From the IMG/VR virus record IMGVR_UViG_3300032668_000073, positions 1 to 35,573 of that record: 35,573 bases of DNA. One strand, written 5' to 3'. The DNA is from a virus. The notes beneath the pieces were generated by a model. That model saw only the letters and a program-made list of their open reading frames with translations, searched no databases and had not been told where the DNA came from. Shown here piece after piece: positions 1-35,573 of the stretch (within the stretch, counting starts at the first letter, position 1; each line of letters opens with the position of its first letter). The translations under genes and the position numbers were made by a program.

Positions 1-160
1 ATTCTGGATAGTTATATGTTGTTACTAATCGGCCGTCCACCATAGTATTTGATGGAACTCCTTTAAACCAATTTAATTGAAAAGACCCATCTGAGTTTGT
101 AGTTATTGAGATGTTGCAATTAACAAAATCGTTTTTAAATGGTCTAACATAAAATTTCAT
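1..160 (-). CDS. Small protein of unknown function, 3' end outside window (partial)
   Basis: Reading leftwards from an ATG at 160, the frame stays open to the window edge (53 complete codons). A purine-rich ribosome-binding site (GGAAAT) lies just upstream of the ATG. The protein begins MKFYVRPFKNDF and continues with a Ser/Thr/Asn-rich, beta-like stretch. It follows directly after the three NCNCNC-tailed genes on the same strand, so it probably belongs to the same late transcript. I do not recognise the family; a virion or fibre-associated role is inferred from context only. Confidence 0.6.
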   Translation of the reverse strand, partial: MKFYVRPFKNDFVNCNISITTNSDGSFQLNWFKGVPSNTMVDGRLVTTYNYPE

Positions 161-174
161 ATCTATTTCCTTGA

Positions 175-438
175 TTAACAATTACAATTACAATTACCGA
201 CCATACTGCCCATATAGTTACCATTTATATCGTAGTAGTATAACGCCAATGCCATACCACTGCCACCCCAGGTAAAATGATTACCTGTTTCACCTATTCT
301 TGCATGAGTCGGTGATTGGGCAGTTAGGGTGGTATACCCACTGTCATTTGTAAAGGTACTGACATTAGTTGGTGTTTTTGTGCTTTGTGTAGTACCATCA
401 CCAAATGTAATCGTTCCGTTTCCTAATGTTGCGCTCAT
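175..438 (-). CDS. NCNCNC-tailed small fibre-like protein, copy A
   Basis: 87 residues. The first ~35 residues carry motifs seen in phage tail-fibre proteins: LGNGTITFGDGT (5-16) and an FTNDSGY motif (29-35). The middle (about 38-80) differs from its two neighbours, while the end is the alternating tail NCNCNC. This is the third of three tandem paralogues (the others start at 706 and 985). No good ribosome-binding site precedes its ATG, and the gap to the upstream copy is only 7 nt, so it may be translated by coupling. The fibre-type N-terminus and the late promoter upstream suggest a virion surface part. The function of the Asn-Cys tail is unknown. Confidence 0.75.
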   Translation of the reverse strand: MSATLGNGTITFGDGTTQSTKTPTNVSTFTNDSGYTTLTAQSPTHARIGETGNHFTWGGSGMALALYYYDINGNYMGSMVGNCNCNC

Positions 439-445
439 AGTTTAA

Positions 446-706
446 TTAGCAATTACAGTTGCAATTAGCCCCTCCACCCCAAATATTATTATTATTAATA
501 TCAGACAAATATAGTGTAAGCCCATAACCCCAAGACCCTTGAAAACTACCTACTGACTGTGCTTTTGTTGCGTAAGTTGCTGCTACATTACTCGGCGTTA
601 GATATCCGCTGTCGTTAGTAAAGGCACTGACATTGGCTGGCGTTGCTGTAGTTTGCACAGTACCGTCCCCGAATGTTATTGTTCCATTTCCTAAGGTTTC
701 GCTCAT
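446..706 (-). CDS. NCNCNC-tailed small fibre-like protein, copy B
   Basis: 86 residues and the middle copy of the tandem set. The N-terminus (LGNGTITFGDGT, then an FTNDSGYLT motif) is nearly identical to copy A. Residues ~40-78 are different in sequence but again end in an aromatic/Gly-rich segment (LTLYLSDIN, then GGGANCNCNC). The conserved start, variable centre and conserved end suggest paralogues diversified in the part that would contact a partner. There are 15 nt between this gene and copy C. An adhesin or fibre-tip role is inferred; no homologue of known function is recognised. Confidence 0.75.
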   Translation of the reverse strand: MSETLGNGTITFGDGTVQTTATPANVSAFTNDSGYLTPSNVAATYATKAQSVGSFQGSWGYGLTLYLSDINNNNIWGGGANCNCNC

Positions 707-721
707 AATTTAATGTTCTCT

Positions 722-985
722 TTAACAATTACAGTTACAATTCCACGGACCTGCTGTGCCTAGATAAGCGCCAGATATACTATAATAATACAATACGCCA
801 TTACGACTTGCACTACCAGTGACTGAATGTATAGAATTAGGTATTGTCGACCATGTTGCAGCAGCCAAGCTCGGTATTAGGTAAGAACTATCATTAGTGA
901 AAGCACTAACATTAGTTGGTGTTTTTGTTGTTTGGACAGTTCCATCACCAAATGTAACTATTCCATTTCCTAATATTGTTGCCAT
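722..985 (-). CDS. NCNCNC-tailed small fibre-like protein, copy C
   Basis: 87 residues and the first gene of the tandem set, 25 nt downstream of a perfect T4-type late promoter at 1010-1017. The N-terminus is LGNGIVTFGDGT followed by an FTNDSSYL motif. The middle is variable, with a YYYSISGAYLG segment that resembles YYYDINGNYMG of copy A. The C-terminus is PWNCNCNC. The weak ribosome-binding site is GGA about 7 nt before the ATG. Having its own late promoter shows that the array can be transcribed separately from the large structural operon upstream. Function unknown; probably a virion surface protein. Confidence 0.75.
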   Translation of the reverse strand: MATILGNGIVTFGDGTVQTTKTPTNVSAFTNDSSYLIPSLAAATWSTIPNSIHSVTGSASRNGVLYYYSISGAYLGTAGPWNCNCNC

Positions 986-1009
986 TGTGTAATCCTATAC
1001 ATTATACTT

Positions 1010-1017
1010 TATTTATA
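1010..1017 (-). promoter_or_regulatory. T4-type late promoter (TATAAATA)
   Basis: The minus strand reads TATAAATA, the exact T4 late -10 consensus recognised by gp55-class sigma with gp33 and the sliding clamp. It lies 25 nt upstream of the NCNCNC copy C start, in the 38-nt gap after the 62-aa gene. The promoter at 23851-23858 has a similar spacing to its gene (29 nt). Confidence 0.7.
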
Positions 1018-1023
1018 ATCAAA

Positions 1024-1212
1024 TTATGTTGTAGCACCATAAAATTGATTTAAATTTATTGTGCCAGAAGTAGGTATAGATGCATTTGTAACGACATTAG
1101 GAACAATTGAACCGTCCCTATAAAAGTTTGCAAATGAAATATTTGTATTGGAAAGACCATATTCTACAGCAAGAGATGCAAAATCTATTTTTCCTGATAC
1201 TTGAATAGGCAT
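1024..1212 (-). CDS. Small virion structural protein (IPTSG...FYGA type)
   Basis: 62 residues: MPIQVSGKIDF at the start, an ISFANFYRDGSIVPN segment in the middle and a final IPTSGTINLNQFYGA. Short proteins with this 'SG.I....FYR.G..VP......IPTSG.I....FYGA' layout are common in T4-like marine phages and are usually annotated as virion structural proteins. The start is supported by GAAAGG upstream, within the last codons of the fibre gene, from which it is separated by 2 nt. It probably decorates or caps a fibre; the exact role is not known. Confidence 0.7.
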   Translation of the reverse strand: MPIQVSGKIDFASLAVEYGLSNTNISFANFYRDGSIVPNVVTNASIPTSGTINLNQFYGATT

Positions 1213-1214
1213 TT

Positions 1215-2252
1215 TTATTTACCTTTCAATTCATCTACTTCTGCTTTCAATTCTTTAACTGCTTCAACAAGTAGAGCAACAATCCGGTCGTATTTGATAG
1301 CTTTATATCCATCATTTGTTGTTGCAACAATTTCTGGAAGAATTTCTTCCACTTCTTGAGCAATAAGACCAACATCATGTTTTCTTATAAAATAACCATC
1401 TTCACCACCATGGTCTTCAATATATTTGTCAGTCCAATCATAAGTTACACCATTAATTTTTTTAAGCTTATCTAATGGATTTACAATGTTAATAATATTT
1501 TCTTTTAGTCGTTTATCTGATGAATAGAAAGCAGTAATATTATTTATAGCACGAATTTCACCAATAGTACCTGATTGAAGAGTACCAACACCTAATGAAT
1601 ATATTCTAGCATTTGCAGATGTTGTTTGGCCTATTGCTACATTATCTAATGTACCACCAGTAATTGTACCACCAGTAATATTGACTGCACTAGAGTTTTG
1701 TGTAGACATAGTTCCTAATGAACCTGTAGCACTAGTTATGGCTGTTGTTACAAACCCTGTTGTAGCAATCATTGTATTGGATGTACCAGTTGCTGGAGTA
1801 GCTGATGTTGGCGCACCTGTAAATGAAGGAGATGGTTGTATTTGTGATGAAGTGATGTAACCAGCTATTTGTGTATTAGCTACTGATGATACCTGAGCAG
1901 GAGTTATCGCACCATTAAATGTTGTACCATTAATTGATATCGAAGGTGTAGAAATTAAACCTGAAGATACTAAAGTTAAACTCGTATTTTGTAAGTATAA
2001 TTGGCCGCCAATGATACCATTATTTTGAATATAAGTTGAATTAGCGGAACCTAATGATTGGAAATAACCATAGGAAATAGTATTACCAGCAAGTTGAAGG
2101 CCTAATTGAGTTGAATCTAGATATAATGCACCTGTAGGTTTATGCCAGTTACCATAGCCAATAGCATCCACTTCGTTACTAAGTAAATTGGTTGTAACTA
2201 ACCAGTCACCAAAGGTGTTTGCGTAACTTAATGCTGATACAGTATTTGCCAT
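1215..2252 (-). CDS. Tail fibre protein with C-terminal S74 intramolecular chaperone
   Basis: 345 residues. Residues 1-~240 are a beta-rich, Asn/Thr/Ser/Gly-rich fibre shaft with TPATGTSNTMIATTGFV, typical of phage fibres. From about residue 243, the sequence SSDKRLKENI, then GVTYDW, HDVGLIAQEVEE and YDRIVALLVEAVKEL forms a Peptidase_S74 (endosialidase chaperone) domain. In this family the domain trimerises the fibre and then cleaves itself off at a Ser-Asp bond; here the candidate is the SD of SSDKRLK. The C-terminal helix (about 320-345) has coiled-coil character. The gene sits 3 nt downstream of a small coiled-coil protein and 2 nt upstream of the 62-aa protein. It is likely a receptor-binding fibre or part of it. 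Confidence 0.88.
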   Translation of the reverse strand: MANTVSALSYANTFGDWLVTTNLLSNEVDAIGYGNWHKPTGALYLDSTQLGLQLAGNTISYGYFQSLGSANSTYIQNNGIIGGQLYLQNTSLTLVSSGLISTPSISINGTTFNGAITPAQVSSVANTQIAGYITSSQIQPSPSFTGAPTSATPATGTSNTMIATTGFVTTAITSATGSLGTMSTQNSSAVNITGGTITGGTLDNVAIGQTTSANARIYSLGVGTLQSGTIGEIRAINNITAFYSSDKRLKENIINIVNPLDKLKKINGVTYDWTDKYIEDHGGEDGYFIRKHDVGLIAQEVEEILPEIVATTNDGYKAIKYDRIVALLVEAVKELKAEVDELKGK

Positions 2253-2255
2253 TTA

Positions 2256-2483
2256 TTAAATATTGTCCTTTTTGTCCAGTAAATGTAATAAGAGTTGTTT
2301 AATATCTTGTAATTCAGTTTTAACAGAATCAATTTCAGATTGAAGTTTATTCACTTCTTGTTTTTGTGCTTGTATCATTCTAACTTTTGCAAAATATTCA
2401 TTCTTAGCATGCTCATCAACATTCAGAATAGCATTAGATTCCGTGTCTCTTACATAAGGAACATTTTCTACTTTAACATACAT
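2256..2483 (-). CDS. Small coiled-coil protein of the tail-fibre cluster
   Basis: 75 residues. The N-terminal half (MYVKVENVPYVRDTESNAILNVD) is a compact segment, and the C-terminal half (about 30-70) is a heptad-rich helix with many Gln, Glu and Leu residues (KLQSEIDSVKTELQDIKQLLLHLL). Small proteins of this form occur beside structural genes in T4-like marine phages, without known function. It begins 1 nt after the stop of the 2362-aa gene and ends 3 nt before the S74 fibre. A role as a fibre connector or assembly factor is plausible but not shown. Confidence 0.65.
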   Translation of the reverse strand: MYVKVENVPYVRDTESNAILNVDEHAKNEYFAKVRMIQAQKQEVNKLQSEIDSVKTELQDIKQLLLHLLDKKDNI

Positions 2484-2484
2484 A

Positions 2485-5400
2485 TTAAATATATGTTCCT
2501 GATGGTAATGCTATTGCACGAACATCTGATAAGAATGGCACTTGTGTTGGGTCTTGTGCAACCATAACTAATTTAATTTGAAACTGAATAAAGTTAGTGT
2601 AAGTTGAACCGTTTGTGCTAGTATATTGAATATTATTATTAGCTGCACCTGAATAGTAACCAGTCACATTAGTGTTTGCACTAGGAATACCAGGAGCAAA
2701 TTCGTATTCAATTAAGTTTGTTCTATTTGTTGAATAAGTATTTAATTGAGATATTTGAACCATTGGTTGCCAGTTTTGGTTATCAAGTGATGATGTATCA
2801 GAAGAACTTAATATTCTATAATAAACATAAACATCAGCACCTAAAGGTTTGTAAGCAGTATACCAAACTCTCAAGTCACCAGAATCATTACCTGCATTTA
2901 AGATAACTTTCTTGGTAATATATTTTGCTAAACCGTTACCACCAGTATATGAAGTTTCACCTGAGAACTGAATAACAGCATTTGAATTACCACCACGAGT
3001 TGTTGGATCATTGATAGTAATTGTAGGTGTTTTAATATAACCAGAACCTGGATATGTTACATATACAGATGTAATATTACCTGTGTTTGCATTAGCAGTA
3101 AATGCAAGAACAGCTGTATTAGTACCAATATCAGGTGGAGAAATAGTAATTGTGCCTAAGTTAGCAGTATTACCATTATATCCAGAACCTGTGTTAGCAA
3201 TTTGTATACAGTTGTTAGTAATATTTAAATTATTAATATGATAAGTTATATTGTATAATGATAAGCCGTCATCAGAAATAACAGGACTTACATTAGGATC
3301 AGATGAACTTAATGTTGCATATAATCCAAATGAATTGTTTTGTGTATTCAGTAATACTCTTTCACCCAAGCCATCATTAAGATAGGTGTTATCTGGTGAA
3401 GGAGTTCCATATCTTCCAGGTGTTATTGGTTTTAATGCTGTTGTAGTAAAACCATTATAGAGTGTTGTATAATATGAGTAATTAATATTTGTTAATGAAG
3501 GAATAAAGTCTGTAGTAGAAACATTTATTGCATCCATTGGAACACTTGGTGAGAAATAACTGTTCATATTAGGAATAGCAGTAGGATTTGTTTTGCTTAA
3601 TATATCATATCTACTGTATTTTCTGTATGGTAAATTATATGGAACGGTAAATGGTATTGTTGGTGTAACACTTGTATTGAATACGCATTTATCAATAATA
3701 AACATTAAGTCTTTAGTTTGATCAGCAGTCCATGTAATTGAGTTTTGTGTTTCAAATAATGCACCAACATAAGGAGCAGCTCCAATTTTTGTTACACCAG
3801 TTGATGGAACAGCTGTTGCATTTTGTTGTGCAAGATATACTTGATATTCAGTTGAGTTAGAACGTAATACCATTGCATATAATGTATTAGGTTGAATATA
3901 AACTGGTGCAGAGAATGTAAATGTTGTCCATGTAGCTGCGTTAGCTGCACTAGGAACAGAAGATACATTAACTTGTTGTGGTTGTAAAACAACAGTTGAG
4001 TGGTCTAATGTTTGTCCATTAGGAACACCATTTTGTGTACCAACAATTGATAATTGAATTGGCACATTTGTATATGGTTTTGAATAGAAGAATAATTTAA
4101 CTGAACTTAAAAATACACCATTTGGATAAGTATTTTTATCAACAATAAATGATTGTGCTATCGGATCAACATTGTATTTTTGTGTATTTGTAGAATTTTG
4201 AACAACTGTATTATTGTTATTATTAACAGGTGTAACAGGTATAACTGATGAGTCTACAGAAGATGAATAATCAGCGTTTGTAACTGTAGCGTGAACTGTA
4301 CCTGCATAGAATGTTGCTTCGGCCCAAGTTGTTGCTGAACCTGGATCAGATGCTACTGTTCTATTATCTACTCTGAATACTCTATCTCCAATATAGAATT
4401 GTGAACCTGGACAATTAAATACGCCAGCAAATACACCACTTTCATTTGTTGATAATTGTGATAATGTATTTCCTTGTGCAATAGCGCCTGCTACAGAGTA
4501 AGCTGTTCCTTGTATTGTGTATTGAGAAGGAATAGGTCCATATTGTTGATTTACTCCTAATGAAACACCCACACCATTGCTAAGTGTTGCTGTTCTAGTT
4601 GCTCCATCATATCCTAAAACTGTTGCGGTATATGTTTGAGTAGCAGCAAGATAGATACCGCCCGTATATGACGGACCAGTTAATGCATTACCATAAAATG
4701 TTTGAACAGCACTAGCAAGATAAGCTGCTTTGGCTGCATTATATCTATTTACATTAGCTGCATCACCGTCACCAGATAATGGTGGGTATGGTGGAATATA
4801 AAGAGCACCATAATTATATGCATAAACATAAGTTGATTTAACACTAATAGTTGAGTTAGCATAAAAACCCGAAACATTAGAAGCATTTTTATCTAATGAA
4901 ATAGTATTTGCGCTAAGATAGTATGCACCGCCACCAGGTAAATAAGTGATAGAATTATTAGAAGCACTTATTGATGTTGGTGTTAATGTATCCCAAACAA
5001 CATTATTATAAGCAGCACTTGAAGGAATATTATTTTGAATTGTAATTGCAATTGCAGAAATACCACCAGCACTTACTGCATTCCAAGTTATATTATGTAA
5101 ACCAGCAGTAAGTGTAACTGTTGTTGTTGCTGGTGTTGTAATTGAACCTACGCCTGGAGACAATACAGCAACACCATCAATATAAATTGTTGCACTACTA
5201 TGAACTGAAGCAGTTATTAAATAACTACCTGCTTGCGAAGCATTAAATGAATAAGGGGCATTTAATCCTGTTGCTGTAGTATTATATGAACCAGAAGCAT
5301 TTTGGTCACCCCAAATTCCATAGAAGTTTAAGAAATTACTATATGAAGAATTTGTTGGTGCTTTATATGTTTGAACTGTTGTACCATTTGCTGAGTAACG

Positions 5401-8400
5401 ACCTATACCAGTAACAGAGCCTGAACTATGTAGAGATATGATAGAGTTACCTTTAAATACAACGGTACCTGAAGCTGTATTAGAATTTAATACATAGTTT
5501 CCGTTTTGGTCGTAAGTTGCGTTAATTAAAGTTGTTGTTGGAACATTGGTTGGTATATTAACCAAATCAGCAACATACAATCTTGAATTAGATGTGTTAG
5601 CATAGTTGTGTGAAGTAACAATTCTAGCAACTGGATAAAATGTATTAGCACTTGCATAATAGAAACCAACAATTTGGTTATCCAAGAATGTACCAGAAAC
5701 ATTTGTTAATTCAATTGTGTTAGGTGCGCTAATATATTGATTAACATTTTGTCCGTCAAACCAGCATTGAACTGGTGTATTAACCAACATATTTTGTGCT
5801 TTAACAATAAGCTCTTGTGGTCTAATATATGGTAATACACTAACATTTGTTACAAATCCATTATTAACCAATAAAGCTGATGATGTTGTAGTTGTTGGAG
5901 TTTGTGCAAGACCAACTAATTGATTAGAGAATATTTGATTATTTGCAGCAGCTGTAACAATACCTTGAGTGGATGTTACTGTTGAAGATGTACCAACTAA
6001 TGATTGGAAATCTCCAGCAAAAATTGCAGTAAGGCCACCATTAGGAACTTGTGTGAACTGTAATGATGGATCGTTACTTAATAAAGCAGGTATTTCTTGT
6101 GTTGTTACCCAATTATCCATAGGTGGAACAAGAGATGCAACACCTCCTTGTGTAATGACAGAGAAAGGATTTACACTTATAGTATTACTTGCTAGTGGTT
6201 GAGATATTACATTAGCAGTCGTGTAAGGTAACATAAAAATGTTTGTTTGTGTACCTGCAACACTATTAATAGAGTATCCTGTTGATGAACCAGTTGCAGT
6301 ACCTAAACTGTTAAGAACAGCTGGATTTTGTAATTGGAAATTAACTACAGATGTAACAGGTGATAATTGTTGTGTTCTTACATTAATATTAGCTGAGAAA
6401 CTTGGATCATATGAAGCTGCTGTTGCATATGAACTAAAGTTATCAACTAAAATACCATATTTAAATCTATTAATACCATTTACATCAGGTGTTTGTAAAC
6501 CAATTGCATTTTGTTCAAGCACATTTAATGCTGTGTAATATTCTAGATTATCAACTTGTGTTTGTAAATCTGTAATGTCAGATTTTGCCCAACGCTTATG
6601 AATAACTTTTTGTAATGAAAGATTTGTTGGAGCAACTAAATCGTTATCTGTTGAAATATGAGCTGTATATGGATCAAGAGATAAGTTAGCAAGAACTAAT
6701 GCACCATTTGGTTCTTTAGGAAGAACTGGTGTAAGTGAAGGAGTTCCTTGAACAATAGAGAATATATTATCTTTTGTTAATACAAGTTTATCTTTTCTTG
6801 CTAAGTAGTATGAGTATATACTATTAAAGTTTGTTAAGTTTATTGGTATTTCTACACCTTGTGTAGATGAAGTACCTGTATTATATTCCCATGTGAACGC
6901 ATTTGTACCTTTTGTTCTTGTTGGTCTAAAGTCTAAAGAATCTCTTAATTGGTATGTTGCGCCATCTTTAGCTGTGTAGCTAGGAATAGTAGTGTAATTT
7001 GGATAAGAGTTAGCGGTAAAGTAACCATCGCCACCAGAATGTAGATAATAATTGTAAACAACAATGATATTACCACCAGGCAATGGAACACCCGGCAATA
7101 ATTGAATTGATGAATGGTCATAATAACTATCTTTTTGACCACTATTCAATGTAAAATTAGAAGTGATATTCGTATAACCTGTTATTGAAGCACCAGCAGT
7201 TGGTGTAACTGTAGCACTACCTGTATCGTAAATAGCTACAATATTTTGCACATCATTAGTATATAATGACATAGCATTTCTAGAAATACCATTTGCAAAA
7301 ATATAAACTTGACCGTTAGCATTGTTAGAACCATCAAGACTGATTAATGTATTAGATACGCCTGTAACATTAGTAGTTGCAACAAAATTTGTATTAGCTA
7401 TACTATTATAACCTGCACCATAGTATGTTTTTGTTTTTCTTGCATTGTCAGCTAAACCAACATATACAGATGCTAAAACTGTTACATTAGAATGAACAGC
7501 TGAGTTATAATTAATTAATGTTATTGTAGCAGAAGATGTGCTTGTTAATGTTGCAGAACCATTTGATGATGCTGATGTAAAATCTAAAATTTGACCAGTT
7601 TGATTTGATATAAATGTAAATATTTGTTTAAATGCATCACCTTGATATGTTGAACCTACTGAACCATTAAATTGAATATAAGCAGAATTAGGAATATTCA
7701 ATACTAATTGTTTAGATGATGAGTTAAATGATTGGTTACGGAATGTTTGAACACTATAGTAACTTGAGTTGGATACTTGAGCAACATATGGATAACCAAG
7801 TGGGAATATTAATTCTGTTTGACCAGGATTTTGTAATACTGTTTGGCCGTAATATGAACCACCAGATTTACCAAAAATTGCATTAATATTTACGTTAGCT
7901 GTTAATGTTGAACCACCAGATGCATTGAATCCATATCCATTTCTTTGAACGATAGAATTAATGTATGTTTGTTTAAATGTTATTGAGAAGGTACTTGTGC
8001 TATCTGGTGTAACAGTAAATGCTGGGAATACGTTTGCTGTTCTTGTTGCACCATTGTAGTTTACAATTGTTCTTGTGTCTGTTGCATAGTTTGGAGGTCC
8101 GTCTGTACCACCAGTAATAGATAAAACTGCTCCGTAGTAAGCGTTTGCAGCTGATGAAAATACGTTAGCTGTATCATTAAATGTAATTGTAGTTGGTGTT
8201 GCAGAAGCAACTGTACCTGTTAATACGTTAGTATTAATATCATGCACATAAGCTTTATAGATGTATCCAGCTGTGTTAGCAGTATTAGAACCGGATTGAA
8301 CATATTGTAATCCTCTAATAAAGCCTGATCCAAGTAATGTTGAATTGTATATGTTTGAGTTAGCAGTATTAACGCTAGCAGCTGGAACAGAATGGAAATC

Positions 8401-9573
8401 TACAGCAGGAACTGATGCAACATCAAAGAAACCATTAGATGTATCAACATAGAAATAATTACCGTAATCAACTAAAACAGTATTTGTATTAATTGTGGCA
8501 GTATTTTGTGCTCGAGGTGCAGTTAATGTTATAGCTGATTGATTTTGAATTCTATAACCACGAACATATGCAATACCTTTACCAATTGTTAAATCGTAAT
8601 TGGATGAGATACCTAATGCATTTGCTGAAGGTGTTAATTTAAAATCTTTAACAATATAATCGCCATTGGTTTCATAATCACGCTTAGCAAAATAATCATC
8701 AATAACATTATATACTGTGCCATCAACTTGTTTAACAATTTGGCCACCACTAACACGAACTAATTCAATAAATCCAGTATCATTTCCTAATGTTAATGGA
8801 TATGTTGTTAATGTTAAATTAATTTGATATCTGTCAGCACCAGGTGCTTGATAATTAGATGCACCAATAGATGGGTCTAATAATGAAACATCTTGTGATG
8901 ATGTAACTTCTGTTTCAGTAATTTGTAAACCAATACGAAGACTTGGTGAATTATCGAATTGGTCAAGAATAATTGTTTGTGGATTTACTTGAACAAAATT
9001 ACCAATTGCATAAGGTATGCCAGTTGAAGCTGAAATATTACTTCCACTTACGACATAAAATACACCAGATGAAATAGATGCAGTAGATGATGGTCCTGTG
9101 CAAGTCGAGCCGCCTGTTACACCAATTGTTGTAGCAAAAACATTTGAGCCATCAGTTGGAATAATTTGTGTACCATCACTAAATTTAACACCTGATTGAT
9201 ATGTAACAACTAAAGTTGGAGGAGTTCCATTTGAGAATTCTGTTGTTGCAATAACTTTAGCACGAACGGTGCCTGTAGGATCAGTAATTGTTTTATTTAA
9301 AAATGATGAAGCTACAATATTAATACCAGAATATTGTGTATTAAGTTTAATATAATAGGCATTTAAATTTGTAGTTACCTTACCACCACTAATAGGAGTA
9401 TTTTGCTTAAAAATATTAGCAGCAAAATTTGATATTTGATTTTGAAGAATTGTTTGAGATTGAGTTAATTCTCTAGCTTGAATAGCAACGCCAGGCTTAA
9501 ACAATATGCGATGGAAATTTTTTGATGGATCAAAATCGTCAAAATACGGGGTAACATTAAAATTAATTGCCAT
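2485..9573 (-). CDS. Giant DUF4815-type virion structural protein
   Basis: 2362 residues, a fifth of the window. The N-terminus (MAINFNVTPYFDDFD, then FHRILFKPGVAIQARELTQ) is the signature of the DUF4815 virion protein of T4-like cyanophages, a baseplate/tail component. The sequence is almost wholly beta-type (Asn/Thr/Ser/Gly/Val rich). Residues ~1400-1513 look like an inserted beta-sandwich carbohydrate-binding-type module (FYGIWGDQNASG, GSYLITASVHSSATIYIDG, TLTAGLHNITW). Residues ~1880-2000 (QSFIVDKNTYPNGVFLSSV and following) return to the DUF4815 pattern. Near the C-terminus (~2120-2200) are GSGY...P.ITI repeats shared with gp6, gp7-like and gp8. It lies between gp8 and the fibre genes, so it probably connects the baseplate rim to fibres. 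Confidence 0.85.
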   Translation of the reverse strand: MAINFNVTPYFDDFDPSKNFHRILFKPGVAIQARELTQSQTILQNQISNFAANIFKQNTPISGGKVTTNLNAYYIKLNTQYSGINIVASSFLNKTITDPTGTVRAKVIATTEFSNGTPPTLVVTYQSGVKFSDGTQIIPTDGSNVFATTIGVTGGSTCTGPSSTASISSGVFYVVSGSNISASTGIPYAIGNFVQVNPQTIILDQFDNSPSLRIGLQITETEVTSSQDVSLLDPSIGASNYQAPGADRYQINLTLTTYPLTLGNDTGFIELVRVSGGQIVKQVDGTVYNVIDDYFAKRDYETNGDYIVKDFKLTPSANALGISSNYDLTIGKGIAYVRGYRIQNQSAITLTAPRAQNTATINTNTVLVDYGNYFYVDTSNGFFDVASVPAVDFHSVPAASVNTANSNIYNSTLLGSGFIRGLQYVQSGSNTANTAGYIYKAYVHDINTNVLTGTVASATPTTITFNDTANVFSSAANAYYGAVLSITGGTDGPPNYATDTRTIVNYNGATRTANVFPAFTVTPDSTSTFSITFKQTYINSIVQRNGYGFNASGGSTLTANVNINAIFGKSGGSYYGQTVLQNPGQTELIFPLGYPYVAQVSNSSYYSVQTFRNQSFNSSSKQLVLNIPNSAYIQFNGSVGSTYQGDAFKQIFTFISNQTGQILDFTSASSNGSATLTSTSSATITLINYNSAVHSNVTVLASVYVGLADNARKTKTYYGAGYNSIANTNFVATTNVTGVSNTLISLDGSNNANGQVYIFANGISRNAMSLYTNDVQNIVAIYDTGSATVTPTAGASITGYTNITSNFTLNSGQKDSYYDHSSIQLLPGVPLPGGNIIVVYNYYLHSGGDGYFTANSYPNYTTIPSYTAKDGATYQLRDSLDFRPTRTKGTNAFTWEYNTGTSSTQGVEIPINLTNFNSIYSYYLARKDKLVLTKDNIFSIVQGTPSLTPVLPKEPNGALVLANLSLDPYTAHISTDNDLVAPTNLSLQKVIHKRWAKSDITDLQTQVDNLEYYTALNVLEQNAIGLQTPDVNGINRFKYGILVDNFSSYATAASYDPSFSANINVRTQQLSPVTSVVNFQLQNPAVLNSLGTATGSSTGYSINSVAGTQTNIFMLPYTTANVISQPLASNTISVNPFSVITQGGVASLVPPMDNWVTTQEIPALLSNDPSLQFTQVPNGGLTAIFAGDFQSLVGTSSTVTSTQGIVTAAANNQIFSNQLVGLAQTPTTTTSSALLVNNGFVTNVSVLPYIRPQELIVKAQNMLVNTPVQCWFDGQNVNQYISAPNTIELTNVSGTFLDNQIVGFYYASANTFYPVARIVTSHNYANTSNSRLYVADLVNIPTNVPTTTLINATYDQNGNYVLNSNTASGTVVFKGNSIISLHSSGSVTGIGRYSANGTTVQTYKAPTNSSYSNFLNFYGIWGDQNASGSYNTTATGLNAPYSFNASQAGSYLITASVHSSATIYIDGVAVLSPGVGSITTPATTTVTLTAGLHNITWNAVSAGGISAIAITIQNNIPSSAAYNNVVWDTLTPTSISASNNSITYLPGGGAYYLSANTISLDKNASNVSGFYANSTISVKSTYVYAYNYGALYIPPYPPLSGDGDAANVNRYNAAKAAYLASAVQTFYGNALTGPSYTGGIYLAATQTYTATVLGYDGATRTATLSNGVGVSLGVNQQYGPIPSQYTIQGTAYSVAGAIAQGNTLSQLSTNESGVFAGVFNCPGSQFYIGDRVFRVDNRTVASDPGSATTWAEATFYAGTVHATVTNADYSSSVDSSVIPVTPVNNNNNTVVQNSTNTQKYNVDPIAQSFIVDKNTYPNGVFLSSVKLFFYSKPYTNVPIQLSIVGTQNGVPNGQTLDHSTVVLQPQQVNVSSVPSAANAATWTTFTFSAPVYIQPNTLYAMVLRSNSTEYQVYLAQQNATAVPSTGVTKIGAAPYVGALFETQNSITWTADQTKDLMFIIDKCVFNTSVTPTIPFTVPYNLPYRKYSRYDILSKTNPTAIPNMNSYFSPSVPMDAINVSTTDFIPSLTNINYSYYTTLYNGFTTTALKPITPGRYGTPSPDNTYLNDGLGERVLLNTQNNSFGLYATLSSSDPNVSPVISDDGLSLYNITYHINNLNITNNCIQIANTGSGYNGNTANLGTITISPPDIGTNTAVLAFTANANTGNITSVYVTYPGSGYIKTPTITINDPTTRGGNSNAVIQFSGETSYTGGNGLAKYITKKVILNAGNDSGDLRVWYTAYKPLGADVYVYYRILSSSDTSSLDNQNWQPMVQISQLNTYSTNRTNLIEYEFAPGIPSANTNVTGYYSGAANNNIQYTSTNGSTYTNFIQFQIKLVMVAQDPTQVPFLSDVRAIALPSGTYI

Positions 9574-9582
9574 TTTATTCCT

Positions 9583-11049
9583 TTAATATCCTAATACAAT
9601 TTTAAATTGTTCTATGCCTTCTGGACTTCTTGTAATGCCTGTTCTATTTTCTATGTAAGCCATATAACCAGAGAAAGGTATAAAAGTAGGTGTAACTACT
9701 CCGTTTGGTAATAATGTTCTTGTTGCACCAGAACCATCTCCAAAAACAGGTGAATTCACTATTGGAGTTCCTGTTATATTTATGACATCTATTATATTAT
9801 TTGCAGCGTCCCAATTAAGAACTGTAGCAAAAAATGTTGCTGTTGCTAAAGATGTTCCACCTTGATAGATGACCTCATCTTGATTGTAATTACCTGGTCC
9901 AGGCGCAACAGTTAATAAGGTTGATACTTTATATATGTTTGAGTTGGCAGGTAATAAAATAGTTTGTCCGCTAAGATTTCCTGGTGCATTAGATGGCACA
10001 ATAGTATCGTATGCATCTGGATTAATAAGAAGACCTAATTGTCTATATTCAATATTTGTTGGTATATAAGGATAATTATTAGCGTTTGTTCCTTCTGAAC
10101 CATTGAATTCAACAGATAACATAAAATTATGGCATCCTAATTCAGAAGATGGATCCATACCATGACCACCGATAGGACTTATAGGTGCTATAGCTTCCGC
10201 ACCTGAACCTGTTCCGTCATCATTTACTGTAATATTTACAGCAGCTGTTGTATAGAAAGAACCTGGATTAGTTACAATGACATCAACAACTGAACCATTT
10301 ACAACATTAGCAGTTCCTGATGCATTTATTCCGTCACCAATAATAGTAACTATAGTATTTGATGGACCATAACCAGAACCACCATTTGTAACATTGATAA
10401 CTTCAATGTCACCCCAACCAGCAGATGTTTCAAGTGGGTCAGGAGTTGTAGATGTGTATAATGCGCCTAAATGGATTGGCATCCATTTATCATCCAAGTA
10501 TTTTAATGCATCACCAGCAGGAATACTATAGATGTATTTCCATTTGTAACCATCTGAACCTTGGAATATGTTATTGTTTGTATTATATTGAGCAGGTGTA
10601 AAGAAAGGTTCTACTGTAGAAGGATTACCGTTATTATTCCATAAGCACTTGAATACTTGATTATAACTATTTTTTACATAGAAATTATAAACATTATTTC
10701 CAACAGAATCAAGCTCTAAAATATCAACTGTATCCAAATAATAATCGTATGTAGTGCCTGATGTCCAATTTACTCTAGAAATAACACCAGAAACTCTGTC
10801 TTGTGTAATTTTCTTTGCAACAAAAATATTTTTAAATACAGACTTTATGTATTGTTGTGTTTGTTGTGGAGGATCAGGATTATTTTCATCTCCCCATGGA
10901 TCAATACGAGAAAGGAAAACATATAATGTACCAATAACTGGTGAATATCCAGGTAAAAGAACTGTTGGTAATATAGCAACAGGTGCATAAAAATCTTGCG
11001 AGACCTGTGCTACCCTTGAACCATATGTCAATATCGATTTTGTAGTCAT
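9583..11049 (-). CDS. 8: Baseplate wedge protein gp8
   Basis: 488 residues, longer than T4 gp8 (334). Family features seen: an early FLSRIDPWGDENNPDPP segment (cf. FGRSEPW in T4 gp8), VYNFYVKNSYNQVFKCLWNN, SDGYKWKYIYSIP (T4: GDGYVWEYLFEIP) and a closing SGYMAYIENRTGI...EGIEQFKIVLGY that matches the T4 gp8 end (GEMIYMENRPPI...TEEINILF). In T4, gp8 dimers join the wedge with gp10, gp7 and gp6. The extra length comes partly from a beta-repeat insert at ~215-290 with GGSGYGPS and NPGSFYTT. It is preceded by 20 nt after the 926-aa gene and followed after 9 nt by the giant DUF4815 gene. Confidence 0.88.
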   Translation of the reverse strand: MTTKSILTYGSRVAQVSQDFYAPVAILPTVLLPGYSPVIGTLYVFLSRIDPWGDENNPDPPQQTQQYIKSVFKNIFVAKKITQDRVSGVISRVNWTSGTTYDYYLDTVDILELDSVGNNVYNFYVKNSYNQVFKCLWNNNGNPSTVEPFFTPAQYNTNNNIFQGSDGYKWKYIYSIPAGDALKYLDDKWMPIHLGALYTSTTPDPLETSAGWGDIEVINVTNGGSGYGPSNTIVTIIGDGINASGTANVVNGSVVDVIVTNPGSFYTTAAVNITVNDDGTGSGAEAIAPISPIGGHGMDPSSELGCHNFMLSVEFNGSEGTNANNYPYIPTNIEYRQLGLLINPDAYDTIVPSNAPGNLSGQTILLPANSNIYKVSTLLTVAPGPGNYNQDEVIYQGGTSLATATFFATVLNWDAANNIIDVINITGTPIVNSPVFGDGSGATRTLLPNGVVTPTFIPFSGYMAYIENRTGITRSPEGIEQFKIVLGY

Positions 11050-11069
11050 ATTTTATTTATTCTCTATTA

Positions 11070-13850
11070 TTAACCCGCTGCCCATGTTCCAACAGAAGTA
11101 TTAGCTAGTGCAGAACTGATTGGCCAAACTCTCATAAATGAACCTGCTTGTGTATATGCAGATGTGTTAGGTGCGGCTGAAAACGCTATTTGTGGTGAAA
11201 CTGTACCACCTGTTACTACATCAAACCAACCTTCAATGACTATATTTGCAAATGCAGTACCGCCAGGCATTGCTGATGTAGCAACTACAGGAGTGCTAAA
11301 TGCAGTTGTAATATAGTTAGTCATCATAGCTTCCGTTGTTAAAGGTGTTGATTGTGTCGTTGCAGAAACACTCATTATTTGATATTGGTGTGCGCCTAAT
11401 ACAGCAGTACCACCTAATCCGTATGCAAGTGTTGGTGTATTACCACCATTACCTACTTTTTGAACAACAGTTCTAATTTGATACATGTAACGTCTATTTG
11501 TTGTTACTGATACTGCAACACCAAGTAAACTTTGCGCTGATGTATTTGCAGTCAATGTATAATTTGTATTTGCAATATATATTTGTTCTGCTGGAACAAC
11601 ACCACGTTCTGAATCATTAGGTGTAAAGTAATATGTATTACCGTCAAATTCATGAGCACCAACTTGTGCTGAAATTGAAATATTAGCAGGTACATATTTT
11701 AAAGGAACATTGTTTGTAGAACCACCAGATAATATAACTGTATTACCAAATGTTGTATTTGAAGCATTTATTGTGACTGATGTAACTCTCGTATTTGTTC
11801 CTATAATAGTAGGATTAATAGTTAGTTGAGAACCTTTTGTTGAATCAGTATAATTCTCAATAGCACTAATATCAATAGTTACACCACCATTAACTGTAGA
11901 ATATCCTGTTGTGCCGTATCCATTACCAGCAAATCGTGCTAATAAATCTCCAGACTGAACAGCTGTAGGTGCAGCTGCAGTTCCTCTTGCAGTTCTACCT
12001 ACAACTAACCCATAAGCACCTGAAGAACCATTAGCACCGGCTGAATCAATAGATACTCTTGTTGGAACTCCATCTAGACCTGATATTTGTAGCATGTATC
12101 CATTGCCTGTTGGTTGTTGTGCAGCAAAACCACCAGAAGCATCTAATCTCATAAGAGCACCATAATTTGTGCCAGAACTAAATGTTGAGTTGTTTACATG
12201 AACAACACCGCCAGCCATTGTAATGTTACCAGTCATATTGATAGTAGCATTCATCGTCAATGTTTGTGCTGAATCATTAATAAAGAGTGTATTTGATGCT
12301 ACAGTAATTTGATTATTTGAATACAATACTGAACCGTTAGCTTTACCAGCTGCAGGTTGTTGCTGAATATTAATTTGAATTTCACCATTAGATGATGAAT
12401 TGTTTAATACTTTACCAACGGAAACAACTGTATTTGCACCTGTTGGTGGAGTGTTTTGTAATAATCCTGCTGTAGGTGAAACATATAAAATATCACCCAA
12501 ATTATATGCAGAAGCATTATAACCTTCTAATATACCTGTTGTATAAACATATCCATATGCATTAGCGTTGATTGCATTTTTAATCAATCCTAGTATTTGT
12601 GAGTTAGCATAAGTTGTTGCAGATGATAAAGTAATATAAGGAATACCATTAGATGTAACCGCACCCGCAAGAGTAACAGCAGAATTAGCAGGTATTGTTG
12701 AGCCAGTTCCATTATACACTTTTTCAAAAATAACTTTTGATAATGAAGGTCTGTCATTAGGAATATCAGTATCTAATATTAATGAATTGGTATTTGTTGA
12801 ATACCAAATTTGACCGTTTACTTGAACTGGATTATTTGATAGAGGTGTCCATTGAATAACATTGGCTTGTGATGTTACTGTAGTAATATTAGAGAATAAT
12901 ACATTACCTAATGAACCAGTGGAGGTAATCACACCAGAAATAAACAAGTTATTTGAGATTACTACATTAGAAGAATTAATATTATTTAATGATACTGAAG
13001 TACCTACAGTATTTGCAATAAGATTACCTGTGATAGTTACGTTATTTGAAACTGTACCACCAGCAGTTAATGATAAAGAGTTATTAGCACGACTGTATGC
13101 TGAATTTGCATAAGTGTTAGTTGCATTGGCTTGAGCAAAAGCTGCATTAGCTTGTATATAAGCTGCATTAGCGTCAGTATAAGCGGCTTGTGCTGAATTA
13201 GTAGCCGCATTTGCTTGTGAAAAAGCAGCAGTTAGGTAAGTATTAGAACCTACTGTTGAAGTTATTGTTGAACCATCAGAAAATGTAATGTATGAACCAG
13301 TATTCAATACTAGACCGTTTGAAGTCATCCAAGCAACAATATTACTGTTAGTTGTACCGCCAGCAATAAATATTATATTGGCTTTTGATGACGCAGTTCC
13401 TAATATCAAATTACCTTGAGCACCATTTGCTGTAGGACCTTGAACATACAAATATCCATCGTAAGATAAAAATGCATTAAAACCTAAATTGTTATTACTT
13501 GCTTGAGAATTTCCTAGACCCATATCAATATATGAGTTTGAATTTGTTCCTGTATCGGCAGTAATAATATAATCACCTGAACCGTTAGAATTAAAGTTTT
13601 GTAAATTAACTTGAACAAAACTTGGATCCATAGAAGAAAACTGAGCAATAGTATTTGAGAATAATATAGGATTTTGACCAACTACAAGATTATTATTAGC
13701 GTATAAACCTTGAGATAGTGTTGTACCAGTAAGTTGATAAGTTGTATCATTACTTGTAATATTAACACCAATCAACAATAGATTTGCGGTATTAGCTGGT
13801 AAGCTTGATAATATTGGTAATTGTGATATTTTTACTTGTGACGTTGCCAT
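11070..13850 (-). CDS. Fibre-like virion structural protein
   Basis: 926 residues, beta-rich with fibre-type motifs. Around residues 185-200 there is a GSYITFSDGSTITS segment (compare the FGDGT motifs of the small proteins). Residues ~203-262 are a run of Ala/Asn-rich ~11-residue repeats (AAFSQANAATNSAQAAY, AAYIQANAAFAQAN, ANSAYSRANNS), probably an extended trimeric stalk. The second half resembles the shaft and head of a tail fibre (LAYGLGGTAVLGAHQYQ, VIEGWFDVVTGGTVSPQ). It sits between the gp7-like and gp8 genes, a usual place for long structural proteins in T4-like marine phages. A short-tail-fibre or gp10-like connector role is possible, but I cannot assign it. Confidence 0.72.
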   Translation of the reverse strand: MATSQVKISQLPILSSLPANTANLLLIGVNITSNDTTYQLTGTTLSQGLYANNNLVVGQNPILFSNTIAQFSSMDPSFVQVNLQNFNSNGSGDYIITADTGTNSNSYIDMGLGNSQASNNNLGFNAFLSYDGYLYVQGPTANGAQGNLILGTASSKANIIFIAGGTTNSNIVAWMTSNGLVLNTGSYITFSDGSTITSTVGSNTYLTAAFSQANAATNSAQAAYTDANAAYIQANAAFAQANATNTYANSAYSRANNSLSLTAGGTVSNNVTITGNLIANTVGTSVSLNNINSSNVVISNNLFISGVITSTGSLGNVLFSNITTVTSQANVIQWTPLSNNPVQVNGQIWYSTNTNSLILDTDIPNDRPSLSKVIFEKVYNGTGSTIPANSAVTLAGAVTSNGIPYITLSSATTYANSQILGLIKNAINANAYGYVYTTGILEGYNASAYNLGDILYVSPTAGLLQNTPPTGANTVVSVGKVLNNSSSNGEIQINIQQQPAAGKANGSVLYSNNQITVASNTLFINDSAQTLTMNATINMTGNITMAGGVVHVNNSTFSSGTNYGALMRLDASGGFAAQQPTGNGYMLQISGLDGVPTRVSIDSAGANGSSGAYGLVVGRTARGTAAAPTAVQSGDLLARFAGNGYGTTGYSTVNGGVTIDISAIENYTDSTKGSQLTINPTIIGTNTRVTSVTINASNTTFGNTVILSGGSTNNVPLKYVPANISISAQVGAHEFDGNTYYFTPNDSERGVVPAEQIYIANTNYTLTANTSAQSLLGVAVSVTTNRRYMYQIRTVVQKVGNGGNTPTLAYGLGGTAVLGAHQYQIMSVSATTQSTPLTTEAMMTNYITTAFSTPVVATSAMPGGTAFANIVIEGWFDVVTGGTVSPQIAFSAAPNTSAYTQAGSFMRVWPISSALANTSVGTWAAG

Positions 13851-13858
13851 GTTTTACC

Positions 13859-16800
13859 CTAATTAATTAAAAGTAGACTTCCACTTTCTGTTATTATTGT
13901 ATTTCCTGATTCTGTTGTTAATTCTATGTTATATGGTGTTCCTATTATTCCAAATACTGTAACATCATTAGCAAATGCTACTAAATTTCTACTTACTGAA
14001 ATTAATCCATATGTATTAGAGAATGTATTATAGTAACTTCCGTTAGCATAAATTGCATTAGCACCATATGGTAATGAATTCGTTAAATAAACAATGTTAT
14101 TAACATAATCAACTGTCGCTACGTTAGCTGATTGATTATTTACAGTAACAGTATCACCAGGATAAAATAGAACATTTATAGGAACTTGTAATTGTTCATA
14201 TGCATTATCAATTATGTCATAACTATTTGTCGTTGTCACTATATTTATCTGATTTGTACCGGCGGGTGCATATCCATAAGCAACATTTCCAACAGCTAAC
14301 CAGAAACTATCTTCAAATGACGCTTGGTCTCCACCAGCATCTGTCATCATGTCTTCTAAAGCACTTGTATAGTAAGTATTAGCCGTTACAGTATTAGATG
14401 CATTTGTTTCTAATATGAGAGAAGTGTTTGATACTATTGATTTAATATAACCAATTGTAACATTAGATGTGGTAGATAATACAGTATCAACTAGTAAATC
14501 AAGTGTGAAATGAGAACCAGTGCCTGTAACAACATTACTAGATGTGCTACTTGTTATTACTCCGTCTGCTATTTTTGGTGGAGTATAATCTACAGAAGAA
14601 TTTGATAAGAATAAATCAACATTTGCAACTGTTTCATTTAATAAATCTTCACTTGTTCCATAAGACACAGATACAACTTTAGATGTTACATTAGTTCCAA
14701 TCGTAGTAAACATTCTAACATAAGAATTAACTGGAACAAGATTAGCAATATTTGCACCAAATATATTATTAAATGTTATAGTATTACTTGCACCTATATT
14801 ATTTGGTGACATTGTAATGAATGTGTCATTTGAACCAGTAATATAATTTAATGGGTATCCATTTGCAGAGAAGTCTTCCATTACAAAATTAAAAGGAGCA
14901 TCATCTGCTTCAGCAAATCTACCAATAACTTGAGTACCAGTTGGATGTAATAGATTCAATAATGTATCTTTATATCTTGCAAATTCTTTTTGTAGTGTTA
15001 ATTCGTAAGTAAAGTTATTGTAAGTTGTGCTTTGTAATACATTGTAACCACTAGGGAATCCAGAATCATCAATATAATGACCGTTAGCTGAGTTTAATCC
15101 ACTTTGGAATGCAGCTGTAGCGGTTGCAGTACCATCACCATATTGAATCATACCATTTGATGAACTGTATCTAGTGTCTGAAAGTATGAATATGGATGTT
15201 TGGTCTATACTTTGTGAAGCAGTTAAACCATTTGTCATATTCATACTAATAAGACCATTGTTTAGGTCATATATTGGAGAACCGTAAGAAGGTAATCCAG
15301 TATAATTATAAACTCGCAATCTATAAGTATTGGTTGTAGCTGGTGTAAAGTATGGTGTTGCTATAGTTATTGAATCTACAATAGCTGTCCATGTTTGCGC
15401 TGTTATTTGACCTTGATATACTATATCACCTTTTGAAGGTAATTGTGCAAAATTAAGATTATTGACAAATATGTCTTGAACTCTTAACGAAACACTAGGT
15501 GTTGAAGTATATCCTGTACCATCATAAGCCAAATTGAGTTGTTGTATTTTACCAATTTGTGAAGATGTTACTTGGAACTGAGCACCTTGTCCTAATATAC
15601 CAGGAACAACTAATGAAGCATTTGCAGCAGTATTATTAACTGATTGAACTATTATGTTAGGTAATGTGCCAACATATCCTAATCCACCTAATGGATAACG
15701 GTCAGGATTATTATTTGACGGATAAACATAATAAGCAGAAACAATAGAACCTGCTGAGTTTACAGTAACATTTGCATATGCACCATAACCGGTACCACCA
15801 GAAACAATAATTGTATCATTATTTGTGTAATTTACACCACCATTAAGAATTTGAATAGGTGCAAGAATACCTAATGTAGAAATATTACCAATATAAGAAT
15901 TGTTTGCGTATAATGAACTACTTGAGTTTGCATATACATCTGTGTTATAGTATGATGTTGCAGTAACAACAGGAGATACTATTATACCACCGCCAGGTGA
16001 TGTTACTGATACTGCCGATATTGGTGATGTATTAAATGATATAAATGAAAATGCATTAGCTAAAGTTGTGTTAGCATTTGCTATTGCAATATTGGCAAAG
16101 CCATAATTAATACCTGCATTAGATGTATATGTTCGACTAACGATATTTGCAGAAATACCTATTTGTAATGAAGTATTACTTGCTTGAGTATAGATTGAAT
16201 TGTTAGGAACAAAAGATGCTAATTGTGTATTTCTTGGATCTAAAGTGAATATTTGAGCAGTTGCACCACCACTATTTGGTATATTGATAATAGAATAAGC
16301 ATTATTTGCTAAGTTATAAGATGTATAACCATAACCTTCATTTGCAAGACCAATAGATGTAATTGAACCAGGAGATACATTACTTACATAAGCTAATGCA
16401 CCAAAATTAAGATTTTGTTGTGAAAGGCCTCCATAAAATACAACAGGGTCACCATGATAACCTGTTGTTGTATTTGCACCATGATAATATAAACCTTGAT
16501 TTAATGAACTTAATGTTAATTCACTTACTCGACCAGCAACTTGAGCTTCTAAAGGATCCCAATTAGGTGGTAAATTACCAGTTTGTTGTAGTAATTCCGG
16601 AGAAGAAACCGAATATGTAATTACTCCGTTTGCTGTATCATAATAAGCATATTCATTTAAATTATTAATAACATAAACAGTTTCACCTGTTAAAAAAGTT
16701 CTTTGAATATCGGAAACAAAAACTTCTGTCGTAGTTAAACCAGTTTTTACTGCATTGATGGTAGCAATAGCTTGAGATGTGGAACCAAATACCCTTAAAT

Positions 16801-17272
16801 TATCTACAAATAACCAATTAGGGTCAGTAGTCAATAAATTCAAATACACTGGTATATACCAAGTACCAGCAGAAGCTTTAATAACTAATTCTTTAGTATT
16901 AAAAATATCTACGTCAGAATTATAAAGAACACGGAAAAGAAACTTGTATGAAGCTGGTGTACCTTTTGTTCGATACATTTCTCTTGCAAATTTTATGACA
17001 TTAGCTTGATTGGTCGCTGTCCACTCTGATGCAGGAGGAAAATACGGAAGAAAATCATTTTGGAAATAATTAATAAATTCACTTGTTGTTTCATCAATAT
17101 CTCTATAATTTAAAAGATTCTTTGTTACGTCTTCTAAATTTCCTGTTTGTTCAAGCCACTCATAATAAGCTTGTAGAAATAAAACAAAAGTCGAATAATT
17201 AGGGTCGTCCCTAATATAAGCGGGCAGCTGAAATGGTACTAATAAAGAAGTTTTTTGATTATTAGGTATCAT
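13859..17272 (-). CDS. Baseplate wedge gp7-like large structural protein
   Basis: 1137 residues. The N-terminal ~150 residues (QLPAYIRDDPNYSTFVLFLQ, AYYEWLEQTGNLEDV, FPPASEW, FAREMYRTKGTPASYKFLFR) form a helical domain typical of large baseplate proteins next to gp6 in T4-like marine phages. The remainder is beta-rich, with GYGYTSYN (~309), GGVNYTNND (~471) and DGTGYTSTPS (~577) repeats like those in gp6 and gp8. The start codon overlaps the gp6 stop as TAATG, a translational-coupling junction. T4 gp7 is 1032 residues and also lies between gp6 and gp8, so gp7 is the best assignment. It rests on position, size and the N-terminal domain rather than clear similarity to T4 gp7. Confidence 0.72.
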   Translation of the reverse strand: MIPNNQKTSLLVPFQLPAYIRDDPNYSTFVLFLQAYYEWLEQTGNLEDVTKNLLNYRDIDETTSEFINYFQNDFLPYFPPASEWTATNQANVIKFAREMYRTKGTPASYKFLFRVLYNSDVDIFNTKELVIKASAGTWYIPVYLNLLTTDPNWLFVDNLRVFGSTSQAIATINAVKTGLTTTEVFVSDIQRTFLTGETVYVINNLNEYAYYDTANGVITYSVSSPELLQQTGNLPPNWDPLEAQVAGRVSELTLSSLNQGLYYHGANTTTGYHGDPVVFYGGLSQQNLNFGALAYVSNVSPGSITSIGLANEGYGYTSYNLANNAYSIINIPNSGGATAQIFTLDPRNTQLASFVPNNSIYTQASNTSLQIGISANIVSRTYTSNAGINYGFANIAIANANTTLANAFSFISFNTSPISAVSVTSPGGGIIVSPVVTATSYYNTDVYANSSSSLYANNSYIGNISTLGILAPIQILNGGVNYTNNDTIIVSGGTGYGAYANVTVNSAGSIVSAYYVYPSNNNPDRYPLGGLGYVGTLPNIIVQSVNNTAANASLVVPGILGQGAQFQVTSSQIGKIQQLNLAYDGTGYTSTPSVSLRVQDIFVNNLNFAQLPSKGDIVYQGQITAQTWTAIVDSITIATPYFTPATTNTYRLRVYNYTGLPSYGSPIYDLNNGLISMNMTNGLTASQSIDQTSIFILSDTRYSSSNGMIQYGDGTATATAAFQSGLNSANGHYIDDSGFPSGYNVLQSTTYNNFTYELTLQKEFARYKDTLLNLLHPTGTQVIGRFAEADDAPFNFVMEDFSANGYPLNYITGSNDTFITMSPNNIGASNTITFNNIFGANIANLVPVNSYVRMFTTIGTNVTSKVVSVSYGTSEDLLNETVANVDLFLSNSSVDYTPPKIADGVITSSTSSNVVTGTGSHFTLDLLVDTVLSTTSNVTIGYIKSIVSNTSLILETNASNTVTANTYYTSALEDMMTDAGGDQASFEDSFWLAVGNVAYGYAPAGTNQINIVTTTNSYDIIDNAYEQLQVPINVLFYPGDTVTVNNQSANVATVDYVNNIVYLTNSLPYGANAIYANGSYYNTFSNTYGLISVSRNLVAFANDVTVFGIIGTPYNIELTTESGNTIITESGSLLLIN

Positions 17273-19353
17273 TATGAGTTAGTTTTAGCTATAACATTTA
17301 CTGAAATTGCAGATGGATCATTTAAATCAAGTGTTAATATTCTATTGAAAGTTGATGATACAATAGATGTTGTTGGTGTTGCTTGAACCGCTAATTGGCC
17401 AAATTGATTATCAACAGCAAGTGGATTAAATGAATTTAAAGTAATTATTCCATTAGAGTAATCAATTACACCAATATTAGAATTAAGAATAGTTTTAACG
17501 CCAGCAGAATTAAGATAATACAATCTTAATGTTCCGTAACGACCATTTAATGTTACAGTAGCTGCACCATTTGTTCCTGTTGTATCGTAAGCGGCTGGTG
17601 TAATTGTTGCGGAAGCAAATGTATAATTATTGCCTGAGCTTGTAACGGTAATTGTATTAAGTCTTCCTGTTGTATCAATCGTTGCCGTTGCTGTTGCACC
17701 AGAACCATCACCAACAATAGTTACTGTAGGTGCTGTTTGATAATTGAAACCAGCATTAGTAATTGTAATTGAAGAAACACCAAATGTAGATTGTGGTATT
17801 TCTTCAAGGAAAACGCCATCTATAATTTGAGTTGGATTAATTGGGTTTGTAAACTGCATAGCAGGAGAACTACTTGTTGCAGATGTAAATGTACCTCTAG
17901 CTAATGGTGAGTTATAGTATAAATTATATGATTGAGATGTTGAAAAATTAGGTATAAATTTCTTTTGTAAGAATAGATTATACTCACTTGTAATAATTGA
18001 TGCATCAACGCCTTGTATTGCACTTAATAAATCATATGCATTGAATGTTGAATTGAAAGTGTTTAATGTGCTAGTAGCAAAATTTTGAACACCAGCAATT
18101 ACAGCTGATTGAATTTGTGCAGCTGATAAATTAGTATTTATTGGATTGTAATAAACATTAAGATTCAATTTAATGTATGTGTAATCTGGATCAAGAATGG
18201 TTGGTGTAACAGTTACCACAGAAATTGGATCAATCACTTGAGTAATCAATTGAGATTTTTGTGCAGATGTTAAGTTATAAGCACCTGTTGGTTTTAAAGA
18301 AATAAACACTTGACCATAAACAGGCGGATTATTTTGTTCTCCACCCCATACATTAACGGCATCAAAAGTAATGCCTAAATTATTTTGTTGAATAGCAGTA
18401 ATATAATCATTTTTAGTTACAGCACGATTTTGTGCTGAGTATGATTTAGGTGCTTGAAATTTAATTGATGCAATAGATTCTTTATCTGAACCATTCGTAG
18501 CAGGAATTAAAGGATAAACTGTTACTGTTCCGTAACCATTAATTGTATCTAATAATGTAAAGCTATTTGCACCTGCAGCTGCGGTACCATTTGTTGATAG
18601 GTAAGATACATTAACAATTTGACCACTTGATAAAGCTCGACCTAATACACCATCACCAAAATAGATTTGATAATTTCCTTTTGGTCCTTCTTGTGTAAAA
18701 TAAACTGTAGATTCTCCTGTGAGATTTAAAAAGTCTGTTGTAGGTGAGTAAACAGTTGTGTAAGCATTAGATGATGATTGTTGAACAGTTACTTGTAGTG
18801 TTGATAAATCAATATTTGCGTCAGCAATCTCAAAAGTTGTTGTTGGGTTGCCAACGGTATCTACTGTATATGAATAAGAACCTGTTACTGCTTGTTTGAT
18901 TTCTACATTAGAGAATACAGCAGTATTGCTAGAAACGGTAACAGTTGTTGCGTCTACAGTTAAAAATGTGTAATTTACGCCATCAATTGCATTAGATAAA
19001 AAACGAGTGTATTGTGGTAATGTTAATGTTGAATCTAAAACATTATACACATTCATATTGATAGTAGCAGTAGGTGCTATAGCTGAAGTTGGTGTATAAT
19101 TTAATAATTTTGCTTGAGAAACAACAGAAGACCTTTGAATAGCAGAATCAAGAAACATTTCGTTTCCGACCATATTCAAATAGAAAGCATTATACTGTGT
19201 ATTATATGCTAAAACATCAATCAATGTTCTTAATGCTGAACCGGTATAGTTATAATCTTTTAATACATTTTGACTTTGTAAGAACGCAATAAAATTGGTT
19301 GTTATGTCATTAAAATCAAGTGTTGAAAATTGTATGTTAGTATTAGATGCCAT
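17272..19353 (-). CDS. 6: Baseplate wedge protein gp6
   Basis: 693 residues (T4 gp6: 660). The N-terminus FSTLDFNDITTNFIAFLQSQ, then SALRTLIDVLAYNTQYNAFY, LNMVGNEMFLDSAIQRSSVV and AKLLNYTPTS is the diagnostic gp6 sequence. The central part fits the baseplate-J family (DGVLGRALSSGQIVNVSYL, AVTKNDYITAIQ, VNVWGGE). Residues ~530-605 hold two GxNY...P/ATIT repeats (NAGFNYQTAPTVTIVGDG and SSGNNYTFASATIT) that are absent from T4 gp6. In T4, gp6 dimers form the inner ring that triggers sheath contraction together with gp25 and gp53. Both its start and its stop are 1-nt TAATG overlaps with gp25 and the gp7-like gene. Confidence 0.95.
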   Translation of the reverse strand: MASNTNIQFSTLDFNDITTNFIAFLQSQNVLKDYNYTGSALRTLIDVLAYNTQYNAFYLNMVGNEMFLDSAIQRSSVVSQAKLLNYTPTSAIAPTATINMNVYNVLDSTLTLPQYTRFLSNAIDGVNYTFLTVDATTVTVSSNTAVFSNVEIKQAVTGSYSYTVDTVGNPTTTFEIADANIDLSTLQVTVQQSSSNAYTTVYSPTTDFLNLTGESTVYFTQEGPKGNYQIYFGDGVLGRALSSGQIVNVSYLSTNGTAAAGANSFTLLDTINGYGTVTVYPLIPATNGSDKESIASIKFQAPKSYSAQNRAVTKNDYITAIQQNNLGITFDAVNVWGGEQNNPPVYGQVFISLKPTGAYNLTSAQKSQLITQVIDPISVVTVTPTILDPDYTYIKLNLNVYYNPINTNLSAAQIQSAVIAGVQNFATSTLNTFNSTFNAYDLLSAIQGVDASIITSEYNLFLQKKFIPNFSTSQSYNLYYNSPLARGTFTSATSSSPAMQFTNPINPTQIIDGVFLEEIPQSTFGVSSITITNAGFNYQTAPTVTIVGDGSGATATATIDTTGRLNTITVTSSGNNYTFASATITPAAYDTTGTNGAATVTLNGRYGTLRLYYLNSAGVKTILNSNIGVIDYSNGIITLNSFNPLAVDNQFGQLAVQATPTTSIVSSTFNRILTLDLNDPSAISVNVIAKTNS

Positions 19354-19745
19354 TATCGGTTTCTCGTAAGTAATAGAGTTACATTAGTTGGTTGTGTATT
19401 ATTTCCTATAAAAAATGTAAGTCTAACAGAATAAGAATTGTTATCAGGCATTGCTGAAACAAAGACGCTTTCCAATTGCGCTCTAGGTTCATAGTTGTTT
19501 ATTACATTTTTAATTTCTTCTTCTAAAGCATTTGCAGTTGCAGCTGAGGCATTTTCAAACAACAAAGCATTCATATTTGAACCGACATCAGGTTGAAACG
19601 GTCTTTCATAGAAATTTGTTAATAATAAGCCTCTGACTGAACGAATGACTGCTTGGTCATCATAACTTAAAACAATATCACCCTTACCTGGTTGTTGTTT
19701 AAAAGTTAAATCTATGTCAGAATATATTTTTTGTAAGGTTGCCAT
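19353..19745 (-). CDS. 25: Baseplate wedge protein gp25 (GPW/gp25 family)
   Basis: 130 residues, the usual length (T4: 132). Recognised from DIDLTFKQQPGKGDIVLSYD, AVIRSVRGLLLTNFYERPFQ, PDVGSNMNALLFE and the family hallmark EPRAQLE near residues 90-97. gp25 is the lysozyme-like-fold wedge protein that initiates sheath polymerisation at the rim of the hub and contacts gp6 and gp53. The start follows 33 nt after the gp5 stop, and the stop overlaps the gp6 start (TAATG). No anomalies. Confidence 0.96.
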   Translation of the reverse strand: MATLQKIYSDIDLTFKQQPGKGDIVLSYDDQAVIRSVRGLLLTNFYERPFQPDVGSNMNALLFENASAATANALEEEIKNVINNYEPRAQLESVFVSAMPDNNSYSVRLTFFIGNNTQPTNVTLLLTRNR

Positions 19746-19778
19746 GTGTTATTTATTACACCTATACTGATGTTTTTG

Positions 19779-20729
19779 TTAATTTAAATTGAATCCACCA
19801 GCTGTTATTGTACCAGAAACATTTTGATTGCCGTTTTGGCTTAAATTACCATTTAAATTCATGTTACCATTGACATTAAAACTGCCACCAACATTCAAAT
19901 TCATATTACTACCAACTGTTGTGTTTAAAACGCCACCAACTTGTAAGTTAGCATTTCCATTTACTGTAATATTGCAAACACCTTGTATGTTTACATAATC
20001 GTTACCTGCAATAACTTCATAGTTATTGCCTACAACCCTAGTAACTTTAGAACCATCAGGTCTCATTTCTGTATAAGTGCCTGTTCTATGAGCCAAATGA
20101 ACTCTCTCATGGCCTGGAGTATCATCAAACTCCATTACATGACCAGATTCAGTTTCTTTAACATCATTATAAGGAGGAACTGCATTATAAGATGGTGATG
20201 GTTGTGACCATGTTGAACCATCAGCAGCCGGTATATTAGAAACAACTCCAGCTTGTTCTATGCCTAATACTGTTGTTGTTGCATTTTCATTACGATATAA
20301 ACGACTTGTTGTTGGTTCACCTAAACGATTAGGGAATGTTGTTGGTGCATTTCCAAGATATGATGGTGAAGCTGCAACTTGAGCAGATGTTCTTTGGTCT
20401 GCAAATCCTGTTCCTGGTGTTGCCGATACGGTTGGTATTCCAGGAACTACACCAAAGTAACCTGGAAACTGACCAGACGGACCATCAAAGAATAAACCAA
20501 TAACATAATCACCTTCTTTAGGTGACTTATTGACATTTGATACATTGACAGGAGTAATTGGATGTGCCCAAGGCAAATCAGCCGAAGGAATAAGTTGTAG
20601 ATTTTCTGTATGCCAACCAATAATACGGACTTGGCAACGACCAAGATTTAATGGGTCTTTTCTATTTTCAACAACGCCCATCCACCATACAAACCCATCA
20701 GCGCCTAGAAAGTTATTTTTTGTCAGCAT
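19779..20729 (-). CDS. 5: Baseplate hub / central spike protein gp5, without lysozyme domain
   Basis: 316 residues against 575 in T4. Residues ~10-105 are the gp5 OB-fold (FVWWMGVVENRKDPLNLGRC, VRIIGWHTENL, LPWAHPITPVN, SPKEGDYVIGLFFDGPSGQF). Residues ~195-316 are the spike: GHVMEFDDTPGHERVHLAHR followed by beta-helix repeats (NLQVGG, NTTVGSNMNLNVGG, NVNGNMNLNGN). The muramidase domain that T4 gp5 carries between these parts is absent and replaced by a Pro/Ser/Gly-rich linker, as in many T4-like marine phages. The start overlaps the gp27-like stop (TAATG), consistent with the gp5-gp27 hub complex. A GH24 domain elsewhere in the window (26489-27964) may compensate. Confidence 0.92.
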   Translation of the reverse strand: MLTKNNFLGADGFVWWMGVVENRKDPLNLGRCQVRIIGWHTENLQLIPSADLPWAHPITPVNVSNVNKSPKEGDYVIGLFFDGPSGQFPGYFGVVPGIPTVSATPGTGFADQRTSAQVAASPSYLGNAPTTFPNRLGEPTTSRLYRNENATTTVLGIEQAGVVSNIPAADGSTWSQPSPSYNAVPPYNDVKETESGHVMEFDDTPGHERVHLAHRTGTYTEMRPDGSKVTRVVGNNYEVIAGNDYVNIQGVCNITVNGNANLQVGGVLNTTVGSNMNLNVGGSFNVNGNMNLNGNLSQNGNQNVSGTITAGGFNLN

Positions 20730-22102
20730 TATAATTTACCTTCTATTGTATTTTTCCAAAGTGCAGATGAAGTATCCGGTGAAACATATTGATTTGGAAC
20801 ACTTTCTTTAATAACTTCAACAATCATTTTATAACCATCAACTTTAATAACATGCTTCATAGCAGAAATTAGATATTTACCTGAATAGTATTTGTCTAAT
20901 TCTTTACCTTGTGTTGCTGGGTCCATAGAAACTAAATTAAAATTAATAGTTGAACCAGCTGTTACTGTTGGATCACCATTCATAAACAATTTAACTTTAT
21001 TGTAATTAGATAAAGATAATTGAGATGTTCTTGTTGGTATATAAGTCTCTAAAAAGATGTCATGGCTATATGCACTAGGTTTGTTTCCAATATATGGAAT
21101 GTTTTTTTGGTCTTTATTTGAAGCTGCAAATTTAAGAACAGCTTGAGGTGTTTCGTAAACTTTATCACCTAATCTATTTGTTGCGTCATTGACAATTGAA
21201 TATTTGTTTAATTGTGTTGAATTATTGAAATAGGTTTTATAATTGAAATCAACAATATTCCATCTTTGTAATAATGGGTCTATTGTGATTAATCTATTGG
21301 CAAATATACCTGAATTGACAGCATGAAGTGTATCAAAAGCATCTACAACTTGATATGAATTGACACCATAAAACTTTTGGTCTTGAGTTGCTGTTTTGTT
21401 ATCTAAATTCTTTGGTGCGTATGTATAAGTTCTTTCAGGAACTTGTGTGAAAAGAGTTTGTAATGAAAAGAAATGGAATCCTTGTGAATCTTCAAATAAA
21501 AGCATATCAGAACCATAACTACCAGGAGTAGCTGATTGTGCATATGTAGATACCCAATTAATGGCTTCAAATGGTTTCATGTTTGGAACAATGAAACTAT
21601 AGATGCCTTTAGTTTCTTCTATGTCTACAACTTTATTATTAGGATCAACTTTCAAATAACCAGTAAGTATATCATTTATAATATCTGATATTTTTTTATC
21701 TTTATATGATTTACTAACTTTATATTGTTCTGATAAAATCAATTCATCTGAACAGAAATTTAAAACATATCCTTCTGTTGTTGTATTACCAATAAGTTGT
21801 CTTGATGATATTTTATTAACTCTAAACAACATATCATTTATAAAGTCTGTTGTAGAAGCTTTAGTAAATGAGACACGAATATATTCGTTACCAATTAACT
21901 GTAATTTTTCAATCAAACCTTGGGAATCGGAAATCTGTAAGTAACCAGAAATAGAATTACTAAAGATATCTTCAAAATATCCTAATTCAACGAGAGAATT
22001 TTTTAAATCAAATGTACCACCTGGTGTTAGCAATACAAGAGTTTTGAGGTTATAATCCTGTGCATACGTTACACCAGGTTTAACGATATTAGGATTTGCC
22101 AT
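20729..22102 (-). CDS. Baseplate hub protein, gp27-like
   Basis: 457 residues (T4 gp27: 391). The N-terminal part (LVELGYFEDIFSNSISGYLQ, ISDSQGLIEKLQLIGNEYIR, VSFTKAS) has the layout of the first tube-like barrel of gp27-type hub proteins, and the end (STINFNLVSM, YYSGKYLISAMKHVIKVDG, KMIVEVIKES) matches the second barrel. Position directly upstream of gp5, with overlapping stop/start, is that expected for the protein that seats gp5 in the hub. It follows gp53 after 2 nt. The family call rests on architecture and position; direct identity to T4 gp27 is low. Confidence 0.78.
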   Translation of the reverse strand: MANPNIVKPGVTYAQDYNLKTLVLLTPGGTFDLKNSLVELGYFEDIFSNSISGYLQISDSQGLIEKLQLIGNEYIRVSFTKASTTDFINDMLFRVNKISSRQLIGNTTTEGYVLNFCSDELILSEQYKVSKSYKDKKISDIINDILTGYLKVDPNNKVVDIEETKGIYSFIVPNMKPFEAINWVSTYAQSATPGSYGSDMLLFEDSQGFHFFSLQTLFTQVPERTYTYAPKNLDNKTATQDQKFYGVNSYQVVDAFDTLHAVNSGIFANRLITIDPLLQRWNIVDFNYKTYFNNSTQLNKYSIVNDATNRLGDKVYETPQAVLKFAASNKDQKNIPYIGNKPSAYSHDIFLETYIPTRTSQLSLSNYNKVKLFMNGDPTVTAGSTINFNLVSMDPATQGKELDKYYSGKYLISAMKHVIKVDGYKMIVEVIKESVPNQYVSPDTSSALWKNTIEGKL

Positions 22103-22104
22103 TT

Positions 22105-22740
22105 TTAACTACTCATCAATGATTTAAACTGCTGTTCAAAATCTCCAACGTAAGCAGAATTTATAATATTAATTGTTCTTCTAGCATCATTTTGTTCTGT
22201 TTCCCATTGGTAGATAGTTACTGCCTGTGTTGTTGTCGTATACGTTGCAACAGAACCATCATCAAAGGTAACAGTTTCAGTAGAATATGGAGGTGTTACT
22301 TCATATGTAGCTAAATCTATAACATAATTATTTGATGTTGTAGTTTGACTTGCTGTATCATAAGTGATAATTGTTTCTCTATATTCATATATTGTTGTTG
22401 ATGTATATTCTAAAGATGTCATGCTATTATTTGCAGCTACACTAGCATATTTGTCATTGATATAAACTTCAAACTGTTCATATGTTAATGGCCATTGCCA
22501 TTGTGGATCAAGTATTTGGTTTGCAAATAAAACTAACCAATATCGATAAACATCACCATAATATTTGTCAGCAATAATTTCTGGTGTATCACCATCTTGT
22601 ATATCATATTGATAGAAAAGTGCCGGATTATTTAATAGACTTTGAACAATACTTGCACGAGCCATAAGATTTACTGCGGCTGTGTTATTGCCATATGGAT
22701 CTTTAACAGCAATTAAAGGTAAAGTTCTAAAGTAATACAT
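22105..22740 (-). CDS. 53: Baseplate wedge protein gp53
   Basis: 211 residues (T4: 196). The N-terminal YYFRTLPLI and SIVQSLLNNPALFYQYDIQD, then GDTPEIIADKYYGDVYRYWL and NQILDPQWQWPLTYEQFEVY are the gp53/LysM-like wedge domain (~residues 40-110). The remainder (Thr/Tyr rich, then WETEQNDARRTINIINSAYV) is the typical gp53 end. gp53 clamps the inner baseplate ring onto the hub in T4. The start overlaps the gp48 stop as TAATG. Confidence 0.94.
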   Translation of the reverse strand: MYYFRTLPLIAVKDPYGNNTAAVNLMARASIVQSLLNNPALFYQYDIQDGDTPEIIADKYYGDVYRYWLVLFANQILDPQWQWPLTYEQFEVYINDKYASVAANNSMTSLEYTSTTIYEYRETIITYDTASQTTTSNNYVIDLATYEVTPPYSTETVTFDDGSVATYTTTTQAVTIYQWETEQNDARRTINIINSAYVGDFEQQFKSLMSS

Positions 22741-23822
22741 TATCTAACATCCTTATTATAGATATCACGGTGTATGATGTTCATTTCTTGGAATTGTAAT
22801 GTTAATCTTGTTTGAACAGGAAAACCATCTTGATAGGCTGCGAAACCGTTTGGTGCATAGTCTACAGTAATATTTTTCAATACAGAATCACCAACTTTAT
22901 ATAAATTTAAATTTTCTTCTGGTGAATTAGATGCTAAACCTGGTCCTTGTGAACCTGAAGATTTTATTGATGGGTTTTGCATTATAGATGAAACAATAGA
23001 TGAAGCAGAACCATCTAGATTAATAAATTTAAAACTTAAATTAAAGATAGAAGGCATAACAAAGTATTGACCTTCACCAGCTGCAGCTGCACCTGAAATT
23101 TGTGGTAATGAAGCGTATGTGAATGTGTCAATAATTGATTTCGTCATATCAGCTTCAGCTTGATTCTTTGGCGTGAATATAAACTCTAATTGAAATTCAC
23201 GAAGTCCAATACCTTTATATAATAATTGAAGTTGTGGATTAACTGCATAACCAGCAGCTTTTAATAATACATTGGTTGTATTTTCTGTACCACTAATGAT
23301 ACCGTTAGTTGCAATTTTAGTAGCAGCTTGTGCTACACTTCCAAGACCTTGAATAGCACCCGGCACAAGATTTTTACCACCATTATACATATCATATAGA
23401 CCTTGAACGTTACGACCTATAGCTCCAAGTTCACTTGTCAAACTAAAATCTTCGTAGTTTGATGAATAAGACATATTCAATGTGTCTGGCATGTATAATG
23501 TGATTGTTGCTACAATACCTGTTTTAGGTACGTCTAGAGCTGCAACAACACCTTTTTTCTCAACTTTTTCTTCTTTAGGATTAACTGAAATTTCAGGTTT
23601 TGAATCACTATTCAATGCTGCAACATCTTTTATAGTAAAAACAACACAATGTGCTTTAGTTGGGTTTGACCCAATATCTTGTGGGTACCAGTAGTTTTTA
23701 CTTGTTGCCTTTGGTTGTGTTAATGCTTTAAGCGGACCATTTGCACCTCTTGGTCTAGGTCCAGTTTGAGCTGCTGTTATATTGGCTTGTGCTATAAGTG
23801 GATTATTTGTTGAAGCTGCCAT
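22740..23822 (-). CDS. 48: Baseplate tail-tube cap protein gp48
   Basis: 360 residues (T4: 364). The C-terminal half has the tube-fold signature used by gp48/gp54/gp19 proteins: LREFQLEFIFTPKNQAEADM, FNLSFKFINLDG and VQTRLTLQFQEMNIIHRDIY. The middle (~150-200) is Ala/Gly-rich and helical. gp48 sits on the gp5-gp27 hub and starts the tail tube. It is the first gene of the leftward structural operon; the late promoter at 23851-23858 lies 29 nt upstream. gp54 is a possible alternative within the same fold family, but the length and the IIHRDI ending favour gp48. Confidence 0.85.
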   Translation of the reverse strand: MAASTNNPLIAQANITAAQTGPRPRGANGPLKALTQPKATSKNYWYPQDIGSNPTKAHCVVFTIKDVAALNSDSKPEISVNPKEEKVEKKGVVAALDVPKTGIVATITLYMPDTLNMSYSSNYEDFSLTSELGAIGRNVQGLYDMYNGGKNLVPGAIQGLGSVAQAATKIATNGIISGTENTTNVLLKAAGYAVNPQLQLLYKGIGLREFQLEFIFTPKNQAEADMTKSIIDTFTYASLPQISGAAAAGEGQYFVMPSIFNLSFKFINLDGSASSIVSSIMQNPSIKSSGSQGPGLASNSPEENLNLYKVGDSVLKNITVDYAPNGFAAYQDGFPVQTRLTLQFQEMNIIHRDIYNKDVR

Positions 23823-23850
23823 TACATTCTCTGATTGGATTGATAATATA

Positions 23851-23858
23851 TATTTATA
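23851..23858 (-). promoter_or_regulatory. T4-type late promoter (TATAAATA) for the leftward virion operon
   Basis: The minus strand reads a perfect TATAAATA, 29 nt upstream of the gp48 ATG, which gives a leader of roughly 20 nt. It lies in the 35-nt gap between divergent gp48 and gp4, and its last base pair overlaps the A of the gp4 start codon at 23858. It probably drives gp48 through to the fibre genes. Confidence 0.75.
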
Positions 23859-24295
23859 TGGCTTATTCAGGACTATTCAAACCAAAGAACCCACAAAAAT
23901 ATGTGGGTGACCCAACCAATATTGTCTATCGTTCCTCATGGGAATGTAAGGTAATGTCATGGTTAGATAGAAACCCAAGTATTATATCTTGGGCTTCAGA
24001 AGAGCTTATTATACCTTATAAGTCACCGGTTGACAATAGATTTCATAGATATTTTCCTGATTTTCTTGTTAAGGTTAAATCTAGAGATGGAAAAACTAAA
24101 ACTTTGTTACTTGAAGTTAAACCTAAAAAACAAACTTTACCTCCAGAACCAAGAAAAAGAATGACGAAACAATATGTCAATGAAGTGGTAACATATGGTG
24201 TTAATCAAGCAAAATGGGAAGCCGCTAATGAATTTTGCCTTGACAGAGGTTGGGAGTTTAGAGTCTTGACCGAAAATGATTTAGGAATCAACTAA
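23858..24295 (+). CDS. 4: Head completion protein gp4 (PD-(D/E)XK-like fold)
   Basis: 145 residues from the ATG of MAYSGLF; the longer frame from 23798 lies inside gp48 and is not used. Family features: PQKYVGDPTNIVYRSSWECK, ISWASEELIIPYKSPVDN, HRYFPDFLVKV, LLLEVKPKKQT. The pattern E29...PD68...E86-V-K88 is that of a PD-(D/E)XK nuclease core. T4 gp4 (=50/65) is required to finish DNA-filled heads before tail joining. There is no clear ribosome-binding site, and the start codon touches the opposite-strand late promoter. It is the first gene of the rightward block. Confidence 0.93.
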   Translation: MAYSGLFKPKNPQKYVGDPTNIVYRSSWECKVMSWLDRNPSIISWASEELIIPYKSPVDNRFHRYFPDFLVKVKSRDGKTKTLLLEVKPKKQTLPPEPRKRMTKQYVNEVVTYGVNQAKWEAANEFCLDRGWEFRVLTENDLGIN

Positions 24296-24303
24296 ATAAT
24301 ACA

Positions 24304-24897
24304 ATGGCCTCTAAACTTACTACATTATCAGCTGAAAAATCTGCTACTGAAACAAGGTTGTTATCTAAACAATCTATACAATGGCTAATGAATAAGATTG
24401 CTACGTTAAGAAATCTGTCATCAGTTCCAACGGCAATCAGTAAAGAAAAGTTTAGGCAAACAAACCAATTTAAATTGGGTCGATTATATTTCTTTTCATA
24501 TGACCCAAAAGGCAAAGATGACTTACCATATTATGATAAGTTTCCACTTGTATTGGTATTGGAAAAATACAATGATGGATTTTTAGGTTTAAACTTACAT
24601 TATTTGCCAATTAGATACAGAGTGGCATTTTTAGGCAAACTCTTGGAATTCGCCTCCATGAATGATAAAGACGAAATTACAAGGATTCGTATCACTTATG
24701 ATATTTTGAACGCCACAAAACGCCTAAAAGAGTTTAGGCCATGTCTTAAACAATATTTGTTGAGTAATGTTAAGTCAAAAATACTTGCCGTTGAACCACA
24801 TGAGTGGGAAGTGGCAACATTTTTACCTATTCATCAGTTTAAAAAGGCAAAACCACAAAAAGTGTGGGAAGATTCAATAGAACAAATAAGGAATTAA
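24304..24897 (+). CDS. Conserved T4-like phage protein of unknown function
   Basis: 197 residues. The N-terminal ~45 residues are helical and charged. The core carries LGRLYFFSYDPKGKDDLPYY, KFPLVLVLEKYNDGFLGLNL, HYLPIRYRV and, towards the end, EVATFLPIHQFKKAK...VW. Proteins with the 'YDPK...LPYYD.FPLV......FLG.NLHYLP' signature occur beside gp4 and tail genes in many T4-like marine phages but have no established role. It starts 8 nt after gp4 and ends 3 nt before the tube-fold gene. A virion or head/tail assembly role is likely from context; no enzyme motif is visible. Confidence 0.8.
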   Translation: MASKLTTLSAEKSATETRLLSKQSIQWLMNKIATLRNLSSVPTAISKEKFRQTNQFKLGRLYFFSYDPKGKDDLPYYDKFPLVLVLEKYNDGFLGLNLHYLPIRYRVAFLGKLLEFASMNDKDEITRIRITYDILNATKRLKEFRPCLKQYLLSNVKSKILAVEPHEWEVATFLPIHQFKKAKPQKVWEDSIEQIRN

Positions 24898-24900
24898 TAA

Positions 24901-25536
24901 ATGTCAATGATTGATAATTTTTTAGCCAACTTCACAACCGACTTAGCAAGACCAAGTCGATTTGATGTAACGATTGCTGTGCCACAATTCTTATTGTCAC
25001 AATATCAATTCATGACACAATACTTATCACTTCGTTGTGAGACGGCAGAATTACCAGGTAGAACATTAGGAACAATAGACCAAAAGTTTGGTTCTAATCC
25101 TGTTGAAAGATTTCCTTATCAACCAACATACAATGATTTAACATTAACATTTATTGTTGCTGATGATATGATTGAGAAAGCCTTCTTTGATTCTTGGTTA
25201 GATTTTATTAATCCAACATCTAATTTTAATTTTAAATATAAAGCTGATTATGCTGTACCAATTTTTATTAATCAATATGATGTAACAGACCAACTATCGT
25301 ATCAAGTCGAATGTATTGATGCATACCCTATTGCTATTAACCAATTAGATTTAGATTGGTCATCGGATGGACACCATAAATTGACTGTAGTTTTTGCGTA
25401 TACTTATTACAATAGTTACCCACAACAAACAGCAATTTCATTCCCACCAACAACAGCAATAGGTAACATTTCGCAATTACAGGGTGCGCCGTTCCCACCT
25501 CCACCTACACCAGGTGGTACTAATTTCGGCTTATAA
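24901..25536 (+). CDS. Tail-tube-fold protein (T4 gp19 family; gp54-like role)
   Basis: 211 residues. FLANFTTDLARPSRFDVTIA, then LSLRCETAELPGRTLGTIDQ, ERFPYQPTYNDLTLTFIVAD, FINPTSNFNFKYKADY and AYPIAINQLDLDWSSDGHHK fit the gp19/Phage_T4_gp19 tube family. The last ~30 residues are a Pro/Gly-rich tail (APFPPPPTPGG). AAGGA precedes the ATG at a good distance. The main tube protein normally sits next to the sheath gene, which is not in this window, so this copy is more likely the baseplate tube initiator (gp54-type) than the major tube protein. That choice is an inference. Confidence 0.8.
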   Translation: MSMIDNFLANFTTDLARPSRFDVTIAVPQFLLSQYQFMTQYLSLRCETAELPGRTLGTIDQKFGSNPVERFPYQPTYNDLTLTFIVADDMIEKAFFDSWLDFINPTSNFNFKYKADYAVPIFINQYDVTDQLSYQVECIDAYPIAINQLDLDWSSDGHHKLTVVFAYTYYNSYPQQTAISFPPTTAIGNISQLQGAPFPPPPTPGGTNFGL

Positions 25537-25539
25537 ATT
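25532..25539 (+). promoter_or_regulatory. Probable late promoter, one mismatch (TATAAATT)
   Basis: TATAAATT matches 7 of 8 bases of the T4 late consensus and overlaps the stop of the tube-fold gene. It lies 36 nt upstream of the gp26 ATG, which has its own strong ribosome-binding site (GAGGAG). It could give gp26 and the tape-measure-like genes an independent late start. Confidence 0.45.
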
Positions 25540-25575
25540 ATTAACTAATTATTTTTATCTTGAGGAGATATTATT

Positions 25576-26301
25576 ATGGCTTTGCCAAAGATTGACGTTC
25601 CGGTATATCAGATTGATTTGCCTCTTTCAAAGAAGCATATCAACTTTAGACCATTTTTAGTAAAAGAACAAAAGAATTTACTAATGGCCATGGAAGCAGA
25701 TGATGCTACTACCATTGAGCAAAACATTAGACAAGTTCTTAATAACTGCACAATAACAGAAGGTATTGATATTGATAAACTTCCTATTATTGATGTAGAA
25801 TATTACTTTTTAAACTTACGAGCAAGGTCAGTAGGTGAAATAGTAGAAAACAAATACAAATGTAATAATGAAGTAGATGGTAAACTTTGCGGTAATATCA
25901 TGGATGCTAATATTAATATTCTTGATATTAAAGTTGAAAAGAATGATAACTTCAATGATACGGTACAAATAACAGATACTATTTCTGTGAAGTTAAAACT
26001 TCCTGATTTCTCTGTTGTTAAAGAGGCGACAAAATATGATTCAGCTACCGACATGGCTTTTGATATGATTGCTAAATCAATAGATTATATCTATGATGGC
26101 GAACAGTATTATTATGCACATGAAACTGAACCAAATGAGTTAGTTGATTTTGTTGAACACTTGAATCAAACACAGTTTGAAAAGTTAGAAGCCTTCTTTA
26201 ATAATTTACCTAGATTGAATAAAACAATCAACGTCAAATGTAAAGCTTGTGGTTTTGACCATAAGATTGACGTGGAGGGTCTGGAAAGTTTTTTCGGTTA
26301 A
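25576..26301 (+). CDS. 26: gp26-type baseplate protein / putative tail assembly chaperone
   Basis: 241 residues of the T4_baseplate (gp26) family: INFRPFLVKEQKNLLMAMEA, EYYFLNLRARSVGEIVENKY, VQITDTISVKLKLPDFSVV, IYDGEQYYYAHETEPNELVD. Four cysteines (C96, C105, C222, C225) in two small pairs could bind zinc. A strong ribosome-binding site (GAGGAG) precedes the ATG. The final codons AGT TTT TTC GGT TAA contain the slippery T TTT TTC at 26289-26295, so a fraction of ribosomes may continue in the -1 frame. In T4, gp26 belongs to the hub pathway next to gp51. Position immediately before tape-measure-like genes suggests a tail-assembly-chaperone role. Confidence 0.88.
   Translation: MALPKIDVPVYQIDLPLSKKHINFRPFLVKEQKNLLMAMEADDATTIEQNIRQVLNNCTITEGIDIDKLPIIDVEYYFLNLRARSVGEIVENKYKCNNEVDGKLCGNIMDANINILDIKVEKNDNFNDTVQITDTISVKLKLPDFSVVKEATKYDSATDMAFDMIAKSIDYIYDGEQYYYAHETEPNELVDFVEHLNQTQFEKLEAFFNNLPRLNKTINVKCKACGFDHKIDVEGLESFFG
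26274..26295 (+). promoter_or_regulatory. Putative programmed -1 ribosomal frameshift signal
   Basis: The heptamer T TTT TTC (26289-26295) is in the exact X XXY YYZ phase relative to gp26 (codons TTT TTC). A GGAGGG at 26274-26279 lies 9 nt upstream of the heptamer, the spacing at which a Shine-Dalgarno-like element stimulates -1 shifting in E. coli dnaX. It has no start codon at initiation distance. Slipping leads into an open -1 frame (CGG at 26295-26297) that ends at 26489. Downstream, CGGT/ACCG and the palindrome GTCATGAC could form weak structure. Confidence 0.7.
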
Positions 26302-26489
26302 CATTTCGTCATGACACGCTGAGTAATTACTACCGCACAAACTTTTCATTGATACAGCACCACAAGTATAGTTTGGCGGAAATTGAAAATATGTTACCAT
26401 GGGAACGTGAGATATACGTTTCTATGCTAATACAATACATTGAAGAAGAAAACGAAAAGATTAAACAAAGGAATGCAGCTAAAAAATAA
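26295..26489 (+). CDS. gp51-like domain, -1 frame extension of gp26 (frameshift product 25576-26489)
   Basis: In the -1 frame after the slippery site there are 64 codons before TAA at 26487-26489. The peptide contains RHDTLSNYYRTNFSLIQHHK, then LAEIENMLPWEREIYVSML and a Glu/Lys-rich helix. This resembles the short protein annotated as gp51 (hub assembly) after gp26 in T4-like marine phages; I recall that pattern rather than having searched it. The -1 frame opens only after TGA at 26268-26270 and has no ATG before the MLPWE methionine, so a frameshift giving a 304-residue gp26-gp51 protein is the simplest expression route. TTG or CTG starts are the alternative. The stop overlaps the next ATG (TAATG). 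Confidence 0.75.
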   Translation, partial: RLTFRHDTLSNYYRTNFSLIQHHKYSLAEIENMLPWEREIYVSMLIQYIEEENEKIKQRNAAKK

Positions 26490-27964
26490 TGGCTGGTAAA
26501 AGTTTATCCGAGTTAATTGCACAAAAACTGATATCTGGTATAGATAAGTCAGTTGGTAAACTCTTTCGCTCTAAAAAAGAAGAAAATAAAGAAGACGAAT
26601 CCGTTACTGAAGCTTTAAACATTATTCAAAAAGTTACAGGCGGTAAGAAAGAAGGCAGTTCAACACTATCAGAAGTTATTGCAAGTAAAGCATTAGGTAA
26701 AAAAATACCTAAACAAGTTCCTTCCGAAAAAACAACTTCTGTTGATAAAAAGAAATATATCTCTTTAAAAAAAAGTTCATTATATACAAAGTATACAAGT
26801 TCCGTTTCAAGAGAAATAAAAAGTCAAGACACTTTAGCTGATACACTAACAAGATTATATACATTAATTAAAAAGAATTCTGAAAAAGAAACATTAAGAG
26901 ATGAAACAGAATTAGACTTTAAAAAAGTTATTGAAAAAGAAGAAGAAGATAAACACAAAGAACTTATTAAAGCGTTTTTATCTAAACCGAAAAGAGAAGG
27001 TCGACCAGGTGGTAAACCACCAACAGAGGCAAAAGGTGAAAAAGAAAAACCTGGTGCCAAGCCTACTACAAAACCAACTACAAGACCTACTGCAACAAAA
27101 GCACCTAGTGCTAGACCTTCAGCAAAACCATCAGCCGGAAGACCTAGTGGTCCTAGTGGTGGTATAAGCACAGCAACTAAAGTTGTTGCAGGTGCAGCTG
27201 CCGTAGCATTAGCTGGCGGTGCAGCTGATGTAATTGCAGCTGAAGAAGGACTTCCTAAAAAAGGCAAGGCATATTGGGATCCACCAGGTCAAAAGAATTT
27301 AGTGTCTGTAGGTTATGGCCATCAAATTAAACCAGAAGAATATCAACAAGGTTTTATTCAAGCCGGTAATGATAGAATACCTTTACAAGGCGATAAAGGT
27401 ATTGATACTACATTATCTCCAGACCAAGCAAAAGCACTATTATCAGCAGATTTGCCAAAGTATACTAAAGCTGCACAAGCACCATTAGGAGAATCTTGGA
27501 ATAAACTAACAGATAATCAAAAGTCAGCTCTTACTTCATATGCTTATAATACAGGTAGCACAAAGAGTTTAGTTGAAGTTGGTCTTAAAGATGCTATTGA
27601 TTCTGGCAATATGCAACAAGCATCTGATATTATAAGAAATAAAGGTGTAAGAACAGCTGGTGGACAAGTAAATGCTACTTTAGTTACAAGAAGAGCAAAA
27701 GAGGCAGATTTATTTTTATCTGATGCAAAAGCAACACCATCATCAACAACTGAATCTGTTCCAGCACAATCATCAAAAGGTGTTACTCTTTCATCAGCAT
27801 CAACAACAAATAAAGATTTAAAAGCTGACCAATCTAGTGGTGGTCAAAGTGTCGTAATGGTAAATAATAATAACACAACGATTGCTAGAGGAACAAAAAA
27901 ACAACCTGAAGTAGTTCCCATGCAATCAGATAAAGCACCAATTTTAGAAGCACAATATGGATAA
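26489..27964 (+). CDS. Tape-measure-like tail protein with GH24 lysozyme domain
   Basis: 491 residues. Residues 1-165 are helical and charged, with two [ST]LSExIAxK motifs (5-12, 60-67) and an EEEDKHKELIKAFL helix, all matched in the next gene. Residues 170-225 are a Pro/Lys/Thr/Ser-rich linker, and 228-250 are an Ala/Gly-rich hydrophobic stretch. Residues ~250-412 are a T4-lysozyme-like (GH24) domain: catalytic-type EEG (252-254), YWD with D264, SVGYGH (273-278, Ser where T4 has Thr26), LTDNQKSALTSYAYNTG (340-356) and RRAKEADLF (401-409). The spacing between Glu and Asp is slightly longer than in T4 lysozyme. It probably digests peptidoglycan during DNA entry. Translation is coupled to the gp51-like frame by TAATG. 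Confidence 0.8.
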   Translation: MAGKSLSELIAQKLISGIDKSVGKLFRSKKEENKEDESVTEALNIIQKVTGGKKEGSSTLSEVIASKALGKKIPKQVPSEKTTSVDKKKYISLKKSSLYTKYTSSVSREIKSQDTLADTLTRLYTLIKKNSEKETLRDETELDFKKVIEKEEEDKHKELIKAFLSKPKREGRPGGKPPTEAKGEKEKPGAKPTTKPTTRPTATKAPSARPSAKPSAGRPSGPSGGISTATKVVAGAAAVALAGGAADVIAAEEGLPKKGKAYWDPPGQKNLVSVGYGHQIKPEEYQQGFIQAGNDRIPLQGDKGIDTTLSPDQAKALLSADLPKYTKAAQAPLGESWNKLTDNQKSALTSYAYNTGSTKSLVEVGLKDAIDSGNMQQASDIIRNKGVRTAGGQVNATLVTRRAKEADLFLSDAKATPSSTTESVPAQSSKGVTLSSASTTNKDLKADQSSGGQSVVMVNNNNTTIARGTKKQPEVVPMQSDKAPILEAQYG

Positions 27965-29462
27965 GAAACCAAAAAAATCTAAAGGCGAAAATGCCAACTC
28001 TCTTTCTGAATTAATTGCTAAGAAATTAATATCAACTGTCTCATCTAAATTTTTTGTAAAAGATGAAACAAAAGAGAAGGCTGAAAAGTATAAGAAGAAA
28101 TTTAGTCCAAAAAATATGGCTAAATCTCTTACTAAAGGCAAATCTTTATCTGAATCTATTGCAAGTAAAATATTAGGCGGTGAAAAGAAAGTAACGAAAG
28201 TGGACGGTGTTAAACCTAAAGTGTCTGCTACAAAGATACCGGCTGTAATTAGTCCAGAAACAGAAATAAAAGAAAAAGTAAAAGATAAAAATCCATTAGT
28301 TTTAAATAGAGTTCTTAAATTTCCTTTCGTTAAAAAAGGTGATTCTGCTACAGATGTTATCTCTAAATTATTCTTTCTACTTCAAAAGCAATACGATAAA
28401 AAAGATATTCAATTTGAATTAAATAATGATTTTGAGAAGTCAAAGAAAATGGAGTCTGATAGACGCCATAAAGAATTAGTAAAAGCAATATTAGCAAGTA
28501 GAAGTGGTGGAGCAACTACAGCTGCACCAGAAAAAGAAGAAGGCTTACTTGATAGAATAGGTGGTCTTGCTGGAGGTGCAATGGCAGCTCTAGGTGCAGG
28601 TTCATTATTAAAAGGTGTTAAAGGTGGTGCAAGTCGAGTAGGTAGAGGTGCCGGAAAATTAGTTAAATCGGCAACAAGAGTTGGTAGTAAGGCACTTCGT
28701 GGTGCAAAAGGTGTATTGAAGTTCTTAAATAAAATACCAGGTTTAAGTTTAATTGCCGCTGGTGCAGGTCTTATAATGGATGTTAAACAAGCCATTGATG
28801 ACCATGAAGCAGGTAAGATATCTGAAAAAGACATGAAAAAAGTTGTTGCAGGCGCAGTTGGATCAGCTTTTGGAGGTGTCGGTGGCGCTGAATTAGGAGG
28901 TCTAATTGGTGGTGCTGCAGGTTCGGTAGTACCAGGTTTAGGAACACTGGTAGGTGGTGCAGTAGGTGGAGTGGCAGGTTTCTTTGCAGGCGAATCTTTA
29001 GGTAAAACAATTGGTGAAAAATTATTTGATACCTTTAGTAATACTGATGAAAAATCAATTGATTCTAAATTATCAAATGTATCATCAAAGACTGCCACAC
29101 CTGCTAAACAAGCAACGGCTGCAGCTACACCAACACCGTCAGCACCAGCAACATCAAAAGGCAGTTCATCTGAAGCAACATCATCAGCTAAATCTGCACC
29201 AACAGCAATATCAGGTGGCGGAAGTTCAGCAACACCTATGTCATCTGCTTCCAGTTTAGGTGAGAGAGCAGTAGCCGCAACAAACCAAAATATAGATTCT
29301 CAAATGAGTTCTGGCGGTTCTTCATCACCTGTTGTTATCAATAGATCAACAAATAAAGGTGTTAGTGCTGATCCACCAGATATTATGACAGGCAATATGT
29401 CAGTTCGTAATGATGACATGGCATTTAATAGAGTATTACGAATGAGCGTCAGAGCAGTATAA
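27957..29462 (+). CDS. Tape-measure-like tail protein
   Basis: 501 residues, overlapping the previous gene by 8 nt. The N-terminal ~185 residues are related to that protein: SLSELIAKKLIS (15-26), SLSESIASKILG (63-74), an ISKLFFLLQKQY helix (~135-146) and RRHKELVKAILASR (169-182). Residues 195-360 are rich in Gly/Ala and hydrophobic (GLSLIAAGAGLIMDV at 262-276, several GGAVGGVAG-type repeats at 297-345), as in tape-measure C-terminal regions that enter the host membrane. The last ~140 residues are Ser/Ala/Thr-rich. T4 gp29 is 590 residues. If this is the tape measure, about 500 residues at ~1.5 angstrom each would predict a tail near 75 nm. No direct similarity to gp29 is claimed. Confidence 0.65.
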   Translation: MDKKPKKSKGENANSLSELIAKKLISTVSSKFFVKDETKEKAEKYKKKFSPKNMAKSLTKGKSLSESIASKILGGEKKVTKVDGVKPKVSATKIPAVISPETEIKEKVKDKNPLVLNRVLKFPFVKKGDSATDVISKLFFLLQKQYDKKDIQFELNNDFEKSKKMESDRRHKELVKAILASRSGGATTAAPEKEEGLLDRIGGLAGGAMAALGAGSLLKGVKGGASRVGRGAGKLVKSATRVGSKALRGAKGVLKFLNKIPGLSLIAAGAGLIMDVKQAIDDHEAGKISEKDMKKVVAGAVGSAFGGVGGAELGGLIGGAAGSVVPGLGTLVGGAVGGVAGFFAGESLGKTIGEKLFDTFSNTDEKSIDSKLSNVSSKTATPAKQATAAATPTPSAPATSKGSSSEATSSAKSAPTAISGGGSSATPMSSASSLGERAVAATNQNIDSQMSSGGSSSPVVINRSTNKGVSADPPDIMTGNMSVRNDDMAFNRVLRMSVRAV

Positions 29463-29465
29463 AAA

Positions 29466-29487
29466 AAAGGAGGCCAAAGCCTCCTTT
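29466..29487 (-). terminator. Intrinsic terminator of the gp32 transcript
   Basis: AAAGGAGGC-CAAA-GCCTCCTTT is a perfect 9-bp stem with a 4-nt loop. Read on the minus strand it is followed by eight U residues (the A run at 29461-29468), an ideal rho-independent terminator for gp32. In the plus direction the U tract is short, so it is weaker for the tail operon. Confidence 0.85.
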
Positions 29488-29490
29488 CAA

Positions 29491-29517
29491 AACCTTCCTT
29501 CTTTAAGGGAAAGTTTT
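29491..29517 (+). terminator. Possible terminator of the rightward tail operon
   Basis: AACCTTCCTT-CTTT-AAGGGAAAGTT can form an imperfect hairpin (one mismatch, one bulge) followed by TTTT on the plus strand. Together with the strong hairpin just before it, it may stop transcripts coming from the tape-measure genes. It reaches the gp32 stop codon. Confidence 0.35.
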
Positions 29518-30409
29518 AATCTTCCATTGCAAGATTCTCAAAGTATTTCATATCATCATCATCTGATAAATCAGGTTCAACAGAAGGCACAGCAGAAGGT
29601 GCTGTTCTTACTTGTTCCTTGATTTGTTCAACTGTTGTTTTTACTGCAACAGGTTCACCATTAAGACCTAATACTTTATCTAATCTAGTCTTTAATGCAT
29701 CATATGTTTTGAATTCGGATTCTTTGATTAAATCATTAAGCGAATATTCTGATTTCCAAATTGTTTCTAGTTTCTCATCATTATCTGATAATGGTCCGGC
29801 TGAATCAAATTCTGATTTGTCATAGTTTTGGTAACCATCAACTTTACGAATTTTTAATTTGAAGTTAGCACCTTTCCATAAATCAAATGGATTAACTGCT
29901 TCTTCACCAAATTCTGGTTGTGGGTTCATAGCATCTGTAATCTTATCAAAGATTTTTTTACCAAATCGGAAAAGTTTAACTTGACCTTCATTTTCTGGAT
30001 TCTTTGGATCAGATACAATGTAAACATTAGCAACATAATTTAATTTACGTTTTTGTTTACGAACCACGTCTTTATTAGCTTCAATGCCAGAGTTCCATAG
30101 TGATGAATTATGTTCACATACTGGACATTTTTGATTTAATGTTGTAAGACAGTTATCAATGAACCATTGACCGCCTGGTCCTTGAAAACCATGTGAGAAC
30201 ACTTTTACCCATGGTAAAGCATCTTCACCGTCTTTTTCTGATGCAGGTAGAAAACGGATGATAGCCATACCGTTGCCTGCTTTGTCTACTTCAGGACGCC
30301 AAAAATTATCTTGTCTTTCAGCACCTTCTGTATTTGTATTGATTGCTTCGATTGCTTTTGATAGCTTATCGAGATTGCCTGATTGGCGTTTTAGATTTGC
30401 AAAACTCAT
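29516..30409 (-). CDS. 32: Single-stranded DNA-binding protein gp32
   Basis: 297 residues (T4: 301) from MSFANLKRQ. The ATG five codons upstream (30424) is rejected because AAAGG sits between the two ATGs at the right distance for this one. N-terminal NLKRQSGNLDKLSKAIE is the LAST-type segment for cooperative binding. The core has AGNGMAIIRFLPA, HGFQGPGGQWFIDNC and CPVCEHN, giving zinc ligands H73, C87, C95, C98 as in T4 (H64, C77, C87, C90). RKLNYVANVYIVSDPKNPEN, then RFGKKIFDKI and WKGANFKLKI follow. The end is acidic (DLSDDDDMKYFENLAMED), the tail that recruits partners such as gp59. gp32 coats replication-fork DNA. Confidence 0.97.
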   Translation of the reverse strand: MSFANLKRQSGNLDKLSKAIEAINTNTEGAERQDNFWRPEVDKAGNGMAIIRFLPASEKDGEDALPWVKVFSHGFQGPGGQWFIDNCLTTLNQKCPVCEHNSSLWNSGIEANKDVVRKQKRKLNYVANVYIVSDPKNPENEGQVKLFRFGKKIFDKITDAMNPQPEFGEEAVNPFDLWKGANFKLKIRKVDGYQNYDKSEFDSAGPLSDNDEKLETIWKSEYSLNDLIKESEFKTYDALKTRLDKVLGLNGEPVAVKTTVEQIKEQVRTAPSAVPSVEPDLSDDDDMKYFENLAMED

Positions 30410-30427
30410 AGTATTACCTTTCATATA

Positions 30428-30448
30428 AACGGAATATTAACGGAATAT
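30428..30448 (-). repeat. Direct repeat in the gp32 leader, possible autoregulatory site
   Basis: AACGGAATAT occurs twice on the plus strand (30428-30437 and 30439-30448) with an 11-bp period. On the gp32 mRNA this is a doubled AUAUUCCGUU ending about 20 nt before the ATG. T4 gp32 represses its own translation by binding an AU-rich leader; this repeat may serve the same purpose. An 11-bp period would also suit a DNA-binding regulator. Confidence 0.4.
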
Positions 30449-30484
30449 AAACAACTTATCCACAAACTACTCATAACCATATTT

Positions 30485-31093
30485 CTATTTAGTTTCATTT
30501 ATAAGCTTTGTAAGAATTGTTTTAAATTTTTTCTTATCATAGTTCATAAATGCCAAATATCTATCACACTTCATATGAAAATTTGGCCATATAATGTCAT
30601 CTTCAATTTTATCATTCCACATAGCAAAGAAGTTCATGATGTCATTTAATATAACCAAAGTTTCCAATGAAATGTCACCTTGCATTGTCATTTCTAACAA
30701 TATTGGATAACCGCCAGATGGCACGGTGAGCATGTCATTTGGGTTTTTAACTTTATCCAACAATCTTATTATATCATTCTCAAAGATATATGTCAAGCTT
30801 TGAGTGATTTTTTGCCATTTCTTATAATTATCTTCAGCATCTTGAGTGAGAAGTTGCCTAGGCCATTTGCCGTTATCATATAAGAAATTGGCAATATAAA
30901 AATATTTTAAGTCTTCTAAATTAAATTTACGAGATAGTTTATAAAATGTAAATCTATCTTTTTTGGTAGAAAATGTATTTTTAGATACGCTTGTTTTGCC
31001 ATTATACTTTACATAATGATATGAATTGGAAGTAAAATGTAATTTTATAGCATTATATAAAGCATAGGCTTCAAAGCCTGAGCTGTCAATCAT
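30485..31093 (-). CDS. 59: Helicase loader gp59
   Basis: 202 residues (T4: 217). Matches T4 gp59 in order: YALYNAIKLHF, YHYVKYNGKTSVSKNTFS, KKDRFTFYKLSRKFNLEDLK, YFYIANFLYDNGKW, YKKWQKITQSLTYIFENDI, ISLETLVILNDIMNFFAMW and IIWPNFHMKCDRYLAF. gp59 loads the gp41 helicase onto gp32-covered DNA at forks and recombination intermediates. Its ATG overlaps the gp33 stop (ATGA) and it lies 75 nt upstream of gp32, the same 32-59-33 arrangement as in T4. The first codons contain a possible sigma-70 promoter. Confidence 0.93.
   Translation of the reverse strand: MIDSSGFEAYALYNAIKLHFTSNSYHYVKYNGKTSVSKNTFSTKKDRFTFYKLSRKFNLEDLKYFYIANFLYDNGKWPRQLLTQDAEDNYKKWQKITQSLTYIFENDIIRLLDKVKNPNDMLTVPSGGYPILLEMTMQGDISLETLVILNDIMNFFAMWNDKIEDDIIWPNFHMKCDRYLAFMNYDKKKFKTILTKLINETK
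31061..31089 (-). promoter_or_regulatory. Possible sigma-70 promoter inside the gp59 start
   Basis: TTGACA (31084-31089) is separated by 17 bp from TATGCT (31061-31066, 4 of 6 matches). It lies in codons 2-11 of gp59 and could give extra transcription of gp32. The perfect -35 and the 17-bp spacer equal those of the stronger promoters in this region, but the -10 is weak. Confidence 0.35.
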
Positions 31094-31311
31094 ATTGGTA
31101 ATCTAGCGGTCTTCTTTAATAAATTTAAATCTTCTGCTTCTAATTTAATCTTTGCTTTAAGTGGTGGTGACAATAACGTAGCAGACACCTCAATTTCTAA
31201 TCCTGATTCTTTACAGTAGTGACAGATGGCATCCATTAAAGAGATGCCTTTATCTGTCGATAACTTTTCAATCATATAACTAAATTCTTTAATCTCATCT
31301 TTTGTTGGCAT
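31090..31311 (-). CDS. 33: Late transcription co-activator gp33 (candidate)
   Basis: 73 residues: a helical N-terminus (KDEIKEFSYMIEKLSTDKGI), SLMDAICHYCKESGLEIEVS, LLSPPLKAKIKLEAEDLNLL and a short end KKTARLPI. The position between gp59 and upstream genes is that of T4 gene 33 (order 32-59-33), and short proteins with this 'YxEAI..YCE..GLEIE...LI...LK.KI..EA..LN' pattern are called gp33 in T4-like marine phages. gp33 bridges the host RNA polymerase and the sliding clamp at TATAAATA promoters, three of which are in this window. It is shorter than T4 gp33 (112), and no obvious clamp-binding tail is visible. Start supported by AAAGG; 1 nt from the SleB-type stop. Confidence 0.62.
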   Translation of the reverse strand: MPTKDEIKEFSYMIEKLSTDKGISLMDAICHYCKESGLEIEVSATLLSPPLKAKIKLEAEDLNLLKKTARLPI

Positions 31312-31312
31312 T

Positions 31313-31837
31313 TTAGACCTTTGCGTAAAATATATGTCGACCTACTTTTAACACAACATTTTCTTTCTTCCATTTTGGATGAACATAATCAGCGTGATAA
31401 AACATAGCGTTAGTTTTCTTTATTATACTATGTGCGATAGGTTGTGTCAAGGCTTTTCTAGCAATATATTTGGCTTCTTCCCAAAGATACTCATTTTTTT
31501 CTGCACTTACATGCTCACAAGTCCATGTGAATTGGCATATTGTTTGTCCCATTGATTTCGTTCTTTGGTAAACAACACCACAAATTGTTTTTGGAAATTG
31601 TGGATCTTTTGCTCTGTTAAGGGTAACTTGTGCTACTGCCATTTTACCTTCATAAGGTTCTCTGGCGGCTTCATAATAAATGTTTTTTGCTAAGCATTCT
31701 TCTTGTTTATTGTATTCAGTTTGAACATTTTTTTTAATAATATTAGTATTTACATCACTAGAAAATGTTGGTATTGCATATACCAATAATGAAAATAATA
31801 TTAGTATGAACGATATTCTTAAAAGTGTATTATTCAT
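31313..31837 (-). CDS. SleB-type cell wall hydrolase, exported; candidate endolysin
   Basis: 174 residues from MNNTLLRIS, whose ATG follows the strong AAGGAGATATAC ribosome-binding site; the ATG ten codons upstream is rejected. Residues 5-26 (LLRISFILILFSLLVYAIPT) are a signal peptide or signal-anchor. Residues ~46-172 are the SleB/Hydrolase_2 domain: CLAKNIYYEAAREPYEGKMA with catalytic-type E56, VAQVTLNRAKDP, CGVVYQ, ICQFTW and AMFYHADYVHPKW. The family cuts peptidoglycan glycan strands. In a phage early region this is either the lysis enzyme (Sec- or SAR-type) or a wall-remodelling factor; no holin is seen in the window. The codons for ALTQPIAHSII contain a perfect sigma-70 promoter for the downstream genes. 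Confidence 0.88.
   Translation of the reverse strand: MNNTLLRISFILILFSLLVYAIPTFSSDVNTNIIKKNVQTEYNKQEECLAKNIYYEAAREPYEGKMAVAQVTLNRAKDPQFPKTICGVVYQRTKSMGQTICQFTWTCEHVSAEKNEYLWEEAKYIARKALTQPIAHSIIKKTNAMFYHADYVHPKWKKENVVLKVGRHIFYAKV
31422..31450 (-). promoter_or_regulatory. Consensus sigma-70 promoter inside the SleB-type gene
   Basis: TTGACA (31445-31450), 17 bp, TATAAT (31422-31427), a perfect match at both hexamers with optimal spacing. It lies within codons for ALTQPIAHSII and would start RNA near 31415, about 100 nt before gp33. It would let gp33-gp59-gp32 be transcribed by host polymerase independently of the lysis gene. Confidence 0.8.
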
Positions 31838-31895
31838 GTATATCTCCTTTTTAATTAAGATTGCCATCTTTAATAGACGACAAAATAATCTCCAA

Positions 31896-32168
31896 TTACG
31901 AATTTACTTTTTTGCTTTTTATTTCAACTACTGGAGTTTGTGAAACGAAATTATTAAGGATTTCGGCCTTTGTTATAATATCTGTTTCGGTTGGAAAAGC
32001 TGGCAAATCTGGATGTTTTGGTGATGCTGTGCCGGCAATTTGTGCCGCAGCTACCTGTGTCTGCCATTCTTGTTGTAAGATGTCTCTCTTTGAATGAAAG
32101 TCATCTGTTAGCATGTCTTTTGCCATTTTTAATAGCTCGAGACGAATTTCATAGGGGGTCATGCTCAT
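31896..32168 (-). CDS. Conserved small phage protein of unknown function
   Basis: 90 residues beginning MSMTPYEIRLELLKMAKDML with a good AAAGGAG ribosome-binding site 8 nt upstream. The N-terminal ~35 residues are an amphipathic helix; HPDLPAFPTETDIITKAEIL and NNFVSQTP follow. Small proteins with 'MTPYEIRLELLKMA..ML' are frequent in T4-like marine phages and have no known function. It is the first gene downstream of the tandem early/late promoter at 32229-32269, so it should be expressed throughout infection. A membrane segment or enzyme motif is not visible. Confidence 0.78.
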   Translation of the reverse strand: MSMTPYEIRLELLKMAKDMLTDDFHSKRDILQQEWQTQVAAAQIAGTASPKHPDLPAFPTETDIITKAEILNNFVSQTPVVEIKSKKVNS

Positions 32169-32200
32169 AATATTACTCCTTTGTGTGTGTGTAAGTAAAT

Positions 32201-32222
32201 GGTAGTTTTTTGAGGAACTACC
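32201..32222 (-). promoter_or_regulatory. 5'-leader hairpin
   Basis: GGTAGTT-8 nt-AACTACC is a perfect 7-bp stem. In the leftward transcript it lies at or close to the 5' end, just downstream of the stacked promoters. No U tract follows on either strand, so it is more likely an mRNA-stabilising or regulatory leader structure than a terminator. A short (TG)n run (about 32181-32191) lies between it and the ribosome-binding site. Confidence 0.5.
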
Positions 32223-32228
32223 AAACCT

Positions 32229-32236
32229 TATTTATA
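32229..32236 (-). promoter_or_regulatory. T4-type late promoter (TATAAATA) downstream of an early promoter
   Basis: The minus strand reads TATAAATA at the expected +1 zone of the sigma-70 promoter at 32241-32269. Its own start would fall near 32223, at the base of the leader hairpin. It would keep the 90-aa protein and the cell-wall hydrolase expressed late, as wanted for lysis. Confidence 0.65.
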
Positions 32237-32240
32237 AAGG

Positions 32241-32269
32241 ATTATACATTATAACCCTTTGTTTGTCAA
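32241..32269 (-). promoter_or_regulatory. Consensus sigma-70 early promoter
   Basis: TTGACA (32264-32269), 17 bp, TATAAT (32241-32246), perfect at both hexamers. The -35 begins 3 nt after the stop codon of the secreted nuclease gene. The start of RNA is expected near 32234. It would drive the 90-aa protein, the SleB-type hydrolase and on towards gp32, which is stopped at 29466-29487. Confidence 0.88.
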
Positions 32270-32271
32270 GC

Positions 32272-32739
32272 TTATTTCTTAGCAGTTGGGTCTACATACT
32301 TGATATATGCATCAATCCAATTGGTAGAGATTGCTTTTTGAGCATCTGCTTGTGAAATTTTACCAGCGCACATTAAAGCATGTAATTGATTTTCTAATTT
32401 ATCTTTTTGATGAGCATTTTTATCGCCATCAAATGGTTGTGGCCATAAATTAGCAACATCATTTGAACCACCAAGTTCTAATGAGATAAGATGGTCAACT
32501 TCACAACCTTCTTTACCTGAGCAATAGCCTTCATGATTCTTTACATTATAATTAGCATATACTTGTTTCTTTGTTGCTTCAGTTACATTTCTAACTGTAG
32601 TTGTTGTAAAGCCTTTAGCACAAATAACTGCTGCTGTTAATTTTGGATCAGGTTTGCCCGGTGTTACTTTTGCATTTGGTAAAATATCAGCATGAGCAAT
32701 GCCTGCTGATAATAATGCTACGAATAATAACTTTTTCAT
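32272..32739 (-). CDS. Secreted HNH-type nuclease
   Basis: 155 residues. Residues 1-17 (MKKLLFVALLSAGIAHA) are a clear Sec signal peptide with AHA before the likely cut at Asp18. The domain at ~68-120 has an HNH-like core: CEVDHLISLELGGSNDVANL then WPQPF and KDKLENQL, with D82-H83, N93/N97 and K112 as likely active-site residues. Four cysteines in the mature part (C40, C73, C79, C124) fit disulfides in the periplasm. Proteins of this 'EVDHL.PL.LGGSN...NLWPQP' type are exported nucleases in bacteria. The start overlaps the exonuclease stop (ATGA). The role is inferred: degrading DNA in the periplasm, for example competing incoming phage DNA, or salvage. Confidence 0.82.
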   Translation of the reverse strand: MKKLLFVALLSAGIAHADILPNAKVTPGKPDPKLTAAVICAKGFTTTTVRNVTEATKKQVYANYNVKNHEGYCSGKEGCEVDHLISLELGGSNDVANLWPQPFDGDKNAHQKDKLENQLHALMCAGKISQADAQKAISTNWIDAYIKYVDPTAKK

Positions 32740-33392
32740 ATTTTTCCTTTATAAAAATTAATTGCCTTCACAAGACCTTCTATATAGTCTTCCGTTTTTT
32801 GCTTGTAGATAAAAGGTCCACTATTTTCTACCGCCATGATAATGACCAAATTATTTATTGGTTCACCTATCAATTCTTCATACATTAAGGCATATGCTGC
32901 TGTTTGCCAAAAGTAATCTTGAATTTCTTCTAAATCTTTAACTCGTTTAGATGTTTTAAAGTCAATGACTGATAAATCTAATTCAAAGTCAGCAATACAA
33001 TCAACACGACCTGCTACACCTAACTTCTCTGACCATAATGCTTGTTCTTGATATCTAATGTTATCTATACGATTGAGATATGGCTTAATAGATAAAAACA
33101 TTTCTTGAGCATCAGGCATAATTTCACCTAATGGTTCATTATTAAGATATCTTTCGCATAGTGTGTGAACATTGGTGCCTCGATTAGATGCCTTCTTTGA
33201 TATAGCATTAGCAACATCATGACCAACCCTATCACGCCATCTTTGTATAGATTCTTTCTTTAAAGCACCTAATACAGTTGTGATTGATGGCATTTTCTGA
33301 CCATTAGGTGAGATATAAAATCTACCTTTAGGTGTGGTTTCAGATTCTAAATTGGGTAATACTTTTGGCGGACAATAATTAAATGTTACCAT
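32736..33392 (-). CDS. PD-(D/E)XK exonuclease (RecB/Cas4-like)
   Basis: 218 residues. MPSITTVLGALKK (34-46), then IQRWRDRVG and RGTNVHTLCERYL with H76 lead into the nuclease core: E116 (QEQALW), GVAGRVDCIADF with D131, VIDFKTSKR with D144 and K146, and the QxxAY motif of RecB-type enzymes (WQTAAYALMYEEL, ~165-177). Such exonucleases are a standard component of the T4-like marine phage early region and probably act in recombination or host DNA breakdown. It overlaps both neighbours by a few bases, giving a tight operon with the 91-aa protein upstream and the secreted nuclease downstream. Confidence 0.88.
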   Translation of the reverse strand: MVTFNYCPPKVLPNLESETTPKGRFYISPNGQKMPSITTVLGALKKESIQRWRDRVGHDVANAISKKASNRGTNVHTLCERYLNNEPLGEIMPDAQEMFLSIKPYLNRIDNIRYQEQALWSEKLGVAGRVDCIADFELDLSVIDFKTSKRVKDLEEIQDYFWQTAAYALMYEELIGEPINNLVIIMAVENSGPFIYKQKTEDYIEGLVKAINFYKGKI

Positions 33393-33661
33393 TCTCTAGG
33401 CGCTTTTGTTTTGTGACCATCTTTGATTGTGTTTTGTCCAACTTGTTCTTTCATTCTACCAATAACATACTTCTCGAATGTAGAATCAGCCTTACCTGTG
33501 CCGGGTGTATTCAATCTCATACCGTCAGATAGAATAGGTGTGCCTGAATGATGCCTAATGTGTGTAGGATTATCAATTAAGTATTGGTCTAATTCTGTAT
33601 AAGACATTTTCTTTTCAAATATCTCATCTGTTTCTGTATTCTTAAACTCATAGTTGGGCAT
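33386..33661 (-). CDS. Conserved small phage protein, FmdB-like N-terminus without cysteines
   Basis: 91 residues from the ATG of MPNYEFKN, preceded by GGAG at about 10 nt. The longer frame from 33712 starts inside the upstream gene and is rejected. MPNYEFKNTETDEIFEKKMS resembles the start of FmdB-type zinc-ribbon proteins, but the CxxC pairs of that family are missing. Similar proteins (PxYEFxNxxTDExFE...ELDQYxxDNP) are common in T4-like marine phages, of unknown role. The C-terminal part (FEKYVIGRMKEQVGQ) is helical and basic. It overlaps the neighbouring genes by 14 and 7 nt. Confidence 0.75.
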   Translation of the reverse strand: MPNYEFKNTETDEIFEKKMSYTELDQYLIDNPTHIRHHSGTPILSDGMRLNTPGTGKADSTFEKYVIGRMKEQVGQNTIKDGHKTKAPREW

Positions 33662-34211
33662 TATACCACTCCGGAATTGGTCTAGAATTAATTTTTCCTT
33701 GCCATGAAGCAAGATGTGTTTTATTGTTTATATAGTAATTTCTGTAGGACGCCAAAGAATTTCCTGCTATCTTCACCGCATCAGGCATAGCTGGTGTTGG
33801 TTCGGTAAAGTTAGCATTAGGTATATTCTTTGGTGTATTCCAAAATAACTTATCAACTAGTCCTATCTGTTCACACTTATGGACTTTACCATAACGATAG
33901 GTATATTCTTTACATAGTTCTTTGAGTAGTTTACTTAACCAGATATAGTTTGAATTACTATGACGACACCAGATAGCGGATGGATGGTTGATGTGTGTTG
34001 CTGAATACAAAATAGTTTCACGGTCATCAGATAGAATCCAACGCTTGACATTACGATTAGTTTTTGATTTTGCTATGATTGGTTTGCCATCAAGAATGCG
34101 ATGAGCAGTCGATAACAATTGACAATACTCAAGTATCATCTTGATACAATGTTTATCGTTGTGCATTTGCGCACAAACGGTTTCGTCTTTATCTAGGTAA
34201 AATATATTCAT
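33648..34211 (-). CDS. Conserved phage protein of unknown function (MNIFYLD family)
   Basis: 187 residues. MNIFYLDKDETVCAQMHNDK, then HCIKMILEYCQLLSTAHRIL is the conserved start of a family found in many large phages. HPSAIWCRHSNSNYIWLSKL and a TPAMPDAVK...SYRNYYINNK segment follow. The many conserved Asp/His/Lys/Trp residues suggest an enzyme or nucleic-acid-binding protein, but no function is established that I can name with confidence. There is no Shine-Dalgarno sequence. The sigma-70 promoter at 34219-34247 would start RNA at or next to the ATG, so the message may be leaderless. Confidence 0.78.
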   Translation of the reverse strand: MNIFYLDKDETVCAQMHNDKHCIKMILEYCQLLSTAHRILDGKPIIAKSKTNRNVKRWILSDDRETILYSATHINHPSAIWCRHSNSNYIWLSKLLKELCKEYTYRYGKVHKCEQIGLVDKLFWNTPKNIPNANFTEPTPAMPDAVKIAGNSLASYRNYYINNKTHLASWQGKINSRPIPEWYNAQL

Positions 34212-34218
34212 AATGTAA

Positions 34219-34247
34219 AGGATAACACAATACTGCTGTTATGTCAA
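34219..34247 (-). promoter_or_regulatory. Sigma-70 early promoter, possibly making a leaderless mRNA
   Basis: TTGACA (34242-34247), 17 bp, TATCCT (34219-34224; 4 of 6 matches). As at 32264, the -35 begins 3 nt after the stop codon of the gene upstream, in the shared context AAATAA(A/G)CTTGACA. RNA would start near 34212, while the ATG is at 34211. Confidence 0.6.
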
Positions 34248-34249
34248 GT

Positions 34250-34543
34250 TTATTTTCTAGCAAAAATATGTTTAATCTTTTCCCAAAGTGTTCTTTCTTC
34301 AGCAAGTAATTTATCTCCTGCTATGTTTAATTCACTTTGTAATGTATTAACATTCTTTTTGAGACTATTAACAATAGTAAGCAATTCTTTATGTCTTGCT
34401 AATTCATTGTTAATATAACCAACAACATCATTTGAAACATTAGATAAACCTGCATGAAATGCTGGTGTTTCTGCTGCTGGTGCTGCTGGTGCAGCTGGTG
34501 CTGGTGTCACTTCAGGTGTTGCTTGTTGAATATCATCTGGCAT
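34250..34543 (-). CDS. Ala/Pro-rich coiled-coil protein of unknown function
   Basis: 97 residues. Residues 8-27 are a low-complexity Ala/Pro/Thr segment (ATPEVTPAPAAPAAPAAETP). Residues ~36-95 are largely helical with coiled-coil periodicity (LLTIVNSLKKNVNTLQSELN, LLAEERTLWEKIKHIFARK). AAGGAG precedes the ATG at a good distance, and the gene begins 18 nt after the PurD-like gene. Similar small 'Pro/Ala linker plus coiled coil' proteins occur in T4-like marine phages, but I cannot name a function. Confidence 0.68.
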   Translation of the reverse strand: MPDDIQQATPEVTPAPAAPAAPAAETPAFHAGLSNVSNDVVGYINNELARHKELLTIVNSLKKNVNTLQSELNIAGDKLLAEERTLWEKIKHIFARK

Positions 34544-34561
34544 AATTTTCTCCTTAAATAA

Positions 34562-35573
34562 TTAATATTTCCAATCTTTACAATAACCAAGTTTGTGTAA
34601 TTTCTTCAATGCGTCATCACATTTTTCACCAATATCAGTTCTGTGATGTTCATCGTTACCAAACTTAACTTTATCTACAATATCATAAGCTTTATCTTTT
34701 GCTTCTGATACTGTATCGCCTACTCCTGTGCAAACAACAATATAACTACCTGCTGTTCCCCATTCATAAGCTTCTTCATCTAACACACCATCAACCATTT
34801 TAACGGTCTTTGATAGTTTAACTTCACAAGGATGAATAAATTTATAATCATCGCCTTCTGTCTTCTCTGTTAGAATAGGAAAGTCGAGATAAGATTCTTC
34901 TTCGTTTTTGTTGTGTGGAAAATCTGAATTAGCCATCACAACACCAACACAAGTTTTAAAATCTACTTCTAATGTATTTTTACCATTAACACAATCTAAA
35001 ATCCATTCTGCTGGGTCACCTTTATGTAAAGGTTGTTGAATATTCCACATTGGATATCCAGGTCTTGCGGTCCATTCCATTGGCCATGGTGTACCATCTT
35101 TCTCATCAATGATACAATTCATATCTAGCATACCAACATAACCAATCTTGTGTAAGGTGTCTTCCATTGGTTTGAGTAGCATATCTGCTAGTTTAGACTG
35201 TTTGGTGTAACGGATAACTGTTCCCATCTCTCCTGTGTTCACACCAAGGTCTTTGTTCATGTGTTTCTTATGTTCAAAACCTTCTGCAAAGAATGGCATC
35301 CAACCAGCTGGACCAAATATACCAGTTACACATAGTTCGATACCAGGTCTAAATTCTTGTAGAATAAACTTACCTGTGCCGCCACCCTTTTCTTTATGTT
35401 TAGTTAAGAAACCAATCATATCTGCCTCATCTTTGGCAACATATGATAATGTCTTGTCTTCTTCTTCACCTATTGGTTTAGAAACCCAACGACCACCATG
35501 TTCTTTTACGAATTGAATGGCTGCATCATAATTAGAAAATGGGTGAGATGGTATAACTCTACCACCAAAGTCT
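34562..35573 (-). CDS. PurD-like ATP-grasp ligase (phosphoribosylamine-glycine ligase type), N-terminus outside window
   Basis: 337 residues are visible, and the frame is still open at the window edge, reading through the Met at 35419. Features in order: an ATP-grasp segment (GGRWVSKPIGEEEDKTLSYV, GGGTGKFILQEFRPGIELCV), DLGVNTGEMGTV (PurD: GPNTGGMG), IGYVGMLDMNCIID and PWPMEWTARPGYP (metal/ATP-site region), then a PurD C-domain (AGSYIVVCTGVGDTVSEAKD, AYDIVDKVKFGNDEHHRTDI with the RRDIG-like HRTDIG). PurD makes glycinamide ribonucleotide from phosphoribosylamine, glycine and ATP in purine synthesis. The phage copy probably boosts purine supply; use of another substrate cannot be excluded without the N-terminal domain. 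Confidence 0.82.
   Translation of the reverse strand, partial: DFGGRVIPSHPFSNYDAAIQFVKEHGGRWVSKPIGEEEDKTLSYVAKDEADMIGFLTKHKEKGGGTGKFILQEFRPGIELCVTGIFGPAGWMPFFAEGFEHKKHMNKDLGVNTGEMGTVIRYTKQSKLADMLLKPMEDTLHKIGYVGMLDMNCIIDEKDGTPWPMEWTARPGYPMWNIQQPLHKGDPAEWILDCVNGKNTLEVDFKTCVGVVMANSDFPHNKNEEESYLDFPILTEKTEGDDYKFIHPCEVKLSKTVKMVDGVLDEEAYEWGTAGSYIVVCTGVGDTVSEAKDKAYDIVDKVKFGNDEHHRTDIGEKCDDALKKLHKLGYCKDWKY

Follow-up and report, generated by a model that had tools for sequence, protein, structure and literature searches.

A stretch of viral DNA of 35,573 bases recorded in IMG/VR (hereafter the window) encodes three small adjacent fibre-type proteins that all terminate in the hexapeptide NCNCNC, which raises the question of what an alternating Asn-Cys string might be for at the very end of a phage protein. 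An earlier note on this DNA had offered metal binding, locking of trimers by disulfides or a tag for attachment or modification as options, and had taken the variable centre of the proteins for a diversified host-contact surface.

The mini-fibre genes of the window

The three tandem paralogues described in that note are confirmed as open reading frames (Table 1), with the stop codon TAA directly following NCNCNC in each of them. Relative to gene 3 as reference, genes 1 and 2 show 51–56% identity; in the alignment of the three copies, residues 1–35 are conserved, the centre is variable and the final six residues are invariant. The common fibre-type N-terminus proposed earlier holds for the motif FGDGT (3/3 proteins) but only partly for FTNDSGY, which is found in two of them and is replaced by FTNDSSY in gene 1. 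The tail codons differ synonymously among the copies. Likewise, comparison with the orthologues in L110 reveals 1, 3 and 3 changes in the 18 bases, all silent, leaving 6/6 tail residues identical in each pair. Hence, the NCNCNC tail is conserved at the protein level. Free loss of the tail among homologues, named in the note as an argument against its reading, was not observed, as 36/36 aligned mini-fibres keep N-C-x-C-x-C. Pfam and PHROG searches with the three proteins gave no match, nor did tblastn with a mini-fibre query against cultured phages.

Table 1. Features at the beginning of the window, in window positions.
Feature	Position	Strand	Remarks
Companion gene, 5' end (MKFYVRPFKND...)	1..160	minus	cut by record edge
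Mini-fibre gene 3	175..438	minus	87 aa; NCNCNC encoded at 178-195
Mini-fibre gene 2	446..706	minus	86 aa; NCNCNC encoded at 449-466
Mini-fibre gene 1	722..985	minus	87 aa; NCNCNC encoded at 725-742
TATAAATA octamer, possible T4-type late promoter	1010-1017	minus	25-32 nt before first start codon
62-aa protein, phrog_30374	1024..1212	minus	N-terminus resembles, by eye, Cys-rich NC-tail proteins of L013/L015-type phages
345-aa fibre protein with C-terminal Peptidase_S74 intramolecular chaperone	1215..2252	minus	upstream, same direction

The genetic setting fits the suggested host contact, the genes being paralogues with a variable centre that lie in a structural region and adjoin an S74 fibre gene. 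The order of S74 fibre and NC-tail genes recurs in L089, L336 and L338. A baseplate protein encoded in the window comes closest to its counterparts in Pelagibacter and Methylophilales myoviruses. As to the dedicated late promoter assumed in the note, the octamer TATAAATA is present upstream of the cassette but such octamers are not more frequent in the window than expected by chance (4 observed versus 8.1 expected), so that a promoter function is only tentatively suggested.

Homology to the closest relatives, L089 and L110 (86.9% DNA identity over window bases 1–977), ends where the first mini-fibre gene begins, and most of the window beyond base 977 has no match in these otherwise different phages, indicating that the cassette is an exchangeable module with a boundary at this point. 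The gene order in L089/L110 is three mini-fibres, two proteins of about 250 aa, three 2OG-Fe(II)-type oxygenases (two above the Pfam cut-off, the third weaker) and a radical-SAM enzyme, the latter starting 3.4 kb downstream of the final tail gene. The homologue of the truncated companion in L089 has 253 aa and a C-terminal Ig-like (Big_1-like) domain. A radical-SAM gene was not found in the 35.6-kb window record, whose edge falls in the first 53 codons of this companion gene and, thus, before the expected place; judging from the closest relative, the phage of the window is expected to carry the enzyme as well.

Tail, enzyme and their linkage

As advised in the earlier note, (NC)3-type tails and their gene neighbours were surveyed by scanning 2.9 million viral contigs for the pattern NCNCNC-TAA, which revealed many phage fibre-like proteins with a radical-SAM/SPASM enzyme encoded downstream. 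The pattern was matched 106 times, with about 85 matches at the end of genuine ORFs; the mirrored control CNCNCN-TAA was matched 40 times, and just 3 of these matches fall in long ORFs, without a fibre among them. Scaffolds bearing the tail are small FGDGT proteins (in tandem threes), LRSTKGSPLTN fibres of about 400 aa and very Asn/Cys-rich proteins, and single-linkage clustering of the pre-tail parts results in seven unconnected groups. Tandem mini-fibre cassettes near that of the window all possess the tail, for example, as NCNCNCNC, NCNCACNC, NCYCNCNC or NCNCQCNC. Among 108 non-redundant tails adjoining the enzyme, X in (X-Cys)n is Asn in 76%, Ala in 10%, Asp in 8% and Gly in less than 1% of cases; 104 tails begin with Asn as X, and the number of repeats ranges from 3 to 10. 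No leader peptide was seen, the tail representing the C-terminus of the fibre protein: 74 of the 108 are located exactly at the C-terminus, 24 not more than 12 aa from it and 9 directly before the motif CFPxGT, with which a Hint domain starts. Correspondingly, Hom_end_hint (Pfam) begins directly after the tail in gp28 of Achromobacter phage JWF, and weaker Hint matches were obtained in L197 and L234. Hint domains self-cleave. In some phages, the domain fused after the tail would, hence, cut itself off and restore the tail as C-terminus.

Tail codon choice tracks genome GC (rho 0.67 over loci of 28–65% GC) while the peptide stays the same, so the peptide is what is being selected. The tails, encoded by simple repeats of the type (AAYTGY)n, might be mistaken for low-complexity DNA repeats or sequencing artefacts. 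This reading is refuted, and left with virtually no probability, by the synonymous codon variation, the GC-following codons, the position at the end of reading frames and the unenriched mirrored control; protein-level constancy and the rarity of ORF ends in that control also speak against a chance string. NCNCNC can arise for other reasons, however, as it also ends two unrelated non-fibre families for which the enzyme was not found in the records, a phage protein family of 184–190 aa (L014, L050, L062, L098) and a structural-looking family of 202 aa (L017, L039, L055, L069, L081, L102). Relatives of the latter in L140 and L153 end in CNCNCN. Furthermore, L013, L015, L056, L071, L273 and L279 encode proteins of 125–173 aa which consist mostly of Asn and Cys (GNCNNGNCGNCNCNCGNICC...) and adjoin the radical-SAM gene.

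According to the gene neighbourhoods, the enzyme encoded downstream of the tail genes is a 450–490-aa protein with the motif GLSCNYECxYC. It belongs to the radical SAM superfamily and the SPASM subfamily. All four enzymes scanned pass the NCBIfam SPASM cut-off (TIGR04085) and three that of Pfam Radical_SAM (PF04055), the most divergent one, from L083, scoring just below. Membership in the SPASM subfamily is judged by seven further Cys in CX9-15GX4C...CX2CX5CX3C...C, and CX3CX2C plus seven such Cys (CX13GX4C...CX2CX5CX3C...C) are invariant in 15 diverse members. In addition, 4/4 members match phrog_1802 (radical SAM domain-containing protein) at E values of 1e-52 to 1e-69. In full-length matching to NCBIfam, three of the four enzymes score best with the PapB ranthipeptide maturase, at 57–75 bits versus an equivalog cut-off of 340 bits. 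As none of the curated cut-offs of named RiPP maturases is reached by the enzyme homologues, homology does not reveal the product. An AlphaFold model of the enzyme (pLDDT 83, pTM 0.85) matches in the PDB CteB first, followed by TigE, anSMEcpe, ChlB, SuiB and SkfB, with EpeE also among the matches; these are mostly peptide- or protein-modifying enzymes, CteB being a thioether maturase. At least 570 viral contigs encode the enzyme, and it is also present in prophages, chiefly of Burkholderiales and Alphaproteobacteria.

Several loci show peculiarities. An uncultured Bacilli contig (L320) has a distant version from outside Proteobacteria, in which a 192-aa protein ending in NCNCDCNNDCKD precedes three consecutive radical-SAM homologues. 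In L186, L202 and L239, the enzyme is part of a longer cluster with several genes for proteins of 230–290 aa without known function (MTEWPYKLAQHAGRYDDLIY..., MMLNFNLRMDN...), and on the Polynucleobacter necessarius chromosome (L312) it is split into three frames, likely in a decaying prophage. Phage-like contigs with the system also carry the MAG labels Klebsiella pneumoniae (L318) and Akkermansia muciniphila (L253, L263), probably binning errors because close relatives occur in Burkholderiales.

Starting from the tail, the enzyme was found in the whole record of 73/84 fibre-type loci; in ten of the eleven negative ones, less than 1.05 kb is available downstream of the tail, the eleventh being L064. 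Where both are present, the enzyme is encoded downstream on the same strand. Loci of the non-fibre NCNCNC families (0 of 11), records with chance pattern matches (1/21) and control records, with tail-less FGDGT relatives among them (0/43), gave a different picture. The tail-less relatives (L114, L119, L122) are not counted as cases of free loss, since no such enzyme was found in their records. When the enzyme was taken as starting point, 74 viral loci, two cultured phages included, offered 4 kb or more of upstream sequence. In 71 of them, a tail gene precedes the enzyme on the same strand; seven of the tails were recognized only by six-frame inspection. Rejected as enzyme-without-tail exceptions were L336, L337, L338 and L340, where the tail is encoded by the following gene or in a different frame. 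In bacterial genome contigs, an upstream tail is present in about 50/60 loci, and several of the tail-less ones represent distant enzyme cousins in apparently chromosomal, non-phage settings. No recognizable tail was found near some distant cousins in Variovorax, Ramlibacter and Phaeospirillum; those in L301, L305, L308 and L315 (Ramlibacter, Variovorax) might be cellular relatives acting on another substrate.

With an unrelated fibre N-terminus as starting point, loci were considered if the ORF was complete and 1.2 kb or more was available downstream. Tail and enzyme occur together in 13 of these loci and are both missing from 44, and no locus has the tail only or the enzyme only (Fisher p = 4e-13, computed without correction for relatedness); all these linkage counts are not independent because the loci share ancestry. 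One hallmark of RiPP precursors is genetic linkage of a substrate, conserved in its core residues, to the maturase, and the tails show this hallmark; another is a leader peptide whose removal releases the mature peptide. Among the cultured phages with the system are Achromobacter phages JWF (L163, NC_029075, positions 6796–8247 and 8953–10317) and 2-1 (L164), where the fibre tail NCNCDCNCNCSC runs into the Hint domain and the radical-SAM gene is located two genes downstream.

In most loci, a 240–310-aa protein with a terminal Ig-like domain is encoded between tail and enzyme. A quick profile detected this companion in 47/72 viral loci, and PF13759-type 2OG-Fe(II) oxygenases were present in 52/72, while both are missing from the 40 control loci. 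The oxygenase was rejected as key partner and is regarded as accessory because it is absent from a whole fibre group. The Ig-like protein and, in many phages, one to three oxygenases would probably assist or add hydroxyl groups.

Probable maturation of the tail and alternative explanations

We consider it likely that phage fibre-tip proteins carry (X-Cys)n tails which are matured by a phage-encoded radical-SAM/SPASM enzyme, presumably with formation of thioethers. The proteins would be made with their final 6–20 residues alternating between a small residue, mostly Asn, and Cys, and the SPASM maturase, normally encoded a few kilobases downstream, would modify this tail after translation, with (X-Cys)n serving as core. 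That the tail itself is the direct substrate appears highly probable from the gene linkage. Cys sulfur would then be joined to a carbon of the neighbouring Asn/Asp, most likely via thioether bonds, as the nearest characterized relatives form Cys-to-carbon thioethers and Asn/Asp are the usual neighbours of Cys here. PapB accepts Cys-Xn-Asp with n = 0–6 (PMC9413430). On such analogies, the case for thioether cross-linking as the actual chemistry is evenly balanced. The bonds would create a rigid, redox-stable and protease-resistant distal tip contacting the host. A role of the tip at the host contact is suggested by the fibre setting, the location of the tail at the protein end, the variable centre and the exchange of the module, and we somewhat favour a receptor-binding function of the tip. 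RiPP-like maturation of tail-fibre tips, sometimes with 2OG-Fe(II) oxygenases and a tail-freeing Hint domain, is rather likely to be a widespread phage system. Thus, from the options of the earlier note, a tag for modification is favoured by the tight linkage, whereas metal binding or disulfides alone leave the enzyme unexplained but may be features of the finished tip.

The enzyme might act on the tail by another chemistry, such as Cys conversion to formylglycine in an anSME-like manner, epimerization to D-residues or a different modification at Asn C-H. With anSMEcpe and the epimerase EpeE among the fold matches, the JWF enzyme deposited as anaerobic sulfatase-maturating enzyme, scores not reaching the curated thioether maturase cut-offs and nearby 2OG-Fe(II) oxygenases that could act on Asn, this is a possibility to be taken into account, yet a clearly less probable one, as CteB (top fold match) and PapB (usual family match) form thioethers on Cys-rich substrates and a Cys strictly alternating with Asn/Asp agrees well with a pairing of these residues. 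Moreover, the CxPxR/CxAxR-type motif of anSME is absent.

It is unlikely that the tails remain unmodified, with Cys facing the trimer axis for metal binding or disulfide formation and the enzyme being a neighbour with another role. Alternation is expected of a beta-strand with one inward face, His-rich stretches directly precede the tail in some relatives, and an AlphaFold model of the mini-fibre (built with 36 relatives; pLDDT 57, too poor for interpretation) has, at low confidence, a strand directly before the tail; the all-or-none co-occurrence of tail and enzyme, which spans several fibre scaffolds and more than 100 loci, would, however, be left unexplained. Even less credible, and very improbable altogether, is the idea of an enzyme with an auxiliary metabolic or an antiviral (viperin-like) role which just happens to be encoded in the same hypervariable region. 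The enzyme matches viperin models weakly, and in pelagimyophages radical-SAM cassettes have been noted within the cluster for host recognition but were not connected with fibre tails (PMC7029224). Against this stand the full SPASM domain and the linkage to one short feature in conserved order and strand, with 44 comparable fibre loci having neither; viperin-like defence was, therefore, rejected.

Novelty and comparison with known systems

Radical-SAM modification of Cys-rich peptides and, with QhpD, of a protein subunit is already known. In the literature searched, with scant coverage of subscription journals and bioRxiv, no description was found of a radical-SAM modification of virion fibres, of the (Asn-Cys)n tail, of its Hint fusion or of a link between phrog_1802 and fibre tails, and we know of no description of radical-chemistry modification of its own virion for any part of a virus. 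Accordingly, the system would be a new form of radical-SAM protein maturation and very surprising for phage biology. If the proposed maturation is correct, phages modify their own virions by radical chemistry, a large orphan radical-SAM family (the viral contigs and prophages mentioned above) gains a function, a so far unstudied kind of receptor-binding tip exists and enzymes modifying the C-terminus of a folded protein are on offer. The cultured Achromobacter phages JWF and 2-1, which encode the enzyme near the tail, represent the best experimental entry point.

The PapB-PapA and CteB-CteA pairs (ranthipeptide/SCIFF) resemble the present case in having a SPASM radical-SAM enzyme beside a Cys-rich substrate. 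Unlike there, the substrate here is a fibre protein with the core at its extreme C-terminus, a strict (X-Cys)n pattern with Asn and no evident leader. QhpD (TIGR03906) is a radical-SAM enzyme that places thioether bonds in a subunit of a larger protein instead of a free peptide; it matches the L013 enzyme at E 1e-17 and 64 bits versus a cut-off of 453, belongs to another subfamily with another substrate motif and is not viral. PHROGs assigns no function to phrog_1802, which includes the enzyme. HxH motifs in T4 gp37 bind iron. The tails can be likened to such tips of trimeric fibres, where side chains alternate at the distal end, but these contain His in place of Cys and have no radical-SAM enzyme. 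In the His-Xaa-Ser system, a short alternating repeat tail is paired with radical-SAM maturases, HxsB/HxsC with HxsA, and the HxsB model weakly matches the enzyme; the differences are the Asn-Cys repeat, the location on phage fibres and the two enzymes employed in HxsB/HxsC.

Follow-up and report, generated by a model that had tools for sequence, protein, structure and literature searches.

How is a reading frame expressed that lies in the -1 frame of a gene end and has no start codon at its beginning? The question is raised by gp26 of a T4-like phage known from an uncultured virus record (IMGVR_UViG_3300032668_000073), whose 35,573 nucleotides constitute the stretch of DNA analyzed here, termed the window. 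The gp26 open reading frame extends from the ATG at 25576 to the TAA at 26299-26301 and closes with the codons GAA AGT TTT TTC GGT TAA. Its zero-frame codons TTT (26290-92) and TTC (26293-95) lie within a slippery heptamer in X XXY YYZ phase. The -1 frame is open from 26271 to 26486, followed by a TAA stop at 26487-26489, and as a TGA closes this frame at 26268-26270, a slip has to come after that point. Slippage at the heptamer would fuse 240 gp26 residues to 64 residues read from CGG, giving 304. The first-pass annotation, which had proposed this frameshift, placed the gp26 end, the heptamer, the GGAGGG before it, the TGA, the 64 codons and the 304-residue product correctly on the sequence. 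A megablast search of the region against phage records returned no match.

Table 1. Features of the gp26 locus and the genes that follow it
Feature	Positions	Strand	Basis
Shine-Dalgarno sequence of gp26, GAGGAG	25562..25567	+	direct reading
gp26 (TAC-N), short tail assembly chaperone form, 241 aa	25576..26301	+	PF12322, phrog_150, model
TGA closing the -1 frame upstream	26268..26270	+	sequence
GGAGGG, SD-like putative stimulator, 9 nt 5' of heptamer	26274..26279	+	sequence; anti-SD duplex -9.8 kcal/mol
Slippery heptamer T_TTT_TTC	26289..26295	+	sequence and relatives
TAC-C, -1 frame tail, 64 codons plus TAA	26295..26489	+	phrog_634, pN/pS, hhalign to T4 gp51
Predicted frameshift product TAC-NC (gp26-gp51), 304 aa, junction ESFF/RLTFRHD	25576..26489	+	inferred; colinear with T4 gp51
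Next gene, 491 aa, lysozyme domain, tape-measure/hub candidate	26489..27964	+	S-CRM01 counterpart phrog_7, weak tape-measure matches
Paralogue of preceding gene, 501 aa, tape-measure candidate	27957..29462	+	weak tape-measure PHROG match, E=3e-6

To establish how often such a heptamer occurs by chance, rates were taken over 12 genes of the window, 3,498 codon positions in all. An in-phase XXXYYYZ of any kind is found at 0.86% per codon, or 8% per 10-codon overlap, and the in-phase T6 heptamer at 0.06% and 0.6%, respectively. Given these rates, a single genome is only suggestive, and conservation among relatives decides the matter. Searches of IMG/VR and phage records yielded 264 readable gp26 ends, and the comparison that the first-pass annotation had suggested shows the heptamer to be almost invariable: TTTTTTC occurs in slippery phase at 254 of the 264 junctions, and at 252 of these the gp26 stop lies exactly one codon further on. 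Other slippery runs are TTTTTTT (four junctions) and TTTTTTG (one). The heptamer is absent from the remaining five, namely RB32 and L191, which are T4-type phages with a separate gene 51, and L005, L089 and L091. These last three, from Ackermannviridae or similar phages, have TAC-C in the -1 frame where gp26 stops but no heptamer, and TAATG is present in two of them.

Codon usage at the slip site was followed in sets thinned for redundancy, comprising 40 sequences of the window clade (<97% identity) and 46 P-SSM2-like sequences. Neither TTT TTC nor the T before it varies in either set (40/40 and 46/46), whereas same-amino-acid codon identity for Phe is only 0.69-0.80 overall. Among five-codon spans of gp26 in the window clade, the synonymously frozen GAA AGT TTT TTC ranks first for synonymous constraint, with a summed excess of 1.44 against a mean of -0.02 (sd 0.31) for all spans, these codon nulls taking no account of phylogeny. 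On this comparison of relatives, the heptamer is not in slippery phase by chance.

The -1 frame was examined for coding. TAC-C matches phrog_634, the gp51 family, with E=7e-31, and its profile is unrelated to that of gp26, as expected. The pN/pS ratio of the -1 frame is 0.136 in the window clade and 0.122 in P-SSM2-like phages, whereas the other frames exceed 1; likewise, no stop interrupts it over 55 codons in 83 thinned sequences, with 205-271 stops per group in the other frames. By these measures the -1 frame is coding and under strong purifying selection. Protein conservation in the alignment starts exactly at the slip site (FFR) and not at a later methionine.

One alternative is that TAC-C is translated by itself as a separate short protein, either from a start of its own or by termination-reinitiation where gp26 stops, the T-run being incidental. 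Several relatives lend themselves to such a reading. A TAATG or TGATG at the gp26 stop provides a -1 frame ATG in S-CRM01, Vibrio R11Z, Rhizobium I34, Stenotrophomonas BUCT608, phiM7, VAP7, K369 and L102-L104, and all 81 P-SSM2-type phages have an in-frame ATG three codons past the heptamer, where the GenBank gp51 starts. Reinitiation at TAATG is thus possible in several distant lineages, but it is inapplicable to the window, whose only possible -1 frame starts (TTG 26349, TTG 26373 and ATG 26391/26424) all lie within or after the conserved domain. Nor do close relatives supply the ordinary ATG and Shine-Dalgarno sequence that would have spoken against the frameshift: no ATG, GTG or TTG is found as far as 12 codons beyond the heptamer in 58 of 80 window-clade members, an SD-like start in none of the 80. 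The first-pass description of a frame with a conserved-looking domain and no ATG at its beginning stands. The FFR residues ahead of any later start are conserved, the heptamer is retained beside TAATG with the exceptions of VAP7 and K369, and T4-type phages carry a fused form. Taken together, this makes a separate TAC-C protein improbable. For the window, such a free-standing gp51 is rejected, as the -1 frame lacks a start.

Some observations on these junctions concern annotation and overlap. GenBank annotates TAC-C of P-SSM2 and S-PM2 as a separate gp51 from an internal ATG with no Shine-Dalgarno sequence, and leaves the domain unannotated in S-WAM1 (L003, 2522-2713) and Aeh1 (L004, 3241-3408). 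The T6 heptamer and a TAATG or TGATG occur in the same -1 frame in L088, L092, L093, L094, L097 and L102-L104, where frameshifting and reinitiation could coexist.

A closer look at T4-type gp51 (249-253 amino acids; RB32 and the IMG/VR records L185-L193) reveals the fused form as one gene. PF12322 covers its residues 1-201 and phrog_150 its full length; hhalign relates it to the gp26 profile with E=4e-12 and its C-terminus to the TAC-C profile with E=3.7e-8. The alignments cross the slip point, with T4-type VFKLLVNPDEIFTFYQIN facing FFRLTFRHDTLSNYYRTN of the window. T4 gp51 thus consists of TAC-N-like and TAC-C domains, in frame and colinear with the predicted 304-residue fusion, whose domain order it shares. 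Unlike the window fusion, it has its own start codon and no frameshift. In RB32 gene 51 lies on the strand opposite to gene 26, so T4 needs no frameshift. On sequence comparison, this natural in-frame equivalent is the strongest evidence that selection maintains the fusion. The proposal that gp51 is the T4 equivalent of the -1 frame tail is correct as to the homologous tail domain, but T4 gp51 corresponds to the whole long form and not to the tail domain alone.

The locus belongs to the T4 gene 26/51 family, gp26 by PF12322 (E=1.8e-58) and phrog_150 (E=5e-64) and the tail domain by its homology to gp51. An AlphaFold2 model of gp26 (pLDDT 85.8) was compared by VIA-align with solved structures, the list being drawn from 350,542 chains. 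Ranked first were RBSTP2171 (3FGX; Z 7.7, 85 residues, 3.4 Å), YqbN (3KLU; Z 7.3, 86 residues, 4.3 Å) and HK97 gp13 (2OB9; Z 7.0, 84 residues, 4.1 Å), followed by a Vibrio PICI-like protein (5IR0; Z 5.0) and then by unrelated entries at 2.8. All three top matches are phage tail assembly chaperones (PMC9603447), and the matched part of the model is residues 1-95. As Z values of 7-8 are weak on their own, being reached by some unrelated models, what counts is that chaperones take all of the first three ranks. Foldseek found no significant match for the model (HK97 E about 2), with YqbN and HK97 gp13 ranked first and second. The comparison supports a chaperone-like N-terminal fold for modeled gp26, as in HK97 gp13. 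Sequence searches of solved structures with the gp26 or TAC-C profiles gave chance matches only. For a model of T4-type gp51, tail assembly chaperones were not among the PDB matches listed by VIA, which excludes nothing; in a viral structure library this model matches gp26 models. With the gp26 of a Desulfovibrio phage as bait, IMG/VR yielded no match. Paired Cys motifs of gp26 (KYKCNN...KLCGN and VKCKACGFDHK) resemble zinc-binding sites and are partly lost in cyanophage relatives.

These models bear on a second alternative, in which the frameshift is real and gp26 and gp26-gp51 are structural proteins of the hub rather than chaperones of the tape measure. Public names do say baseplate hub, and genetic studies cited in a review support gp26 in the hub (PMC3004832). 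The same review, however, lists both proteins in a table as hub assembly chaperones, with gp51 absent from the final particle (PMC3004832). Chaperones rank first for the gp26 fold, the occurrence of short and long frameshift forms within a tail module is the signature of chaperones, and Vladimirov et al., as cited in later papers, independently arrived at the chaperone assignment. We consider a structural role in the hub unlikely to be the correct reading, and the earlier identification of gp26 and gp26-gp51 as a chaperone pair appears largely right, given the in-frame TAC-N and TAC-C of T4 gp51 and the three chaperones matched by the gp26 model.

Either of the two genes that follow may be the tape-measure gene. 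The start of the next gene, at 26489, overlaps the TAC-C stop as TAATG, and this gene and the one after it are paralogous, with 31% identity over 180-182 N-terminal residues (E=8e-12). Weak tape-measure PHROG matches are found for the second gene and for the corresponding genes of R11Z, phiM7 and S-CRM01, in agreement with a chaperone-then-tape-measure order although not proof of it. The two paralogues differ in their C-terminal halves, the first having a lysozyme domain and the second a glycine-rich hydrophobic stretch.

Elements that might stimulate slippage vary among lineages. The first-pass annotation had likened the GGAGGG upstream of the heptamer to that of dnaX. The element is present, and its pairing with the anti-SD is strong in the window, but most members of the window's own clade do not retain it, where the GAG codon of GGAGGG is kept in only 6 of 40 thinned relatives. 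Pairing in this clade is modestly above the synonymous null (-5.9 versus -5.0 kcal/mol, null sd 0.25). In P-SSM2-like cyanophages, which keep the element, it goes far beyond the null (-8.6 versus -5.8 kcal/mol), with GAG used by 43 of 46.

A dnaX-type downstream stem-loop is lacking in the window and its clade and present in Kyanoviridae relatives. RNA downstream of the heptamer folds no better than shuffles in the window (z +1.7 and -0.2); the clade has no consensus hairpin (median z 0.03; 0/18 in a further hairpin test), and the sole match of an Rfam search is a chance one, below its cut-off. P-SSM2-like phages, on the other hand, all have z < -2, with a stem that starts 5 nt past the heptamer (arms AGTATGGCTCA/TGAGTCATACT). 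S-PM2-like phages have other stems 4-10 nt past it, the longest of 17 perfect pairs (AAGTTTGTTTTATAATA/TATTATAAAACAAACTT); a third group has GCCCTC/GAGGGC hairpins. Kyanoviridae-type hairpins, 4-10 nt past the heptamer and unrelated in sequence, are carried by L002, L096, L105-L184 and L194-L273. As no compensatory changes were seen within the P-SSM2 group hairpin, the case for hairpins rests on unrelated sequences that fold in equivalent positions to an extent exceeding the synonymous-codon null. The z-values for hairpins and SD-like pairing are not probabilities, since the tests treat sequences as independent. On these folding comparisons, the new feature in the relatives is a set of hairpins, differing in sequence, that follow the heptamer closely in marine cyanophages and are lacking in the window clade.

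The same elements bear on whether the shift is already present in the mRNA, rather than arising in translation, through RNA polymerase slipping on the T6 run and inserting a base. A homopolymer run is present, reaching T7 in some relatives (L092 and L102-L104). T6 is a short run for transcriptional slippage, however, and in nearly all relatives the run is exactly T6 followed by C, in a phase that suits tandem tRNA slippage; the SD-like element before the cyanophage heptamer and the hairpin 4-10 nt after it are features of ribosomal slippage. Transcriptional slippage is accordingly a highly improbable source of the shift. A sequencing error in the T-run, for which the homopolymer alone speaks, or a broken gene has virtually no likelihood left and is already refuted by the relatives, as many independent contigs, including all readable ones of the clade, and the isolates P-SSM2, S-PM2, Aeh1 and others share the arrangement, and the -1 frame is under purifying selection.

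The locus thus very probably encodes the paired tail assembly chaperones of a T4-like phage, made by -1 frameshifting, an explanation drawn from sequence comparison and structural models. As we infer the slippage, its efficiency and the chaperone activity, most ribosomes would end at TAA 26299 and yield the short form. A minority would slip back by one base as the pair of tRNA-Phe occupying the P and A sites moves on U UUU UUC to re-pair with UUU UUU, and would read CGG UUA ACA onward to TAA 26487, making TAC-NC. GGAGGG may assist through pairing with 16S rRNA, as in dnaX. The mixture of short and long forms would coat the tape-measure/hub protein encoded directly downstream and keep it soluble during growth of the tail tube.

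Across lineages, one possible reading, which we consider somewhat less likely than not, is that T4-like phages keep the same heptamer while the elements that set its usage are swapped, the chaperone ratio being the conserved target and the means interchangeable. Such elements might be an SD-like sequence plus unrelated hairpins in marine cyanophages, an SD-like sequence or nothing recognizable in the window clade, a TAATG overlap beside the heptamer in other lineages, and a separate fused gene with no frameshift in T4. For annotation, the implied rule is that the 'gp51' annotated in hundreds of genomes of cyanophages and related phages probably represents the tail of a frameshift product rather than a separate gene. 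The findings also support T4 genes 26 and 51, long named as hub proteins, as tail assembly chaperones, and offer a natural series, from frameshift through TAATG overlap to a separate fused gene, in which to study how a fixed protein ratio is maintained.

An abstract by Vladimirov and colleagues reportedly names genes 26 and 51 and describes frameshifting as conserved in several T4-like groups. The first-pass annotation had inferred a unification of T4 genes 26 and 51 with the lambda and P2 systems; this was anticipated by Vladimirov, Gautam and Davidson 2022 (Virology 566:9-15), a study reported to have identified the tail chaperones of T4-like phages and cited in PMC10885494, PMC12846349 and PMC9603447. 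In citing that study, PMC10885494 states that some T4-like phages have one short and one fused gene, and PMC12846349 credits it with poly-T -1 frameshift signals in T4-like TAC-N genes. The short/long logic is common to those chaperones and to the window locus. As the general idea is already published, the window represents a new uncultured member, and the gain here is confirmation, breadth and lineage-specific stimulators.

Among known systems, E. coli dnaX has an SD-like sequence ~10 nt before its -1 heptamer, A AAA AAG, followed by a strong hairpin; in the window the upstream element is present, but the heptamer differs and a dnaX-type hairpin is lacking. HK97 gp13, YqbN and RBSTP2171 resemble predicted gp26 over residues 1-95 (Z 7.0-7.7), with 4-13% identity and ~145 further residues in gp26. 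Lambda gpG and gpGT, a short form and a -1 frameshifted long form encoded directly upstream of the tape-measure gene, share the short/long plan, whereas their heptamer (G GGA AAG) differs and gp26 is larger, with extra domains and Cys motifs. The E and E+E' proteins of P2, a contractile-tail phage, are smaller, but their -1 frameshift takes place, as proposed for the window, on a T6 heptamer, T TTT TTG.
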